From assembly GCA_910574835.1 (NCBI GenBank), contig CAJTDE010000020.1:1-64000 (forward strand): a stretch of 64,000 nt of DNA, given 5' to 3'. The first letter of the stretch is position 1, and each line of letters begins with the position of its first letter. The notes beneath the pieces were generated by a model, which was not told the origin of the DNA, did not search any database, and worked only from the letters and a program-made list of their open reading frames with translations. Below, one piece after another: positions 1-64,000 of the stretch. The DNA comes from Clostridia bacterium. GTDB taxonomy: Bacteria > Bacillota > Clostridia > Lachnospirales > Lachnospiraceae. The position numbers were made by a program, and so were the translations under genes.

Positions 1-100
1 TCTCCTTTGTCTTCTGATGTATTAAGTCGTCAAACTCATATACATCATACGGGGAGATTTTATTTTGTCAAAGTTCAAATTTCATTCTCTATAGGAATGC

Positions 101-949
101 TTAAAATACGCCTATGGCAGATAATAAAATACAGATTACCATAACTCCAAAAATCAAAATCAGCGGATGTACCTTCCTGCGCAGCAGAGCAAACATTCCC
201 CAGGTAAGCCCCACGGACGCACAGGCAGGCATAATGGAATCCAGCACGGACTGAAGGGTTGCGGCCGCATCGCCGGAGCCAATAGCCAGTGAGAAGTTCG
301 TGCTGACGGAGGTTACGGACATAGCTCCAATGGCCATCATACCAATGATTCCGGCGGCCTCCATGATCTTCTGCATCACACCGCTCTCAGCGGCCTTTGT
401 GATAAAGCTTGCTCCCAGGCGATATCCCCAAAAGGTCCCGAAATACTTGATTAAAAAGCAGGGCACATTCCATACTAAGGCAAACATCAGCATACCCAGA
501 GGATTTCCCTGAGCCATCAGGGAAGCGCCGATGCCAATGGCAATCACTCGCAGAGTTCCCAGAAAGAATGAATCGCCCACACCTGCTAAAGGACCCATCA
601 GCGCTACCTTTACATTACTGATAGCAGAAGTATCAAAATCATCTGTCTTTGCATTCTGTTCTTCCATAGAAATCAGTATACCGGCTACAAACTCATGGAA
701 CTGATCCGCAATTGCATAAAGTTCATTATTTCTTACAAGTGATTCCTTTAATTTTTCCGGCTGATCCTTATAAAGCTTCTTTAAAAGCGGCATCATGGTA
801 AAGAGGCATCCGGATGCTGCCTGACGTTCCATGCTCCAGCAGGAATAAAAAGGAACCGAATACCAGAACATTTTCCGCAAATCCTTTTTTGTGACGGGTT
901 CTACCTGATGTACTGTCATTTCCATTTTCTCTTCTTTAGAAATCATCAT
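101..949 (-). CDS. PTS mannose/fructose/sorbose family, IID subunit
   Basis: Membrane subunit IID of a mannose-family phosphotransferase system; with IIC it forms the sugar channel. The 282-residue product begins with a soluble stretch (KKDLRKMFWYS) and has the family's GPLAGVGDSFF motif near residue 120, followed by hydrophobic segments to the C-terminus. I chose the ATG at 949 because AGGAGGT lies 7 bases upstream; an ATG 18 bases further upstream has no good ribosome site. The start overlaps the end of the IIC gene by 14 bases, so translation is probably coupled. It is the last gene of the IIA-IIB-IIC-IID cluster. The sugar cannot be told from sequence alone. Confidence 0.93.
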   Translation of the reverse strand: MMISKEEKMEMTVHQVEPVTKKDLRKMFWYSVPFYSCWSMERQAASGCLFTMMPLLKKLYKDQPEKLKESLVRNNELYAIADQFHEFVAGILISMEEQNAKTDDFDTSAISNVKVALMGPLAGVGDSFFLGTLRVIAIGIGASLMAQGNPLGMLMFALVWNVPCFLIKYFGTFWGYRLGASFITKAAESGVMQKIMEAAGIIGMMAIGAMSVTSVSTNFSLAIGSGDAAATLQSVLDSIMPACASVGLTWGMFALLRRKVHPLILIFGVMVICILLSAIGVF

Positions 950-1727
950 CTTCCACCTCCTGATCACCTGTTATTGTACCAGCCGCTGCTTTCATTCCCC
1001 TGAAATCCATTTTTACAAAAACTAACACTAAGCCCAGGAGTACGATTCCCAGCACCGGCAAGCCCATATATGCTGCCAATATATAACCTAAGAAAAAATA
1101 GGGTATCAAATAACCTTTATATACCATTTTTAAAAGGAGGCCGATTCCCACCGCAGGAATAATACCCGCTGCTGCTGACATACCGTCCAGCACAAACTGC
1201 GGAATCGCATTTACTGCGGCCTGTACCGCATCTACGCCCAAGGCATAGGTTAAAGTAGTAATTCCTCCCAGGAACACAACCCACACAAAAAATCCGTTCA
1301 AAAGAAAAATAGTTCCTATTTTCCTTGTATTTCCCTGAGCCGCCGCATTGTCAATCATACGAGTTGGAATAGATACCAAAGAAAATATAATGTTCTGCAG
1401 CATTGCCGCGATAATTCCAATCGGCATTGCCAAGCCAAGAGCTACCTCTGCTCCCATTCCCATCTTAATCGCAAAAGCGGCGGCCAAAGCGCTTGCCACA
1501 CTCTGGTTCGGCGGAATCGCATTTCCAACGGCAAAGGCTCCTATAAACAAAAGCTGTAATGCCGCTCCCAGAATCACTCCCTGCTGAAAATCTCCCATTA
1601 CAATTCCCACCAAAGGGCAGACAATCAACGGGCTGTCAAACTGAGTCCGCGTAATAATACCATTGCACAGCCAGTTCGCCAGACCTACAATCATTCCTAT
1701 CAATAGCGCCTCTGTCCAAACTGTCAT
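936..1727 (-). CDS. PTS mannose/fructose/sorbose family, IIC subunit
   Basis: Polytopic membrane protein of 263 residues, usual size for EIIC of the mannose/sorbose family. It is hydrophobic throughout, with the family motif NQSVASALAAAFA near residue 75, and ends in an acidic tail (VEDDDF). It forms the transport channel with IID, the gene that overlaps its 3' end by 14 bases. It starts 16 bases after the IIB stop, so the four subunits are read as one operon. Confidence 0.93.
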   Translation of the reverse strand: MTVWTEALLIGMIVGLANWLCNGIITRTQFDSPLIVCPLVGIVMGDFQQGVILGAALQLLFIGAFAVGNAIPPNQSVASALAAAFAIKMGMGAEVALGLAMPIGIIAAMLQNIIFSLVSIPTRMIDNAAAQGNTRKIGTIFLLNGFFVWVVFLGGITTLTYALGVDAVQAAVNAIPQFVLDGMSAAAGIIPAVGIGLLLKMVYKGYLIPYFFLGYILAAYMGLPVLGIVLLGLVLVFVKMDFRGMKAAAGTITGDQEVEDDDF

Positions 1728-1743
1728 CTCACCATTCCCCTTC

Positions 1744-2208
1744 CTATAATTTTACTATCGTACATTTGTCTCTGGGAATACTCTGTACGTCCACTGAGCT
1801 TCCCTTTGCCTGCATGACACGTATATCCTCCATATCCTGCTCTGACACAAATACCGTGGTTCCAAGCTGCTTTGACTTTGCTCCCATACGTACATTTCCG
1901 AGATTTACTCTTTCAAAACCCTGACACCCTTCTACCATGCGCCTCGCATCCTGTACATTTTCCACAATCACAAATAATTTGTATTTGTCTGTCACACCGC
2001 TGTTGATTGCCGCTATGGAATCCTCTACTGTCTTTATTACCAGCTTTGTCTCCGGCGGCTTGGCAAGCTTCAATGCATTCTTCCGTAAAACATCCCCCGG
2101 AACTTTGTCGTTGGCAATCAAGATGCAGTCACACCCGATCTGCGCTACCCACGACGTTGTGATTTGTCCATGAATCAGCCGATAATCTACCCGCAGTAAT
2201 TTGATCAA
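1744..2208 (-). CDS. PTS mannose/fructose/sorbose family, IIB subunit
   Basis: Cytoplasmic phosphocarrier of 154 residues. The phosphorylated histidine is His13 in the motif RLIHGQ. It takes phosphate from IIA and passes it to the sugar during uptake through IIC/IID. The start codon is TTG, supported by a strong GGAGG upstream and by the canonical IIB N-terminus (MIKLLRVDYRLIHGQ). It lies between IIA and IIC with 16-20 base gaps. Confidence 0.93.
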   Translation of the reverse strand: MIKLLRVDYRLIHGQITTSWVAQIGCDCILIANDKVPGDVLRKNALKLAKPPETKLVIKTVEDSIAAINSGVTDKYKLFVIVENVQDARRMVEGCQGFERVNLGNVRMGAKSKQLGTTVFVSEQDMEDIRVMQAKGSSVDVQSIPRDKCTIVKL

Positions 2209-2228
2209 CTTCCCTTCCTCCTTTAAAT

Positions 2229-2639
2229 TTAAAAATCTTCGTTTTCTTCCTCTGCTTTCAGCTCATTGCAAAATACAATTTGGTTCTTCATCTCCTCCAA
2301 GGATTCCTGAATCAGCCGAACCGTATCTGCCTCCGGGCTTGTCAGAAGAGCAATCAGAAGCGGAAGATTTAAGCCTGTGACCAGATAAAATCCGGGCCGG
2401 TTGAGGTAACGCATAAATTCATTGTTTACGCTGCCGCCTAACATATCTGTCAGAACTACCAGCTCATCCCTTTCTTCTATTCCCTCTATACTTTCCTTCA
2501 CCTGCTCCGAAAAATTTTCCTCCGGATTCACATATGCACACAAGGCCCGGACTTTTTCTTCATCTCCAATAATGATGCGGACCGAATCTAAAATCCCGGC
2601 GGCAAATTCTCCATGTGTTGCCAAAAGAATTTTCCGCAT
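2229..2639 (-). CDS. PTS mannose/fructose/sorbose family, IIA subunit
   Basis: Cytoplasmic phosphocarrier of 136 residues; the active histidine is in ATHGEF near the N-terminus (His9 from the chosen start) and receives phosphate from HPr. The ATG at 2639 is preferred over a GTG at 2648 because the AAGGAAGG-type ribosome site then has normal spacing. First gene of the mannose-family PTS operon; the 380 bases upstream hold the likely promoter, a palindrome and 11-bp iterons. Confidence 0.92.
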   Translation of the reverse strand: MRKILLATHGEFAAGILDSVRIIIGDEEKVRALCAYVNPEENFSEQVKESIEGIEERDELVVLTDMLGGSVNNEFMRYLNRPGFYLVTGLNLPLLIALLTSPEADTVRLIQESLEEMKNQIVFCNELKAEEENEDF

Positions 2640-2674
2640 AAATCCCACCTTCCTTTTAACTCTAATTCAGAAAT

Positions 2675-2719
2675 AATAAGCGCTTATTTCTCTTCTGCTT
2701 TCTTTACGCCCCTAGTATA
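2675..2719 (-). promoter_or_regulatory. Likely promoter and palindromic operator of the mannose-family PTS operon
   Basis: A perfect 14-bp palindrome AATAAGCGCTTATT lies at 2675-2688, about 35 bases upstream of the IIA start. A minus-strand -10-like TATACT lies at 2714-2719; I see no convincing -35 box, so activation may be needed. The palindrome sits just after the expected transcription start, a usual place for a repressor site. No sigma-54 -24/-12 pair is visible, although many mannose-family PTS operons use one. Confidence 0.4.
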
Positions 2720-2804
2720 ATCAATCCTTTTAAAAAAAGAAATGCTTTTCCGCTCATTCAAACAGTATCAGCATTTTACGACAATGGTATTTATTTTCGG
2801 AGCT

Positions 2805-2837
2805 TTTCGACACTGTTTTGACATTGTTTCAACAATG
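2805..2837. promoter_or_regulatory. Three phased 11-bp iterons upstream of the PTS operon
   Basis: Three abutting 11-bp units, TTTCGACACTG, TTTTGACATTG and TTTCAACAATG, lie 86-118 bases upstream of the PTS -10 box. The last two also contain a 16-bp palindrome (2822-2837). A looser copy, TTACGACAATG, is at 2776-2786. Direct repeats at one helical turn are typical of activator sites such as those of OmpR/PhoB-type regulators; that link is inference. Confidence 0.4.
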
Positions 2838-2967
2838 AAAGAGGCTATGGGGAGATACAACGGAAGATCTGCTGACATTATTTCAGTGCGTCTTGCGCTC
2901 CTCTCTTTGGCCGAAAGCCAAAATTGTTTTTCGAAAAATGTTCCTCATAAATCGGGACCGGCGCAAT

Positions 2968-3003
2968 AAAAATGGCCCCGGATATTCTCCGAAAGCCATT
3001 TTT
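2968..3003 (-). terminator. Terminator after the mannitol-type PTS gene
   Basis: Inverted repeat AAAAATGGC / GCCATTTTT with an inner CGGA/TCCG stem, just downstream of the minus-strand EIICBA stop codon at 3022. The minus strand reads stem-loop then a T run, so it should end the operon that begins at the PfkB gene. Confidence 0.75.
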
Positions 3004-3021
3004 ACCCAATGTTAAATTTAT

Positions 3022-4884
3022 TTACGCCAACTGCTCCAGCACCCACTCCGCATCATCCGTGGTTTTCAAGGTCTCCAGTCTGGCCTCATCCTCCAGAAGC
3101 GTGCAGAGCTTTCCTAAAAGATCCAAATGCTCATCCCCCACTCCTGCGATGCCGAATACAAGCTGTGCTTTTTCTTCTCCGAAATCAACGCCTTTGGGAT
3201 ACTGGAAGAATACGATTCCGCTCTTTTTCACCGTACCCTTGGCCTGGGTGGTGCCGTGAGGAATGGCTACCCCCATACCCATGTAGGTCGTAACAAGCTT
3301 TTCCCTCTCCTGCATGGCCGCCACATAGGAACCGTCCACATAGCCCAGCTTTTCCAAAAGCTCGCCTGCCGCCTGGATAGCTTCCTCCTTGCTCACCGGC
3401 TTCTGCCCCAGCTGAATCCCCTCTTTTATGAGAATATTTTTCTTAATAGGCACATCGGGAATCACGATATCCGTGTTCTCCCCTGCCGGAGCCGCCGGCT
3501 GATCGCCGGTGGTCAGCTGTACATACAAAGCGTCCAGCGCCGGGTCCGCCAGAAAGTTTCCGATGGTGATAAGCTGTGCCTGGGGTGCGGATTTCTTTGC
3601 CCGCTCCGCCAGTGTGGTTTGCACCACCGCAATGTCGCAGTCGCCGGGAATATTGTCCACAGAGGTATTAATCACCGTGATATCCGGCCGGTTTCCCTTG
3701 ATCCGGTTGCGGAACTTGGTCGCTCCCATAGCCGAGGAGCCCATGCCCGCATCACAGGCAAATACAATCTTCTTAATATCCGAAGCCTTCTCAATGGTGC
3801 CCGGAACCACCGGCTGCCCCTTGGCTTCCGCTTTTCTGGCCGCCATCTCGCTCTGGGCTTCCTCCAGGCTCTTACCGCCTGCCATCTTCACAATGGGAGC
3901 GGCAACCAGGAAGGAAATGCCCGCGGCAATGAGCACGCCCACAACTACCTTTACCATATCCGATCCAGGCGTCATCATCAGGTAAGCAATAATGGAGCCG
4001 GGCGACGCAGGGCCTACCAGACCGGCGCCTGTGATGGTGTACCAGAGAATCGCTGCCATATTTCCCAGAATCGGAGCAATGATAACGAACGGATTCATCA
4101 GAATATATGGGAAATAGATTTCATGAATACCGCCCAGCAGATGAATAATCACCGCGCCTGGGGCGGAATCCTTGGTGGCCTTATCCTTGCAGAAAAGTAT
4201 ATAGGCTAAGAGAACGCCGAGTCCGGGTCCGGGATTGGCCTCCAGCATATACATAATGGACTTTCCCGCATCTGCCGCCTGAATGGTTGCAATGGGAGTA
4301 AACACACCGTGGTTAATGGCATTATTCAAAAACAGCACCTTTGCCGGTTCAATGAATACGGCCGCCGCAGGGAGCAGGCTGTGGTCCACCAGAAAGGTAA
4401 CGCCTGCGGCAAGCACCGCCAGGATACCGCTCATGATTGGTCCGATTAATATGTAGCCCAGCATGGCAAGCAGCATACCTAAGATTCCCACGGAAAAGTT
4501 ATTAATCAGCATCTCAAAGCCGGCAGGCATACGGCCTTCCATAAGCCGGTCGAACTTCTTCACGCAAAAACCGGCCAGCGGCCCCATCACCATAGCGGCC
4601 ATAAGCATTGTGATTTCCGTGTTGCTGAGAATCGCGCCGATAACGGCAATAGCCGCAACCACACGTCCCCGGTCGCCGCCGATCATGCGGCCTCCGGTGG
4701 ATGCAATCAAAATGGGTATCAGGTAGGTCAGCATGGGACCGACCATACTGTTGAAGCCCTTGTTGGGTATCCACCCCGTATCAATAAACAGTGCGGCAAG
4801 AAAACCAAAGGCGATAAGGGCGCCGATATTCGGCATTACCATTGCCGATAAAAATTTTCCAAAACGCTGTACTTTATTCTTCAA
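3022..4884 (-). CDS. mtlA: PTS mannitol-type EIICBA transporter
   Basis: 620-residue fused PTS permease. The IIC domain starts VQRFGKFLSAMVMPNIGALIAF, typical of mannitol permeases; a IIB domain follows with its phospho-cysteine in FACDAGMGSSAMG, then a IIA domain with the active histidine in AIPHGT. It imports and phosphorylates a hexitol or related sugar. The start is TTG at 4884, 6 bases after AGGAGGG. A longer reading frame with an upstream ATG exists, but its first 34 codons run into the R1 repeat and do not resemble the family. It is the last gene of the PfkB-dehydrogenase-DeoR-PTS operon. Mannitol is the family's best-known substrate, but the neighbouring zinc dehydrogenase and PfkB kinase are not the usual mannitol partners, so the substrate may differ. 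Confidence 0.85.
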   Translation of the reverse strand: MKNKVQRFGKFLSAMVMPNIGALIAFGFLAALFIDTGWIPNKGFNSMVGPMLTYLIPILIASTGGRMIGGDRGRVVAAIAVIGAILSNTEITMLMAAMVMGPLAGFCVKKFDRLMEGRMPAGFEMLINNFSVGILGMLLAMLGYILIGPIMSGILAVLAAGVTFLVDHSLLPAAAVFIEPAKVLFLNNAINHGVFTPIATIQAADAGKSIMYMLEANPGPGLGVLLAYILFCKDKATKDSAPGAVIIHLLGGIHEIYFPYILMNPFVIIAPILGNMAAILWYTITGAGLVGPASPGSIIAYLMMTPGSDMVKVVVGVLIAAGISFLVAAPIVKMAGGKSLEEAQSEMAARKAEAKGQPVVPGTIEKASDIKKIVFACDAGMGSSAMGATKFRNRIKGNRPDITVINTSVDNIPGDCDIAVVQTTLAERAKKSAPQAQLITIGNFLADPALDALYVQLTTGDQPAAPAGENTDIVIPDVPIKKNILIKEGIQLGQKPVSKEEAIQAAGELLEKLGYVDGSYVAAMQEREKLVTTYMGMGVAIPHGTTQAKGTVKKSGIVFFQYPKGVDFGEEKAQLVFGIAGVGDEHLDLLGKLCTLLEDEARLETLKTTDDAEWVLEQLA

Positions 4885-4904
4885 AACGATCCCTCCTATT
4901 TTAA

Positions 4905-5212
4905 GTCGCTGCGCGACGGCACTAAAGGGTAAAGTCACTTCGGCACACAAGTAATGAGAGAAACTTTCATTCGAAAGGGCACTCATGAAAGTTCCTCTCG
5001 TGCGCCTTTGCGACTTTACCGGTATAGTCGCTGCGCGACGGCACTAAAGGGTAAAGTCACTTCGGCACACCTGTGATGAGAGAAACTTTTATTCGAAAGG
5101 GCACTCATGAAAGTTCCTCTCGTGCGCCTTTGCGACTTTACTGGTATAGTCGCTGCGCGATGACACTAAAGGGTAAAGTCACTTCGGTACACCTGTAACT
5201 TTACCGGTATAG
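4905..5212. repeat. R1 hairpin repeat, tandem array (2 full copies and an internally deleted copy)
   Basis: Units start with the small palindrome GTCGCTGCGCGAC at 4905, 5027 and 5149, a period of exactly 122 bp. Each full unit then holds a 93-nt imperfect hairpin with outer arms GGTAAAGTC / GACTTTACC and inner arms GAGAGAAACTTT / AAAGTTCCTCTC. The third unit keeps the outer arms but lacks the middle. The array fills the gap between the DeoR gene and the EIICBA gene and stops 9 bases short of the Shine-Dalgarno sequence. Confidence 0.9.
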
Positions 5213-5235
5213 TTCGGGATTCCATGAAAACAGAT

Positions 5236-5997
5236 CTACAAAACCTCAACCTGGAACTTCCTGCATTCCTCCAAAAAGTCCTCCGGAAGATTTCCGTCCG
5301 ATACCACAATATCTATGTCCTTAAGACCGCAGATGTTGAAGCTGCATTTCAGCCCAAGCTTGCTGGAATCCATCAGCACAATCACCTGGTCCGACTGCCG
5401 CGCCGCCGTCTGCTTGAGTATCGCCTCATCCCGGATACCGCAGCTGAAGCCTGCGTCTGTGTGATAGCCGGTGATTCCCAAAAATGCCTGGTGAAAATTC
5501 ACGCTCTCCAGCTCTTTAATGGCGGAAAATCCGAACACACTCTGGCTGTACCGGTTCAGCTTGCCTCCGGGAAGCATCACCGCAGGCTTCGACAGATTGG
5601 AAAGCTCCGTGGCGCAGCTTAAGCCCGTGGTATAAATCAGATTGGACTGATCGGGAAACTGGCGGGCAAACAGAGTAGTGGTACTGCCGGAATCCAGATA
5701 AACCGTGGTGTCCGGGCGCAGAAGCGTCAGAGCCTTTTCCGCTATTTTCTGCTTCTGCGGAATATTGCGGACGGATTTCCGGCCCAGAAAATCATCGGTG
5801 CCGATAAGCACCTGGACGGATTTCGCTCCGCCGTGAATCCTTAAGATCCGTCTGGCCTCGTCCAGGAGCTTTAAGTCGGTGCGCAGCGTCATTTCCGATA
5901 CGTTGGGAAATGCATCCTTCAGCTGTGAAAAGCTTACGGTTCCGTTTTCGTTAATCAGATCTACAATCGCATTTCTGCGTGTTTCCATTGAATCCAT
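5236..5997 (-). CDS. DeoR/GlpR-family transcriptional regulator
   Basis: 253-residue repressor with an N-terminal helix-turn-helix (RRNAIVDLINENGTVSFSQL) and a C-terminal sugar-phosphate-sensing domain of the DeoR type, with the motifs LDSGSTT and DSSKLG. The ATG at 5997 follows GGAGGA with 6-base spacing; an upstream ATG has none. It lies inside the operon it probably controls, between the dehydrogenase and the EIICBA gene. Effectors in this family are usually phosphorylated sugars made by the same pathway. Confidence 0.88.
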   Translation of the reverse strand: MDSMETRRNAIVDLINENGTVSFSQLKDAFPNVSEMTLRTDLKLLDEARRILRIHGGAKSVQVLIGTDDFLGRKSVRNIPQKQKIAEKALTLLRPDTTVYLDSGSTTTLFARQFPDQSNLIYTTGLSCATELSNLSKPAVMLPGGKLNRYSQSVFGFSAIKELESVNFHQAFLGITGYHTDAGFSCGIRDEAILKQTAARQSDQVIVLMDSSKLGLKCSFNICGLKDIDIVVSDGNLPEDFLEECRKFQVEVL

Positions 5998-6052
5998 ATA
6001 TGTTCCTCCGGTCCGGGCCAAAAAGCTCTCCTGCCCGGAGCCTTCGGCCTCT

Positions 6053-7321
6053 TTATTCGTTTATAAAGTTTGCAATTAAATATTCCTCTGCCTCCGGGCA
6101 CCATAATCCCTGATGTGCGTCCACGATATCTGCCAGTGCGGTCAGACGCTTGTCGCCCTCTTTCTCTCCCTTGGCCCGCAGATCGGTTAAAGCCGTCAAA
6201 GGCATGGTCAGATGGGTGTAAATCAGCTTTTTGCCGCCGGGAATCTTGGGCAGATTCAGGGTGGTATCCACTACCGCATCCAGTCCCCCGATGTGTGTAA
6301 CCATAACCGCCGGATTGATGCGGCCGGCTGCCGTGAGCTTTAAGGACTCCAGCATGTCGTCGGTGTTGCCGCCGGTGGTTCCCATTACGTGGGTGGAATT
6401 GTAGTGTACGTCGTAGAAGTTCATGGTCGCGCTGAACTTGTTGTCGGTGGGACCGGCAAAGAAGTTCAGACAGCCGTCCCTGCCCAGAATTTCGCTGGAC
6501 TGCTGAATGACAACGGCTACCGGAGCATAGCAGAATACATCGTCAAAGCCGGTTCCGCCGGAGATTTTGCGAAGCTCCGCCACCGGGTCCGCGTAATCGC
6601 TCATGTTTACAAAATGAAGCTCTACGCCGTCCTTTTTTGCTTCCTCCACAGGGAACAGCTCTTCCGCCCGGGCCAGACGATCCGGGTTTACATCTGTCAC
6701 CACTACCATCGCAGGGCGTGCGTCCCGGTGAAGGGCGTAGGTCAATGCTCCAAGTCCCATCGGGCCGGCGCCTGCCATAATTGCCAGCTTGCCGCCCTCT
6801 TTGATTCCCATTTCGTGGGTGTAGACGCCCATTTTGGTGTGGTAGGCTGCGTTAAATGCGCCGATGCTGCAGGACATTGGCTCTGCCAGGGATGCTTCGT
6901 AGTAGGCGCGGCCCGTGTACTCGAAGAGACAGTTAAGCTCCATGACTTCTGCCGGAAGGATGCAGTAGGTACAGTCGCCGCCGAAGTATTCGTAGGAGTA
7001 GCCGGGGCTCCACATGGTCCCCTTGTAGTTGAGGGCCGGCTGCAGGGTGAATTTCATGCCGGGCTTGAATTTGTCCTGGTGGTTTTTGCCTACCTTGACG
7101 ATGTCGCCGGCAAATTCATGGCCCATGATGGCCGGGTGATCGGCCACGTCGTCGTGGACGCGCTTGTGATCGGCTCCTAAAATGGCGCATTTGTAGGTGG
7201 ACATGCAAATGCTGTCGGATACGACTTTGACGAGGATTTCGTCGTCGGTAATCTCGGGGAGCTCAAATTCGTCCAGCCTTAAGTCATTGGCTCCGTGTAG
7301 TCTTACTGCTTTTGCTTTCAT
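6053..7321 (-). CDS. Zinc-dependent sugar-phosphate/polyol dehydrogenase, SorE-like
   Basis: 422-residue medium-chain dehydrogenase. It has the zinc-site region around DSICMSTYK and GHEFAGDIVKVG, and the nucleotide-binding glycine motif GAGPMGLGA. Overall layout and length recall the sorbose-1-phosphate reductase group rather than simple alcohol dehydrogenases; this assignment is by recognition and is moderate. The ATG at 7321 follows AAAGGAAC; the frame is open further upstream but that part is not family-like. It would oxidise or reduce the sugar phosphate made by the EIICBA permease and pass it to the PfkB kinase. Confidence 0.75.
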   Translation of the reverse strand: MKAKAVRLHGANDLRLDEFELPEITDDEILVKVVSDSICMSTYKCAILGADHKRVHDDVADHPAIMGHEFAGDIVKVGKNHQDKFKPGMKFTLQPALNYKGTMWSPGYSYEYFGGDCTYCILPAEVMELNCLFEYTGRAYYEASLAEPMSCSIGAFNAAYHTKMGVYTHEMGIKEGGKLAIMAGAGPMGLGALTYALHRDARPAMVVVTDVNPDRLARAEELFPVEEAKKDGVELHFVNMSDYADPVAELRKISGGTGFDDVFCYAPVAVVIQQSSEILGRDGCLNFFAGPTDNKFSATMNFYDVHYNSTHVMGTTGGNTDDMLESLKLTAAGRINPAVMVTHIGGLDAVVDTTLNLPKIPGGKKLIYTHLTMPLTALTDLRAKGEKEGDKRLTALADIVDAHQGLWCPEAEEYLIANFINE

Positions 7322-7413
7322 AATAAAAGTTCCTTTCTTTATAATATTTGATTTTTGGGGGTATTGCAACAATTTTGGGTTTTGAGGTAACAGTTTTGGG
7401 AAAATGAAACCAC

Positions 7414-8346
7414 TTATAGCTTGCGGTATATGACTTTGGGTAATAGCTCCGCAATGGCCTCGTACTCGGCGGCCTGGGTTCCGCTGCACATGACGTTGGC
7501 GGCGCCGCAGGCGGTGGAGAGGCGGACAGTTTCTTCCAGGCTCTTTTGAGATTCTTCGGATACGGCCAGAGCAGCTACTACGCTGTCGCCGGCTCCGACG
7601 GTGCTTTTGACCGGGACTTTCAGGCCCTCGGCGTAGAGGGTCTCCTTTTGGGTTATGTAGAGGGCGCCGGCGCCTCCCATTGATACTACGATTTTTTCTA
7701 TGGCGTATTGTTCCATGAGGCCGCGGGCGGCTTTTTCCAGCTCCTTTGGTGTCTCAAGTTTTTCTCCCAGGAGCGCTGACAGCTCGTGGTTGTTGGGCTT
7801 GATGAGGTAGGGGGATGCTTTCAGTCCTTCCTCAAGCAGTTCTCCGTCTGCATCCAGAATTACTTTCGCTCCTGCTTTTTTGCAGGCTTTTACCCATACG
7901 GCGTAGGTATCCTTTGGGGAACCCTTTGGCAGACTTCCGGACAGTACTACGATGTCTCCCTGGTTTACTTCCAGCAGCAGCTCCTGTAAAAGGCCGTTTA
8001 AGATTTCCTCGGATACGGTGATTCCCGGTTCGTTGAGGTCGGTGTTGGTGTGGTTGACCGGATCAATGACTTTTAGATTGGTTCTGGTCTCTCCTTCTAC
8101 AAACCGGAAGCCTGTTTTGATCTCCATAGCTTCCAGCGCGGAGCAGATGGTCCGGCCGGTAGCGCCTCCCAGAATACCGGCAGCGATGCTTTGGCCGCCG
8201 AGCTTTTTTATGACCTTGGATACGTTGATGCCTTTTCCGCCCGGGTCAGTCCGCATAGCGGTGATGCGGTTGACGCTGTCTACGGTCAGGGATGGAATCT
8301 CTACGGTTTTGTCCAGGGCCGGGTTTAGTGTGACGGTGTAGATCAT
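7414..8346 (-). CDS. PfkB-family 1-phosphofructokinase / tagatose-6-phosphate kinase type
   Basis: 310-residue sugar-phosphate kinase. Family marks are the N-terminal YTVTLNPALDKTV, the substrate-binding PGGKGINVSKV, and the C-terminal catalytic motif GAGDSVVAAL with the catalytic Asp. FruK and LacC are the closest types. The ATG at 8346 follows AAAGGAGG at 7 bases. First gene of the operon; it would make a ketose bisphosphate that an aldolase encoded elsewhere could split. Confidence 0.87.
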   Translation of the reverse strand: MIYTVTLNPALDKTVEIPSLTVDSVNRITAMRTDPGGKGINVSKVIKKLGGQSIAAGILGGATGRTICSALEAMEIKTGFRFVEGETRTNLKVIDPVNHTNTDLNEPGITVSEEILNGLLQELLLEVNQGDIVVLSGSLPKGSPKDTYAVWVKACKKAGAKVILDADGELLEEGLKASPYLIKPNNHELSALLGEKLETPKELEKAARGLMEQYAIEKIVVSMGGAGALYITQKETLYAEGLKVPVKSTVGAGDSVVAALAVSEESQKSLEETVRLSTACGAANVMCSGTQAAEYEAIAELLPKVIYRKL

Positions 8347-8412
8347 AGTAAAACCTCCTTTCATTATTTTGAATCAACAGTTCATTTTTGTTATATCAAC
8401 AACTTTAATTCT

Positions 8413-8440
8413 ATAATATCATAGTTTTAACAATTGTCAA
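8413..8440 (-). promoter_or_regulatory. Promoter of the PfkB-dehydrogenase-DeoR-EIICBA operon
   Basis: Minus-strand -35 TTGACA (8435-8440) and -10 TATTAT (8413-8418), 16 bases apart. The -35 lies in AGTTGACAATTGTT, and similar GTTGTTGAT and CTGTTGATT words follow toward the start codon; these repeated words are candidate DeoR operators. The divergent gap 8347-8657 also holds a CCCCGGC / GCCGGGG hairpin at 8525-8541. Confidence 0.7.
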
Positions 8441-8591
8441 CTGTTATTTCAAAAGTTTTGTAATAATTTTATCCATAAAATGTATCCGCTCTCCGGCTTT
8501 TCCTATGCGCATTGCCGGTTATTCCCCCGGCCATGCCGGGGCAGGCAGATACACCGTTACTGGTCACGAAGGTCCTCTTGTCCCAAAGCGT

Positions 8592-8626
8592 AAACTGTAG
8601 TAATATAAAAGCGGAAACTGCAGTAA
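8592..8626 (+). promoter_or_regulatory. Direct repeat upstream of the fructosamine-kinase-like gene
   Basis: AAACTGTAGTAA at 8592-8603 and AAACTGCAGTAA at 8615-8626 differ at one base and are 23 bp apart, about two helical turns. They lie 32-66 bases upstream of the start codon at 8658, so they could be a regulator site. No clear -35/-10 pair could be assigned. Confidence 0.35.
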
Positions 8627-8657
8627 ATAAAATCAAAAAGTTCTGTGAGGGTAAAAA

Positions 8658-9638
8658 ATGACAAACGAAACCGCCAGACTTTCCTGTCAATCTCTGAAAG
8701 AAGCCTTGCACGCTGTTTTTGGAGACCATACTGAAATACTCGAATCCAATCGCGTCCCCGGAGGCGACATTAATCATGCCTTCCGGCTCCGCCTTTCTAC
8801 GGGAGAAAAGGTTTTTTTAAAGACAAATTCTATTGCAAATGCTAAATTTTTTATCACGGAAGCCCACGGACTTGCTGCCCTGGGCCAGCCGGAGGCCATT
8901 GGTGTTCCGAAAATACTTGGAGCCGGAACGGATTCGCAAAAAGGGATTTCCTTTCTGCTGTTGGAATATATGGAAAGCGCTCCTTCCGTCAAAAATTACT
9001 GGGAGGTCTTCGGTCATGAGCTTGCCGCTCTGCATAAGGCAGCTCCCGGACATGTGGAGAAGCTTCGGACAAGAGAGGATACGCAGAGAACGCACCGCCC
9101 TTCCTGCTTCTTTGTGACAGACGGGCAGCCTTTGCCAAGGTACGGCTTTTGGGAGGACAATTTTATCGGAGCCAATCCGCAGAAAAATCTTCCCTCGGCA
9201 TCCTGGATTGACTTTTATCGGGAAAGCCGGTTGATGCCCCAGATCAAAATGGCGGAGCATTATTTTGATTCCGGGATGAGGAAAAAGGCCGGTTATCTTC
9301 TGGAACATTTGGATCGCTATCTAAGAGAACCGGATTTTCCTTCCCTGCTCCACGGAGATCTGTGGAGCGGCAATGTGCTGTGCGGAAACGACGGGAAAGC
9401 CTGGATCCTGGACCCGGCCGTTTATATCGGAGACTTTGAAACAGATTTGGCCATGACGCAGCTTTTCGGCAGCTTTCCGTCCGCCTTTTACTCTGCTTAC
9501 CACGAAGTCAATCCCATTCATAAGGGCTATGACCAGCGAAAGGAGCTGTATCATCTGTACCATCTTTTGAATCATTTGAATCTGTTTGGCAGGATGTATC
9601 TGGGGAGTGTGGCGGAGATTTTGAACCGATATGCCTAA
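8658..9638 (+). CDS. Fructosamine/ketosamine-3-kinase family protein
   Basis: 326-residue protein kinase-like small-molecule kinase. It has the catalytic loop LLHGDLWSGNV and the metal-binding ILDPAVYIGDFETDLAM, both hallmarks of the fructosamine kinase family, and an N-terminal lobe with VFLKT. Members phosphorylate sugar-amine adducts (Amadori products) so they can be removed. GAGGG lies 6 bases before the ATG. It is the only plus-strand gene in the first 43 kb and is divergent from the sugar operon, with no partner behind it. Bacterial members often have unknown physiological substrates. Confidence 0.88.
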   Translation: MTNETARLSCQSLKEALHAVFGDHTEILESNRVPGGDINHAFRLRLSTGEKVFLKTNSIANAKFFITEAHGLAALGQPEAIGVPKILGAGTDSQKGISFLLLEYMESAPSVKNYWEVFGHELAALHKAAPGHVEKLRTREDTQRTHRPSCFFVTDGQPLPRYGFWEDNFIGANPQKNLPSASWIDFYRESRLMPQIKMAEHYFDSGMRKKAGYLLEHLDRYLREPDFPSLLHGDLWSGNVLCGNDGKAWILDPAVYIGDFETDLAMTQLFGSFPSAFYSAYHEVNPIHKGYDQRKELYHLYHLLNHLNLFGRMYLGSVAEILNRYA

Positions 9639-9663
9639 AAGGAGCAGAGAAAGTTATTTTATG

Positions 9664-9786
9664 TTATCGAAGCAGCGGCATACTCCCTGTTAGCTTATTG
9701 ATTTTCTTTTTTGCTCCGCAAATTGCAATTCCATAATAATTCAGGTCAATTTCCGATACCTCTTTCATTTTCTCTATAATTACCAT
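9664..9786 (-). CDS. Possible small ORF or gene remnant, 40 residues
   Basis: A 40-codon frame beginning MVIIEKMKEVSEIDLNYYGI and ending in LLR lies directly downstream of the EamA gene. Its ribosome site is weak. Composition looks protein-like, so it may be a remnant of a larger gene. I do not recognise it. Confidence 0.25.
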   Translation of the reverse strand: MVIIEKMKEVSEIDLNYYGIAICGAKKKINKLTGSMPLLR

Positions 9787-9796
9787 GACGCACTTC

Positions 9797-10708
9797 TCAT
9801 TTTGCAAATCCATTTTCAGCGCCCTTCCTTCCCGCCTTATATTCTGACAAAAATAACCCTGTCAAAGTCAAAATCGTTCCTGTTCCTGCCAGTAAAGTCA
9901 ACGGCTCATATAAAATCAATGCAGAGGCAGCAACTGTTATTACAGGAACCATGTAAATATATACGCTCGTCTTTACCGCGCCTAATTCTTTCACGGCAAA
10001 ATTCCATGTGACAAAGCAGAGCGCAGAAGCCCCTAACCCTAAATACAGGATATTAAACAGATATGTTATATTTGTAAACCGGGATAAATCCGCTTGAAAA
10101 TCAAAAATGAACAGTGCCGGTATCATAAATAAAATTCCATAAAAAAATGTCCTGCGTGTAGAAAGGATGACAGGATAGCCGAAGCTGCTGATTTTCTTTG
10201 TCAGTATGGAATAACAAGCCCAAACAAAAGAAGCCGCAGCCGCAAGCAAATCTCCAAAAGGATTCAGCTCTAACTCCCGTCCATGAAAACTGATTAAGAC
10301 AATACCTGCCATTGCAACTACAAATCCGATAAAGAATTGTAAGCGCAATTTTTCCTCTGACTTCATAGCCAAATGCGCCAGTATTGCCGTAAAGAACGGG
10401 GCAACGGATATAATCACGCCCACGTTGGACGCTAACGTAAAAGTCAAGGCGATATTTTCCAACAGGTAATACAGGCATATTCCGCACAGTCCCGCAAGGG
10501 CAAAGGTCCATTCCTGCTTATAGTCTGCGGTCTTTAATTTATGAGGATATATTGCCAGTAAAACGAAATAGCCCATCACAAAGCGAAAAAAGAGAATTTC
10601 CGCAGGCTGAAAATCCGCTAACAGGATTTTTGTTGAAATAAAAGTCGTTCCCCAAATCACAATGGTTAACAGTGCCGCTAAATGTCCGAATGTTTTTCTG
10701 CTCTCCAT
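9797..10708 (-). CDS. EamA/DMT-family membrane transporter
   Basis: 303-residue membrane protein with about ten hydrophobic segments and two EamA repeats; the first has the typical LTIVIWGTTFISTKILL and FFRF motifs, the second begins near ASFVWACYSILTK. Members export metabolites or drugs; the substrate is unknown. The ATG at 10708 lies 4 bases after the AraC-family stop, with AGGGAG inside the end of that gene, so the pair is probably co-translated and the regulator may control this exporter. Confidence 0.9.
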   Translation of the reverse strand: MESRKTFGHLAALLTIVIWGTTFISTKILLADFQPAEILFFRFVMGYFVLLAIYPHKLKTADYKQEWTFALAGLCGICLYYLLENIALTFTLASNVGVIISVAPFFTAILAHLAMKSEEKLRLQFFIGFVVAMAGIVLISFHGRELELNPFGDLLAAAASFVWACYSILTKKISSFGYPVILSTRRTFFYGILFMIPALFIFDFQADLSRFTNITYLFNILYLGLGASALCFVTWNFAVKELGAVKTSVYIYMVPVITVAASALILYEPLTLLAGTGTILTLTGLFLSEYKAGRKGAENGFAK

Positions 10709-10712
10709 ACCG

Positions 10713-11543
10713 TCACTCCCTGTCCTTATCTCTGTCAGAAAATATCTCTCGATAAACGCCGGGAGCAAGTCCGATAAAGCTGTTAAAATAATTTGTGAAA
10801 TGGCTTTGGTCTGAAAATCCTGTCCGCATGGCAGCGTCTATGGGCTGTATGCCTTTTCCCAAAAGAGCTTTTGCTTCATTGATACGGATTGTTTCTAAAT
10901 AGCGGTAGGGCGTAATTCCTTTCGATTTTGTAAATGCGCGCAGCAGGGTAGATTTACTCAATCCGGCATAACGGCATATCTGGTCTAAATAAATCCGCTC
11001 ATTCAAATGCTGCCGGATAAATTCACAGGCTTTTTCAATTTCCTGCCGACATTCCGGCACACAGCTTTCAAAGGGCTGTCCGTAATTTTGTATCAGAGCG
11101 GAGATAAGGAGCAAAAGGCTTTCTTCCTTTCCAAAATCAGAAATGCCGTTCATAACCATTTCATGAAGGGGGCGCAGATAACAGGTTATTTCTTCATCAT
11201 AAATGACATTCTTTGAAAAACCGGGAAGTTCCCGTTTTCCTGTTACTTCTTCCGCTAAGTCAAGCATGGTGCTTTTGGAAATATTAAAGCCCCGATAGTC
11301 AAAGGTGCCGCCGTCGCTTTGGACACATGCGTGATTGTCTCCCGGATTAAAAAGTATGATATTTCCTTTTTCTATGCTGTACTCCTTATTTTTGCAGGAT
11401 AAAACACGTTGTCCCTTCTCTACAAATCCTATCACATAATGCTCATGGAAATGATTTGGGAATGGCTGCACAATCCCCTCAAAACGGTAGGCTTCCATCC
11501 TTAACTCATCATCATAAACTACTGTTCGCGTTTCTCTCTTCAT
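10713..11543 (-). CDS. AraC-family transcriptional regulator
   Basis: 276-residue regulator: an N-terminal cupin-like sensing domain (HFHEHYVIGFVEKG, FNPGDNHAC) and a C-terminal pair of helix-turn-helix motifs ending in the family signature (AAMRTGFSDQSHFTNYFNSF). Predicted cytoplasmic. It probably activates the EamA exporter that follows 4 bases later. The effector is not evident. Confidence 0.93.
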   Translation of the reverse strand: MKRETRTVVYDDELRMEAYRFEGIVQPFPNHFHEHYVIGFVEKGQRVLSCKNKEYSIEKGNIILFNPGDNHACVQSDGGTFDYRGFNISKSTMLDLAEEVTGKRELPGFSKNVIYDEEITCYLRPLHEMVMNGISDFGKEESLLLLISALIQNYGQPFESCVPECRQEIEKACEFIRQHLNERIYLDQICRYAGLSKSTLLRAFTKSKGITPYRYLETIRINEAKALLGKGIQPIDAAMRTGFSDQSHFTNYFNSFIGLAPGVYREIFSDRDKDRE

Positions 11544-11653
11544 TCGTTTTCACTCCTTTCGCACATATTGTACTGCCGGAATGTGGGAAAGTCTTGTAAA
11601 ATATCTTCATTTTCTCTGGCGTTTTAAAAATTCTCCGTTGTAGTAATAAAAGA

Positions 11654-11680
11654 GAGAATGTGCGCGGAATCAACATTCTC
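11654..11680 (-). terminator. Hairpin with T tract, possible terminator
   Basis: GAGAATGT / ACATTCTC (8 bp, 11-nt loop), followed on the minus strand by TCTTTT. It could end transcription that passes the DUF3788 gene. It lies in the 393-base gap 11544-11936, which holds no gene. Confidence 0.4.
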
Positions 11681-11777
11681 CCTTTGAAATGATATGTGAT
11701 TGTGTAATTTCCCTTGCTTTTTTCCGGTTAATTAAATCTGATGCGTTGATTGGCAGTACGATAATAATCTCCTGACG

Positions 11778-11824
11778 AATGGGGAACATCCCCCATTAAC
11801 TTACCCCATTAACTTACCCCATTA
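11778..11824. repeat. Hairpin followed by 13-bp tandem repeats
   Basis: AATGGGG / CCCCATT hairpin (11778-11797, 6-nt loop) whose right arm starts a 13-bp tandem repeat, CCCCATTAACTTA, present 2.5 times (11791-11824). It is the only ordered structure in this part of the gap; function unknown. Confidence 0.6.
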
Positions 11825-11936
11825 TTGTATCAGATATTCCGGTATATGCAAGAGAGAAGAAAAAGTTCAAATATTTATCAGCCCTCGTAATCAGGGCTGC
11901 ACCGCCTAATCAAAATACTTTCTTATCACCGCAAAC

Positions 11937-12350
11937 CTACTTCTTATTGGGCTTTCTTTTGATTCCCAGCAGTTTCATAAAATCATCAAATAACGTAGTA
12001 TCTATTGGCTCAAACATTAACCATTTTCCATCATGGTAGGTTTTTGTTTCATCATACTGCCTGCATACGGCGGCAGAAAGAGTATCTCTTATGGCTTCGA
12101 ATTTTGCTCTTTCATCTTTTCCAAAGATAATCATGAAACCCATGCAATTACTTTTTGCGTACAGGCAGCAAAGTGTTTTACCGCCTCTGCGGTATTTATA
12201 CTCGTAAGTCCAATTCTTACCGCCGGTATTCCATAATCGTTCCATTTCATATTTTTCTTCAATAACCGAACATAACTCCTGCCAGACTTCATACAAAGAC
12301 TGACCGAGTAATTCTGTCATAGTTGATTGAGACGGTATATTTTCCAGCAT
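11937..12350 (-). CDS. DUF3788 family protein
   Basis: 137-residue soluble protein. The central WTYEYKYRRGGKTLCCLY, GFMIIFGK and C-terminal YHDGKWLMFE are characteristic of DUF3788, whose function is unknown. GGAGG lies 7 bases before the ATG. It stands alone, in its own transcription unit as far as can be seen. Confidence 0.85.
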   Translation of the reverse strand: MLENIPSQSTMTELLGQSLYEVWQELCSVIEEKYEMERLWNTGGKNWTYEYKYRRGGKTLCCLYAKSNCMGFMIIFGKDERAKFEAIRDTLSAAVCRQYDETKTYHDGKWLMFEPIDTTLFDDFMKLLGIKRKPNKK

Positions 12351-12503
12351 TGTATTTCCTCCGTTTTTCTAAAAATAAATGAGATTTGCGACGCAGAGCT
12401 ATGTTGCTATGGTATTAAGTATAACGTATATATCTTGACATCTTTTGTCAAGTTTTAATACTAACAGATGAAATTTTGATCCTGCTGAATTTTGATCCCA
12501 AAA

Positions 12504-12540
12504 AGCGGATTGACAATCATACTTCTCTTGCCAATCCGCT
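12504..12540 (-). terminator. Terminator after the SUFU-domain gene
   Basis: Perfect 9-bp arms AGCGGATTG / CAATCCGCT with a 19-nt loop, followed on the minus strand by a run of five T. It lies 17 bases after the stop codon at 12558. Confidence 0.75.
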
Positions 12541-12557
12541 CTGTTCTATTTCATATT

Positions 12558-13241
12558 TTACAATACCGAAGCCCTGTGATAGTCCGTCACATCACTCCCA
12601 AGCCGATCATACAGCTCCTTCACCGTCAGCTCTTTCCCATGAACCGCCGAAAGCTCTGCATCCGTTGCACCGATAAAGGCCACAAATACGAGCCGGCCGT
12701 TCGGTGTGTCAATAGGCTGCAGCTCCTTATCGGGAATGGTGATAAAACCTGTGATATTGGACCGCATATTCACATCAATTCCCTGTGTCTGGCCGGTATA
12801 CACATACTCGTAAGGTCCGAAAAGCTCTCCCTGCGTGAAGGTAATTCTCGCTAAGGTCTGCAAAATTCCGCAGATACATGTAAGCTCCGCCTCTTCATCC
12901 TCATAATCATCCTTCTTCAGCTTAAAGGTAAATTCCATTCCAAAGCCGCTGATCTCCTGATTCTCGGATTCCTTCTCATACAATTCCGACATGCCGTAGG
13001 TCACAAAATGCCAACAGTCCCCGCCGTCGTAAATGCTGATGCCGTCCAGAGGATCCTTTCCTCCCAGGCTCCATTTGATTAAGGTTCCGTAATGCTTGGG
13101 ATTTTTCTGATCCGGATAAATGCGCTCACACTCCCGGTTAATGGCATCCCAGCCATGTACAGAAACCTCCTGTTCTTTTAGTTCTTTTTGCTCCCTTTGT
13201 TCTTCCTGCCTGTTCTTTTTCAGCTTGTCAAATAAACCCAT
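12558..13241 (-). CDS. Suppressor-of-fused (SUFU) domain protein
   Basis: 227-residue soluble protein with a charged, Gln/Glu/Lys-rich N-terminal coil (residues 5-28) followed by a SUFU-type domain: GWDAINRECERIYPDQ, the DGISIYDGGDCWHFVTYGMSE region, and a C-terminal AVHGKELTVKELYDRLGSD. Bacterial SUFU proteins have no settled role; some act as immunity proteins in toxin systems. Its ATG is one base after the stop of the small membrane protein upstream, so the two are translationally coupled. Confidence 0.82.
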   Translation of the reverse strand: MGLFDKLKKNRQEEQREQKELKEQEVSVHGWDAINRECERIYPDQKNPKHYGTLIKWSLGGKDPLDGISIYDGGDCWHFVTYGMSELYEKESENQEISGFGMEFTFKLKKDDYEDEEAELTCICGILQTLARITFTQGELFGPYEYVYTGQTQGIDVNMRSNITGFITIPDKELQPIDTPNGRLVFVAFIGATDAELSAVHGKELTVKELYDRLGSDVTDYHRASVL

Positions 13242-13242
13242 A

Positions 13243-13467
13243 TCAATCGTCTTCTTCCGTTACGATACGAAGGAATTTTGACATCAGAGGCAGGTAGGTT
13301 GCAAGGAATACAAAGTATGCGATCCATCCTGCCGCCTTTTTATTCTTTTCCGGTATTCGGATGCCTGCCATAATTCCCATAGCAAAAAGGCAGAACTTAA
13401 TGAGCGCCAAATCCTTCCAACTGCTTTGCTTTAGATACTTGTCTGCATAGGTGAATAAGCATTTCAT
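13243..13467 (-). CDS. Small conserved membrane protein, 74 residues
   Basis: Two hydrophobic segments (about residues 21-36 and 45-63) and a short acidic tail (TEEDD). I recall similar Firmicutes proteins carrying a misleading phosphate-permease label; there is no transporter domain here. AGGAGG precedes the ATG. The stop (TGA) is followed after one base by the ATG of the SUFU-domain gene. Confidence 0.7.
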   Translation of the reverse strand: MKCLFTYADKYLKQSSWKDLALIKFCLFAMGIMAGIRIPEKNKKAAGWIAYFVFLATYLPLMSKFLRIVTEEDD

Positions 13468-13520
13468 AGTGAGGTCCCTCCTGTTAGATGTACTGTAATA
13501 TCCTTATCACAGTCAGCTTG

Positions 13521-13547
13521 TTTCTGTTAAATTTATGATAACAGAAA
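13521..13547. promoter_or_regulatory. Inverted repeat upstream of the small membrane protein gene
   Basis: TTTCTGTTA / TAACAGAAA, perfect 9-bp arms with a 9-nt centre, about 55 bases upstream of the start codon at 13467. It lacks a T tract, so an operator is more likely than a terminator. Confidence 0.35.
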
Positions 13548-13583
13548 TGAAAGACCTCCGCAATACATTCCATCACTTTCCCG

Positions 13584-16937
<3,354 letters not shown>

Positions 16938-16948
16938 CTATTATTATA

Positions 16949-17222
16949 GTCGCTGCGCGACAGCACTAAAGGGTAAAGTCGCTTCGACACACCTGTTATG
17001 AGAGAAACTTTTATTCGAAAGGACACTCATAAAAGTTCCTCTCGTGTGCCTTTGCAACTTTACCAGTATAGTCGCTGCGCGACAGCACTAAAGGGTAAAG
17101 TCGCTTCGACACACCTGTTATGAGAGAAACTTTTATTCGAAAGGACACTCATAAAAGTTCCTCTCGTGTGCCTTTGCAACTTTACCGGTATAGTCGCTGC
17201 GCGACAGCACTAAAGGGTAAAG
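16949..17222. repeat. R1 hairpin repeat, tandem array (2 full copies and a 5' fragment)
   Basis: GTCGCTGCGCGAC starts at 16949, 17071 and 17193, again a 122-bp period. The two full copies are almost identical to each other and differ from the 4.9-kb locus at both sides of several stem pairs (for example ACAC/GTGT where the other locus has GCAC/GTGC). The third copy is cut after GGGTAAAG, 10 bases before the licT stop. The array sits 24 bases from the bglP start codon. Confidence 0.9.
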
Positions 17223-17232
17223 AAATATTTTT

Positions 17233-18069
17233 CTAAACCTTTGTTGTAACCCGGCGGATGTGAATGGTGAGATATATTAACTCATCCTCCGAAAGATCCT
17301 GAGCAAATTCTTTCCTCATATAATCCCTGACCTTCAGTGCACATCGGTACTCATTGGGATACTGCTCTTTCAGCATCAAAATAAAGCTTTTCTCCTCATC
17401 ATCTATCTCCGTTCCGCTGAATACACGCTGAACAAAAAATTTCAGATGGGTGATAAACCGCTCATAGTGAAGAGAATATTCATCCAGTTCCATCTGGAAA
17501 TGGTATTTCACTATGGTCAGTATCTGCTGAATGATCTTCGTGGCCTCCGCCGTCTGCTCCATCCCCGTAAAATCCATCGTGGCATTGACCAAGTGAAGGG
17601 CGATAAAACCTGCCTCATCCTCAGGCAATACAATGCCAAGGCGCTTTTCAATCATGGCCAGGGCTTCCTTTCCCACCAGATATTCATGATTGTAGAAGCG
17701 CTTAATCTCCCAGAGAAGTGCATTTTTCAGAGTGAGTCCCTGCTGAATACGGCCGATGGCAAAGCTGATGTGATCCGTAAGAGTCAGATAAATATTGTCA
17801 TTGAGCTTTTTCCCCAATGACGCCTTTGCATAGCTGATAATGTCATTGGTCAGTTGAATATGCTCCAGGGGCACCTTTTCCAGAAGCTCGGTGAGCTTAT
17901 TGGAGGTGGTTTTATCAATATTGGTATAAATCTTTTCCACCAAAGACTCCTCCACTTCATCCCCCGGCTTTTTCTTAAACCCGATACCGCAGCCCATCAC
18001 CAATACCTCTTGGTTCTTTGCATCATAGGACTTTATGATATTGTTGTTAATGACCTTTATGACTTTCAT
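17233..18069 (-). CDS. licT: BglG/LicT-family transcription antiterminator
   Basis: 278-residue RNA-binding antiterminator: an N-terminal CAT domain (MKVIKVINNNIIKSYDAKNQ) and two PTS regulation domains with conserved histidines in LTDHISFAIGR, KRFYNHEYLVG, IALHLVNA and LTIHIRRV. PTS components phosphorylate the PRDs and set its activity. The ATG at 18069 gives the standard N-terminus; ATGs at 18075 and 18108 are less likely. It should act on the RAT site in its own leader and so control licT, bglP and bglA. Confidence 0.94.
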   Translation of the reverse strand: MKVIKVINNNIIKSYDAKNQEVLVMGCGIGFKKKPGDEVEESLVEKIYTNIDKTTSNKLTELLEKVPLEHIQLTNDIISYAKASLGKKLNDNIYLTLTDHISFAIGRIQQGLTLKNALLWEIKRFYNHEYLVGKEALAMIEKRLGIVLPEDEAGFIALHLVNATMDFTGMEQTAEATKIIQQILTIVKYHFQMELDEYSLHYERFITHLKFFVQRVFSGTEIDDEEKSFILMLKEQYPNEYRCALKVRDYMRKEFAQDLSEDELIYLTIHIRRVTTKV

Positions 18070-18113
18070 TCCCATCCGCTGCTTCACCGCCGTTTCTTTC
18101 GGATACAAGAAAA

Positions 18114-18167
18114 GGCCATACCTTTCTCTTGTATCGACTCATCAATCGTTAAGAGAATGGTATAGCC
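18114..18167 (-). terminator. Leader terminator controlled by LicT
   Basis: On the minus strand a 17-bp stem (GGCTATACC...TTCTCTT pairing with AAGAGAA...GGTATGGCC, one mismatch and one G-T pair) is followed by TTTTCTT. Its left arm overlaps the end of the RAT site, so folding of RAT and terminator exclude each other. Confidence 0.9.
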
Positions 18168-18187
18168 TGCTTTACCAGTAACAATCC
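18159..18187 (-). promoter_or_regulatory. RAT (ribonucleic antiterminator) site for LicT
   Basis: 29-nt minus-strand element that starts GGATTGTTACTGG and ends GCAGGCTATACC, matching the known LicT/BglG RAT pattern. It overlaps the leader terminator by 9 bases. Binding of active LicT would let transcription continue into licT-bglP-bglA. Confidence 0.92.
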
Positions 18188-18206
18188 ATCTGTAATAACT
18201 GCACAT

Positions 18207-18235
18207 ATTCTAGCATGTTACAGTTTTTCTGTCAA
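18207..18235 (-). promoter_or_regulatory. Promoter of the licT-bglP-bglA operon
   Basis: Minus-strand -35 TTGACA (18230-18235) and -10 TAGAAT (18207-18212) with a 17-base spacer, 20 bases upstream of the RAT site. Confidence 0.85.
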
Positions 18236-18315
18236 TTGGACTGCAACAGAAAATTGTATTTCGTTGTTTTTCACAATTATGGAGCATAAATTTTGGTTAA
18301 AAAAACAACTCCTCT

Positions 18316-19098
18316 TTAAAATCCTCCCCTGTGATGGCCTCCATGCCCCCCGTGATGGCCGGAATTGCCGTCGCCCGACTGCGTCTGGCTGCCATTTCCT
18401 CCATGTCTGCGGCATCCCTCTATCCGGTTCTGAAGCTCTCCCATCGTCATGCCGTGGCAATCCTCCACCGTAACGCTTCCGTCATACTCGGACAGCTCCT
18501 GATAAGCCCGATACTTTCCGAAAGACATTGCATGCTGGTGAGCTTCCTCCATACACTCTTTATCACTTACATAAGTCAGCACCGCAGCGCTCCGGGGCGA
18601 GGAAATTCCTGCAAGCTTCTGCGTGACGGCCTCCGCATTTTCGGAAACTACGGTAAATACCAAAAGGGAATTTTCCGAAAGATAGTTCTCCGCCGTCTCA
18701 AAATCCAGAAGCAGGCCCACGGCCTTGGGATAAGGCAGATTCTTAAGCTCTACTTGCTCAAGAATCTTCTGTCCGTCCTCATTGTATGCATTTGCCGAAA
18801 CCACTCTGCCCAGGCGGTTGATGCCCAGCTCAATAGAGGGATTGACGTCAATGCTCACATAGGTAACAGGTCTGCCGTAGAAGGTATAACCTCCGGTCCC
18901 AATCAGCAGAAGCAGGCAGGCCAGCGCAAGCGCGAAGCGCGGCGCGTACATTCTGTGACCCATTCTATTCCCAGTCTTGTTTCCGGTTCGCTCCCCGTCT
19001 CTTTTTGCCTCCCGCCGTTCTTCCAGATAGCGCAGCGTACCGGCCTTAAGCTCGTTGGATGCTTTTATGCTGTTCATGCTTTTTTGAAGCTTATTCAT
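18316..19098 (-). CDS. RsgI-like anti-sigma factor with His/Gly-rich tail
   Basis: 260-residue single-pass membrane protein. Residues 1-52 are cytoplasmic and basic, the membrane segment is about 54-73, and the extracellular part opens with YVSIDVNPSIELGINRLGRV, the RsgI-type domain seen on sigma-I anti-sigma factors. The last 20 residues are almost only His and Gly, suggesting metal binding. The start overlaps the sigma-factor stop as ATGA. The N-terminal part is probably what holds the sigma factor; that part is not a clear RsgI N-domain, so the assignment rests on the extracellular domain and gene order. Confidence 0.78.
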   Translation of the reverse strand: MNKLQKSMNSIKASNELKAGTLRYLEERREAKRDGERTGNKTGNRMGHRMYAPRFALALACLLLLIGTGGYTFYGRPVTYVSIDVNPSIELGINRLGRVVSANAYNEDGQKILEQVELKNLPYPKAVGLLLDFETAENYLSENSLLVFTVVSENAEAVTQKLAGISSPRSAAVLTYVSDKECMEEAHQHAMSFGKYRAYQELSEYDGSVTVEDCHGMTMGELQNRIEGCRRHGGNGSQTQSGDGNSGHHGGHGGHHRGGF

Positions 19099-19583
19099 GC
19101 CCACTCACCTCCAAGCTGTCTGCGCAGAATTTCCTTTCCTCTGGAAAGCCAGGTGTAAATGGTGTTTTCCTTTCTTCCCAATATTTTTGCAATCTCCACT
19201 GCCGTATATTCTTCATAGTAGAACAGATAAATGACATTTCTGTATTTTTCGGGAAGCTGAAGGACAGCCTCCAGAATATCATCGGAAAAGCTGTCCTGTA
19301 TTTCACTTTCTTCTGCGATTATTTCCAGCGGGAGGCATTTTCTGTGGGAAAGCTTTCTCAGCCAGTCCGTGCAGGCGTTGATGGTTACACGGATAAACCA
19401 CGCCTTTTCGTGCTCGCCGCTTGCAAAAGAGCCTTCATAAAGCAGATATTTCAAATATACGTTTTGAAACACATCCTCCGTGTCGTGGCTGTTCTTCAAA
19501 TGTACGAAGCAGATTCTCCGCACCATATCCGCATATTCTTCCACAACACGGTTCACGTCCGCCGTGCTTTTCAAAGGCTCCAC
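19095..19583 (-). CDS. ECF-type RNA polymerase sigma factor
   Basis: 162-residue sigma-70 family protein with region 2 (EEYADMVRRICFVHLKNSHDTEDVFQNVYLKYL) and region 4 (LQLPEKYRNVIYLFYYEEYTAVEIAKILGRKENTIYTWLSRGKEIL). It would direct RNA polymerase to a small regulon, held in check by the membrane anti-sigma factor encoded next. The listed start is GTG; a TTG three codons later is also possible because the ribosome site AAAGGAA lies very close to the GTG. Confidence 0.9.
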   Translation of the reverse strand: MEPLKSTADVNRVVEEYADMVRRICFVHLKNSHDTEDVFQNVYLKYLLYEGSFASGEHEKAWFIRVTINACTDWLRKLSHRKCLPLEIIAEESEIQDSFSDDILEAVLQLPEKYRNVIYLFYYEEYTAVEIAKILGRKENTIYTWLSRGKEILRRQLGGEWA

Positions 19584-19656
19584 TTCCTTTCGGAGCAGCC
19601 GATCAATGATGTCTCATGTAATTGCTGTTCCTTTTGTTATACGGTCTTTGCAATGC

Positions 19657-20208
19657 TTAACGGTGATGACGGCCGCCGTGGTGACCACCGCCGTGATGAC
19701 CGTAATTGCCGCTGTTGGTATTCCGGCTCGTGATTCCATAGCAGCCGCCTCCATACTGGCAGGCGCCGTCTACAATGCAGCCGCCGTCCCAGGGACAGGT
19801 TTCGTTCTGATAGCAGGGCGCGCCGCTGCAGATGCCTCCGTACTGACAGACGCCGTTCACATCACAGGTATTGTTGCCGGTGCAGTAGCCGTTCGCATAG
19901 CAGGCTGCATAGGTCGGTGCCGGTTCCGGCGCCTGGGCCGGAGCTTCCGGCTGTTCTGCGGGCGCAGTCGTCGCAGTATTGCCGGCTGCCGCGGTAACCG
20001 GGGCAACATTGTCTGTTGGCGCAGCATCGGCTATTGCATTATCCGCCGTACCGGATTTCTGATTCCTGTTGGCCGTATATGTCACTGTGCGGATACTTTT
20101 TGCCCGTCTGGAATGACTGCCGTGATGAGCCTGAGCCACACCGGACACACTTCCCGCCAGTACAAACGCCAGCGCCAGAGATAACACGATTTTTAAACAT
20201 CTTTTCAT
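19657..20208 (-). CDS. Secreted Cys-rich protein with His-rich ends
   Basis: 183-residue exported protein not assigned to a known family. A signal peptide (residues 1-27, ending VAQA) would leave a mature N-terminus HHGSHSRR. A Pro/Ala/Glu-rich linker follows (about 60-95), then a domain with ten cysteines containing two related units around NGVCQYGGIC and DGACQYGGGC, then a His/Gly-rich C-terminus. The ATG at 20208 follows AGGAGG; an upstream TTG in the same frame lies inside repeat R2 and is not the start. The sigma/anti-sigma pair follows 73 bases later, so this is either their target or their signal sensor. Confidence 0.75.
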   Translation of the reverse strand: MKRCLKIVLSLALAFVLAGSVSGVAQAHHGSHSRRAKSIRTVTYTANRNQKSGTADNAIADAAPTDNVAPVTAAAGNTATTAPAEQPEAPAQAPEPAPTYAACYANGYCTGNNTCDVNGVCQYGGICSGAPCYQNETCPWDGGCIVDGACQYGGGCYGITSRNTNSGNYGHHGGGHHGGRHHR

Positions 20209-20224
20209 AATGGAAAACCTCCTA

Positions 20225-20306
20225 TTCCAGTTCCGCAATATCTCCAACAGTACACATGTATGAAATCAATTTCCAGCCGCTTTATGATGCGTCTGTAAAT
20301 CGATTT
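20225..20306. repeat. R2 hairpin repeat, full copy
   Basis: 82-bp element that begins TTCCAGTTCCGCAATATCTC and ends with the hairpin 20263-20306 (AAATC...CAG...CGC / GCG...CTG...GATTT). On the minus strand its end reads GGAACTGGAA directly before TAGGAGG, the ribosome site of the secreted Cys-rich protein gene. Confidence 0.88.
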
Positions 20307-20330
20307 GTGTTCTGTTGGATATATTGTTGT

Positions 20331-20350
20331 TTCCAGTTCCGCAATATCTG
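20331..20350. repeat. R2 repeat, partial second copy
   Basis: TTCCAGTTCCGCAATATCTG repeats the first 19 bases of the R2 copy that ends 25 bases earlier, in the same orientation. The rest of the element is not recognisable here. Confidence 0.7.
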
Positions 20351-20369
20351 CTCTAATTCACACTTCATA

Positions 20370-20400
20370 TATAATACGCTCAAAGGAATCCGATTCCTTT
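20370..20400 (-). promoter_or_regulatory. 19-bp palindrome and possible promoter of the secreted protein/sigma operon
   Basis: AAAGGAATC-C-GATTCCTTT is a perfect palindrome (20382-20400). On the minus strand it is followed within 5 bases by CGTATTATA. An ECF-like TGAAAG...CGTATT arrangement can be read across it, with an 18-base spacer that is longer than usual, or a plain TATTAT -10. It lies 160 bases upstream of the gene, with the R2 copies in the leader. Confidence 0.4.
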
Positions 20401-20544
20401 CAAAAAAATAATTTTTTTATTTACTCCGCCCTCTCACCGCCAATACCCATTTTCCAATCCTTGGTTCCATTATATCACCTTACCCGCACGGAAACAATCA
20501 TAACCTTCCAACATTCCCCGCAAATCTCCGAAAAAAACGCCGAA

Positions 20545-20578
20545 AAGGGCCTGCCGGCTTATTTCGCCGCAGACCCTT
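20545..20578 (-). terminator. Terminator after the ABC permease gene (R3-like hairpin)
   Basis: Hairpin with outer arms AAGGG / CCCTT and inner CTGCCGG / CCGCAG-type arms, 14 bases after the permease stop. On the minus strand it is followed by TTCGGCGTTTTTTT. Its core resembles the R3 repeats at 25.86 and 39.5 kb. Confidence 0.6.
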
Positions 20579-20591
20579 CGCTGCCTGAGTT

Positions 20592-22799
20592 TTATATCAT
20601 AGTATCGTCCCGCAAAACCTCAGCCAGCCGAATCTTCCGTATATTTCTCCACCCGAGATAATAAGCCAGCGCCACAGCTCCCAGAATAGCCAGCATAAAA
20701 AAACCAATCGGAATAAACGGCGCCACCGCCAAAAATTCCCCGGCCCCGAGATAACTCAGTTTCAGCATCCCTCTTACCACAAGAACCGCCAAAGGCAGCG
20801 TAATAAGAACCGGCCGCCCCGCAATCACCAAAGCCTCAATGCAGAACATCTTCCGAATCCCCTCCGGCGTCACGCCCACGGACAGATACCGGGCAAATTC
20901 CCGTTTTCTCTGGCGCACAAAGCCCAGCGTATTCGAAAACACATTGCCGATGCCAATCACAGCAAGAAGCACGCAAAAGCTTCCTAATACCGCTTTCATT
21001 CCCTGTATCTGCTTCCCATTCGTCTCATACTCCCGAATACGGTTCTCACCTTCCGTCTCATAAGCTTTGGCAAGCCTTCCCTCAAGCTCCCTCTGTAAAA
21101 CATCCAATTCCTCCAAGGTGACGCCCTCCCTGCCAAGAACACAGAGGGAAACATCCTCCTCCGCGCCTCCAAGCCGCCCCTTAATCTCACTCCACAGCGA
21201 CGCCGGAACAATATGCACCAGTTCATAATAATCAAGGGTCGCGTATTCCTCCCGCAAAGCAGGCTCCTCCTTTGTATAAGCCAGAACCGGGATTTCCGCC
21301 GTCATTTCCTCCGCCCCGCTCTGCCTGAGGACGCTTGTACCGCTCTCCTTCACATAAGGAACATAATCCGGGTGCCGGAAATCAGGGTTTGTCACATCGC
21401 GGATCTGATTGAGAATCACCGCGCCGTCAAGCCGCTGCTTTGCCCCAATCCGCTCACAATAAGCCAGAAAGCTTGCATCATCCAGAATAACAACCGGCAC
21501 ATTCACCAGCCAGCCGCCTTCCGCCGGTACCGCCTCATTGCCGGAAGCATGGGAGAACCCGCCGAAAGCCTTCATATCCCCGCTCATTTCCTCCTCCGTG
21601 ACAATTCGTTTTACTGCTGCCTTCTGATAAAAAATGGCGTTTTCCACCCCGGGAAGTCCCCGAATTTCCTCCGCATACTCCAGGGTATCCACCTCCGCAC
21701 CGCGGACCGTCACCATAATATCCCACACATCCTGATACCGTTCAAAATACGTCTCCCTTGTGCTGATTTCCGCAGTGGCAAAAAAGCACTGCATTATGGT
21801 AAATGCCAAAGAAGACAGAACCAAAGACAGAGAGGCGGTCCGCAGAGATTTCCGCTGCGCCTTCAATGCATTTCCCGCCAGTTCCCCCTCCACTCCGAAT
21901 AAAAACGTAAGAATACGGGAATTTCTTTTCCGCTTTAACTGCAATTCTCCTGTATCTTTCATAGACTCCAAAGGCGTGTATCTGCTTAATCTGCGTGCCG
22001 GAATCCAAGCGGAAATCCATATGACGGCTGCCGTGGTCAACAGCGTCACTCCCAAAACCAACGGATGGTATCCGAAAACTGCCGTATGACGGTCCGGAAT
22101 ATCACTCGCCAGCATATTTGTCAGATGCACCAATACCATACTGCCGCCAATGCCCAGAAGGTTCCCCGCCAGAACCGGCACGGCGCACAGCGCTGCCGCC
22201 TCCTGCAAAAGACATGTCCGAATCTGCTTCGGCGTTGCCCCGATGCTGGACAAAATACCAAACTGATGAAGCCGCCCGTTCATGGATACCGCAAAGGAAT
22301 TGTGTATAATCACAATAAGCGATAAGGAAGCCAATACCAAAACAAACAGGTACATGGGAAACAAAAGCCTCGGCGCCCTGTCCTGAGCGCTGCGCACAAG
22401 GTACATAGCCAGAAGCGAATAATGATAGTCCGTCATTTCCGGCGAAATCCCCACAGCTGCGGCAATTCGGGGCGTGTCCTCAAAAGCCGTTCCCATATGG
22501 TCAAAATAGAGATCCAACACAATTTCCTGTCCTGCGGACTCTTTCTCATTTACAACAGCATCCCTTACATGGGCAAAATTCCGAACGGCTTCTATGGCTT
22601 CGCCGTCAAACTCCCCGGTAATACGGCTCTGCCAGCCGCCTTCCTCCAGTTCAATCCGTTCCACCTCATATTTCCACAGATTGTAAAATTCTCCGCAGAG
22701 CAGAGATAAAAGCAATGCGGAAATAAATGCCGCTGTTATCACGGACATACTTGAAGAGCGATTATGCTTGATATAGCTTGCCGAATAATCTTTCCACAT
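20592..22799 (-). CDS. FtsX-like ABC transporter permease
   Basis: 735-residue membrane protein with an N-terminal membrane segment (about 21-38), a first extracytoplasmic domain, three membrane segments, a second large domain and three C-terminal membrane segments: two FtsX-like units in one chain, as in MacB/LolC-type or peptide-export permeases. The ATG at 22799 follows GGAGGTGATTGT. It lies 4 bases after the ATPase gene. Such transporters usually move lipoproteins or antimicrobial peptides, or take part in envelope stress defence, and often sit behind a two-component system, as here. Confidence 0.9.
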   Translation of the reverse strand: MWKDYSASYIKHNRSSSMSVITAAFISALLLSLLCGEFYNLWKYEVERIELEEGGWQSRITGEFDGEAIEAVRNFAHVRDAVVNEKESAGQEIVLDLYFDHMGTAFEDTPRIAAAVGISPEMTDYHYSLLAMYLVRSAQDRAPRLLFPMYLFVLVLASLSLIVIIHNSFAVSMNGRLHQFGILSSIGATPKQIRTCLLQEAAALCAVPVLAGNLLGIGGSMVLVHLTNMLASDIPDRHTAVFGYHPLVLGVTLLTTAAVIWISAWIPARRLSRYTPLESMKDTGELQLKRKRNSRILTFLFGVEGELAGNALKAQRKSLRTASLSLVLSSLAFTIMQCFFATAEISTRETYFERYQDVWDIMVTVRGAEVDTLEYAEEIRGLPGVENAIFYQKAAVKRIVTEEEMSGDMKAFGGFSHASGNEAVPAEGGWLVNVPVVILDDASFLAYCERIGAKQRLDGAVILNQIRDVTNPDFRHPDYVPYVKESGTSVLRQSGAEEMTAEIPVLAYTKEEPALREEYATLDYYELVHIVPASLWSEIKGRLGGAEEDVSLCVLGREGVTLEELDVLQRELEGRLAKAYETEGENRIREYETNGKQIQGMKAVLGSFCVLLAVIGIGNVFSNTLGFVRQRKREFARYLSVGVTPEGIRKMFCIEALVIAGRPVLITLPLAVLVVRGMLKLSYLGAGEFLAVAPFIPIGFFMLAILGAVALAYYLGWRNIRKIRLAEVLRDDTMI

Positions 22800-22803
22800 A
22801 CAA

Positions 22804-23484
22804 TCACCTCCGCCGCTCATCGCCGATAATGCGTCCGTCCTCAATGGTGAGAATCCGCTCCGCCTCCAGAGCCGCTTTTTCATCATGGGTGATCAGAATA
22901 ACGGTCTGATTCAGATTCCGGTTGGAGAGCTTCAGCATATCCATAATCTCCCTGGAATTTCTCTGATCCAGATTTCCCGTAGGCTCGTCGGCCAGAAGAA
23001 GCGCCGGGCGGTAAATCAAAGCCCGCGCAATGGCAACTCTCTGCTGCTGCCCTCCCGACAGCTGATTAGGCATCGCCTCAAGCCTTTCCGCTATGCCCAG
23101 GGTGCTCACCACCTTCTCAAAATATTCCTGATTCGGCTTCTTTTTATCCAGAGTCAGGGGCATAAGGATGTTCTTTCTTACCGTAAGGGTGGGAATCAGA
23201 TTGTAAAACTGATACACCAGCCCCACCTTCCTGCGCCGGAAAATAGCGGCCTGTGTCTGATTCAGCCCCAGAAGGTCCGTTCCGTCTACGGTAACCTTCC
23301 CTTCCGTCGGCTTATCCACGCTGCCGAGAATATGCAGTAAGGTGGACTTTCCTGAACCGGAAGCGCCCACAATTGCTGCAAATTCTCCTTTGCTGACTGT
23401 CAAATCAATTCCGTCCAGCGCCGTTACCTGACTGCTTCCTGAGCCGTAGACCTTTCGGACCCCTTCACACTTTAAAATCTCCAT
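22804..23484 (-). CDS. ABC transporter ATP-binding protein, LolD/MacB type
   Basis: 226-residue ATPase with Walker A GASGSGKST, Q-loop YQFYNLIP, signature LSGGQQQRVAIARAL, Walker B LLLADEPTGNLD and H-loop ITHD. It powers the adjacent FtsX-like permease. Two ATGs are adjacent; the second (23484) has better spacing from AAAGGAG. It has its own promoter in the 130-base gap behind the histidine kinase gene. Confidence 0.94.
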   Translation of the reverse strand: MEILKCEGVRKVYGSGSSQVTALDGIDLTVSKGEFAAIVGASGSGKSTLLHILGSVDKPTEGKVTVDGTDLLGLNQTQAAIFRRRKVGLVYQFYNLIPTLTVRKNILMPLTLDKKKPNQEYFEKVVSTLGIAERLEAMPNQLSGGQQQRVAIARALIYRPALLLADEPTGNLDQRNSREIMDMLKLSNRNLNQTVILITHDEKAALEAERILTIEDGRIIGDERRR

Positions 23485-23594
23485 CATTATCTCCTTTCGT
23501 CTGCTTGCCTGGCTTTTCAGAGCGTACAGGGATTCCCAGGCGGTGTATTTCTTCTGTCTGCCTGTCTTTTTGGATTTCCCCTTATAACTTATAT

Positions 23595-23626
23595 TGTAGC
23601 AGACGAAAGTTACAGCTCAGTGACTG
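23595..23626 (-). promoter_or_regulatory. Promoter and response-regulator site of the ABC operon
   Basis: On the minus strand GTCAC-N4-CTGTAA (23612-23626) is followed after exactly 11 bases by a -10 TACAAT (23595-23600). The same layout occurs upstream of the response-regulator gene at 25903-25934. The site overlaps the end of the histidine kinase gene. A 10-bp inverted repeat, TTTCGTCTGC at 23495-23504 and GCAGACGAAA at 23601-23610, brackets the leader. Confidence 0.6.
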
Positions 23627-25050
23627 TAAAACCGAATTTCAAAACATGCACCCCCGCCCGGTATATTTCTTGCCCGGATGATTCCGTTCTGACGCTCAAT
23701 CAGCTCTTTTGAGAGGGCCAGTCCAATCCCGATTCCGCCCTCTCCCGCATTCTTTCCCCGGTAAAACCGCTCGAAAAGATGCGGGAGATCCTCCTTTGCA
23801 AAGCCTTCCCCCTCATCCCAAATAAGAATTTCCGTATACAGCGGATTCTGCCCGTAGGAGCAGCGAACCGTCCCGCCCCTGTTGTGCTCCATACAGTTTT
23901 TCATCAGATTCATAACGGCCTCCATCGTCCAGTCCGGATCTGCCGCTATCGCCATCTCCTGAAGCTCGGGGATGTCAATGGAAGTACCTGTCTCTGCAAA
24001 TAACTCCTGCAAATTATCCGCAGCCAGAACAAGGAGCGTAAATACATCCACTTCCTTTCTCCGGAGAACCAACGCTCCGGCGTCCAGCCGGGACAGCACA
24101 AGAAGAGCATCCTGCAAATGCGTAAGCCGCAAAATCTGCTTTTCCACCTGTTCCAAATGCTCCCTTCCCATCTCCGGCTTATCCGTCTGCTCTGAAAGTC
24201 CCTCTTTACTTCTCTTTTGACTCTCCGCCTGTTCTGAAAAGTCCCCTTTACTTCTCTTTTGGCTCTCCGCCTGCTCTGAAAAGTCCCCTTTACTTCTCTT
24301 TTGGCTCTCCGCCTGCTCCGAATTGTTTTCCTTACATTCCTGCCCCCCTATCTGTCCGGAATAGTTGCCCCTGCCCTCCTGCCGCATCATCTGCACCGAC
24401 AAGGACATGGCCGTTATCGGCGTTTTTATCTGATGCGCAATATTGGAAAGATTCTCCGCAAACTCATTTTTCGCCTGTACTGCCGCATCCTTTGTCTGGT
24501 AGAGATAAGTGACATTCTTATAAATCGCATCCTCCAATTTGGAAAATTCATCCTCCCCGGAGGCGGCGAGAACAGGGGCTTTCCCCATAGGAACCTGTTC
24601 CAGATAATCAGTCAGGGCCTGAATCCGCAAAGACTCTTTTTGATTCCGATATAGAAAGGTAAGAAACAACAGCAGAATCCCTGTCAAAATTCCCGCAAAG
24701 GCAAAGAACACCTCCTGCCCGTAAGCCGGTCCCGCAAAATCAGATACGCCATATCCCAGCGCGGCTAAAATATCCTCCTGCTCCCTGTCTGCCTGCCCGG
24801 AAGAATTATCCCGCGCCGTCTCATAAGACAAGCTGCCCTGCTGTCTCCGGGTATATTCTTTAAGGACGGCGGCAATGATTTCTCTTGTTTCCGGCTCTTG
24901 CTCCGCCGTCTCTGCGCAAATGGTATTCAGCAGTTCAAACTGCCGTCTTCCTTCACGGCCCAGCACAAGCATAACCGCAAGAGCCGAAGCAATCAGGCTG
25001 ACAGAGACCGCAGCCCCCACCGTAACAATAATGTTCCTCCTGCTGCTCAT
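23617..25050 (-). CDS. Sensor histidine kinase with tandem-repeat insert
   Basis: 477-residue kinase: membrane segments about 11-30 and 113-134 enclose an extracellular domain of about 80 residues; the phospho-histidine is His206 in NIAHQIKTP; ATP-binding motifs are MNLMKNCMEHN, DEGEGF and GIGIGLALSKELI. Between the two helices of the dimerisation domain there is an insert of about 70 residues carrying three tandem copies of a 14-residue unit. The start overlaps the regulator stop as ATGA, after GGAGGAGG. It should phosphorylate that regulator. Confidence 0.92.
   Translation of the reverse strand: MSSRRNIIVTVGAAVSVSLIASALAVMLVLGREGRRQFELLNTICAETAEQEPETREIIAAVLKEYTRRQQGSLSYETARDNSSGQADREQEDILAALGYGVSDFAGPAYGQEVFFAFAGILTGILLLFLTFLYRNQKESLRIQALTDYLEQVPMGKAPVLAASGEDEFSKLEDAIYKNVTYLYQTKDAAVQAKNEFAENLSNIAHQIKTPITAMSLSVQMMRQEGRGNYSGQIGGQECKENNSEQAESQKRSKGDFSEQAESQKRSKGDFSEQAESQKRSKEGLSEQTDKPEMGREHLEQVEKQILRLTHLQDALLVLSRLDAGALVLRRKEVDVFTLLVLAADNLQELFAETGTSIDIPELQEMAIAADPDWTMEAVMNLMKNCMEHNRGGTVRCSYGQNPLYTEILIWDEGEGFAKEDLPHLFERFYRGKNAGEGGIGIGLALSKELIERQNGIIRARNIPGGGACFEIRFYSH
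24191..24316 (-). repeat. Three 42-bp in-frame tandem repeats inside the histidine kinase gene
   Basis: Units at 24191-24232, 24233-24274 and 24275-24316 encode SEQAESQKRSKGDF-like peptides. The last two DNA units are identical and the first differs at a few positions, suggesting recent expansion. The frame is kept. The insert falls in the loop of the dimerisation hairpin. Confidence 0.95.
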
Positions 25051-25763
25051 AAGCCCTCCTCCATGCGATACCCCACGCTTCTGACCGTTTTCAGACATCC
25101 CGGCTGACGGAGCTTATCCCTCAGCCGCTTCATAGTAACAGTTAAGGTATTGTCGTTTACAAAGCTGCCGTGAACATCCCAAACATGTTCCAGAATCTTT
25201 TCTCTCGTAACGGTTCTTCCCTTATTCTCCATTAAATACAGAAGCAATTCATACTCCGACACACTCAGACTGACTTCCTCCCCCTGATCGGAAGATTCCG
25301 TAGGACAGTCTCCCGCCGTCTTTTCCCAATGACAGGAAACGGTTCTCCGTTCCCGATCTATCACAATCCCTCCGCAGGAAAGATACCGCTTTGCCGCATC
25401 GCCGGTCCTGCGCAGCAGCGCCAGTATCCGCGAATAAAGCACCTCCAGCTCAAAGGGCTTTACCACATAATCATCCGCACCGTTTTGAAAGCCGGAAACA
25501 ATATCCGCCGTATCTCCCCGGACTGTCAGAAAGATAACGGGCAGCTCCTTCCAGGTTTTGCGAATCCACCGGCACAGACTGTCTCCCTGCCCGTCCGGCA
25601 TATTCCAGTCCAGTAAAACACAGGTTGGCACATGAGTTCTCAAAGCCTGCTCCGCCTCCGAAAGAGCGGCGCACACCGTTACCCAAAGGCCCTTATTCTC
25701 CAAATATACCTTAACTGCCTGCGCAATATCGGGATCATCCTCTATATAATAAATTTCAATCAT
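25047..25763 (-). CDS. OmpR-family response regulator
   Basis: 238-residue regulator with a receiver domain (acidic pair EDD at 8-10, phospho-Asp52 in LLDWNMPDG, Lys in VVKPFE) and a C-terminal winged helix (LSVSEYELLLYLMENKGRTVTREKILEHVW, VTMKRLRDKL). The ATG at 25763 has GGAG at 7 bases; an ATG two codons upstream is also possible. It forms a two-component system with the overlapping kinase gene and probably acts at the matching sites at 25920 and 23612. Confidence 0.94.
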   Translation of the reverse strand: MIEIYYIEDDPDIAQAVKVYLENKGLWVTVCAALSEAEQALRTHVPTCVLLDWNMPDGQGDSLCRWIRKTWKELPVIFLTVRGDTADIVSGFQNGADDYVVKPFELEVLYSRILALLRRTGDAAKRYLSCGGIVIDRERRTVSCHWEKTAGDCPTESSDQGEEVSLSVSEYELLLYLMENKGRTVTREKILEHVWDVHGSFVNDNTLTVTMKRLRDKLRQPGCLKTVRSVGYRMEEGL

Positions 25764-25838
25764 TTTCATTCTCCGCCTTGCCGTCCACTTTATATCGCTT
25801 TCATTTTTCTGCTGCTTTCCCTGCTGTTTCCGCCCCAT

Positions 25839-25881
25839 AGCCCGACTTTTTATCGGGCTGCCGCAGAATCAGCCGGCAGCC
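25839..25881 (-). promoter_or_regulatory. Overlapping alternative hairpins in the response-regulator leader
   Basis: AGCCCGA / TCGGGCT (25839-25859) and GGCTGCCG / CGGCAGCC (25856-25881, an R3-like unit) share bases, so only one can form at a time. They lie between the promoter and the start codon. Confidence 0.4.
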
Positions 25882-25902
25882 TCCTACCCTGCTTTGTTCC
25901 TT

Positions 25903-25934
25903 ATTATATCCGAAAATAATTACAGTTCCGTGAC
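25903..25934 (-). promoter_or_regulatory. Promoter and response-regulator site of the RR-HK operon
   Basis: Minus strand: GTCAC-N4-CTGTAA (25920-25934), 11 bases, then -10 TATAAT (25903-25908). No -35 box is seen, as expected for an activator-dependent promoter. The match to 23595-23626 in both motif and spacing suggests autoregulation. Confidence 0.6.
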
Positions 25935-25957
25935 AAATACAAATGCTCTTTAAAAAA

Positions 25958-25999
25958 ATTCCCTTGTAAAATGCCTGCAAAAGCATAAAACAAGGGAAT
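25958..25999 (-). terminator. Terminator after the D,D-carboxypeptidase gene
   Basis: Perfect 10-bp arms ATTCCCTTGT / ACAAGGGAAT with a 22-nt loop, followed on the minus strand by seven T. Confidence 0.85.
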
Positions 26000-26026
26000 A
26001 CACAAGTTCTTAAATCTCCATACTTT

Positions 26027-27181
26027 TTAGGGTTCTTTTGTAAGCTCCTGGTACAGCTTCGCATGATCGTTGATACACCACCATTTGCTGCCCGAATTAG
26101 CTGTTACACAGATATAAGTTCTGCCGTTTTCATTGGTTCCGAAGCTCACCGCGCAGCTTCCCGACTCGTCCACAAAGCCCGTTTTTCCATAGACGGGAAT
26201 CCCGTTGGTCTCCTTATCCTCAATGCGCCGCACAAACCAGTTGGACAGCTCAATCCCTTCCGGGTGCTGCTCCGTGGCGGAGGTGGTATAAATACGTGTT
26301 GAAAACACCTCCCTGCACATCTCATTTTGAATAGCGGCCTCCATCATCACGGCCATATCGTAAGCGGTAGTATAATGGTCAGCCTCATAAATTCCGACGC
26401 AGTTGGTAAAATGGGAGGTCTTCGACAGCCCAAGCTCTTCAAGCTTCTGATTCATCAGATCCACAAAAGCTTCCTGAGAGCCCGCCACATAAATCGCAAG
26501 CCCCAGAGCTGCATCGGCCCCGGAGGGAAGAATGGTACCATACATCAGATCCCGTATCGTAACCGTCTCGTCCCTGCCAAAGCCTGCGTTGCTGCAGCGA
26601 TTTTTATAGCTGTAGTCCGTAATGTCAATGGTTATGGTAAATGTATCGTCCCAGTTCTCAACATGCTCCGCCGCAACCAGGGCCGTCAGCACCTTCGTCA
26701 TAGACGCCGGAACCATCCGGCTGAACGCATCCCTGGAAGCCAGGATGGTATCATTTTCCGTATCCGCAAAAAGAGCATAAGTGCTGGTGATATCCTCCCC
26801 CAGCGCCAAAGTATCCTCCGTAGCTTCATACCGGTAGTCCGGCTGAACGCCCGAACTGCCGTCACCTGCTCCCTGACCGTCTCCCTCCGGGCTGACCGCT
26901 CCTCCGCTTGACATGCTGTCTGCCAGAAGGGCGTTCTGTGCCTCTGCCGTAACTCTCTGGCGCAGACCGGCAACCGTTCCCCGATCCGGATTTATTTTCC
27001 CCCATATGATCTTTATCATGAACAGCAAAATGCCAATGGTCGCTGCTGCCATTCCTATCTTAATCGTCCGGCGGATCAACATCCGGCGTCTTCTTCTGCG
27101 CCGCATCTCCTGCCGCCTGCGCATGCGCCGCCTTCTCCGGCGCAGCTCGTCCTCATCGTCTTCGTATAGTCTTTCCAACAA
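26027..27181 (-). CDS. D-alanyl-D-alanine carboxypeptidase (peptidase S11) with Arg-rich cytoplasmic tail
   Basis: 384-residue membrane-anchored penicillin-binding-protein-like enzyme that trims peptidoglycan stem peptides. The active-site SxxK is in VPASMTK, KTG is in VYGKTGF, and the SxN position reads SGADAA, with Ala in place of Asn. The first 38 residues contain about 20 arginines and lie before the membrane segment (about 42-60), an unusual cytoplasmic tail. The start is TTG at 27181 directly behind TAGGAGAGA, part of an R2 fragment. Membrane anchoring is N-terminal; no C-terminal amphipathic helix domain is evident. Confidence 0.85.
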   Translation of the reverse strand: MLERLYEDDEDELRRRRRRMRRRQEMRRRRRRRMLIRRTIKIGMAAATIGILLFMIKIIWGKINPDRGTVAGLRQRVTAEAQNALLADSMSSGGAVSPEGDGQGAGDGSSGVQPDYRYEATEDTLALGEDITSTYALFADTENDTILASRDAFSRMVPASMTKVLTALVAAEHVENWDDTFTITIDITDYSYKNRCSNAGFGRDETVTIRDLMYGTILPSGADAALGLAIYVAGSQEAFVDLMNQKLEELGLSKTSHFTNCVGIYEADHYTTAYDMAVMMEAAIQNEMCREVFSTRIYTTSATEQHPEGIELSNWFVRRIEDKETNGIPVYGKTGFVDESGSCAVSFGTNENGRTYICVTANSGSKWWCINDHAKLYQELTKEP

Positions 27182-27200
27182 TCTCTCCTATTCCAGTTCC
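27182..27200. repeat. R2 repeat fragment at the carboxypeptidase start
   Basis: The minus strand reads GGAACTGGAATAGGAGAG directly before the TTG start, identical to the end of the R2 copy before the HD-hydrolase gene. The rest of R2, including its hairpin, is absent. Confidence 0.6.
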
Positions 27201-27296
27201 TGCTCATATGACTATTATATCCAAAAAATCCATTTATACAAAAATAGCATAAAAGAAGCCAAGGCACAACCCTCAGCTTCTTCCTTTTCTTACTTC

Positions 27297-27473
27297 CTAT
27301 GCGCGTATGTCAACAAACTGCCCCAGATCTGACGGGATGGCTCCCTCCAGCATCTCCAAAAGCTCCATGCTGGTTTCCTCCACCTGGTCCATCACCTTTG
27401 CTGTCAGGGCATAGCCTACATTCATATGAAGCTGGCTGTATGACATAGCAGATGATAATGCTGCAATATCCAT
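27297..27473 (-). CDS. YjfB-family putative motility protein
   Basis: 58-residue protein beginning MDIAALSSAMSYSQLHMNVGYAL, typical of the YjfB family found with flagellar genes in Firmicutes; molecular role unknown. The ATG at 27473 follows GAGGTGATTATT. The frame is open 23 codons further upstream, but that part is not family-like. The gene has its own promoter. Confidence 0.8.
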   Translation of the reverse strand: MDIAALSSAMSYSQLHMNVGYALTAKVMDQVEETSMELLEMLEGAIPSDLGQFVDIRA

Positions 27474-27556
27474 AATAATCACCTCTGTAAACGGAATATG
27501 CCTCGCTGCTTCCTGACTTGAAAACAAGCAAAAACATTCCAAATGATCTTTATGCC

Positions 27557-27585
27557 ATCATAGCAGAATTTCCGAAAAAATGCAA
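27557..27585 (-). promoter_or_regulatory. Promoter of the yjfB-like gene
   Basis: Minus-strand -35 TTGCAT (27580-27585) and -10 TATGAT (27557-27562) with a 17-base spacer. A housekeeping-type promoter, not SigD-like. Confidence 0.6.
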
Positions 27586-27589
27586 GAGA

Positions 27590-28516
27590 TTAGTCGATAG
27601 AAATCCCGGCCTTCTCCAGAATCTTCGGCACATTCTTCTCCGCGCCGATAGCCATAATATGTACGCCGTCACAGAGACCCTCATCCTTGATCTTGGCGAT
27701 CATCTCAGCCGCCATCTCAATGCCAAGCTGTGTGGGCAGACCCTTCACGCCCTTCTCCTTGCCCTCCGCAGCCGCAGCCGCCAGACGGTCAATCATATCC
27801 TGAGGAACCGCGATACCCGGCACATTCTCATTCATATACTTAGCCATTCCCGCCGCCTTCAGCGGAATAATACCGGCCATAATGTGAGTCTTAATATTTG
27901 CCTTGTCCACTTCATCCATAAAGCGCTTAAAGCTCTCCAGATCAAAAATACCCTGAGTCTGAATATAGCGTGCACCCGCCTCCACCTTCTGGCGAAGCTT
28001 ATTGATCTGCAAAAACAGAGGTTCGTAAACAGGAGTTACCGCCGCACCCTTATAAAACTCCGGCGCGCCGCCTTCCAGCTCATTGCCGCCGCAGTCCGTT
28101 CCCGTAGCTTCCATCACGGACAGCATATGGAGAATCCCTACGGAATCCAAATCATACACCGGCTTAGACTGACTGCAGTCGCCCACCGTAGGATGGTCGC
28201 CGGTCAGTGCCAGCATCGTATCAATGCCAAAGGCTGCCGCAGAAAGCATATCGCCCATAATTCCCATACGGCTGCGATCACGGCCCGTCACCTGGATAAT
28301 CGGCTCCAGTCCCGCCTCTTTCAGCTTAATACACAGACCAAGAGAGGAAGCCTTCAAACATGCGGACTGCATATCCGTAACATTAACGCCATGCACCTTC
28401 CCCTTCAAAAGCTCGGCCGCCTCCATCTGTTCCTTAAAATCATATCCCTTGGGAGGAGCCATCTCAACGGTTACACCAAACTTTCCGCCCTCAAGGGCTT
28501 TCTCTAACATTCCCAT
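27590..28516 (-). CDS. metF: Methylenetetrahydrofolate reductase, catalytic subunit (MetF type)
   Basis: 308-residue TIM-barrel flavoprotein that reduces 5,10-methylene-THF to 5-methyl-THF. The N-terminus has the catalytic-Glu context FGVTVEMAPPKG, followed by VHGVNVTDMQ and the folate/FAD motifs LALTGDHP and HIMAGIIPL. The start overlaps the MetV stop by one base (TAATG), so the two subunits are coupled. In acetogens the MetVF complex serves the methyl branch of the Wood-Ljungdahl pathway; it may equally feed methionine synthesis. Confidence 0.92.
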   Translation of the reverse strand: MGMLEKALEGGKFGVTVEMAPPKGYDFKEQMEAAELLKGKVHGVNVTDMQSACLKASSLGLCIKLKEAGLEPIIQVTGRDRSRMGIMGDMLSAAAFGIDTMLALTGDHPTVGDCSQSKPVYDLDSVGILHMLSVMEATGTDCGGNELEGGAPEFYKGAAVTPVYEPLFLQINKLRQKVEAGARYIQTQGIFDLESFKRFMDEVDKANIKTHIMAGIIPLKAAGMAKYMNENVPGIAVPQDMIDRLAAAAAEGKEKGVKGLPTQLGIEMAAEMIAKIKDEGLCDGVHIMAIGAEKNVPKILEKAGISID

Positions 28517-29163
28517 TACTTGTTCCCCCTAATATTAATTGTTCTGGGATATGAAACCTTCTCATATCCTTTATCCGGACGTCTCTGTGCCAGCTTATCC
28601 AGCATACCCAAAGACTCCAGACGCTTATAAATCAGAATCCATGCACAGTCATTCTCCGGATTCACCTCACACTTGCCGTTCTTCTGTCCGCCGCAGGGGC
28701 CATTTACCAGAGACTTCGCACATCTGGAAATGGGACAGATACCTCCGGTTGTTCCAAGCACACAGTCTCCGCAGAGGTGACATGCCTCCTCAAACAGACC
28801 AAACTTCACGGCCTCCCCTAAAAACATCGTATTATTAGACGGATAAACCGGCGCCGCCGCATGATTGGCCGCCACCTGCACACCGTCGCCGCAGGACATG
28901 CAGACAACCGCATCCGGGCCTGCCGCATTCAGCTTCTTCATGGCCGTCTTCACACCCATGTTCATACAGCAGTAATCCGCCATTCCGGTAGCCACCACCG
29001 TCTTACCCTTAGATTCCAAATAAGCCTTCAGTTCCCCGATCTCCTTCTCGCCGCCCGTGGCACAGGCCGTAGCACAGCTGCCGCAGCCAAGGATTGCAAT
29101 CTTCTTCGCATCCCCGAGCATCGCCATCAATTCATCAATGGGCTTTTTCTGTGTGATAATCAT
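28516..29163 (-). CDS. metV: MetV-type zinc/cysteine-rich subunit of methylenetetrahydrofolate reductase
   Basis: 215-residue protein rich in cysteine: GCGSCATAC, DYCCMN, CMSCGDG, CHLCGDC, CPISRC and NGPCGG. These match the MetV partner of bacterial MetF, which supports assembly and possibly electron transfer. It is first in the metV-metF pair. No rnfC2, corrinoid or CODH genes are nearby. Confidence 0.9.
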   Translation of the reverse strand: MIITQKKPIDELMAMLGDAKKIAILGCGSCATACATGGEKEIGELKAYLESKGKTVVATGMADYCCMNMGVKTAMKKLNAAGPDAVVCMSCGDGVQVAANHAAAPVYPSNNTMFLGEAVKFGLFEEACHLCGDCVLGTTGGICPISRCAKSLVNGPCGGQKNGKCEVNPENDCAWILIYKRLESLGMLDKLAQRRPDKGYEKVSYPRTINIRGNK

Positions 29164-29323
29164 GGTATTCTCTCCTTATATCCCTTTTACATTCCAGGCA
29201 TCCTTCGCTGACAAACACGGGAAACCGTCCAACAAACAGAACACTTCCAAAGCTGCCGTTCACTCCGTGACCCGTAACCTTCCAAAAGCCGTATGCCGGC
29301 AAAGAGCTGTCCTCTCCCTTTCT

Positions 29324-29351
29324 ATTGTAATACTTTCTGATAAGAAATCAA
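29324..29351 (-). promoter_or_regulatory. Promoter of metVF
   Basis: Minus-strand -35 TTGATT (29346-29351) and -10 TACAAT (29324-29329), 16 bases apart, leaving a leader of about 150 bases. The rest of the 469-base gap (29352-29584) is A/T-rich with nothing recognisable. Confidence 0.6.
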
Positions 29352-29584
29352 GTATAAATTCTAAGAAAATAACAAAATATATCATATTTTTTTATCTTTA
29401 TAACATTTTATAACAAATCCTCATATCCCCATCCCTCCCAAACAACCATGCCACCGAAAACCAACAAAACAAGCGGTCCAAGAAAAACTCATTCTAATCT
29501 CTGTCCGCACAGCTCACTGCTCACAACAACTGTTATCACACCTGCACAGCAGGAGGCTTATTGAAAGACTGCCATACAAAAAAA

Positions 29585-29612
29585 TATCCCCAACCATTGC
29601 TGATTGGAGATA
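29585..29612 (-). terminator. Terminator after the 212-residue motility-region gene
   Basis: TATC-CCAA / TTGG-GATA stem with a 10-nt loop, followed on the minus strand by seven T; 20 bases after the stop codon. Confidence 0.7.
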
Positions 29613-29632
29613 CTTAAAATACTCATCTTATT

Positions 29633-30271
29633 CTACTTCCCGGTCTTCTCATAATACTCACTGAACAGATCATTCACTGCCTTATAAGTCTCACCCGAGA
29701 TAGACGGCAGAGAGCCTCCCCAGGCTTCTTCCGCCTGCTTAAAGCCCTTCTCAATCGCATTCTGCATCTTCTGCATCTGCTCCGGATTGTCCCCTGCAAG
29801 CGCCTGGGCAAAATCAAACAATCTCTGAGACGTCTGCTTTACACCCCAGTAGCCGTCCTCCGAAATCGCCTGCTGAGCCTCAGCCTTCGTCTGAGCATCA
29901 ACCGTAAAATTCCCGCTGGCAATCGTCCTCCAGAACTCATCACTGCCCGCCTGCAGCCCCGTAATGCCCTGCTTATTGAACATCTGCATCATCATGTTCG
30001 TAAAGCGCGTCGTCTGATTCTCCAAATCAGCCTTCAAGCTGTTCACCAGGGATTTACGCTCGGAATCACTCATCTTCCTTGTAACCTGAGAATCCTGGCT
30101 AAACTCCGCCCGATCCGTACTCGGCTTCGCAGCCGCGCCGGAAACGGCATCCACAGCCTTCTGATCCTGTTTCTGAGCCACCTCCGCAGCCTTCACCGCA
30201 TTATTCACATTAACAGCCGCATATCCGGAATTTGCCTGGACATTCTGATAATAATTATCTTCAAGTCTCAA
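29633..30271 (-). CDS. Uncharacterised motility-region protein, 212 residues
   Basis: Soluble, Gln/Ala-rich N-terminus (about 1-65), then a helical domain with NMMMQMFNKQGITGL and the C-terminal motif ISEDGYWGVKQTSQRLFDFAQALAGDNPEQM. Similar C-termini occur in uncharacterised proteins of flagellated bacteria (I recall DUF5610-like annotation), but no function is known. The start is TTG at 30271 with AAAGGAGG 8 bases upstream. A SigD-like -10 (GCCGATAT) lies 60 bases upstream, which ties it to motility. Confidence 0.75.
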   Translation of the reverse strand: MRLEDNYYQNVQANSGYAAVNVNNAVKAAEVAQKQDQKAVDAVSGAAAKPSTDRAEFSQDSQVTRKMSDSERKSLVNSLKADLENQTTRFTNMMMQMFNKQGITGLQAGSDEFWRTIASGNFTVDAQTKAEAQQAISEDGYWGVKQTSQRLFDFAQALAGDNPEQMQKMQNAIEKGFKQAEEAWGGSLPSISGETYKAVNDLFSEYYEKTGK

Positions 30272-30329
30272 ACCAATTTCCTCCTTTCTTGATAAGTACT
30301 AAAAATTCCATTATTTCTCTATATACATA

Positions 30330-30356
30330 ATATCGGCCCCATCCCCCAAAAAATAA
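30330..30356 (-). promoter_or_regulatory. Candidate SigD promoter of the 212-residue protein gene
   Basis: Minus-strand GCCGATAT (30330-30337) matches the SigD -10 box fully; the -35 is weak (TTAT at 30353-30356, 15-base spacer). Confidence 0.5.
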
Positions 30357-30395
30357 GCCCTCTCTCCAAATCCCCAAAAATAAACTCCAAAAGTA

Positions 30396-31940
30396 TCACC
30401 CCGCAACCATCCTCCAGAGTAAATATCCCGCCACAAGCACAACTACTACAAGCATCTGCCGCACAAACACCTTCTCCGCCTTCTGATCCCTGACCTTCCT
30501 CCGCTCCTCCGCCTCCATCACAGCCCCCCAAGGACTGTACCTCTGCGCCCGTAGCGTAATCCCTCTCCCGTCCTGCCCCAAAGCAGCAAGAAATCCCCTC
30601 CAATTCTCTTCCAAAAGCCGCGTCCCTCTCCGAAAATCCTCCTCCAAAGTCCGCCCTCCAAGCATCTGAAAAAAACCGGCCTCCTCCGAATAAGCCCGTT
30701 GACTGCGGTACGCCGCATCCCCCTTCTTCTCCAAAAACAACCGATACGCATAAGCCAGCCCTTCCGAAGCCGCCCGCTGCGCATCCTTCGTTTTCTCATA
30801 AATCCCTGTCGTATGGTAATAAGCCTCATAGGCCCCCTTCTGATTGAGATAATAATCTACCATTTGATTTACCAGACTTTTCACAGGCGAAGCCATGTCA
30901 CCGGACCGCCCGTTCCCGGAAAGATAAATCTCACCCTTAATAGAAGTAAGCGCCGCCAGATACCCCACAACTTCCTGATTCCCCTTCAAGGTCCCCATCC
31001 CCTCCAGAATACGGCCGCTCTCACCCAAATGTCTGGCAAATGCATCCGCCCGGACAAGCTCATCTATCCCAAAGCCTCCGCTCTCCCGGCTGCCTCCCCG
31101 AGCCTCGCCAAAAGCCTGACTCCGCTGATTCATCTCCAACTGCCCTGACTTCCTGTGTGCGTCAAACTCCTGACTGACCCGCACATTCCTTCCGCCACAA
31201 GCCTGATACACACTCCCCTCCTCGCCAAACGCCTTCCCGGAGGCTTCCGTCACACCATGAGAAGATACGGCAGAAGCATGTCCCTTCCCGACGCCGCTGC
31301 CCGAAGAAAAAAAGCGCTCTGCCGCCTTGGGAGAAATACTCTCCCCCGTAGTCCGCTTATACACACGATGCCGAATCTGATCAATGGTCTCACGCTGTCC
31401 CATCCGTTCCAGCAAGGAAATAAGATTCTTAAGCTTCACTTCCAAAACGAGATTCAGCTTTTCGGAAAGCACCGCATCCAACCGCTCCTTCTGTACCGTT
31501 TGCTCCTGACCCGTGGTATGAATCAGCACCGCCTCCAGCAAGGCCAGATACAGCCTGGACAATTCCTCCAGATCCTTAGACAGATTCCCCGAAGAAGAGG
31601 GCTGCCAGTTCAGAAGCGCCTCCCAAAGCTCCTGCTCCATCTCCAGAATCCATCGAAGATTTGCCTCCATAAGAAGCTTCCCCTCAATGCCGAACCACTT
31701 GCTCTGTCTGGAAAGCTCCGGTGTATCCCGCTGCTCCCGCTCCTCACTCTTTGACTCCGAACGTTCCTCCTCCAGCTTTGCCCTGGCCTCCTCCGCCTGT
31801 TTTGCAGCCTGTGCAACCAGTACCCGTCCGGCCTCCAGCTCCATCAGCTTTCTCGCAGCCCTGTTTTCCGCTCCCGTGGGCGCCGGCTGCGGCTGTGCTT
31901 CTATCCCCTTTGTATTCGTACCTACGCCAACCTTCTCCAT
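30396..31940 (-). CDS. Uncharacterised tail-anchored protein in the motility region, 514 residues
   Basis: Charged, Ala/Glu-rich coiled-coil N-terminus (about 28-75), a helical middle part (about 85-200), a Ser/Gly-rich linker (about 205-290), a second helical part (about 295-480) and a single C-terminal membrane segment (VFVRQMLVVVVLVAGYLLWR) with only four residues after it. The bulk would face the cytoplasm. I do not recognise a family. AAGGGGAAGGG precedes the ATG. Its position behind two chemoreceptor genes and a SigD-like promoter suggest a role in motility; this is inference. Confidence 0.75.
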   Translation of the reverse strand: MEKVGVGTNTKGIEAQPQPAPTGAENRAARKLMELEAGRVLVAQAAKQAEEARAKLEEERSESKSEEREQRDTPELSRQSKWFGIEGKLLMEANLRWILEMEQELWEALLNWQPSSSGNLSKDLEELSRLYLALLEAVLIHTTGQEQTVQKERLDAVLSEKLNLVLEVKLKNLISLLERMGQRETIDQIRHRVYKRTTGESISPKAAERFFSSGSGVGKGHASAVSSHGVTEASGKAFGEEGSVYQACGGRNVRVSQEFDAHRKSGQLEMNQRSQAFGEARGGSRESGGFGIDELVRADAFARHLGESGRILEGMGTLKGNQEVVGYLAALTSIKGEIYLSGNGRSGDMASPVKSLVNQMVDYYLNQKGAYEAYYHTTGIYEKTKDAQRAASEGLAYAYRLFLEKKGDAAYRSQRAYSEEAGFFQMLGGRTLEEDFRRGTRLLEENWRGFLAALGQDGRGITLRAQRYSPWGAVMEAEERRKVRDQKAEKVFVRQMLVVVVLVAGYLLWRMVAG

Positions 31941-32043
31941 ACCCTTCCCCTTATATCAAAAACATTTCCATACCATCAACGGACAGAAACACAATTACCC
32001 CAGATGCCCCCTTGACCGCTGAAAATAAGCTCCTCTATAAAAA

Positions 32044-32071
32044 CTATCGACCAAATCACCCTTGTCATTAA
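32044..32071 (-). promoter_or_regulatory. Candidate SigD promoter of the tail-anchored protein gene
   Basis: Minus-strand TTAA (32068-32071), 16 bases, GTCGATAG (32044-32051). The -10 matches GCCGATAA at 6 of 8 positions, with the same TTAA-N16 layout as the fliD promoter. It is 104 bases upstream of the start. Confidence 0.35.
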
Positions 32072-32146
32072 GCAAAGCCTTCACAATCTTTCATCCTTCA
32101 GGCAAAGACACCGCTCCTCCTCAAAAACGAAATCGATCACAAAAAA

Positions 32147-32186
32147 CCGCTCCTTCGCGGTATCTTATCATTCCACGAAGGAGCGG
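32147..32186 (-). terminator. Terminator after the first chemoreceptor gene
   Basis: Perfect 11-bp arms CCGCTCCTTCG / CGAAGGAGCGG with an 18-nt loop, followed on the minus strand by six T, 28 bases after the stop codon. Confidence 0.9.
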
Positions 32187-32213
32187 CTCTTCTTTTATAA
32201 GCAAAGCTGCTTT

Positions 32214-34070
32214 TTAATATTTACTGTTGTTATCTCCCGTGTAATAAGAGCTGTAGCTCTCCTGGCTGGAAGAAGATGATGCGGAAACCACCGGATCGGG
32301 ATCATAATCCACATCCATAGCTACTACCGGCTCCTCCTCATAAGAAACGGAGGAAGTAACCGCATCGGAGCGGAGTTTGAAGCGTCTTACCTGACTCTTC
32401 AGCATCTCTGCCTGGCTGGACAGCTCTTCGCTGGCTGCCGCACTCTGCTCTGCCGTAGCGGAGTTGGTCTGTACCACACTGGAGATCTGGTCGATTCCCT
32501 GGGTTACCTCCTGGATAGCATTGGACTGCTCCGTTGTAGCCTGTGTAATCTTATCCACAACATCTACTGCAACCTTGGTACTCTCCACGGTCATAACAAG
32601 GGCATTGGCCGTACTGTCGGCAATCTTCGTACCATTCTCCACCGCATGGATGGATTCCTCAATCAGAGCCGTGGTATTCTTAGCGGCCTCCGCACTCTTG
32701 GAAGCCAGATTCCGTACCTCATCCGCCACAACTGCGAAGCCCTTGCCGGCGCTTCCTGCACGTGCCGCCTCAACAGCCGCGTTCAGCGCAAGAATGTTGG
32801 TCTGGAATGCAATATCTTCAATGGTCTTAATAATCTTGCCAATCTCGTTGGAACTCTGGCTGATCTCGGACATTGCCGTAATCATATCCTGCATTCTCTG
32901 GTTGGAGATAGTCAGCTCCTCGCCTGCCTTGCCGACCTGCTCGCTGGCAATCTGGGAGTTCTGGGCTGTCTGTACCACCTTCTGAGAAATCTCATTGATA
33001 GATGCCGCAAGCTGCTGAATAGAGCTTGCCTGCTCCGTAGCGCCCTGAGACAGAGCCTGTGCGCCGCTGGATACCTGATCCGATCCGCTTGCTACCTGAT
33101 CGGAAGCCTCATTGATGCGGCTCAGTGTGGTGCTTAAATTGGAATTCATCTTCCGGATAGAAGACAGCAGGGGTGCAAAATCACCTACGTAGTACTCTTC
33201 CGCCGTTGTGCGGACATTGAAATTACCCTTGGCCATCTCAGCCATCAGACGGTTCAAGTCCGTAATCATAGCATCCAGACCCTTAAAGGTTACTTTGAAA
33301 TTGTCCACCAAAACGCCGATCTCATCCTTCCCCGTATAAGTCAGATCATTCTTAACAAGGCCCTTGGAGAGATTCTGAGCTGCCTCCTCCACCTCTGCGA
33401 TAGGTCTTACGATGGAAGCTGTTACCTTAATGCAGATAACGAATGCAAAAATCACTGCCACCACCAGCAGGGCGACAACGATTATCATATCCTGATTCGT
33501 GGACTTCACACTTTCATCCAGTGTCTCGTCCTGAAGAGCTGCCGTGGCATCATCAAGAACCATAGCCTGCGCAACCAGTGCATCCAGAGTCGGTGTACAC
33601 TCCTCCACCAGAATCCGCTCGGACTCTGTCATTCCGGTAGTATTGGAATTGCCTGCTGCCGCCTCAGCTCTCAGGCTTTCCTCTACTCTTCCGCCAATAG
33701 CAATCCACTGCTCCATCAACGTAGAATATGTATTGACCTCGCCCGCATCCAGAATATTCATCGCTTTCAATTCCTCAATATCGGAACGGATGGATACAAT
33801 CAACTCATCTACACGCTTTGCATTGCTCTCCAAGGTTGCGTTGTCCTTTGAAATCGCCATATCACGCAAATACCGGGCCGCCGTGTTGGTGCTCATACGG
33901 CTGTTGCGTACCAGACTTCTGGCTGTCATGGCACCGTTCGAAAAGTCATGAAGATTCTGGTTGGCTGCATTCAGCTTTGAAATTGCGGTTATTGAAATAA
34001 TAACCGTCAATACCAGAACAACCGCATAACTTACCAATAATCTGCTTCTGATTTTCAAGTTCTTTAACAT
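32214..34070 (-). CDS. Methyl-accepting chemotaxis protein, 618 residues
   Basis: Chemoreceptor with a membrane segment at about 12-30, an extracellular four-helix-type sensor (about 31-195), a second membrane segment (about 196-217), a HAMP domain and a signalling domain with the hairpin tip [22 protein letters not shown]. The C-terminus is a Ser/Tyr-rich tail (SSSSSQESYSSYYTGDNNSK) without a recognised CheR pentapeptide. It relays ligand binding to CheA/CheW. The gene follows a second, closely related receptor by 100 bases. Confidence 0.95.
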   Translation of the reverse strand: MLKNLKIRSRLLVSYAVVLVLTVIISITAISKLNAANQNLHDFSNGAMTARSLVRNSRMSTNTAARYLRDMAISKDNATLESNAKRVDELIVSIRSDIEELKAMNILDAGEVNTYSTLMEQWIAIGGRVEESLRAEAAAGNSNTTGMTESERILVEECTPTLDALVAQAMVLDDATAALQDETLDESVKSTNQDMIIVVALLVVAVIFAFVICIKVTASIVRPIAEVEEAAQNLSKGLVKNDLTYTGKDEIGVLVDNFKVTFKGLDAMITDLNRLMAEMAKGNFNVRTTAEEYYVGDFAPLLSSIRKMNSNLSTTLSRINEASDQVASGSDQVSSGAQALSQGATEQASSIQQLAASINEISQKVVQTAQNSQIASEQVGKAGEELTISNQRMQDMITAMSEISQSSNEIGKIIKTIEDIAFQTNILALNAAVEAARAGSAGKGFAVVADEVRNLASKSAEAAKNTTALIEESIHAVENGTKIADSTANALVMTVESTKVAVDVVDKITQATTEQSNAIQEVTQGIDQISSVVQTNSATAEQSAAASEELSSQAEMLKSQVRRFKLRSDAVTSSVSYEEEPVVAMDVDYDPDPVVSASSSSSQESYSSYYTGDNNSKY

Positions 34071-34170
34071 GTCTTTCCCCTTCTTTTCCTCTTTATTGTG
34101 CAGTATTCAACACTCTTCCTTATCATACTGCGAATTTACTTTCTTGTCCACAGAAAACAAATATTTTTTA

Positions 34171-35841
34171 TTAATCTCTTCTCAAGGTAAACCGGCCTGT
34201 AAGCTCCTTGAGCATCTGAGACTGGCTGGACAGCTCCTCGCTTGCCGCCGCGCTCTCCTGGGCCGTTGCGGAGTTGGTCTGTACCACGCTGGAAATCTGG
34301 TCCATACCCTGGGTAATCTCCTGGATGGAATTGGCCTGATTCTCCGCCGCACGGGTAATCTTTTCCACCAGTTCCACCGCATTCTTGGTGCTCTCCACCG
34401 TAGACAGCAGAGCCTCCGCCGTACTGCCCGCGATCTTCGTCCCATTGTCCACCGCCTGCATGGAGCCTTCGATCAGATGGGTCGTATTCTGTGCCGCCTC
34501 CGCACTCTTGGAAGCCAGATTCCGCACCTCATCGGCCACAACCGCAAAGCCCTTGCCGGCGCTGCCTGCCCTTGCCGCTTCTACGGCCGCATTCAGAGCC
34601 AGGATATTCGTCTGGAATGCAATGTCCTCGATGGTCTTGATAATCTTGCCAATCTCGCCGGAACGGTCGCTGATTTCGGACATAGCCGCGATCATCTCCT
34701 CCATCTTCTGATTGGAAATCTGAAGATCCGCTCCCGCATTCTCCACCTGCTCGCTTGCCTTCTTTGCATTCTCGGAGGTCTGCTTTACCTGACTGGAAAT
34801 ATCATTGATGGACGCTGCCAGCTGTTCCACCGCACTTGCCTGCTCCGTTGCACCCTGGGAAAGTCCCTGCGCGCCGCTGGATACCTGATCGGAACCGCTT
34901 GCCACCTGATCGCTGGCGTCATTGATCCGAAGGAGGGTTGTACTCAGATATTTATTCATCTCGCGGATAGAGCCCAGAATCGCCTGGAAATCACCTACAT
35001 AGTAATTCTCCGCTCTGGTGCGGATATCCAGGTTGCCCTTGGCCATCTCGTTCATCAGATAAGAGATATCCTGAATCACCGCCGAGAGCACCTCGCTGGT
35101 CTTGCGGAAGCTGTCGGCCAGCGTACCAAGCTCATCCCTGGATTCATATGTAACGTGACTTTGAATATTTCCGTTGGAAATAGCCTGCGCCGTCTTCTCC
35201 AGCTCATAGATAGGCCGGGTCAGCCCCTTAATGAGAACTGCCATAATTCCAACTGCAATGAGAACTGCCACAATTAACAAAGCCAAAAGAAACAGAGACG
35301 CATTGTTTGTAGTTCTGTTGACGGATTTGCTCATATCCTCAGCCGACACATTGGCTTCCCTGTAGATTGCCTCCGCCGCCGCGGAACTCTGGTCAAAAAT
35401 CTCAGAAAAATCTCCTGTGAGCAGTTCCCGGGCTTCCTCCCAGTTGCCGGCCTCCATCAGTCCTAAGATCTCCCCGATAAGAGCCTGGGCCTCGCCGCTG
35501 TCATCCAGAAGCTTCTGTACGGAACCGCCGGCAGTTCCGGAAATCTCCTGAAGCTTGTTGAGTCCTGCCACAACTTCCGTAGCGCTTTCATTGATGCGAT
35601 CCGCATATTTAGCCAGATCCTCTTCTACCAGGGCCGCATTTAAGCTTCCCCAGACATTGTACATCTTCTCGGCAACACTCATGCCTTCCGTGGCCGCCAC
35701 AAAGGGACCCTCGTACATCTGATGTGATTTATCTCCGATTGAGCGCAAAGCCGTTATGGAAAGTATCACCAGGGCGACGCTGAGCACCAGAATCGTTCCA
35801 AAGGAAACAATCAGCTTTTGTGAAATCTTTAAATTCTTCAT
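34171..35841 (-). CDS. Methyl-accepting chemotaxis protein, 556 residues
   Basis: Same layout as the neighbouring receptor: membrane segments at about 10-30 and 180-205, an extracellular helical sensor, HAMP, and a signalling domain nearly identical to its neighbour's at [22 protein letters not shown]. The sensor differs clearly, so the two probably bind different ligands after duplication. It ends [10 protein letters not shown] without the long tail. The start is 3 bases after the nucleotidyltransferase stop. Confidence 0.95.
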
Positions 35842-35844
35842 CTC

Positions 35845-37068
35845 TTACTCCATTCTTATATTATTTTCATTTTCTTCCTGTGAATCCGGCGGCGTATCCG
35901 CGGGGCTTTTCTTTCGTTTCAGCTTTTCTTTGAGCTGCTCCCGCTTTTTTGCAAAAAGCTGCTTCATCTTGGAAAACCAGATTCTCCACAGCCGAAGCAG
36001 GCAGCAAGGCAAATACAGCCATGAGAATTTTTTCAGAACCGGAAACATCCCTGCCATATAATCCTTAGGAGGAAACAGGGCTTCCTTTTCCCGATTCATC
36101 CACTCTCTTCGCCGGTCTCTTTTATAAAAATCCGCCACATCCTGTAGCAGCGGAAGAATTTTTCCGCTTAACTGTCTCCCCTGTTCCCCTCTGGAGAGAA
36201 TGTAAGCCTCCATAGCATTGTAGATCTCCATCTCGTCACTGATTCCGTTTTGAAACCAGATATCGCCCAGCTTTAAAAGCCGCTCCGAAAATTCCAAAAT
36301 CTTATACCGTTTGAGAACTTTGTCCACATAAGGCCAGTTCAGTTCTTCCTTGTGGGCCTTTTCATACAGCCAGAAGTCCAGCACGGTCCGAACCGTTGCC
36401 CGGCCAAGGGCATAGTCATTGGCCGCCTTGCCTGCCATATAAAGGTAGGCTTCCTCCTTATCAAAGCACCGGAGATAACGGTAGCCTTTTTTCTTGGAAT
36501 ACATGCGCACCGGTGAATCAAAGTAGCGCTCCATCTTTTCATTGACAAACTTTATTTTATCATAAAACTTCACATAGACGCCTGGTATTTTATAGTATAA
36601 AATTCCTTCGTCCTCCCGGTTCTCCTGCGGCTCGTAATCCATACTGCGCATAATGGTGTCAATACGTACCAGATCCCCTTTGGAAACTAAAATATGGATA
36701 GCATCCATTCTGCGCATCTCCTTCTGGGGGTAAAGCTCCCTCAGGCCGGTGCCCTCCAGAATGAGAAAATGTATCTTCTTGCGCTCCAGCTGCCAGTGCA
36801 GCACCTCCTCCGCACTTTGATAGCCGGGTACGTTTTTCAACTCCCTCTGATAGCTCTCATAGAACAGGCCCTTGATTTCCTTGTCCATCTCTGAACTTAA
36901 ACCCAGGATGCCGAGCCAGCACAGATTCGCTACCTGATTGGTATCCGCCAGCCGGTAGATGGTCCTCCAGGGCATCAGACTGCCGGACATGACAGGAACC
37001 TTCTTCTGATTCATGACCGCCGATACCAGCAAAAGCAGATACCGGCGATCCTGCTGCAATACGTTCAT
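35845..37068 (-). CDS. Nucleotidyltransferase-family protein (PF14907-like)
   Basis: 407-residue cytoplasmic protein. The middle part has FLILEGTGLRELYP and the acidic RRMDAIHILV, in the place of the metal-binding acidic residues of this nucleotidyltransferase-like family; the second half is helical and ends in a Lys/Glu-rich tail. Here the usual LKG-D-D pattern is altered (LEG, MDAIHI), so activity is uncertain. The substrate is unknown. It lies between flagellar and chemotaxis genes, so modification of a surface or flagellar component is possible. The ATG at 37068 is preferred over a TTG one codon upstream. Confidence 0.65.
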   Translation of the reverse strand: MNVLQQDRRYLLLLVSAVMNQKKVPVMSGSLMPWRTIYRLADTNQVANLCWLGILGLSSEMDKEIKGLFYESYQRELKNVPGYQSAEEVLHWQLERKKIHFLILEGTGLRELYPQKEMRRMDAIHILVSKGDLVRIDTIMRSMDYEPQENREDEGILYYKIPGVYVKFYDKIKFVNEKMERYFDSPVRMYSKKKGYRYLRCFDKEEAYLYMAGKAANDYALGRATVRTVLDFWLYEKAHKEELNWPYVDKVLKRYKILEFSERLLKLGDIWFQNGISDEMEIYNAMEAYILSRGEQGRQLSGKILPLLQDVADFYKRDRRREWMNREKEALFPPKDYMAGMFPVLKKFSWLYLPCCLLRLWRIWFSKMKQLFAKKREQLKEKLKRKKSPADTPPDSQEENENNIRME

Positions 37069-37173
37069 CAAAGGAACCTCTCTCTTCCTATTAAAGAATT
37101 CCCCTCACAAAAATATTTCCCCTCGTGAAGCGTTTTCCCGTGCCCCTCGCCTTACAATTCGGGACACAAGAAG

Positions 37174-37196
37174 AAGGGCCGCCTTACTCGGCCCTT
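37174..37196 (-). terminator. Terminator-like hairpin after the FliD-like gene
   Basis: AAGGGCCG / CGGCCCTT with a 7-nt loop, 6 bases after the stop codon on the minus strand and followed by CTTCTTG. It is GC-rich with a weak T tract. Confidence 0.6.
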
Positions 37197-37201
37197 TTCT
37201 C

Positions 37202-38503
37202 TTATACGAAATAATCCATCATCAGCCCAAGGGCCATATAATTACTCATATTATAAGCGCCTGCTTTGGAAAACGTATTCAAAAAATGATAGCCGTCCGT
37301 GTTCTGGCTGCTCTCCGCCTGCCGCACACTGTTCTGCACCAGTCCGGCGGAATTGGCCCGAAGCCCGGCGCTTCCTCTGTCAAAGGCTGCCTGCGCAATG
37401 CCGTTCCTGCCGGAAATCACATCCCGCACCAGATCCTCGTCCTTCTCCAGATTCTTCGTAAGCTTCTCCTTATCAAAGGAAAGGGTTCCGTCCTTATTGG
37501 CGGTAATTCCCGCCATCTCAAGAGACTGCTCGGAGCCTAAGCTTCTCACCATATTCCGAAGCTGCCGGCTGACCTCCGATCCCTGACCCGCATTGTTCCG
37601 CAGGAAATCCACCGCTTTGTTGTAATTATTCACCAAATCTTCCACACCGGAGATCAGCCGCTCACTGTCCTCCTGAGGCTCAATATCCGCCTTACCTTCC
37701 TTCTTAAGCGTAGCCTGAATCCTTCCCATATCCAGAGAAATCTCATTGGAGGAGGAAACATAATTGCGGCTTGCGCCGTTCTCCGTAACGGAGTACTTTG
37801 CATTCTGAGCCTCCTGCGCCGTCTCGCTCAAGCCCTTGGCAATCCCGGTGTCGCCGTTTACCTGAAAGGTATTGCCCTCCCCGGTCTTTGTCCCTGTAAT
37901 CTGAAGAGACGCCTCCCCGTCCTTCACCACCACATTCGCCTGTACACCGCTCTTGGCCCGGTTGATCTGACTGGCCGCCTCCTCAAGCATCTCCTGGTTC
38001 GTCCTCAATCCGCCGCCCTTCTTCCGGGCATCCACCTGCACAAACACACCGGACACGCCGCCGGAAGCGCTCTTGGACCGGATACTGAAATTCATACCGG
38101 AGGAAGCCTTCGCCTTTGCATTCACGCCCGCGCTCTGATTCATCTGAGCTTTCGCCACCTGGCTCACATTAACGGAAAGCTTCTGTCCGTATCCGCTGCC
38201 GAAACGCTCCTTAGCCGACAGCACACTGTTATCGGAGCTGCCGAGCTTTTTCGCATTCGCCGCACCGGAGGAATTTGATCCCCGCAGAGAGTTTGCGGAC
38301 TGCATCAGATCCGTCATCTTACTATTATAATTCTTGAGGAAATTCAGACTGGAATCCTTGTACGTCCGGTTCACACGCTGCACCGGAGACACAGCCTGAC
38401 GATTTGAATGATAATTATTCAGCGCCTGCTGCAGCCGAAGCTGATTGATGGAGGATGTGTAATTCATATAACTCATAGATGAACCAATCCTGCCAACTGC
38501 CAT
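37202..38503 (-). CDS. FliD-like flagellar protein (second FliD-type gene)
   Basis: 433-residue protein. The middle has FliD-type repeats (FVQVDARKKGGG, ANVVVKDGEASLQITGTKTGEGNTF) and the C-terminal half has the FliD C-domain pattern (LVNNYNKAVDFLRNN, GITANKDGTLSFDKEKLTKNLEKDEDLVRDVISG). It lacks the N-terminal SGLASGLD motif of true FliD, which the larger gene at 40.7 kb has. It could be an alternative filament cap or a junction protein. The ATG at 38503 has AGGGGG at 8 bases; an ATG two codons upstream is also possible. A structured leader precedes it. Confidence 0.72.
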   Translation of the reverse strand: MAVGRIGSSMSYMNYTSSINQLRLQQALNNYHSNRQAVSPVQRVNRTYKDSSLNFLKNYNSKMTDLMQSANSLRGSNSSGAANAKKLGSSDNSVLSAKERFGSGYGQKLSVNVSQVAKAQMNQSAGVNAKAKASSGMNFSIRSKSASGGVSGVFVQVDARKKGGGLRTNQEMLEEAASQINRAKSGVQANVVVKDGEASLQITGTKTGEGNTFQVNGDTGIAKGLSETAQEAQNAKYSVTENGASRNYVSSSNEISLDMGRIQATLKKEGKADIEPQEDSERLISGVEDLVNNYNKAVDFLRNNAGQGSEVSRQLRNMVRSLGSEQSLEMAGITANKDGTLSFDKEKLTKNLEKDEDLVRDVISGRNGIAQAAFDRGSAGLRANSAGLVQNSVRQAESSQNTDGYHFLNTFSKAGAYNMSNYMALGLMMDYFV

Positions 38504-38531
38504 ATCCATTGCCCCCTTTCGAATCTATCTT

Positions 38532-38659
38532 TAAGAGTAACAGTTCCAGCAACCGAACCGTCACCTTTAAAAACATTTCCGATTCATTTTAAAGATACCA
38601 ATTGCCAGTGTAAAATCTGCCCTTTAACTGCGGACAGAATAGTACGCTGGTTACTCTTA
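38532..38659 (-). ncRNA. Candidate structured leader RNA of the FliD-like gene
   Basis: On the minus strand a closing stem P1 (TAAGAGTAAC 38650-38659 with GTTACTCTTA 38532-38541, extended by 4 pairs after a bulge) encloses P2 (CTGTCC / GGGCAG, 38632-38637 with 38617-38622) and P3 (ATCTTTAAAA / TTTTAAAGGT, 38587-38596 with 38563-38572). The P3 loop contains a GGA. The predicted transcript from the promoter at 38666 would begin at or next to P1. I could not match it to a known riboswitch. Confidence 0.45.
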
Positions 38660-38660
38660 T

Positions 38661-38673
38661 ATTATATATCGGT
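38661..38673 (-). promoter_or_regulatory. Candidate promoter of the FliD-like gene
   Basis: Minus-strand ACCGATAT (38666-38673) matches the SigD -10 at 7 of 8 positions, with a weak -35 (TTAT, 15-base spacer). A TATAAT (38661-38666) overlaps it and could serve the main sigma factor, but I see no -35 for that. Confidence 0.4.
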
Positions 38674-38711
38674 TCATTACAAAGATAAATAACAAAAAAC
38701 AAGAAAAATCT

Positions 38712-39464
38712 TTATAATTTTTCAGATTTTCTTTCCCGAAGCTGCCGAACACGCCGTTCCTCAAAAATATCCAGAGCTTTGGAGCTGTAACCTGCATTCT
38801 TTTCATCCGACACAAGCATCCCCTCTACCAGAGTCAGCACCCTTTTGCGCATAATATTCACCAGCTCCACCGAATGACTGCTGACAATCACCGTAATTCC
38901 CTGATGATTCACATCATTAATCAAATTCATCATATCCCAGGCCGCATCCGGGTCCAGATTAGCCGTAGGCTCATCCGCCAAAAGAATCTCCGGCCCCGTC
39001 ACCAAGGCCCGCGCCAGCAGCACCCGGGCCTCCTCCCCCACCGACAGCTCCTGCGGAAACGCCTTCACCTTATGGGCCATCCCCACCCGTCCAAGAGCCT
39101 CCGCAATCCGTCTTTTACTCTCTCTCCGGGAAAACCCACAGGACCGCATCACCAAAAAAAGATTCTCATACACATCCCGATCCCGCAGACACCGCATATC
39201 CGCCTGCATAATCCCGAATTTTCTCCGAAAAAAAGGAATCTCTCGCCTCTTCAAAGCACTGATATCCTTCTCATCCACAAAAATCTTCCCCCCAGTCGCC
39301 TCCTCCTGCCTGCTGAGAAGCTTAAGAACACTCGACTTCCCCACCCCGCTCTTCCCGATCAGAAAAACAAACTCCCCTTTCTCCACCCGAAAAGAAATAT
39401 CCTCCAACACCAGATCATCCGGCTCAAAAATCTTCGTAACACGATCAAACACAATCTGGGCCAT
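38712..39464 (-). CDS. FtsE-like ABC ATPase without a partner permease
   Basis: 250-residue ATPase with Walker A GKSGVGKSS (37-45), Q-loop GIMQAD, a changed signature LSVGEEARV in place of LSGGEQQRV, Walker B ILLADEPTANLD and H-loop SSHS. Overall it resembles FtsE. No FtsX-like gene lies beside it; it stands between the FlgN-like gene and the FliD-like gene. The C-terminal 25 residues are strongly charged. It may work with a permease encoded elsewhere or have a motility-related role of its own. Confidence 0.8.
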   Translation of the reverse strand: MAQIVFDRVTKIFEPDDLVLEDISFRVEKGEFVFLIGKSGVGKSSVLKLLSRQEEATGGKIFVDEKDISALKRREIPFFRRKFGIMQADMRCLRDRDVYENLFLVMRSCGFSRRESKRRIAEALGRVGMAHKVKAFPQELSVGEEARVLLARALVTGPEILLADEPTANLDPDAAWDMMNLINDVNHQGITVIVSSHSVELVNIMRKRVLTLVEGMLVSDEKNAGYSSKALDIFEERRVRQLRERKSEKL

Positions 39465-39505
39465 AACATCCCCCCATTCTTCCCATTCTCAACAACCTCC
39501 CCCGA

Positions 39506-39717
39506 GGGGCTGCCGCAAAATAAGCCGGCAGGCTTTTCCTATATCCGGTGTCCGGCTGTTCGCATACAGGGTGTCTGATATGGACGGACATAGCCTCAAA
39601 ACCAAACCACTCCCACCCCGCTACAAGGGCAATGTCCGTACAGAGCAGACATCCTGTACGCGAACCGTCCGAACACTGGATATGGAAATGACTGCCGGCT
39701 TATTTTGCGGCAGCCCC
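39506..39717. repeat. 212-bp foldback element with R3 ends
   Basis: Perfect 26-bp terminal inverted repeats (39506-39531 and 39692-39717, starting GGGGCTGCCGC) are followed inward by about 65 bp of imperfect inverted sequence on each side and a central loop of about 35 bases. It lies in a gap between two motility genes, and both transcripts would fold into a very long hairpin. It has no coding capacity, so it resembles a miniature mobile or REPIN-type element. Confidence 0.85.
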
Positions 39718-39797
39718 TCCCACCACCTAAATCTTACAATACAACACAAAAAAAAGAAAGGGCAAATTTACATTCACCCTTTCCCAAAGAACCCCGA

Positions 39798-40202
39798 TTA
39801 CTTCTGATAAAACGAATCCTTCCCAGCCAGCTTCACGCTGACCACCCGATCCACTTCCCTAATCTTCTCCAGGTTCCTCCGAATATTATTCCCTATCTCC
39901 CCGATCTTCTTTTCTTCAAAGGAGGCTTCCTTCGCAGCTTCCCGTTCTCCCTTAAGCAGAGCCAGAATACCCCCGCGCTCCAAAGGCCCGGCACATTCCA
40001 GAAGCATATAAATCTTCTCTTCGCTCTCCGAAAGGTGATCAATCTCCTCCTGGCGCATCCCCAGTAACATCTGAGCCGCCACCCGGTCATCCCTTGACAG
40101 GGCATCCGCAATCTCCTTTGTCACACGAAACACTTCATTTACCGCTCCATAGCGCCTATGCATCTGCTTAAGAAGCTCCGTCCACAATTCCTGTTCTGCC
40201 AT
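39798..40202 (-). CDS. FlgN/FliT-like flagellar chaperone candidate
   Basis: 134-residue, almost entirely helical protein (QEEIDHLSESEEKIYMLLE and a Lys/Glu-rich second helix), with the size and helical-hairpin look of FlgN/FliT export chaperones. Sequence motifs for this group are weak, so the call relies on its place 13 bases after fliS. Confidence 0.5.
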   Translation of the reverse strand: MAEQELWTELLKQMHRRYGAVNEVFRVTKEIADALSRDDRVAAQMLLGMRQEEIDHLSESEEKIYMLLECAGPLERGGILALLKGEREAAKEASFEEKKIGEIGNNIRRNLEKIREVDRVVSVKLAGKDSFYQK

Positions 40203-40215
40203 TCTTTTTGTCCTC

Positions 40216-40587
40216 TCAATTATTGAGCATTCTGCTGGCTTCCCGAAACGCCTCCCGAAGCTCCTCCACCAGCTCTTTCAGTTCCGCAATCACCTTAGGG
40301 TTCCTGCCTGCACTGATGCGGGACAGCTCATAAATGAAGAAGTCATACATCACGCTTAATTCTCTGCTGATGGCATAGCTCCTGTTCAGAGTTGCCTTCA
40401 AATACTGCACAATCTCTCTGGAACGGGTTACGGACTGTTCAAACAGTTCTTCATCCTTTACCTCCAATGCCAATTCCGCCCTGGTAAGCCGTTTTACCAG
40501 CTCGTCAAACAGGAGAAGGAGCATCTCGCTGGCCGTCATCGTGTTGACGGACTGGGTTTTATACTGTTGATAACCGTTCGCATTCAT
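40216..40587 (-). CDS. fliS: Flagellin export chaperone FliS
   Basis: 123-residue helical chaperone with the family features YQQYKTQSVNTMTASEMLLLLFDELVKRLTRA-type N-terminus and a C-terminal helix ELKELVEELREAF. It binds unpolymerised flagellin in the cytoplasm. The ATG at 40587 is preferred over a GTG one codon upstream. It follows fliD, the usual order. Confidence 0.94.
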   Translation of the reverse strand: MNANGYQQYKTQSVNTMTASEMLLLLFDELVKRLTRAELALEVKDEELFEQSVTRSREIVQYLKATLNRSYAISRELSVMYDFFIYELSRISAGRNPKVIAELKELVEELREAFREASRMLNN

Positions 40588-40655
40588 CACTGTTTCACTT
40601 CTTACCCTTTCTTTGCTCCACTCTCAAGGAATGAAACGTCTTATGGTATGCCGCA

Positions 40656-43076
40656 TTAGAAGCCCATTCCGCTTAAATAGCTGCTCTGAGAGTTCATCTG
40701 AGAAATCAGCGTCTCTAACTGTGTAAACTGGCTGATGTAGCGATCCTGCTCGGATTTTAAGCGGGTCTTCAGATTCTCCAGAATCTTATCTATATCGTCA
40801 ATCTCACTTTGCAAGGAATTGCTCTTCACACTGGTGGGCGCATGGGTGGAACCTGCTTTTTCAATCAAAATACCCTTTGTTGCACCCATAGTCTTCACAT
40901 ACTTATCCATTGTGTTCTTCAAATTAGATGCAATACCATCTGCTGCGGTAAATGCTTCCTTTACTGCGTCCGGATTCTTCTCCAATGCTGCTTTAAACTT
41001 CGTCTCATCAAAGGAAAGCTTACCATTATCCTGCCAGCTGCCGGATACGGAGATTCCCATCGCTTCCATTGCCTGCTGATCCTTCGGTAAAATTGCCCAC
41101 CGCAGATCGTCAGCCAGGCCGCGAAGCTCACTGGAACCGAAGAGGATACCGGCCTTCGCCTTTTCCTCCCAGAGCTTGATCTCGCTCTCGCTCATTTCCT
41201 TCTTCTGATCATCCGTCAGCGGAAAATAATCATTGTCCGGGCGGGTGCTCACATGAGAGTTCACAAGCTCCAGAATCTCATTGTATTCCTTTACCATATC
41301 GGAAATGGCGCTTATCATCTTCTCGGAATTGACATTGGTTTCAAAAGTCACCGCGTCCTCCGGGTCCGTGCTAATTGTGCCGTCCTCTTTATAGCCGAAC
41401 TCTCCCTTGGCTGTCACATTCAGACCGTCAATAGAGAAGCTGTTGCTTCCTCTGGTCAGCTCAACTATTTCATCGGAACCCGCATACTTCACGGCAACGA
41501 TAGCATCCTGACCGTCTGTGACAGTATAACCCTTGCCGCCATCTGCGGGATCTTGTTCCCCGAACAAAAGCGCTGCCGCGTCGCCGGCATTCGGATCATC
41601 GCTGGCCTCTATCTTGATAGAACCGGAAGCGCCTCCTACGGTAGATTCCATCACAAACTTATCCGCAGTGGACATATAGGAGATTTTCACTCCGGCGTCG
41701 GACTCATTAATCTTCTTCATAATGGAAGAAATGGAATCCTTACCCGTAAATTCAAATTCCTTACCATTGATCTTCATCTTGTAGGTCTTGTCAGGGTCCA
41801 TACTCTCCGCACCCTTCAAACCGGAATTTTGAATACTTGTATTAAGATTCAGACGATTGGATTCTCCTGCCACAATTCCCAGGCCGCCATGAGAGGCCAT
41901 AAGAGACTGGCTTCCTCCCGTAATAGTCAAGGTAGAAGTGGTATCTTCTACGGAATTGCCATTCTCATCTTTCTTATTCGGCACGGTGGTCTTAAAGGAA
42001 AGCTTATTGTTTTCATCCAGATCAACTTCCACTCTTCCCTTTCCAAAAGCGGCGTCCAGACTTTTCTGCAGTTCTTCCTTCACATACTCCAAACCGCCGT
42101 CTCCGTCCTTTGCATTGGCTTCAATGTCCGCTGCTGACGGAAGTTCAATCGATTTGTTGGTACCGTTGTAGCTGAATGTCAAGCTCTTTCCGCCAAAACG
42201 CTGAGCAAGTGTCTGCTTCTCCGACAATTCCGCCGGCTTACCTGCAAGGGTTCCTCCATTTGCCTCACTCTTAATCTCCAGGCCGTTCTTTTTGTCTTTT
42301 TTGGCTTGGTCGTACAGCTCCTTGTAGCCCATAGCTTCCATAGCGGAGCCGCCGGTCAAGGTCACCTCATTCCCTTTACTGGAAATGGTAAATCTTCCTC
42401 CGGCTGTTCCGATTTCCACAAAATCGGCCAATGTTCCCTTCTTGGAAGACCCCGTATAGCTTACTTCTACCTTGGCCATTGCCTCATTGATTGCCTTAGC
42501 CGCATCTTCTACATTATCAAAAGGCTCTCCTGTTCCGTAAGGAATGGAAACGCTGTAGCTCTTATCTCCCACCTTAAAGGTAAGGCTCTTCCCGGCCAAT
42601 GTGCTGATATCCATCTCGCCGGTCTCAATCCCGCTGGTTGTCAGCTTCCGGTCGGACACGGCCCCGTTTGACATCATCTGGGCATTCTTTGCCATCTGCT
42701 TGATACCCATAATCGTTACGTTTGCCGCCGCTGTCTTATTTGCCCCGGTTACGCCGATAAACTTACTGTTCTTTCCTATCACAGATGTGCTGGCCGATCC
42801 CCAGAAAGCATCACTGAACAGGTTTGTACTGGAAGACATGGTAGATGTATACTTATTGGCAAATGCAATCATCTTATCACTGATATTCCGATATGCTTCC
42901 TGCTGCCACTCAAGTTTCGTCTTTTTCTGCTGCTGTTTGGTGATCTTCGTCTGTGTCCCCGCGGTCATTCCCTCGATCAATTCGTCTCTGTCCAGTCCGC
43001 TGGCCAGTCCGCCGTATCCTCTCAAGCTTGACATTGCCTTGTTGGTAGATCCACTTAAACTGCTTATGCTAGCCAT
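40656..43076 (-). CDS. fliD: Flagellar filament cap protein FliD
   Basis: 806-residue cap protein, longer than many FliDs. The N-terminus has YGGLASGLDRDELIEGMTAG, the FliD hallmark; the centre holds repeated beta-rich domains; the C-terminus has the conserved EYNEILELVNSHVSTR and LRGLADDLRWAI regions and a final coiled coil (LKTRLKSEQDRYISQFTQLETLISQMNSQSSYLSGMGF-type end). It is exported through the flagellum and caps the filament. The ATG at 43076 follows AAAGGAGTGG. A SigD promoter lies upstream. Confidence 0.95.
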   Translation of the reverse strand: MASISSLSGSTNKAMSSLRGYGGLASGLDRDELIEGMTAGTQTKITKQQQKKTKLEWQQEAYRNISDKMIAFANKYTSTMSSSTNLFSDAFWGSASTSVIGKNSKFIGVTGANKTAAANVTIMGIKQMAKNAQMMSNGAVSDRKLTTSGIETGEMDISTLAGKSLTFKVGDKSYSVSIPYGTGEPFDNVEDAAKAINEAMAKVEVSYTGSSKKGTLADFVEIGTAGGRFTISSKGNEVTLTGGSAMEAMGYKELYDQAKKDKKNGLEIKSEANGGTLAGKPAELSEKQTLAQRFGGKSLTFSYNGTNKSIELPSAADIEANAKDGDGGLEYVKEELQKSLDAAFGKGRVEVDLDENNKLSFKTTVPNKKDENGNSVEDTTSTLTITGGSQSLMASHGGLGIVAGESNRLNLNTSIQNSGLKGAESMDPDKTYKMKINGKEFEFTGKDSISSIMKKINESDAGVKISYMSTADKFVMESTVGGASGSIKIEASDDPNAGDAAALLFGEQDPADGGKGYTVTDGQDAIVAVKYAGSDEIVELTRGSNSFSIDGLNVTAKGEFGYKEDGTISTDPEDAVTFETNVNSEKMISAISDMVKEYNEILELVNSHVSTRPDNDYFPLTDDQKKEMSESEIKLWEEKAKAGILFGSSELRGLADDLRWAILPKDQQAMEAMGISVSGSWQDNGKLSFDETKFKAALEKNPDAVKEAFTAADGIASNLKNTMDKYVKTMGATKGILIEKAGSTHAPTSVKSNSLQSEIDDIDKILENLKTRLKSEQDRYISQFTQLETLISQMNSQSSYLSGMGF

Positions 43077-43199
43077 ATTAACCACTCCTTTTATCTCTTT
43101 TTCTTTGTTGCGATTCTCCTGCAGCGCCTCTTCCGGGGACCCTCCAAAGCAGAACCGATATTTCATTTTTATACATTTTCGAAATTACTCTGTACTTAT

Positions 43200-43227
43200 T
43201 TATCGGCATATAGTATACTTTAGTTAA
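43200..43227 (-). promoter_or_regulatory. SigD-type promoter of fliD-fliS
   Basis: Minus-strand GCCGATAA (43200-43207) is a full match to the SigD -10 box; TTAA (43224-43227) lies 16 bases upstream. It is 124 bases from the fliD start, in the divergent gap shared with the ParA gene. Confidence 0.75.
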
Positions 43228-43291
43228 TACTTGAATTTATTTTTATGACTGACAACGATTTTCAGAAATTAGAGAAACGGAGGAATTTACC

Positions 43292-44083
43292 TTGGCTACT
43301 ATCATTGCACTTACCAATCAGAAGGGTGGGGTTGGCAAGACCACAACTTCAAGTGCTTTGGCAGCCGGACTTACCAGAGAGGGCAAAAAAGTACTTGGCA
43401 TTGACCTGGACCCCCAGGGAAATTTTGGGTTCAGTCTCGGCCTTGATATCGAAGATTCAAAGACCATTTATGAGGTATTTAAATATCAGGTTCCTATCGA
43501 AGCTGCCATTCAGCCTACGGAATACTGTGATCTCATTACTTCCAATATTCTTTTAAGCAGCGCGGAGCTGGAGTTTAACGAGCCCGGAAGAGAGCTGATG
43601 CTGAAAAGGCTTCTGATGCCGATAGAGGATCGCTATGATTTTATCATCATCGACACGCCGCCGGCTCTGAATATTCTGACGGTCAATGCCTATGCGGCGG
43701 CTGATTATCTCATCATTCCTATGGTTGCGGAGATTCTCAGTATCGTGGGCGTTGCACAGATTAAGGAAACCATCAATTCCGTCCAGCAGTCCGTGAATCC
43801 CAACCTTCATGTCCTGGGGATTGTACTGACAAAGTTTAACCGGCGTACCATTCTGGCCCGGGAGGTGAAGGAGATGGCGGAGAATATTGCCGCCCAAATT
43901 CACAGCTCCGTATTCGAGATACAGATCCGGCCCAGCGTGACCGTTGCGGAGGCTCCGGCCCACGGAGAGAGTATTTATGACTATTCTCCGCTTTCCAAGC
44001 CCTCCTTAGATTACAAGGCATTTGTACGGGAGGTATTGTATAAGATCAGTCAACAGGAGGTTCTTCATGGCACGCAAAAGTAA
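43292..44083 (+). CDS. ParA/Soj-family ATPase
   Basis: 263-residue P-loop ATPase with the deviant Walker A KGGVGKTT (11-18), DLDPQGN and IIDTPPAL motifs. ParA proteins bind DNA or membrane and position cargo. The start is TTG with GGAGG 8 bases upstream. No ParB gene is adjacent; the overlapping next gene encodes a ComFB-domain protein that probably takes the partner's place. Position next to fliD suggests a link to motility, but chromosome partitioning or another cargo is possible. Confidence 0.9.
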   Translation: MATIIALTNQKGGVGKTTTSSALAAGLTREGKKVLGIDLDPQGNFGFSLGLDIEDSKTIYEVFKYQVPIEAAIQPTEYCDLITSNILLSSAELEFNEPGRELMLKRLLMPIEDRYDFIIIDTPPALNILTVNAYAAADYLIIPMVAEILSIVGVAQIKETINSVQQSVNPNLHVLGIVLTKFNRRTILAREVKEMAENIAAQIHSSVFEIQIRPSVTVAEAPAHGESIYDYSPLSKPSLDYKAFVREVLYKISQQEVLHGTQK

Positions 44084-45068
44084 TAAGACGGCACATGTTT
44101 TGAATTTACTCTCGGGAGGGGAACCGGAAAAGGAAGTGCAGCAGCCTCAGGAAGCAAAGACTGAGGCTGAAACTACGACTGTGAAAGAAAAACCGGAGCC
44201 GGCGAAGGCCGAAGCTGCTCCCGCTCCGGCTCCGACGCCTGCAATCACCCAGGCGGCCGCACCGGAGGTTCCTTCTAATATTTCGATTATTGACAACGGA
44301 GCGAAGGAAGCCGACGCCTTAGCAGCGCAGATTCATGAAGAGCTTTTGAAGGAGCTGGAAAAAGAAGAAGGGGCTGCGGTGACCGCTTCGGCTCTTGTGG
44401 AAGAGCCTTCAAAAATGGAAGAGGGTTCCCAAAAGGTGGAAAATGCAGCCATATCGGAAGCTCCTAAGCCGGAAAACATTCCTGCCGCGGAGCCTCAAAA
44501 AACTGAAACTCCTTCCGCTTCTGCTGCCGAAGCGCCTAAGGCTGAAATACCCGCTGCTCCTGCTACAGAAGCACCTAAAGCTGAGATACCCGCTGCTCCT
44601 GCTGCCGAAGCGCCTGAGGCTGAAATACCTGCCGCTCCTGTCACGGAACAACCCAAGGCTGAAACTCCTACTGCTTCTCCGGAAGCTTCTAATGCAGAAA
44701 TTTCCGCTCCCACCCCGGCAGAACCGGAGCCGGAACAGGAAGAAGTTTTAGAGCTTTCACCCGATCCGCTGACAAAACCGGAACCCCCGGCAGAACCGGA
44801 ACCGGATTATGTGATGCTGAATGTGATGCAGCGTATAGTGGAGGACAAAATCATTTATTTTATGAAACAGTTTGAGGTCTGTACCTGTCCGCGCTGCAAG
44901 GCGGATACAATTGCCCTTACGCTGAGCGGGCTTCCGTCCAAATATAAAATTGTAGATAAGTTCGCGGTGGATCCCCTGGTGAGCTACTACACCGGCCGGC
45001 TTATCAGCCAGGTTACGGTGGAGGCTTTGAAGGCTTGTACCCAGGTAAAGGACAATCCCCGCCATTGA
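44067..45068 (+). CDS. ComFB-domain protein with basic N-terminal peptide and Pro/Ala/Glu linker
   Basis: 333 residues in three parts: a basic N-terminal peptide (MARKSNKTAHVLNLLSGG), a long low-complexity linker (about 20-245) that includes 13-residue tandem repeats (about 155-195), and a ComFB-like domain (about 247-333) with CTCPRCKAD (Cys272, 274, 277) and LPSKY. ComFB domains have been reported to bind cyclic dinucleotides in other bacteria. Basic N-terminal peptides are a known way of stimulating ParA ATPases. The ATG lies inside the end of the ParA gene (17-base overlap, CAGGAGG upstream), so the two proteins are made together. Confidence 0.8.
   Translation: MARKSNKTAHVLNLLSGGEPEKEVQQPQEAKTEAETTTVKEKPEPAKAEAAPAPAPTPAITQAAAPEVPSNISIIDNGAKEADALAAQIHEELLKELEKEEGAAVTASALVEEPSKMEEGSQKVENAAISEAPKPENIPAAEPQKTETPSASAAEAPKAEIPAAPATEAPKAEIPAAPAAEAPEAEIPAAPVTEQPKAETPTASPEASNAEISAPTPAEPEPEQEEVLELSPDPLTKPEPPAEPEPDYVMLNVMQRIVEDKIIYFMKQFEVCTCPRCKADTIALTLSGLPSKYKIVDKFAVDPLVSYYTGRLISQVTVEALKACTQVKDNPRH
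44529..44678 (+). repeat. 39-bp in-frame tandem repeats in the ComFB-fusion linker
   Basis: Three full 39-bp units (44529-44567, 44568-44606, 44607-44645) and a partial fourth encode EAPKAEIPAAPAT-like peptides. They are less uniform than the 42-bp kinase repeats, so older. Confidence 0.85.
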
Positions 45069-45158
45069 TATACCTTCCCGGTCCCGGCAATTATCCCCGG
45101 TATTTGCCGGACAGGCAGAGAATTTATAAGAAATACCTACAGAAATCGGAGTCATTTT

Positions 45159-45887
45159 ATGGAACACGAAGCACATACTTCCTATACGGATATCAATACG
45201 CTCCCGGAGATACCGAAAGATTTTGCAAACCAGGCTTATCAATTTCAAGAGCTGATGATGATGTACAATTGCGCCATCCGGGAGGTCCGTACCAAGCTTG
45301 AGGTTTTGAATGACGAGCTGAGCATCCGCCATAAGCGCAACCCCATCAAGCACATTACCTCACGCATCAAACGGCCTTTGAGCATTATTCAAAAGCTGCA
45401 GCGTTATGACGCTCCCTTCACGGTGGAGGCTGTGGAGGAAATGCTGAATGATGTGGCCGGCATCCGGGTTATCTGTTCCTTTATTGATGATATTTATGCC
45501 ATTGCGGATATGCTGCTTCAGCAGGATGATATTACACTTATCCGCCAAAAAGATTATATTCAGGCTCCCAAGCCCAACGGCTACCGCAGCCTGCACTTAA
45601 TTGTGCAGATTCCGGTATTTTTTTCCGAGCAGAAGCGAAATATGCGTGTGGAGGTACAGATCCGCACAATCGCTATGGATTTCTGGGCCAGTGTGGATCA
45701 TCAGCTTAAATATAAGCAGGATGTGGAGAATCCGGAGGCTGTTTCTGCCGAATTGAAGGAATGTGCGGAGATAATCGCCCAGACAGATGCCAGGATGCTT
45801 GCGATCAAGAATCAGATTTACTGCAATGAAAAGCTTCACAAGTCCTGGCAGGATAAATTTGAAAAGCTGGAGATACCATTAAAATAG
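45159..45887 (+). CDS. relQ: GTP pyrophosphokinase, RelQ/YjbM-type small alarmone synthetase
   Basis: 242-residue single-domain (p)ppGpp synthetase. Family motifs are SRIKRPLSIIQKL, DVAGIRVICSFIDD, PKPNGYRSLH and the catalytic Glu region VEVQIRTIAMDFWASVDHQLKYK. There is no hydrolase or TGS domain. It transfers pyrophosphate from ATP to GDP/GTP. CGGAG precedes the ATG. It lies 90 bases after the ComFB-fusion gene and ends at a strong terminator, so the three plus-strand genes probably form one unit. Confidence 0.93.
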   Translation: MEHEAHTSYTDINTLPEIPKDFANQAYQFQELMMMYNCAIREVRTKLEVLNDELSIRHKRNPIKHITSRIKRPLSIIQKLQRYDAPFTVEAVEEMLNDVAGIRVICSFIDDIYAIADMLLQQDDITLIRQKDYIQAPKPNGYRSLHLIVQIPVFFSEQKRNMRVEVQIRTIAMDFWASVDHQLKYKQDVENPEAVSAELKECAEIIAQTDARMLAIKNQIYCNEKLHKSWQDKFEKLEIPLK

Positions 45888-45898
45888 TAAAGCAAAAA

Positions 45899-45949
45899 AA
45901 TCCTCATAGAAATTCTCCTTCGTTATTGCAAGGGATTTCTATGAGGATT
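45899..45949. terminator. Bidirectional terminator between relQ and the HD hydrolase
   Basis: Perfect 15-bp arms AATCCTCATAGAAAT / ATTTCTATGAGGATT with a 21-nt loop; T-rich on both exits. It closes the converging plus- and minus-strand units. Confidence 0.92.
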
Positions 45950-46008
45950 CTTTTTCTTCTATCAGCTTCAAGCTTTTGAATGCTGCTTCCTGTGTTTCCG
46001 GATAAATC

Positions 46009-46602
46009 CTATCCCTCCGCCACAGTCTCCATCTCTTTTGCCACCTGCTCCTCACAGGATCGCATAGCGTCAATAGTCATGGAAAACAGCTTATCCAGCT
46101 CCCATCCCAAAACCTCCGCACCGTCGCGGATCACATCCCGGGAGCAGCCGGCCGCAAAGCGTTTGTCCTTGAATTTCTTCTTGAGACTGGAAACCTCCAT
46201 ATCCATCACGCTCTTGGAAGGACGCATCCGCGCCGCCGCCCCGATAAGGCCGGTCAGCTCGTCTGCGGCAAAAAGAATTTTCTCCATCTCATGCTCCGGT
46301 TTCACATCACTTACCAAACCATAGCCATGACTGCACACCGCATGAATCAGCTCGTCTTCTGCGTCGCCTTCTTTTAAAAGCTCCGGAGCCTTCCGGCAGT
46401 GCTCTTCCGGGTACAATTCAAAATCAATATCATGAAGAAGTCCGGCAATGCCCCAGAAGTCCTCTTCCTCTCCGTATCCAAGCTCCTTTGCATACCAGCG
46501 CATAACGCCCTCCACGGTCAGGCCGTGAAGAATATGAAAAGGTTCCTTATTGTACTTCCTAAGCAGCGAAAGCGCCTGCTCTCTTGTCAATGCTGTTTTC
46601 AT
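46009..46602 (-). CDS. HD-domain hydrolase
   Basis: 197-residue protein with the HD metal-binding set: an early His in HILHGL, HD in LLHDIDFELYPEEH, a later His in AVCSHGYG and Asp in AADELTGL. The family acts on phosphate esters or nucleotides; the substrate is unknown. The ATG at 46602 is the real start: the open frame to 46644 is repeat R2. It ends the long minus-strand housekeeping run. Confidence 0.88.
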   Translation of the reverse strand: MKTALTREQALSLLRKYNKEPFHILHGLTVEGVMRWYAKELGYGEEEDFWGIAGLLHDIDFELYPEEHCRKAPELLKEGDAEDELIHAVCSHGYGLVSDVKPEHEMEKILFAADELTGLIGAAARMRPSKSVMDMEVSSLKKKFKDKRFAAGCSRDVIRDGAEVLGWELDKLFSMTIDAMRSCEEQVAKEMETVAEG

Positions 46603-46618
46603 CTTATCTTCTCTCCTA

Positions 46619-46700
46619 TTCCAGTTCCGTAATATCTCTTCCAATACACCCGTATAAAATCAATTTCCAGTCACAAATGCATGTGCCTGTAAATCGATTT
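46619..46700. repeat. R2 hairpin repeat, full copy
   Basis: 82-bp copy from TTCCAGTTCCGTAATATCTC to a 44-nt hairpin at 46657-46700 (AAATC, ATTT, CAG, CACA pairing with TGTG, CTG, AAAT, GATTT). Its far end touches the stop codon of the nucleoside kinase gene; its near end supplies TGGAATAGGAG, the ribosome site of the HD hydrolase gene. Confidence 0.9.
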
Positions 46701-48358
46701 TACACCCGGAAGCATCCGCCCCCGATAAATTCCCGCACCAAGGAATTATCCGGAATAAAGGAGCTGTCCACGCCCAGGAAATAATCCAGGAACTTCAAAA
46801 GACGTTTGGCCTCCAGGTATTCCGGCTCCTCCCGCCCGATTCCGAAAAGCAAAGGCTCCGCATACTGCTTCAATACCGCCAGCTCATAGATCAGCGCGGA
46901 GTTGAACATCGCATCCGCTTCCTCCTGATAGGGGAAAATATTTTCATCCTCTCCCCGGCGCACGGAAGGCCACATACTGATCGTCCGGGCCGCTCCTGAG
47001 CCTCTTGTCCTGGCATCCCGCACCATTCGGCGGATCAGACGCCCGTCCGTGGTGGGAATCCGGTTATGTTCATCTACATTGAGCTGTGTCAATGCGCTGA
47101 TATAGATCTTAAACTTACTCTCCCTGGGCAGGCTGTAGGAAAGCTTGTCATTGAGACAATGAATCCCCTCCAATACCAGAATATCCTCGTCTCCCAGAGT
47201 CATATAATCTCCGTTGTACTCCTTCTTCCCCAGCTTAAAATTAAAACGGGGAATCTCCACAGTCTTTCCGGACAAAAGCTCGCTCATCTGCTGATTAAAC
47301 AGCTCCACATCCACAGCCTCCAGGCACTCGAAGTTATAATTGCCATCCTCGTCCTTCGGCGTCATCTCCCGTTCCACAAAATAATTATCCACGGCAATGG
47401 GATGAGGTCTGAGTCCTGCCGCTTTAAGCTGAATGGACAGCCGGTGGGAAAATGTTGTCTTTCCGGATGAGGAAGGGCCTGCAATCATAATAAACTTCCG
47501 GCTCCTGTCCTCCGCAATGGTCCGGGCAATCTCCGCAATCTTACGCTCCTGCAGCGCCTCCTGAGCCATCACAAGATCCTGCATGCCTCCCCTGGAAATA
47601 CAGTCATTCAGCTCTCCTACCGTAGAAACCTCAAGCATATCCCCCCAGGAAACCGATTCCTTCATCACCTGGAATACCTTGTGCTGCGGCTTAAAGGGCG
47701 GCACGGTATCCGGCTGCTTCTGCAGGGGGAACTGAATCACAAAGCCCGCATCATAAAGATAAAGCTCAAAATACTTCAGATAACTGGTATCCGGAACCAT
47801 ATACCCATAGTAATAGTCCTCAAAATTCCCAAGCTTGTAGATATTCACCCGGGAAGCCCTGCGGTAACGGAACAGCTTTTCCTTGTCATACATCTTATGA
47901 GCATGGAAAATAGCAAGAGCCTCGTCCGTGTTGACATTGCGCTTTTCAATAGGCATAGCCTGCCCGGCCAGCTCCAGCATTTTTTCCTTGATCCTCGCCA
48001 AAAGCTCCTCATTCAAAAGCAGATCCCCTTCCAGGGTACAGTAGTAACCATTGCTTAAGGAGTACTGAACCTGAGCACGATGTATCCTGTCGTGACCTAT
48101 CACCTTATAGACAGCCTTCATCAAAAGCAGCGTCATACTCCGCCGATAGGTCTGCTGACCGATAAAGGTAGCCGTGGTAAGAAAATCAAGCTCACAGTCT
48201 GAACTCAGCTTTTTTGAAAGCTCCTGAAGCTTATTGTTCACAGATACCAGAACAATATCGTAGGGATAGTCCTTCTGGCAATCCTTCGCAATCGTTTGAT
48301 AAGCAGTTCCTTCCGGATACTCATAAACCTTCCCGTCAATCGTTACTTTGTAATCCAT
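46700..48358 (-). CDS. Nucleoside kinase (uridine-kinase-like with TGS-like N-terminus)
   Basis: 552 residues. An N-terminal TGS/ThrRS-like region (DYKVTIDGKVYEYPEGTAYQTIAKD...) is followed by a middle domain with HAHKMYDKEKLFRYRRAS and a C-terminal P-loop kinase of the uridine kinase/phosphoribulokinase fold (IAGPSSSGKTTFSHRL, AVDNYFVEREMTPKDEDG). This architecture is common in Clostridia and annotated as nucleoside kinase. The ATG follows GGAGGG, with an R1 copy immediately upstream. The stop codon abuts the R2 element. Confidence 0.9.
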   Translation of the reverse strand: MDYKVTIDGKVYEYPEGTAYQTIAKDCQKDYPYDIVLVSVNNKLQELSKKLSSDCELDFLTTATFIGQQTYRRSMTLLLMKAVYKVIGHDRIHRAQVQYSLSNGYYCTLEGDLLLNEELLARIKEKMLELAGQAMPIEKRNVNTDEALAIFHAHKMYDKEKLFRYRRASRVNIYKLGNFEDYYYGYMVPDTSYLKYFELYLYDAGFVIQFPLQKQPDTVPPFKPQHKVFQVMKESVSWGDMLEVSTVGELNDCISRGGMQDLVMAQEALQERKIAEIARTIAEDRSRKFIMIAGPSSSGKTTFSHRLSIQLKAAGLRPHPIAVDNYFVEREMTPKDEDGNYNFECLEAVDVELFNQQMSELLSGKTVEIPRFNFKLGKKEYNGDYMTLGDEDILVLEGIHCLNDKLSYSLPRESKFKIYISALTQLNVDEHNRIPTTDGRLIRRMVRDARTRGSGAARTISMWPSVRRGEDENIFPYQEEADAMFNSALIYELAVLKQYAEPLLFGIGREEPEYLEAKRLLKFLDYFLGVDSSFIPDNSLVREFIGGGCFRV

Positions 48359-48377
48359 ATGTGCCCTCCTATTAAAA

Positions 48378-48494
48378 GTCGCTGCGCGACAGCACTAAAG
48401 GGTAAAGCTGCTTCGGCACACCGGTAATGAGTGAAACTTTTATTCGAAAAAGCACTCATAAAAGTTCCTCTCGTGCGCCTTTACAGCTTTACCG
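48378..48494. repeat. R1 hairpin repeat, single copy
   Basis: One full unit starting GTCGCTGCGCGAC. Its outer arms are GGTAAAGCTG / CAGCTTTACC, changed on both sides relative to the other loci so that pairing is kept. It lies 20 bases from the nucleoside kinase start. Next to it, GTCCAGC (48494-48500) and GCTGGAC (48536-48542) form another inverted repeat. Confidence 0.88.
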
Positions 48495-48560
48495 TCCAGC
48501 ATAAATTATTTCTAATAAATACTTGACATTTCTTAGCTGGACTATTCCAGTTCCATAATC

Positions 48561-49334
48561 CTAAACCACCAAAAACGGCTGCCTCACCGCCTCCGTATAT
48601 ATGGTAAGCTCCGGAAAATTCCGCTCCACAAAGCTCTTTAGATCCGCAATAAAAATATGTTCAATCCCGTAATGTCCGGCATCAATGACCGCCACACCGC
48701 AATCCTCCATGTCAATTCCCGTATGGTGATCAATATCCCCCGTAATCAACACATCCGCCCCAGACATAAGGGCCGGCTTCGCCATGCTCTTCCCCGCCCC
48801 CGGCGACAGGGCGGCGATTCTTACCGTCTTATTCAAGTCCCCGAAAACCTTTACATTCGGCAGATGAAACCGCTCCTTCACAAGCCCCGCACATTCCTCC
48901 AGGGTCATAGAAGCGGGAAGGCTTCCCACCCGTCCGATCCCTTCCCCGTCAAAGACCTCCTCCAGCACAAAGGTATCCGTAAGCTCCAGAAAAGAAGCCG
49001 CAAGCTCCGCCATTCCCATCACATCATAATTCGTATGCATGGCGTAATAAGAAATATTACCCCGAATCAATCGAATCAGCCGTTCTCCCACATAATCATC
49101 TGTGGTAACGGATTTGATGCTTCCGAAAATCATAGGATGATGGGTCAGAAGAAGATCCGCCTTCTCCTTAAGCGCCCTGTCAATCACTCCGTCCGTAGCA
49201 TCCAGAGCAATGTACACGCTCCTTACCTCCTGCTCCCGATCTCCTGCCAGAAGCCCTACATTGTCCCAATCACAGGCATAGATTCTCGGATACCGCTCTT
49301 CTATCTTCTCAATCAAATCCTGGCATTTTATCAT
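48561..49334 (-). CDS. Nif3-like dinuclear metal-centre protein
   Basis: 257-residue Nif3/YqfO-family protein with the metal-binding LLTHHPMIF near residue 65 and HYGIEHIF near the C-terminus. Family members carry two metal ions; the activity is unsettled. The ATG at 49334 follows GGGAGGGG; the upstream reading frame is not family-like and includes an R1 remnant. It follows trmK, a common pairing in Firmicutes. Confidence 0.92.
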   Translation of the reverse strand: MIKCQDLIEKIEERYPRIYACDWDNVGLLAGDREQEVRSVYIALDATDGVIDRALKEKADLLLTHHPMIFGSIKSVTTDDYVGERLIRLIRGNISYYAMHTNYDVMGMAELAASFLELTDTFVLEEVFDGEGIGRVGSLPASMTLEECAGLVKERFHLPNVKVFGDLNKTVRIAALSPGAGKSMAKPALMSGADVLITGDIDHHTGIDMEDCGVAVIDAGHYGIEHIFIADLKSFVERNFPELTIYTEAVRQPFLVV

Positions 49335-49359
49335 AAAACTCTGCCCCTCCCATTTAAAA

Positions 49360-49370
49360 GTCGCTGCGCG
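49360..49370. repeat. R1 remnant
   Basis: GTCGCTGCGCG, the first 11 bases of R1, lies 26 bases from the Nif3 start with AT-rich sequence and a CCTCC (Shine-Dalgarno complement) between, exactly as in the full copies. The rest of the unit is missing. Confidence 0.6.
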
Positions 49371-49386
49371 GAACATTACTTCACCA

Positions 49387-50103
49387 TTAAACATTCCGCT
49401 TCTGCTGCTCAAGAACACAGCCTTCCAAAGCCTCATTCAAAATCCGTATATCCCTCCGAACAAAATATTCCCGGGCAAGCGTCCGCTCTTTTCCCTCCTT
49501 CGGGAGCCTCTCAAGAATCTTCTCATTCGTCTCAATCTGCTTCCTCAGATAGTTCTCCAAAACCGGAAGGGACTGCTGCAGTTCAACCCTCCCGTAACGA
49601 TATTCCGGCAGGGTATAAGTCCGTCCTCTCCCCTGTACCGCCTTCATCATGGGATAATATTTTCCATCCTCATTTACAATATCCTCACGGATAATCTGCC
49701 AGTCATTCCGATAAATCCACTGACGGATGCCAGCAATATCAGACTGGGGCTGCAGGATCAGCTCCCGGACGGAGGAAAGCGCCTCTCTTCCCTCATACAG
49801 AATCTTCTCCATCAAAATGCCGCCCATTCCGGCAATCAGAACCGAATCTCCCTCCCCTGCCTTGAGGGCTGTCAGGCCGTCCGAAAGCCTTGTTTGTATG
49901 TACCCGATAAGCCCTGCTTCCTCAATATGGCTTTTCGCCCGTAGAAGAGGGCCTTCGTTAATATCCATAGCAATCGCCGAAGGAATCCGCTTTGTCTCAC
50001 AAAGGCAGATGGGAACATACCCATGATCTGTTCCCACATCCACCAGGCGGTTTCCGGGGGATACCATTCCGGCTAATCGCTCCAATCGTTTTGATAGATT
50101 CAT
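49387..50103 (-). CDS. trmK: tRNA (adenine-N1)-methyltransferase TrmK
   Basis: 238-residue SAM-dependent methyltransferase that modifies A22 of tRNA. Motif I is VDVGTDHGYVPICL, followed by AMDINEGPLLRA and IAGMGG. It starts 3 bases after the rpoD stop; its ribosome site lies within the end of rpoD. Confidence 0.92.
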   Translation of the reverse strand: MNLSKRLERLAGMVSPGNRLVDVGTDHGYVPICLCETKRIPSAIAMDINEGPLLRAKSHIEEAGLIGYIQTRLSDGLTALKAGEGDSVLIAGMGGILMEKILYEGREALSSVRELILQPQSDIAGIRQWIYRNDWQIIREDIVNEDGKYYPMMKAVQGRGRTYTLPEYRYGRVELQQSLPVLENYLRKQIETNEKILERLPKEGKERTLAREYFVRRDIRILNEALEGCVLEQQKRNV

Positions 50104-50106
50104 AGC

Positions 50107-51210
50107 TTAGTCCAGATAATCCTTAAGCTTCCTGCTGCGGCTCGGGTGGCGCAGCTTCCGGAGAGCCTTGGCCTCAATCTGACGGATACGCTCGCGCGTT
50201 ACCTGGAACTCCTTTCCCACTTCCTCCAGGGTACGCGCCCGCCCGTCGTCCAGGCCAAAGCGCAGACGCAGCACCTTCTGCTCCCGATCTGTCAGCGTAC
50301 TCAAAACCTCCACAAGCTGCTCCTTTAAGAGCGTAAAAGCCGCGGCGTCGGAAGGCACCGGAACATTGTCATCCTGGATAAAGTCGCCAAGATGGCTGTC
50401 CTCCTCCTCACCGATAGGCGTCTCTAAAGACACCGGCTCCTGAGAAATCTTTAGGATCTCCCGGACGCGCTCCACCGGAAGCTTCATCTCCTCCGCAATC
50501 TCCTCCGGTGAAGGCTCTCTTCCAAGCTCCTGCAAAAGCTGCCGTGATACGCGGATCAGTTTGTTAATCGTCTCCACCATATGCACGGGAATCCGGATGG
50601 TTCTGGCCTGGTCCGCAATGGCTCTGGTAATGGCCTGGCGAATCCACCAGGTAGCATAGGTGCTGAATTTGAAACCTTTACGGTAATCAAACTTCTCCAC
50701 CGCCTTGATAAGACCCAAGTTTCCTTCCTGAATCAGATCCAGGAAAAGCATCCCTCTGCCCACATAGCGCTTGGCAATGCTGACCACCAGACGCAGATTC
50801 GCCTCCGCCAGACGCTTCTTGGCCTCCTCATCTCCCAGCTCCAGACGCTTTGCCAGCTCAATTTCCTCCTCCGCGCTTAAGAGCGGAACCTTTCCAATTT
50901 CCTTCAGATACATGCGGACGGGGTCCTCAATGCTGACGCCCTCCGGTACGGAAAGATCGATTTGTTCAACATCGACTTCGTCCTCATCCGTGAGAATAAT
51001 CTCATCGTCATCGTCGTCGCTGGTAATCCGGAGCACGTCAATATTGTGGGCTTCCAGGTATTCCAGGATTTTCTCGAAATGCTCCGCATCCAATTCCATG
51101 TCATGGAAAAAGTCGTTGATCTCCTGATATTCCAGGATATTTTTCTTTTTCTTTGCCATAGCCAGAAGCTCTTTTAACTTCTCCTCAAATTTTACCATGT
51201 TTTCTTCCAT
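50107..51210 (-). CDS. rpoD: RNA polymerase primary sigma factor RpoD/SigA
   Basis: 367-residue housekeeping sigma factor. Region 1.2 has [21 protein letters not shown], region 2 has [18 protein letters not shown], region 4 has [15 protein letters not shown]-like and [23 protein letters not shown] motifs. It has the short acidic N-terminal region 1.1 typical of Firmicutes. The ATG at 51210 has AAGGA at 9 bases; an ATG 6 codons upstream is less well placed. It follows dnaG, the classic macromolecular-synthesis order. Confidence 0.97.
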
Positions 51211-51248
51211 GTTGTTCCATCCTTCCATAACTTGTTAGTATTTTATCC

Positions 51249-53012
51249 TTAATCCAAAGAAATATGCAATTTCTCCAATTGACGCCTGCGCCCTACTACC
51301 TGCTGCAGGCCAATCATATCGGTTGGGTCCAGTTCTTTTGCCCTCTTTTCCAGAGCATTTTTCAAAACCTTGTAAACCGCTTCCTTCAGAGCCTTCTCCA
51401 ATTCTTCCTTTGTGTCCGTCTTAAGCTCCGCATTAAAAACGGCCGCCGCCCTGCGCTGCTCCTCGGAATCCTCAAAGGTATTCACAATCCGGGCAGGATT
51501 CAGATCTCCCCTCTCCTGCTGCTCATAAAGCATGCCGGCAATCCGTTCGTAAAGGGGAACCGTAAAGTCCTCCGGCGATACATGACGGCGGATCTCCCGG
51601 AAATATACGGGATCGGAGATCATCCAGGTCAGCAGAAGCTTCTGGGAGGCATCGCTTCCGTCCTCTTGCTCCTTTTTGCGTGAGGACACATCCCTTGGGC
51701 GTTCCACCGGCCGGACACCCCCCAGAGCAATCCCCATCTGATTGACCTTTTTTTGCAGCGCTTCATAGCCGACATGATACTGCTGCGAAAGCGTCTCTAT
51801 GTAATTATTCCGCTCCAGCTCGTCCGAAAAACCCAGAAGCTTTCTTGCCATCTGATCAAAAAATGCCGTCTTGCCTGCCGGGTCCTTCAGATTAAAGCCC
51901 CGCTCCAAAACCTCGATTTCGAAAAGGAAGCTGCTCTTCGCCTCGTCTATCCGCTGCTGAAAGGCTTCCGTCCCCAGAGCCTTGATAAATTCATCCGGGT
52001 CCTTATAGGGTTTCATATTGATCACCCGGACGGAAAGTCCTGCCTCCTTCAAAATGGGAATAGCCCGAAGCGCAGCATTGGTGCCTGCCTCATCGCTGTC
52101 ATAGGTCAAAAGCACCTCCTGGGTAAACCGCTTCAGAAGAAGGGACTGCTGCGGGGTAAAGGCCGTCCCCAGGGACGCCACCGCCTGGTTAAAACCTGCT
52201 TGATGGAGGGCAATCACATCCATATAGCCCTCGCAGATGATCATATTGGACTTCCGGGCGCTTCTTGCAAGGTTCAGACCGTAGAGATTCCGGCTTTTGT
52301 CGAAAATCCTTGTCTCGGGGGAATTTAAGTACTTGGGCTTGGCATCCCCCATCACCCGCCCTCCAAAACCAATCACCCGGTTATTGCCGTCCATAATGGG
52401 AAACATCACCCGGTTCCAGAACTTATCATAAGCTCCCCGCCGCTCGTCCATCGTAATCAGGCCGGAATCCTTCAAAAGCTCGTCCGAATACCCCTCCTGC
52501 TTTAAGTACTTGTAAAGCTGTCCGTTATACTTGCCGGAATAGCCCAATCCAAAGCGGCGGATGGTGTCGTCGGTGAGCGCTCTGTTTCTGAGATACTCGT
52601 AGGCATCTCTCCCGCTCTCCTGCTTAAGCTGATAATAATAGAACTTAGCCGCCTTTTTGTGAATCTCCAACAACCGGCCTTTTAAGTCCGCCTGCCGCTT
52701 TGCTTCCTCCGAGTACTCCATCTCCGGCAGAGTCACGCCGCAGCGGTCCGCCAGATACTTTACGGTCTCAGGAAAGGTGTAGTTCTCATATTCCATCAGG
52801 AAATTGAACACCGTGCCTCCCGCATGACAGCCAAAGCAGTAATACATCTGCCGATCCGGCGTCACGGAAAAGGAGGGCGACTTCTCACTGTGAAACGGGC
52901 AGAGTCCAAAGTACCTGCTCCCCTGCTTCCGAAGGCGCACGTAGCCGGATATGACATCCACAATATCATTTTTTAAACGTATTTCCTCTATTAAATCCTC
53001 CGAATAATACAT
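51249..53012 (-). CDS. dnaG: DNA primase DnaG
   Basis: 587-residue primase: an N-terminal zinc finger (CPFHSEKSPSFSVTPDRQMYYCFGCHAGG), the RNA polymerase/TOPRIM core (IICEGYMDVIALHQAG, YDSDEAGTNAA) and a C-terminal helicase-interaction region. It makes RNA primers at the replication fork. Its gene is followed by rpoD after 38 bases. Confidence 0.97.
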   Translation of the reverse strand: MYYSEDLIEEIRLKNDIVDVISGYVRLRKQGSRYFGLCPFHSEKSPSFSVTPDRQMYYCFGCHAGGTVFNFLMEYENYTFPETVKYLADRCGVTLPEMEYSEEAKRQADLKGRLLEIHKKAAKFYYYQLKQESGRDAYEYLRNRALTDDTIRRFGLGYSGKYNGQLYKYLKQEGYSDELLKDSGLITMDERRGAYDKFWNRVMFPIMDGNNRVIGFGGRVMGDAKPKYLNSPETRIFDKSRNLYGLNLARSARKSNMIICEGYMDVIALHQAGFNQAVASLGTAFTPQQSLLLKRFTQEVLLTYDSDEAGTNAALRAIPILKEAGLSVRVINMKPYKDPDEFIKALGTEAFQQRIDEAKSSFLFEIEVLERGFNLKDPAGKTAFFDQMARKLLGFSDELERNNYIETLSQQYHVGYEALQKKVNQMGIALGGVRPVERPRDVSSRKKEQEDGSDASQKLLLTWMISDPVYFREIRRHVSPEDFTVPLYERIAGMLYEQQERGDLNPARIVNTFEDSEEQRRAAAVFNAELKTDTKEELEKALKEAVYKVLKNALEKRAKELDPTDMIGLQQVVGRRRQLEKLHISLD

Positions 53013-53146
53013 GCATTATCACCCATTCCAATCAGGAGCAGTTATTCCGGCCCGTTTTTCCGGCAGCACAGGTCAAAAAGTTTCCCGGGCGTGCAGCCAT
53101 CGCAGACAGCGAACACAGGCTTCACTGTTATTTGTGCAACGCCGTA

Positions 53147-54190
53147 CTAGATGCTCCAAGCCTTGGGAATAAAATATTCGTTAAACTTGTAGATCGCATA
53201 TTGATCTGTCATGCCGGATATGTAATCGCAGACCACAATCTCCTTCTCCTCATGCTCCTGAAAAAGCATGTCAAGAAATTCCTCCGACATCTCCCGGGGA
53301 TGCTCCATATAGTAGGAAAACAAAGCCTCCAAAAGCTCCTGAGCCTTGATCTCCTCGCTTTTTGCCAGGGGATTCGTATACAGATTCTTAAACATAAAGC
53401 TTCTCAAATCCTGCATGGCGCCGCCCACCTCGTCGGACATGCGAAGCTTCCTCTCTTCTTGCGATTCCCCTGCCGGTCTTTCCTTAAGCCAGTCCACATT
53501 CTGCATCACAATATCATGGATCAGCGTATTCAGCCGTTCCCGGGTGGAATGTCCCAGAATATCCCGGTATTCCCCGGGAATATCCGTCTCCTCCAGAATC
53601 CCTGCCCTTATAGCGTCGTCGATATCGTGATTGATATAGGCAATCTTATCCGCAAAGCGCACAATCTGCCCCTCCAATGTATAAGGGCTGCCGTTTGTCC
53701 TGTGGTTGCGGATGCCGTCCCTTACCTCCCAGGTCAGATTCAGGCCCTTTCCCTGCTTTTCCAGGCGTTCCACCACCCGGACGCTCTGCTCATAGTGGGC
53801 AAAGCCTCTGGAGCACAGGCCGTTAAGCGCTCTTTCCCCGGCATGTCCAAAGGGCGTGTGTCCCAGGTCATGGCCCAGTGCAATGGCTTCCGTCAAATCC
53901 TCGTTGAGCCGCAGGGCCTTTGCCACTGTTCTTGCTGTCTGAGCAACCTCCAGGGTGTGGGTAAGACGTGTCCGGTAATGATCTCCTCTCGGGGTCAGAA
54001 ACACCTGGGTCTTATGCTTCAGACGTCGAAAAGACTTGCAGTGAAGAATCCGATCCCGATCCCTTTGATACACCGGCCGTATATCACAGGGCGGCTCCGG
54101 TGCATCCCTTCCCCTGGAATCCCTGCTGAATGCCGCATAAGGACTTAAATACTCCTGCTCCCACTGCTCCGTACTCTCACGAATCGTCAT
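53147..54190 (-). CDS. dgt: Deoxyguanosinetriphosphate triphosphohydrolase-like protein
   Basis: 347-residue HD-domain dNTPase with FRRLKHKTQVF near the N-terminus, the metal-site RLTHTLEVAQTAR, GHDLGHTPFGHAGE and YINHDIDDA. It splits dNTPs into nucleoside and triphosphate. The ATG at 54190 follows AAAGGAG; the earlier ATG in frame has no site. It is the gene before dnaG. The gap 53013-53146 shows no clear promoter. Confidence 0.93.
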   Translation of the reverse strand: MTIRESTEQWEQEYLSPYAAFSRDSRGRDAPEPPCDIRPVYQRDRDRILHCKSFRRLKHKTQVFLTPRGDHYRTRLTHTLEVAQTARTVAKALRLNEDLTEAIALGHDLGHTPFGHAGERALNGLCSRGFAHYEQSVRVVERLEKQGKGLNLTWEVRDGIRNHRTNGSPYTLEGQIVRFADKIAYINHDIDDAIRAGILEETDIPGEYRDILGHSTRERLNTLIHDIVMQNVDWLKERPAGESQEERKLRMSDEVGGAMQDLRSFMFKNLYTNPLAKSEEIKAQELLEALFSYYMEHPREMSEEFLDMLFQEHEEKEIVVCDYISGMTDQYAIYKFNEYFIPKAWSI

Positions 54191-54303
54191 AGGCCGCTCC
54201 TTTCCGGAAGGGCAGCTCCCTTCCTGCCAAACCAATGTCATTTCGTTAAGCCGCAAAAATGTGCCGTAAAACTGCCTCTATTATATTTATTCTGCGTCCG
54301 CTC

Positions 54304-54870
54304 TCAATTCCCTCTTTTTTTCTTCAAATTTGGATATTCTTTTTTTCCTACCAGATTTCGACGGATATATGCAAGGGTTTTCGCCTCTCCCTGCCGCGAC
54401 AGCATACGAAGCAGGTACTCCAAAAGAGCCTTTGTCTCCTCGTGGATCACATAGGCTTCCTTTCCCTGCTCATAGTAAGCCAGAGGATGATGCTGATTGT
54501 AAGCGTCTCCCTTGTAAATCCGGGAGGCTGCTATGCGGTCCATCATCATCTCCGCCACATATTTTGCAGGCATCTTCATCCCGGCAAGCTCCCCGCCTGC
54601 CTGTAAGCTGTAATCAATCCAATACTCATAATGATGCTTATTCCGCCCCTTGTGATGGAGCCAGGCGGAGGAATAGCCCCTGCTCTCCCGCTCCGCGTTG
54701 TTGGGACTCCGATATCCCTGGTAGTACCGGCATCCGGGCACAAACTCCGCCGGAGAATATTTTGACAGATCGTGGGTCAGCCCCTGCCGGTAAAGACCGA
54801 TTTTAAAACAATATTTCATCACAAGCAGTCTGTGACGGGTGATTGTGCAAAAATGCTTCCAAGCTTTCAT
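54304..54870 (-). CDS. DUF5662 family protein
   Basis: 188-residue protein beginning MKAWKHFCTITRHRLLVMKYC and containing LTHDLSKYSPAEF, SSAWLHHKGRNKHHYEYW and a C-terminal Arg/Lys-rich tail, characteristic of DUF5662. The conserved His/Asp pattern suggests a metal-dependent, HD-like hydrolase, unproven. The ATG at 54870 is 4 bases after the GlgX-like stop. Confidence 0.82.
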   Translation of the reverse strand: MKAWKHFCTITRHRLLVMKYCFKIGLYRQGLTHDLSKYSPAEFVPGCRYYQGYRSPNNAERESRGYSSAWLHHKGRNKHHYEYWIDYSLQAGGELAGMKMPAKYVAEMMMDRIAASRIYKGDAYNQHHPLAYYEQGKEAYVIHEETKALLEYLLRMLSRQGEAKTLAYIRRNLVGKKEYPNLKKKRGN

Positions 54871-54874
54871 ATCT

Positions 54875-56731
54875 CTACTTTCCTGCCAGCACCAGGATCG
54901 TGCGCTCCGGCACCGTAACCTTCCGCTGCTCCTCAAGAATCTCCTCCTGTCCCTCCTGGAAAATGCCCTCTGTCCCTTCCAGTCCCGTATCAAGGGCAAT
55001 CCGCCACTTGCGATCCGCAGGCAGTCCGGGCAGCGCAAATTCATGGGGCATCCAATGCATATTATATGCTACATAAAAGAAATCGTCCTCCACATAATCG
55101 CCCGCATACAAAATACCCACGCTTCTGCTGTAATTTTCAAAATCTCCGAACCACGCCTGCCTGCCGTGATAGGATACATCCGGGTAGCCGCAGGAAAGGT
55201 AATCCGTCATCTGAAGCTCCCGGGCCTGGTGAAATACGGGATGAGCCTTGCGGAAGGCAATCAGCCCCTTTACAAATTCCAGAAGAGCCGTCTCCGCCTT
55301 TCCCGTTTTCCAGGGAATCCAGGATAGTTCATTGTCCTGGCACCAGGCATTGTTATTGCCGGACTGAGAATTGCCCCTCTCGTCGCCGGCATAGATAAGC
55401 GGCGTTCCCTGACTCAGCAAAAGGATGGTAAAGGCATTGCGAAGCTGGCGGCTCCGAAGCTTGAGCAGCCGCTTTTTTCTGCTTGGCCCCTCCTCTCCGC
55501 AGTTCCAGCTGTAATTGACGTCTGTGCCGTCCCGGTTGGCTTCGCCGTTGGCCTCATTGTGCTTCTCATCATAGGTAACCAGATCCGTCAGCGTAAATCC
55601 GTTATGATTGGCCATGTAATTGATAACCCCATTGCGCTTAGGGTTGCGTCTTGCCCGGCTTGTTATGGCCGTAAGCTGCCCCTCGTCGCCCTTGAGAAAA
55701 CGTCTTGCGTCCAGCATAAAGCCGTCGTTGTACTCCGCCAGATTGCGGAAGGCCGGTACTGCCTTTTCCTCATAAATCTCATCCAAGGCAAAGCCCTCGC
55801 TGAAAATCTTCGTATGGCTCAAAAGCGGGTCCTGGGCCAGAGCTTCCACAGGCGCGTTATCCCGGTTGATATGTACGCCGTCAATGTGGTATTCCACCAC
55901 CCAGTAACGGATACAGCCGAGCACCAGAGACGCCTTCGTTCCCTTTGGAAAATAAAATTCCAAAATGATCTCTATTCCGTTTTTGTGAAGCTCCCGGATA
56001 AGCTCTTTTAGCTCCTGCACCGGATTGTCCGAGGCGGCATAGGAAGCCTTGGGAGCAAAATAGTACGCCTTGGGAGAATATCCCCAGTAATTGATCCGCG
56101 TCTCTCCCCCGTCCAAAGGCGCGTATTTTTTAAGAGCCGGACTGTCCACGGAGGCAAGCTCTGAAAATTCATATATCGGCATCAGCTCAAGCTGATTGAT
56201 CCCAAGCTCTTTTAAATAAGGGATCTTTTCCTTCAGTCCCGCAAAGGTTCCCTTTGCCTTTACCCTGGAGGTTCCATGCTTTGTAAAGCCCCGCACATGC
56301 GCCGCGTAAGCTACAATCTCCTCGTAGGGCAGACGAAGAGGTCTGTCTCCCTCCCAGTCAAAGACGCCCGGGCAGATTCGGCCCCGCAGGACTTCCTCCT
56401 TTACGGGCTTTCCGAAGCTCTCCCTTCCTGCTATCCGGCAGGCATAAGGGTCTGTGACTACCTGACCGTCAATCTCATAATTATATTCATATCTGTCCGC
56501 CGGCAGATCTTTTACCAGCACGGAACGCAGATCTCCATACTGGCCGGAGCCTTCCATAGAGATAGCGGCTTCCGGCTCTTTTCTTCCTTTTCTGTAAAGC
56601 AACAAACTGCAGGTTTTTTTATCCGGTACTGCTACTGTAAAGCAGGTATCCTCCCCCAGCTTTCGGACGCCTGGACCTTGAAGAATGCCTTCTTTAATGT
56701 CATGCTGAATATTCTTGTCCCACTTCTTCAT
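54875..56731 (-). CDS. GlgX/pullulanase-like GH13 protein, catalytic residues altered
   Basis: 618 residues: an N-terminal carbohydrate-binding-like domain (about 25-125), a GH13 barrel (about 135-490) and a C-terminal beta domain. The four GH13 motifs are degraded: region I lacks the DxxxNH pattern (LEFYFP, 257-262), the nucleophile Asp is Asn289 in DGVHIN, and the second essential Asp is Asn377 in NHNGF; Glu312 remains. It is therefore probably not an active glycosidase and may bind glycogen or act as a regulator. The ATG has AAAGGA 9 bases upstream. Confidence 0.82.
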   Translation of the reverse strand: MKKWDKNIQHDIKEGILQGPGVRKLGEDTCFTVAVPDKKTCSLLLYRKGRKEPEAAISMEGSGQYGDLRSVLVKDLPADRYEYNYEIDGQVVTDPYACRIAGRESFGKPVKEEVLRGRICPGVFDWEGDRPLRLPYEEIVAYAAHVRGFTKHGTSRVKAKGTFAGLKEKIPYLKELGINQLELMPIYEFSELASVDSPALKKYAPLDGGETRINYWGYSPKAYYFAPKASYAASDNPVQELKELIRELHKNGIEIILEFYFPKGTKASLVLGCIRYWVVEYHIDGVHINRDNAPVEALAQDPLLSHTKIFSEGFALDEIYEEKAVPAFRNLAEYNDGFMLDARRFLKGDEGQLTAITSRARRNPKRNGVINYMANHNGFTLTDLVTYDEKHNEANGEANRDGTDVNYSWNCGEEGPSRKKRLLKLRSRQLRNAFTILLLSQGTPLIYAGDERGNSQSGNNNAWCQDNELSWIPWKTGKAETALLEFVKGLIAFRKAHPVFHQARELQMTDYLSCGYPDVSYHGRQAWFGDFENYSRSVGILYAGDYVEDDFFYVAYNMHWMPHEFALPGLPADRKWRIALDTGLEGTEGIFQEGQEEILEEQRKVTVPERTILVLAGK

Positions 56732-56819
56732 TCAGTTCCTATCCTTTCCGCAATGTTCTGCTTTGTATTGTAAAATGACGATTCTCCCCCTATTATGAAA
56801 TAATAAAATCGTATTTTTC

Positions 56820-56849
56820 ATTATAGCAGATTTTGTCAGTATTTGACAA
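56820..56849 (-). promoter_or_regulatory. Promoter of the GlgX-like/dgt/dnaG/rpoD run
   Basis: Minus-strand -35 TTGTCA (56844-56849) and -10 TATAAT (56820-56825) with an 18-base spacer, about 90 bases upstream of the GlgX-like start. Confidence 0.65.
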
Positions 56850-56896
56850 GAAATTTCCCGTTCATTTGTAGAAATTTTTTCTAAATTTTCAATAAA

Positions 56897-56941
56897 AATG
56901 CTCTTTTTACAGAAATTTTAATGTCCTGTAAAAAGAGCATT
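56897..56941 (-). terminator. Terminator downstream of the solute-binding-protein gene
   Basis: Perfect 16-bp arms AATGCTCTTTTTACAG / CTGTAAAAAGAGCATT with a 13-nt loop, followed on the minus strand by TTTTATTG. Confidence 0.85.
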
Positions 56942-56967
56942 TACCAATGCCATAGACTGGGTTTAAC

Positions 56968-57004
56968 AAATCCGGCCCCTGCCATATAGGTAAGAGCCGG
57001 ATTT
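56968..57004 (-). terminator. First terminator-like hairpin after the solute-binding-protein gene
   Basis: AAATCCGGC / GCCGGATTT, 9-bp arms with a 19-nt loop, 22 bases after the stop; followed on the minus strand by GTTAAA, so weaker than the next terminator. Confidence 0.6.
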
Positions 57005-57025
57005 TTACAGAGAGCCAAAACGGGC

Positions 57026-58345
57026 CTACTGCCTAAGATAAGTATTGATGGCTCTTTGAAGTATTTTCAGACTGCTGTCTACTGTTTTGTCATTTTCCAG
57101 AATATTGCTGATCTCGCTGTCCGCCAAGGCTATGGCCTGTTCATATCGTTTAAATTGGGGTTCAATATGCCCCTCCTCAATAACCCGGCCCAGAAGCCTC
57201 CCGCTGATAACCGTATCGCCTTCCTCCATATCCTCCTGGACTATGCTTTCCATTTCGCTTGACTGGGTGACGGCCTTGAGGACCGAGGCTCCCTGAGAAT
57301 AGCGGAAAATCTCTGTCTGAAGCTCCTCGTCATAGGTCAGAAGCTTCAGAAACTCCCATGCCAGCTCCTCCTCCCCGGTGCTGGAGCTGATGCCCATTAA
57401 AAGGGTCTCCACCTGGGAAAGGTTATCGCCCTTGGTTCCCGCCGGCATGGTTATGCAGTCCCACTGGAAATTGGCATACCGCTTGATTTTATAGGGATAA
57501 GTCTTGTAAGTCCGGTATTCCGCAAAGGTCAGCGGCATAAATGCCACATTGCCGTTGTTAAAATCCTCCTGAACCACCTTCTGGCCCTGGTTCAGCTCAT
57601 TGAGCTGCCGGATATATTTCACCGACTCTACCAGGCGTTCATCGGTAAAATATCCCTGGGTTCCGTCCGAATCAAAGATTTCCCCTCCGTTAGAACAGAC
57701 CGCATCCTTCCAATCATAATTGAAAATTCCGAACTGATCCGGAACGCCGTCCCCGTTGGTATCTTTCGTAACCTTCTCACAGATAGCCAAAAGATCCTCC
57801 CATGTCCAATCCTGATCCGGCATGGCGATGCCTTCCTTGGTAAGAAGCGTCTTATTGACAAACATCAGCGTAGGCACCGTCTCGTAGGGCAGGGCATACT
57901 GAACGCCTCCATACTGCCCCGTACAAAAAGCGCTGGAGAAATATCTGTCCGGGTCAAAGGCCGCATCCCGTTCTATTAGCTCATCCAGATTTTTCATCAC
58001 CCCAAGAGAAGAAAACTGATTAAAATCCGTCCCCAGCACCATAAACACATCCGGCTCCCTGCCCACCAAAAGCTTTCGGGAAAACCACTCGGAATAATCC
58101 TCCTTTAAAACACCGCTGTAATAGTGGATACGGACCCCCGGATGCTCCGCCTCAAAGCGGGCAATTGCCTTATCAATGAGTACAAAGCTGTTGGCCGTTG
58201 CCACATCCCAATTGCTTCCTGTAAACATACCGAATTCCAGAACAATCTCCTTCTTCCTGCTGTTTTGGACAATCAGCAGCGCCGCGGCACACAGCAAAGC
58301 CGCCAGGCCTATCCACACTTTTTTATAAACCTTTATATTCCCCAT
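57026..58345 (-). CDS. Extracellular solute-binding protein (family 1), membrane-anchored
   Basis: 439-residue sugar-binding-type protein. The N-terminus (VWIGLAALLCAAALLIVQNS) is a signal anchor with no lipobox Cys in the usual place. The binding domain shows the family pattern FGMFTGSNWDV, FEAEHPGVRIHYYSG, DTNGDGVPDQFGI. There are no permease or ATPase genes beside it; it follows a response-regulator gene. It may present ligand to the adjacent sensor kinase or serve a transporter elsewhere. The ATG at 58345 has GGGAG at 6 bases. Confidence 0.85.
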   Translation of the reverse strand: MGNIKVYKKVWIGLAALLCAAALLIVQNSRKKEIVLEFGMFTGSNWDVATANSFVLIDKAIARFEAEHPGVRIHYYSGVLKEDYSEWFSRKLLVGREPDVFMVLGTDFNQFSSLGVMKNLDELIERDAAFDPDRYFSSAFCTGQYGGVQYALPYETVPTLMFVNKTLLTKEGIAMPDQDWTWEDLLAICEKVTKDTNGDGVPDQFGIFNYDWKDAVCSNGGEIFDSDGTQGYFTDERLVESVKYIRQLNELNQGQKVVQEDFNNGNVAFMPLTFAEYRTYKTYPYKIKRYANFQWDCITMPAGTKGDNLSQVETLLMGISSSTGEEELAWEFLKLLTYDEELQTEIFRYSQGASVLKAVTQSSEMESIVQEDMEEGDTVISGRLLGRVIEEGHIEPQFKRYEQAIALADSEISNILENDKTVDSSLKILQRAINTYLRQ

Positions 58346-58359
58346 CTTCATCTCCCGGA

Positions 58360-58385
58360 GGCTGCCGCCTTATCCTGCAGCAGCC
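58360..58385. repeat. R3-like hairpin between response regulator and binding protein
   Basis: GGCTGC / GCAGCC, 6-bp arms with a 14-nt loop (GGCTGCCGCCTTATCCTGCA-type), similar to the R3 units at 25.86 and 39.5 kb. Confidence 0.4.
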
Positions 58386-58402
58386 CTGTCCGCCCCTGCC
58401 TT

Positions 58403-59074
58403 TCAGTCCTCCGGCGCCTGCTTCGCCGCATTCGTCTGCACCGCCCAGATAGCTAACTGGGTGCGATCCCTTAAATCCAATTTATTTAAAATAGTGCTCA
58501 AATAGTTCCTTACCGTTCCGTCTGACAGATTCAGAGTATCCGCAATCTCCTTGTTCGCCGCTCCGGTCCCCACCTGGGCAATAATTTTCCATTCCGTCTT
58601 TGTCAGCTCCTTCACTCCCTTATTTCCCACGGGAATCGTATAATCTCCCTGGGCCATCCGGGAAAACAGGCGCAGCACCTTTGTGGCAATATCCGGGTTA
58701 ATCATGGCCCGGCCGCCGTATACCGTCCGAATGGCATTCTCGAGTTCATCCATTGAAACACCCTTTAAAAGATAACCGCTGGCGCCGAATTTCAGCGCAT
58801 TATACACATACTCATCATCATCAAAAGTAGTAAGAATGATAATTTTAATCTGCGGATAATTCTCCTTGATAATCTTTGTACACTGAACACCGTCCATCTT
58901 GGGCATCCGGATATCCATCAGCACCACATCCGGCTTCTGCTTCCGGACGCACCGGATCACCTCCTGTCCGTCCGCCGCCACATCCGTTACCTCAAGTCCT
59001 TCCTTGCTGTCCAGTACAATCTGAAGACTCTGCCGAATCAGCTCCTGGTCATCTGCAATCAAAACTTTAATCAT
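58403..59074 (-). CDS. NarL/LuxR-family response regulator
   Basis: 223-residue regulator with a receiver domain (ADD at 7-9, phospho-Asp54 in VLMDIRMPKM) and a C-terminal LuxR-type helix-turn-helix (LTKTEWKIIAQVGTGAANKEIADTLNLSDGTVRNYLSTILNKL). Its start overlaps the kinase stop by 8 bases, so kinase and regulator are made together. Likely target: the sugar-uptake genes around it. Confidence 0.95.
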   Translation of the reverse strand: MIKVLIADDQELIRQSLQIVLDSKEGLEVTDVAADGQEVIRCVRKQKPDVVLMDIRMPKMDGVQCTKIIKENYPQIKIIILTTFDDDEYVYNALKFGASGYLLKGVSMDELENAIRTVYGGRAMINPDIATKVLRLFSRMAQGDYTIPVGNKGVKELTKTEWKIIAQVGTGAANKEIADTLNLSDGTVRNYLSTILNKLDLRDRTQLAIWAVQTNAAKQAPED

Positions 59075-60380
59075 AGCTCTCCCCCCAGCGAATCGGTATA
59101 TGCGCAGTTACGGTAAATCCCTGGCGCTGCCCGTCAAAGGTCACCGTTCCACGCAGCATTTCGATTCTTTCTTTCATATGCTTTGTTCCAAATCCGCTCT
59201 TCATCTCTTTGCAGCCGATTCCGTTGTCACGGATTGTCAGAAGCATCTCCCCTTCGATCCGTTCCAGCGTAATCCAGATCTCCTTTGCCTTCCCGTGGCG
59301 GACTGCGTTGGTAATGCTCTCCTGCACCACACGGTAGATGGCATTTTCCTCATCCTCATCAAATTTGAGATGCTTCTCCCCGGTTTTAAAATGAATCCGG
59401 ACATCGGAAACCTTGCTCATATCCGTAACCATCTTCCGGATAGCCACCTCCAGGCTCAGACGCTCCAGGGAATCCGGCCGAAGCTCATTCACCGATCTCC
59501 GGATATCCTGGATTCCCTCCCTGCCTGCCTTTGAAAGCAGAGCCAGCTGCTTTCTTGTCTGCTCCGGCGATACGTCAATCAAAGCCAGACATGCGTCCAG
59601 CCCGGTAACAATCCCCGTAAGCGTATGTCCCAAGGTGTCGTGAATCTCCCTGGCCAGGCGGTTTCTCTCCTTTGTCTGCGCCATGTGCTCCGTCACATCC
59701 GCATACTCCTGAAGCTGCTCATTGGCTGTCTGCAGCTCATGGTAAAGCCGGTTGACCTCTTCGATGGTACCGCGCTGGACATTGATCACATAGACACAGT
59801 AGACAATAAACAAAATAATATTCAGAGACAGCAGTATATTGTAAATGCTGAAAAGATACTGCTGCGTATTGTAAGAATAGTACTGAATATAATCTGAAAT
59901 ATTGTAAAGCCGCATATAGATAGACAGCAGCTCATAATCCGCCACCAGATAGCCCGCAATTGCCATTGCTACAAAGGCCAGCTTCATCTTGCCGTCCTTT
60001 ACATAGGCAATCACGCTGGCAAAGACTAGAAGCAGCAGCCCCTTGTAGTTAAAGTCCAGCAGATAAATCACAACGCTGCACGCGAGCATATCCAGAATCA
60101 ATGTCGCCACATTCCATTTGTTCGGGATCTCCCTCCAGAGATGACGTACCAGAAAGGTCAGTATGAGAACTCCCATAAAGCCCATGCAGATAATCATATC
60201 ATTTTGGGGATTTTCCGGAAAAGAATCTATCGCATTTAAAAACTCCCGGGCATCATAATTGCCGATAATTTTTCTGGTTGTCACATAGATAAGCACACAG
60301 ATAGCCACAACACAAAAAACATTTAAAATCAGCATGGCTCCCTGAAGCAGTGTTACAAAGCGTTCTTTACTGTCACTCAT
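59067..60380 (-). CDS. Sensor histidine kinase, NarX/DesK (HPK7) type
   Basis: 437 residues: about six membrane segments (between 13 and 200) with little outside the membrane, a coiled coil (205-235), the HisKA_3 phospho-site His247 in LAREIHDTLGHTL, and an ATPase domain with VVQESITNAVRHG, DNGIGC and GFGTKHMKERI. With almost no extracellular domain of its own, it may sense through the neighbouring binding proteins or the membrane. The ATG at 60380 is the start; the frame upstream is repeat R2. The ribosome site is weak (GGAATAATAATT). Confidence 0.93.
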   Translation of the reverse strand: MSDSKERFVTLLQGAMLILNVFCVVAICVLIYVTTRKIIGNYDAREFLNAIDSFPENPQNDMIICMGFMGVLILTFLVRHLWREIPNKWNVATLILDMLACSVVIYLLDFNYKGLLLLVFASVIAYVKDGKMKLAFVAMAIAGYLVADYELLSIYMRLYNISDYIQYYSYNTQQYLFSIYNILLSLNIILFIVYCVYVINVQRGTIEEVNRLYHELQTANEQLQEYADVTEHMAQTKERNRLAREIHDTLGHTLTGIVTGLDACLALIDVSPEQTRKQLALLSKAGREGIQDIRRSVNELRPDSLERLSLEVAIRKMVTDMSKVSDVRIHFKTGEKHLKFDEDEENAIYRVVQESITNAVRHGKAKEIWITLERIEGEMLLTIRDNGIGCKEMKSGFGTKHMKERIEMLRGTVTFDGQRQGFTVTAHIPIRWGESYD

Positions 60381-60388
60381 AATTATTA

Positions 60389-60470
60389 TTCCGGTTCCGC
60401 AAGCCCCCGACCGCACATCTCTCCAAGAAGAATTTCCGGCCGCATAATACATGCGTCCGTAAATCCTTCT
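60389..60470. repeat. R2 hairpin repeat, diverged copy
   Basis: 82-bp copy starting TTCCGGTTCCGCAA with a 45-nt hairpin at 60426-60470. Every stem segment differs from the 46.6-kb copy yet still pairs: AGAAG/CTTCT, ATTT/AAAT, CGG/CCG, CGCAT/ATGCG. It lies directly before the kinase gene, as the other copies do before theirs. Confidence 0.82.
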
Positions 60471-60494
60471 ATGTGCTGTCCGGGCCTTGCTGTT

Positions 60495-61451
60495 TTATTG
60501 CCAGCCGTTAATTTCATAGGCGTTTAGGTTTTCTCTGGTAATCATGTAAGGCTCAATGCTGATGTAGGGTTCGATTTCCGCCCCATTCAGATAATCATAA
60601 GCCTTCTTTACCGCTACCTCTCCAATGGTCTTGGGACTCTGAGCGCTGGTTCCCGACACGGCTCCAAGCTCTAACATGGCCTTAAAATCCGGTGAGCCGT
60701 CAATCCCGTAGATCAAAACCCCCTCCTCCCTGTGATACTGCTGCAGGGCTGCCAGGGCTCCCAGGGCGCTTGGATCGTTTCCTCCCAGAACGACATTAAA
60801 CTCCATATCCTTTTTGAGAAATTCCCCTATCACATCCGCCGACACCTCAAATTCTCCCGCTCCTGCCTGGGTGTACACCACCTGGTAGCTGTCATTTCCC
60901 TCAATGGTATCCAGAAAGCCCCGGACGCGGTTTGTAATTGAGGTCTGTATGGGATTGTCTATGATCACAATCCGCGCGCTGTCCACTCTCTTCATCATGT
61001 CCTCTGCGCAGAGAACGCCGGCCCGATAGTTGTCTGTCTCAATGACAGTAACCACATATTCCCTGTCCTTTACGACAGTATCCACGTTAATCACCACAAC
61101 GCCGGCCTCCCGGCATGCCTCCAGGGCGGGCTCCACCTTCTCCCAATCCACCGGATTTAAAAAGAGCACTTCGATCCCTTCCTCAATCATCTCCATGATC
61201 TGGGCATTCTGCCTTTCCTGATCCTGGTTTGGGTCTCTGGAAATGAGAATATCCCCGTTTCCGGAGACGCCTTCCTCTATGGCTTCATGGAGCACGTCAA
61301 AGTACGGATTGTTCCTGGTCATATAGGTGGCGCCGAAAACCCGGGGAATATGCTCCTCTTTATTGTCTCGCATCATCCCGCAGCCTGTCAAGATGCAAAA
61401 ACCAACCAGAAATCCAATTGCTAAAGTACTTTTTTTCATCTTCTTCTCCAT
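60495..61451 (-). CDS. Sugar ABC transporter substrate-binding lipoprotein, RbsB-like
   Basis: 318-residue lipoprotein: a signal peptide ending in the lipobox LTGC (Cys24), then a periplasmic-binding-protein fold with GATYMTRNNPYFDVL, LNPVDWEKV and VLGGNDPSALGALAAL. It captures a sugar for the RbsA/RbsC-like transporter encoded just upstream in the operon. AAGGAGG lies 8 bases before the ATG. Confidence 0.93.
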   Translation of the reverse strand: MEKKMKKSTLAIGFLVGFCILTGCGMMRDNKEEHIPRVFGATYMTRNNPYFDVLHEAIEEGVSGNGDILISRDPNQDQERQNAQIMEMIEEGIEVLFLNPVDWEKVEPALEACREAGVVVINVDTVVKDREYVVTVIETDNYRAGVLCAEDMMKRVDSARIVIIDNPIQTSITNRVRGFLDTIEGNDSYQVVYTQAGAGEFEVSADVIGEFLKKDMEFNVVLGGNDPSALGALAALQQYHREEGVLIYGIDGSPDFKAMLELGAVSGTSAQSPKTIGEVAVKKAYDYLNGAEIEPYISIEPYMITRENLNAYEINGWQ

Positions 61452-61508
61452 TACAAAAGCCTCCTTGGCCGGAAGGCCGCAGAGACTTTTGGTATAAATC
61501 GGTACTTT

Positions 61509-62480
61509 TTATCTTCCTGCCTTTTTATTCCGGATGAAGTCCACATATACCGCAAGAAGGATAACCAAGCCCTTAACGATATACTGCCAGTTGGAGTCTA
61601 CTCCTAACAGGTTCAGGCCGTTGTTCAGTACGCCGATGATCAGAACGCCGATCAAAGTGCCGCCGAGACGCCCGGAACCGCCGCTCATGGAAGTACCACC
61701 TACCACTACCGCCGCAATGGCATCCATCTCTGCGCCGTCTCCTGCCGTGGGCTGGCCGGAATACAGACGGGAAGCAACCACCAGGCCTGCAATACCGGAC
61801 ATAATGCCCGTGTAGGTGTAAACAATAAATTTTACCTTCTGCACATTGATACCGGAAAATTTTGCCGCCTGTGCGTTGCCGCCCACCGCATAGATATGTC
61901 GTCCCAGCTGTGTCCGATTAATCATAAACGCCGCGATGATAAATACAATAATCATCAAAATGACAGGCGTCGGCACCGGGCCAACATAGCCGGCTCCCGG
62001 AAACTTGAATGTATCTGTCATACAGCGGATGGGAGAGCCTCCGGTAAGCACCAGGGCGATTCCTTTGGTAATGTTCATAGATGCCAGGGTCACAATAAAA
62101 GGCGGAATATCCGTCTTGCAGATGACAAAGCCGTTGAACATACCTACAAGCGCTCCCACGCCGATAGCCGCAAGAAATCCCACAATCTCGGGAAGGCCGA
62201 AATTGATCACGCAGCCTGCCGCCACAACGCCGGAAAGTGCAATCACAGAACCAACCGAAAGTTCAATGCCTCCTAAGATAATGACCATAGTCATACCAGT
62301 GGCTAAAAATAAATTGGATGCGTTCTGACGAAGAATATTGAACACATTCTTCGGCGTCAGAAATGTAGCCCTTGTGGTGGGGAACACAACCAAAAAGATA
62401 CACATTACCAACAATGCAATTATAATACCAATATTATCCTTGAAATATCTGACAATTCCATTCTTTAATCTGGCTGCCAT
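61509..62480 (-). CDS. Sugar ABC transporter permease, RbsC-like
   Basis: 323-residue membrane protein of the ribose/galactose/xylose permease family, with NASNLFLATGMTMVIILGGIELSVGSVIAL near residue 50 and GRHIYAVGGNAQAAKFSGI near 195. It forms the channel of the ABC importer with the ATPase upstream and the lipoprotein downstream. Confidence 0.95.
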   Translation of the reverse strand: MAARLKNGIVRYFKDNIGIIIALLVMCIFLVVFPTTRATFLTPKNVFNILRQNASNLFLATGMTMVIILGGIELSVGSVIALSGVVAAGCVINFGLPEIVGFLAAIGVGALVGMFNGFVICKTDIPPFIVTLASMNITKGIALVLTGGSPIRCMTDTFKFPGAGYVGPVPTPVILMIIVFIIAAFMINRTQLGRHIYAVGGNAQAAKFSGINVQKVKFIVYTYTGIMSGIAGLVVASRLYSGQPTAGDGAEMDAIAAVVVGGTSMSGGSGRLGGTLIGVLIIGVLNNGLNLLGVDSNWQYIVKGLVILLAVYVDFIRNKKAGR

Positions 62481-62504
62481 AGCTTCTCCTCCTTCACTTC
62501 GCTC

Positions 62505-63989
62505 TTACTTTGCCGCAAGCTGCATGATCTTTTCCTGAGTAACGTCCGCATGATCCAGGCATCCGGTAACACGGCCCTCATTCATAACATAAATCCGGTC
62601 GCTCATATTGATAATTTCCGGCAGCTCGGATGAAATCATAATGATAGACATTCCCTGTTTTACCAGTTCGTTCATAATCCCGTAAATTTCCGCCTTTGCG
62701 CCTACATCCACGCCGCGGGTAGGCTCATCCAGGATTAAAATTTTGGGAGCTGTGGCAAGCCAGCGTCCGATCATAACCTTCTGCTGATTTCCGCCGGAGA
62801 GATTGCCGATAATCTGCTCCTGGCTCGGTGTCTTTGTTCCCATCATATCAATGTATTTCTGAGTGATCTCTTCCTCCTTTTTCACATTCACCCTCAGATT
62901 TTTGATAAATTGGGAAAGAACCTCAATGGTGGAATTAAAGCGCACGCTCTGCACCTTGTAGAGTCCTTCCTCCTTCCGGCTCTCGGGAACCAGAGCGATT
63001 CCGTATTTTAACGCGTCTATGGGAGATTTAATCTGCACCTTCCGGCCCTCCACAAAGACCTCGCCGGACATATGGTCTGCCAGCCCGAATACTGCCTTCA
63101 TGGTCTCGCTTCTTCCCGCACCCACCAATCCTGCAAAGCCGATAATCTCTCCCCTTCGAAGTTCAAAGGTGGCATCCTTTGCCATCTTATTATCTGAAAT
63201 GTGCTCACACTTAAGCACTACCTCCCCCGGCTCCAGATAATCCCGTGTATAATAATTGGTCAGCTCCCGCCCAACCATCATGGCAATGAGTTCATCCTTT
63301 GTCGTCTCCTTCACCACCTTGGTTCCGACGGTCTCCCCGTCACGCATGACAGTTACCCGATCACAAATCTCTTCCAGTTCACTCATTTTATGAGAAATAT
63401 AGATAATGCCCACGCCTTTTTTCGTAAGGGCACGCATAGTCTCAAACAGGAAGCCCACTTCCTTGTCCGAGATGGATGAGGTCGGCTCATCCATAACCAA
63501 AATTTTAGAATTAAAGGAGATTGCCTTTACAATCTCAACCATCTGCTGCTGCGCAATGGTCAGATGTTCCACCAGCGTATCCGCATTGATGTTCATCTCA
63601 TACGTATCCATAAGCTTCTGTGCTTCCTCTGTCATCTGCTTACGGTTAATATTCATTTTGCTTCCCGGCTCGCGGCCCAGAAAAATATTCTCGGCAACGG
63701 TCATATAGGGAACCAGAACCAATTCCTGGTGCACTATGGAAATGCCCGCCTCCCGTGCCGCCACAACACCGTTGATGGCCGCCTTTTGGCCGTCTATGTA
63801 GATCTCTCCCTCTTCTGCATGGTAAATACCACCCAGTACTTTAATCAGAGTGGATTTACCGGCGCCGTTCTCCCCCAGAAGCGCATGTACTTCTCCGGCC
63901 TTTAACTGCAGACCTACATTCTGAAGGGCCTTGACACCGGGGAAGGATTTATGGATTCCTTTCATTTCAAGTAAATACTGTTCACTCAC
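62505..63989 (-). CDS. Sugar ABC transporter ATP-binding protein, RbsA-like
   Basis: 494-residue double ATPase. First half: Walker A GENGAGKST, signature-region LTIAQQQMVEI, Walker B ILVMDEPTSSI. Second half: degenerate Walker A GLVGAGRSE, signature LSGGNQQKV, Walker B ILILDEPTRGVD. This layout is usual for ribose/galactose-type importers. The visible start is GTG at 63989 with GGTGG upstream; the window ends 11 bases further on, so a start outside it cannot be excluded. It is the first visible gene of the transporter-TCS operon. Confidence 0.95.
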   Translation of the reverse strand: MSEQYLLEMKGIHKSFPGVKALQNVGLQLKAGEVHALLGENGAGKSTLIKVLGGIYHAEEGEIYIDGQKAAINGVVAAREAGISIVHQELVLVPYMTVAENIFLGREPGSKMNINRKQMTEEAQKLMDTYEMNINADTLVEHLTIAQQQMVEIVKAISFNSKILVMDEPTSSISDKEVGFLFETMRALTKKGVGIIYISHKMSELEEICDRVTVMRDGETVGTKVVKETTKDELIAMMVGRELTNYYTRDYLEPGEVVLKCEHISDNKMAKDATFELRRGEIIGFAGLVGAGRSETMKAVFGLADHMSGEVFVEGRKVQIKSPIDALKYGIALVPESRKEEGLYKVQSVRFNSTIEVLSQFIKNLRVNVKKEEEITQKYIDMMGTKTPSQEQIIGNLSGGNQQKVMIGRWLATAPKILILDEPTRGVDVGAKAEIYGIMNELVKQGMSIIMISSELPEIINMSDRIYVMNEGRVTGCLDHADVTQEKIMQLAAK

Positions 63990-64000
63990 GCATCGCCACC

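Follow-up and report, generated by a model that had tools for sequence, protein, structure and literature searches.

The window, meaning the whole 64,000-nt stretch of DNA analysed here, contains genes for a ParA ATPase, a ComFB fusion protein (ComFBf) and a small alarmone synthetase in one orientation, with fliD divergent from them. The three genes and their divergent neighbour had been proposed in a sequence-only reading, and all proved to be real and correctly placed. The features of the locus are as follows.

40216..40590, minus strand: fliS, after fliD (PF02561, 3e-23)
40656..43082 (start approximate), minus strand: fliD, the divergent neighbour (FliD_C 9.5e-37, FliD_N 3.5e-11)
43201..43226, minus strand: sigma-28-like promoter TAAC-N15-GCCGATA facing fliD (sequence pattern)
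43279..43284, plus strand: ribosome-binding site GGAGGA of ParA (read directly)
43292..44083, plus strand: flagellar ParA ATPase, 263 aa, TTG start
43925..43945, plus strand: remodelled ParA stretch, residues 212-218, with R213 gained and T217 at the position of the Soj DNA-binding Arg
44067..45068, plus strand: ComFBf, 333 aa, overlapping ParA by 17 nt
44067..44111, plus strand: putative ParA-partner peptide at the N-terminus of ComFBf, residues 1-15 (MARKSNKTAHVLNLL; alignments, model)
44316..44387, plus strand: second conserved helix of ComFBf, residues 84-107 (alignment, model helix)
44808..45065, plus strand: ComFB domain with CxCxxC and a C-terminal His (PF10719, predicted fold)
45159..45887, plus strand: small alarmone synthetase (YjbM/RelQ-like), 90 nt past the ComFBf stop

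The ComFBf start was set at the ATG at 44067 and not at that of the longer ORF from 44022, because the motif is conserved in relatives. The gene at 39798-40202, FlgN-like by its working label, gave no Pfam match. Sigma-28-like promoters face fliD in 16 of 69 loci; none was found facing ParA in the window, and among relatives they do so in 2 of the 69, near the background (17 of 1380 random windows), so a sigma-28 promoter driving ParA was dropped from consideration.

The ParA product matched PF13614 in the profile search (E=1.6e-54) and its predicted model (pLDDT 88) has its closest solved folds among Soj/ParA proteins (35-39 % identity). The signature and P-loop lysines K11 and K16 and the motif-2 aspartates D38 and D40 are present in 107 of 107 aligned rows (90 distinct), and judged by these catalytic residues the protein is a deviant Walker A ATPase. 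It begins with (T/L/M)ATIIALTNQKGG, with no N-terminal extension, and its model ends in a helix (236-258) followed by a low-confidence tail. The ParB-peptide pocket is largely kept (hydrophobic positions 116, 150, 152 and 155 together with Y81, E82 and E117) and carries the changes D110L, E176L/V and L187S/T, a residue pattern as expected for the same site taking a different peptide. The position of the DNA-binding Arg is occupied by S, A, T, V or C in all 107 flagellar ParAs and by R in 17 of 17 ParA paralogues identified within 20 retrieved stretches; an excerpt of PMC12462528 reports that the R238E substitution in M. xanthus ParA abolished non-specific DNA binding. Since this Arg is missing, tracking of the nucleoid by the flagellar ParA appears doubtful. 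Four new positions, K158, K181, R190 and R213, are basic in 92-100 % of the rows and could represent a rebuilt DNA- or membrane-binding face.

In ComFBf, residues M1, K7, T8, H10, V11 and L14 are invariant in two alignments (A1 and A2), both built from motif-bearing members. The N-terminus is of low confidence or disordered in the model except for a short predicted helix at 7-15 (pLDDT about 61), and a long linker rich in Pro, Glu and Ala is present. The second helix (pLDDT blocks 73, 83 and 58 in the model) has I89 and L93 at a conservation of at least 90 %, and, judged by eye, its motif is kept also in members that lack ParA. The profile search gave ComFBf no match to a DNA-binding domain.

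The ComFB domain itself was matched by PF10719 at residues 252-331 (E=1.1e-8; score 35.4 bits, cut-off 25), is modelled with a pLDDT mostly of 94-97, and in Foldseek resembles 4wai (E about 1e-4, TMt 0.74) and, only weakly, 8hja (CdgR with c-di-GMP). The ComFB zinc site, as described in an excerpt of PMC4381287, comprises three close Cys and a distant ligand, a fourth Cys in B. subtilis. C272, C274 and C277 are present in 43 of 43 ComFBf rows, which were chosen by this very Cys pattern, and the terminal H333, also in 43 of 43, replaces the fourth Cys, from which we infer a zinc role for it. The dimer residues N252, D280 and Y293 are common to ComFB, and the polar cluster (Gly, Tyr, Lys, Gln, Asp) conserved in ordinary short ComFBs is gone. 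In the ComFB tree the long proteins form one group separate from the short ones (support 100/99) on a long stem. Cyanobacterial ComFB binds c-di-AMP and c-di-GMP (PMC12313861), and the portions of PMC10519070 and PMC13001216 at hand do not give the ligand-binding residues of CdgR. GGDEF proteins are encoded in 16 of 16 genomes tested, with three in the window's own genome. ComFBf may sense cyclic dinucleotides, although its likeness to 8hja is weak and the polar cluster is gone. Replacement of PilZ/YcgR by ComFBf was ruled out, as PilZ matches above the cut-off occur in both kinds of genome compared, 40 of 46 in all.

In Lachnospiraceae and related Clostridia the genes for ParA and ComFBf are adjacent and close to fliD-fliS. 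A search with the ComFBf N-terminal peptide pattern alone gave 182 confirmed loci; in the best 80 of these ParA was directly upstream of ComFBf without exception (80/80), which bears out the pairing of the two genes that had been proposed, and fliD was within the locus in 74, with the pair lacking fliD on the expected side in L194 and L197. The same 80 loci contained genes for EAL-HDOD (56), CheV (52) and CheC (51), often with MCP genes near the pair, and in many relatives an operon of EAL-HDOD, CheV, CheD and CheC genes immediately adjoins the pair. Its place near fliD is kept across wide divergence.

The basic N-terminal peptide had been suggested to act on ParA, and its pattern of loss agrees with this. 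In the profile-found sample ParA and the peptide occur together in 32 genomes and are both missing in five; in one more (G345) the peptide was not seen because the contig ends within ComFBf, ParA being on another contig. Pooling with the pattern-found loci, which overlap this sample, gave 91 cases with both, five with neither and none mixed, counting only rows with the ComFB Cys pattern, removing duplicates by identical ComFB ends and leaving out at least two loci (L070 and L074) in which peptide and ParA are present. The five ParA-less members occupy two separate positions in the ComFB tree, and ParA seems to have been lost in two lineages; both retain the second helix and the ComFB domain but have a decayed peptide, which is strong evolutionary evidence that the peptide serves ParA. 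Since all five genomes kept ComFBf and FlhA in the absence of ParA, FlhF and FlhG, a genome can have flagellar genes without ParA.

The distribution of the pair was then set against that of FlhF and FlhG in 392 genomes of the order. FlhA was found in 237, FlhA with FlhF in 194, FlhA with ParA in 33 and FlhF with ParA in none, counts that carry no correction for phylogeny. With at most six candidates scored per genome in the ParA and FlhF surveys, every one of the 33 ParA genomes had FlhA and none had FlhF, and a deeper search of 13 ParA genomes gave no FlhF over the cut-off. The ParA threshold (1e-65) was set after a gap between 1e-79 and 1e-54 had appeared; for FlhF an E-value limit of 1e-35 gave 196 genomes, 185 of them also passing the curated cut-off, and G174 and G308 have FlhF without FlhA. 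A single FlhG query found proteins 43-100 % identical in 8 of 8 FlhF genomes, and only MinD-like matches (<=27 %) or none in 38 of 38 genomes with ParA or with ComFBf only. Ten FlhA genomes lack both FlhF and ParA: the five ComFBf-only ones, including G349 (78 % complete), and G069, G144, G169, G182 and G200, of which three are at most 84 % complete and two carry a fragmented or partial FlhA. An FlhF hidden below the cut-off was rejected, as the matches in 18 genomes resemble FtsY/Ffh; those of family f17 lie in frames of 445-505 aa, in several genomes with a second Ffh-like match nearby, and we read them, short of proof, as FtsY. Two genomes with a long frame and a ComFB not beside fliD (G359 and G377) were excluded from the flagellar ComFBf set, and both carry FlhF and FlhG; other ComFB types (G314 and G083) were kept apart from it.

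The pair thus occurs only in those sampled flagellated relatives that lack FlhF and FlhG, and ParA–ComFBf may be a stand-in for them. The preferred reading, with a probability of about 0.6, is that ParA–ComFBf is a module for flagellar number and/or placement which takes the place of FlhF–FlhG across a large part of the Clostridia. The idea of a flagellar cargo, voiced earlier, has gained support both from synteny and from the mutual exclusion with FlhF. Weighing against this reading are the uncorrected exclusivity counts, the five ComFBf-only genomes, the two loci without fliD on its usual side, the near-background promoter count before ParA, neighbours that are just as much chemotactic as flagellar, and the PilZ proteins kept by most of the genomes. 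In the proposed mechanism the peptides of a ComFBf dimer would dock into ATP-bound ParA dimers at the pocket that serves ParB in ParABS systems, and this would trigger ATP hydrolysis; the long linker would give ComFBf its reach, and the second helix and ComFB domain would hold a flagellar component. ParA might act on DNA or away from it, given the lost canonical Arg and the gained basic residues, and the ComFB domain might be gated by a cyclic dinucleotide, by zinc or by neither. A bolder version is speculative and rather improbable: a third class of flagellar-pattern regulator, in which a Soj-derived ParA would have left the nucleoid and, with ComFB as both its ATPase activator and a second-messenger sensor, would have replaced FlhF–FlhG in many Clostridia of the gut, a large branch, so that flagellar number is wired directly to a cyclic dinucleotide.

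A recent review, in the part seen (PMC12826062), treats the control of flagellar number and place without FlhF and FlhG as unresolved, and the ParA–ComFBf pair is a concrete candidate for it in numerous Lachnospiraceae of the gut, including cultured ones. Our literature search found no published partner for this subfamily of ParA, which now gains one, together with a binding peptide and natural loss-of-function controls, and ComFB, recently recognised as a cyclic-dinucleotide receptor family, gains a possible role outside competence. The same search found no paper describing the ParA–ComFBf pair and none joining FlhF/FlhG with Lachnospiraceae.

The pairing is shared by a rival that is possible, if the less probable account, namely a transcriptional or assembly switch in which ComFBf is the effector, like FleQ, and ParA the ATPase brake, like FleN/FlhG, with no positioning as such. 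A positioning matrix for ParA is not obvious since the DNA-binding Arg is missing and a membrane tail is not evident; moreover ComFBf persists without ParA, and CdgR, the ComFB homologue of Anabaena, works via a transcription factor (excerpt of PMC13075795). However, the profile search matched no DNA-binding domain in ComFBf, and the new basic residues of ParA could supply the missing face. It is also conceivable, though doubtful, that the pair only marks a lineage whose ancestor lost FlhF/FlhG and happened to carry an unrelated ParA–ComFBf. The uncorrected counts, the confinement of the ParA genomes to two families (f1 and f17) of the sampled order and the single group formed by long ComFBs fit this, and the exclusivity with FlhF could stem from very few events. 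Nevertheless, f1 contains both states in different genera, the pair stays near fliD across wide divergence, and none of the 237 FlhA genomes is mixed. A chemoreceptor array as the cargo, as in ParC–ParP or PpfA–TlpT, is suggested by the abutting chemotaxis operon and the MCP genes but is unlikely, given fliD in 74 of the best 80 loci and the FlhA-positive, FlhF-negative state of every ParA genome.

The synthetase had been thought to complete the unit, and here the evidence went the other way: of the three genes proposed as neighbours in relatives, ParA and ComFBf remained together and only the synthetase dropped out. Its RelA_SpoT match is clear (E=6.1e-35), while the NCBIfam YjbM-type model scores it at 175 bits, under the curated cut-off of 320. 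It adjoins the pair in 5 of the best 80 of 182 loci, all from the window's genus; another member of the genus (G004) has the pair without it, and relatives have homologues elsewhere, such as the 68 % homologue on another contig in G028. It was therefore ruled out as a core component and is a genus-level neighbour outside the conserved unit. The idea that cyclic dinucleotides and (p)ppGpp together adjust positioning through a three-part unit agrees with the gene order in the window, the ligands of cyanobacterial ComFB and the GGDEF proteins, but is very improbable against this distribution and the loss of the ComFB polar cluster.

Among known systems, Soj/ParA–ParB shares with the ParA–ComFBf pair the fold, the catalytic residues and the greater part of the ParB-peptide pocket; in ParB as in ComFBf a hydrophobic helix comes after the basic N-terminus. 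The flagellar ParA differs from Soj/ParA in the missing DNA-binding Arg and in pocket positions 110, 176 and 187, and unlike in ParABS it has beside it no ParB but ComFBf (80/80 of the best 80 loci). Partnership with a ParB, the case contrary to the earlier proposal, was ruled out by this neighbour and by the genome's own Soj–ParB pair, which lies on a different contig (ParB N-terminus LGKGLDSLI). In ParC/ParP, PpfA/TlpT, McdA/McdB and PomZ/PomX the partner is described as contacting the ATPase through its disordered basic N-terminus and holding the cargo with its remainder, whereas the partner here is a ComFB protein, a class unnamed among them in the part of PMC10241942 seen. ComFBf shares with ComFB/CdgR the PF10719 domain, CxCxxC and terminal His, N252, D280, Y293 and the 4wai fold, but its domain is C-terminal in a long protein that is mostly disordered and has two extra helices, and it belongs to the separate, long-stemmed group without the polar cluster. 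In FleN–FleQ and BcsQ–BcsE a ParA/MinD-type ATPase is coupled to a c-di-GMP-binding partner, FleQ being a transcription factor and BcsE acting in cellulose secretion; these partners come from families other than ComFB. FlhG/FleN differ from the flagellar ParA, which is Soj/ParA-like and not MinD-like (its model is 16-17 % identical to FlhG), lacks the N-terminal DQAxxLR helix of FlhG (DQAQQLR in G061) and occurs in 33 genomes in which the FlhF GTPase was not found. Both are nonetheless ATPases of the ParA/MinD superfamily tied to flagellar genes, and FlhF–FlhG and ParA–ComFBf occupy complementary sets of flagellated genomes.

The ParA ATPase and its neighbour ComFBf, a ComFB fusion comprising an N-terminal peptide, a second helix, a linker and a ComFB domain, are encoded in the window on contig C20 of a 5.0 Mb genome (G000), and fliD and fliS lie on the opposite strand, divergent from the pair.

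Genes of the ParA–ComFBf region in the window
43292-44083, + strand: ParA; TTG start with a good ribosome site; Pfam AAA_31, 1.6e-54
44067 (ATG)-45068, + strand: ComFBf; overlaps ParA by 17 nt; Pfam ComFB, 1.1e-8, residues 252-331
45159-45887, + strand: small alarmone synthetase, 3' of ComFBf; Pfam RelA_SpoT, 6.1e-35

The overlap of the two genes and their divergence from fliD, both claimed in the sequence-only reading, were borne out. A sigma-28-like promoter (43201-43226, - strand) faces fliD, and a similar site was present in 16 of 69 relatives. Downstream of fliD-fliS, beside an ABC ATPase gene, a short second FliD-like protein of 435 aa is encoded (37202-38509, - strand; FliD_C, 5.2e-10). 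The flagellar/MCP cluster includes a PF14907 nucleotidyltransferase-like protein (35845-37071, - strand), which in many relatives has homologues close to the pair, and a 514 aa protein without a Pfam or NCBIfam match (30396-31940, - strand) adjoins two MCP genes.

By profile search PF10719 was detected in 25 of 61 relatives and, across the order, in 139 of 392 genomes; the proteins are either short ComFBs (about 90 aa) or long ones. In the surroundings of 60 PF10719 places that were read, the long ComFB adjoins fliD-fliS, and in most cases ParA precedes it, transcribed divergently from fliD; the exceptions are long frames in genomes G359 and G377 and other ComFB types in G314 and G083. On the opposite side of the pair many relatives carry an operon, which in locus L142 encodes EAL-HDOD, CheV, CheD, CheC and a FlgG-like rod protein.

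The N-terminal peptide KT[AED]HV[LM][NG]L[IL] served as the sole pattern in a scan of 84,980 species, each represented by one genome; 232 stretches matched, 182 were confirmed and the best 80 were kept. Among these best 80 of 182, a ParA of the same type was encoded directly upstream of ComFBf in every locus, confirming the two as neighbours in relatives, and fliD was present in 74, EAL-HDOD in 56, CheV in 52 and CheC in 51. Four of the six loci without fliD (L149, L155, L157 and L212) reach a contig edge on its expected side, and in the remaining two (L194 and L197) fliD is absent from that side. The named relatives are mainly Lachnospiraceae, and the hosts among the matches listed include Lacrimispora, Muricomes, Sporofaciens, Mediterraneibacter, Anaerotignum, Pygmaiobacter and Pseudoflavonifractor, the named locus closest to that of the window being that of 'Clostridia bacterium isolate B90_2' (fusion protein 98 %). 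The frequently adjoining EAL-HDOD gene (7876-9174 in L142, and equivalents) is a possible second link to c-di-GMP. A short second ComFB (88 aa) is found a few kb from the pair in loci L202 and L096 (genome G280) and L094 (G335).

The alarmone synthetase, proposed to complete a three-part unit, is a neighbour only: it occurred in 5 of the best 80 of 182 loci, all from the window's genus, and this part of the proposal was abandoned. The EAL-HDOD operon takes the place of the synthetase after the pair in G028 and in G004, the latter a member of the window's genus; their synthetase homologues (68 and 60 %, respectively) are located on contigs other than that of the pair. Two more homologues (55 and 36 %) are present in the window's own genome.

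The ParA model (pLDDT 88) has Soj/ParA proteins as its nearest structures (8ray: 39 % identity, TM 0.87) and is far from FlhG (16-17 % identity). The ParB-peptide site is known in M. xanthus ParA, whose R238 is needed for DNA binding (extract of PMC12462528), and 107 flagellar ParA rows (90 distinct) were mapped onto this protein, together with a comparison set of 17 ParA paralogues recognised in 20 fetched stretches. The catalytic K11, K16, D38 and D40 are invariant in the 107 rows. In the pocket, V116, L150, L152 and L155 are still mostly hydrophobic, and Y81 (88/107), E82 (D or E in 106/107) and E117 (85/107) are mostly retained; D110 is changed to L in 105 rows, E176 to L, V or M in all 107 and L187 to S or T in 98. 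The ParB-peptide site seems to be retained in altered form, as would be expected of a site fitted to a new peptide, and we infer by homology that the ComFBf peptide binds there. The equivalent of R238 is S, A, T, V or C in 107/107 flagellar ParAs and R in 17/17 paralogues, and position 221 is Ala in all 107, versus K, R or H in all 17 paralogues. K158, K181, R190 and R213 mark positions with a basic residue in 92-100 % of flagellar ParAs but in few or none of the paralogues.

In the ComFBf model residues 7-15, within the peptide, are predicted to form a short helix (pLDDT about 61), and a second predicted helix (84-107, pLDDT blocks 73, 83 and 58) precedes a disordered linker and the ComFB domain, modelled at pLDDT mostly 94-97. 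The fold resembles that of B. subtilis ComFB (4wai, TMt 0.74); the match to c-di-GMP-bound CdgR (8hja, TMt 0.53) is weaker. When compared with the zinc-site and dimer residues of B. subtilis ComFB (extract of PMC4381287), ComFBf retains three Cys of the zinc site, has an invariant His at its end, and keeps N252, D280 and Y293 of the dimer residues; N287 is replaced by Ser and, in the window, E255 by Gln. A cluster of Gly, Tyr, Lys, Gln and Asp (window residues 299, 302, 304, 311 and 315) is conserved among the short ComFBs and lost from ComFBf. Since Synechocystis ComFB binds c-di-AMP and c-di-GMP (extract of PMC12313861), ComFBf may possibly sense cyclic dinucleotides, a suggestion unsupported by the residue conservation seen here.

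In five genomes, three of one genus (G349, G205, G292) and two of another (G394, G413), ComFBf occupies its normal position and lacks an accompanying ParA. The closest ParA encoded in each of these genomes reaches 40-43 % identity, in the range of Soj-type paralogues; orthologues share 51 % or more. All five ComFBf proteins lack the N-terminal peptide and retain the second motif (by eye) and the ComFB domain; in G292 the N-terminus, MSAQKNNKTPNTTDF, keeps a KNNKT remnant and has lost the hydrophobic HVLxL part. Among the genomes identified with the ComFB profile, peptide and ParA were both present in 32 genomes and both absent in five, and one was cut. Pooling with the peptide-pattern loci, found via the peptide and not via ParA, gave 91 with both, five with neither and none mixed after removal of duplicates. 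The long ComFBs, 43 of the 86 domains placed in a tree, form one group (support 100/99). The ParA-less proteins occupy two positions in it: three of them branch with ParA-bearing members of their own genus (99/99), the other two with the ParA-bearing G316 at weaker support (94/76). The simplest reading is two losses of ParA, each accompanied by decay of the peptide. The strongest indication that the peptide acts for ParA comes from this co-loss, which also supports the earlier suggestion of a ParA-partner element. ComFBf is kept without ParA and therefore has a further task apart from it.

In the 392 genomes of the order, some of them incomplete, FlhA, a marker of flagellar genes, was found in 237, flagellar ParA (E up to 1e-65) in 33 and FlhF (E up to 1e-35) in 196. 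FlhA accompanied ParA in 33/33 genomes and FlhF in 194; no genome had both ParA and FlhF, and ten had FlhA without either (Fisher p = 7e-32 among FlhA genomes, uncorrected for phylogeny, related genomes not being independent). A deeper search of 18 genomes (13 with ParA, 5 ComFBf-only) revealed no FlhF over the cut-off. The FlhG query detected its target in 8/8 FlhF control genomes (43-100 % identity), and in all 38 ParA or ComFBf-only genomes it gave MinD-like matches only (27 % or less) or none at threshold. Carriers of the pair therefore form a distinct set of flagellated Clostridia, without detected FlhF–FlhG. Genomes of f17, one family of the order (including G052, G280 and G205), encode FtsY-like GTPases in frames of 445-505 aa that score below the cut-off of the FlhF model.

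There is good support for the pairing of ParA with ComFBf and for the link to flagella, the latter, suggested earlier as a possible flagellar cargo, by the frequent fliD neighbour and by the exclusivity with FlhF among genomes with FlhA. No description of the pair was found in open-licence papers. Most likely, ParA-ATP dimers and ComFBf dimers would meet via two peptides in the ParB-type pocket; ATP hydrolysis would free the peptides from ParA, and ComFBf would pass the cycle to a flagellar component via its second helix or ComFB domain. The output, matrix and ligand proposed for the module are guesses, and the rival readings overlap with that of a flagellar module. In the four FlhF genomes read the gene order is flhA-flhF-flhG-PilZ gene, followed (by eye) by a CheB-like gene. 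The output of the ParA–ComFBf module is probably flagellar number or placement, because it fills the place left empty by FlhF–FlhG, the usual flagellum-placing proteins.
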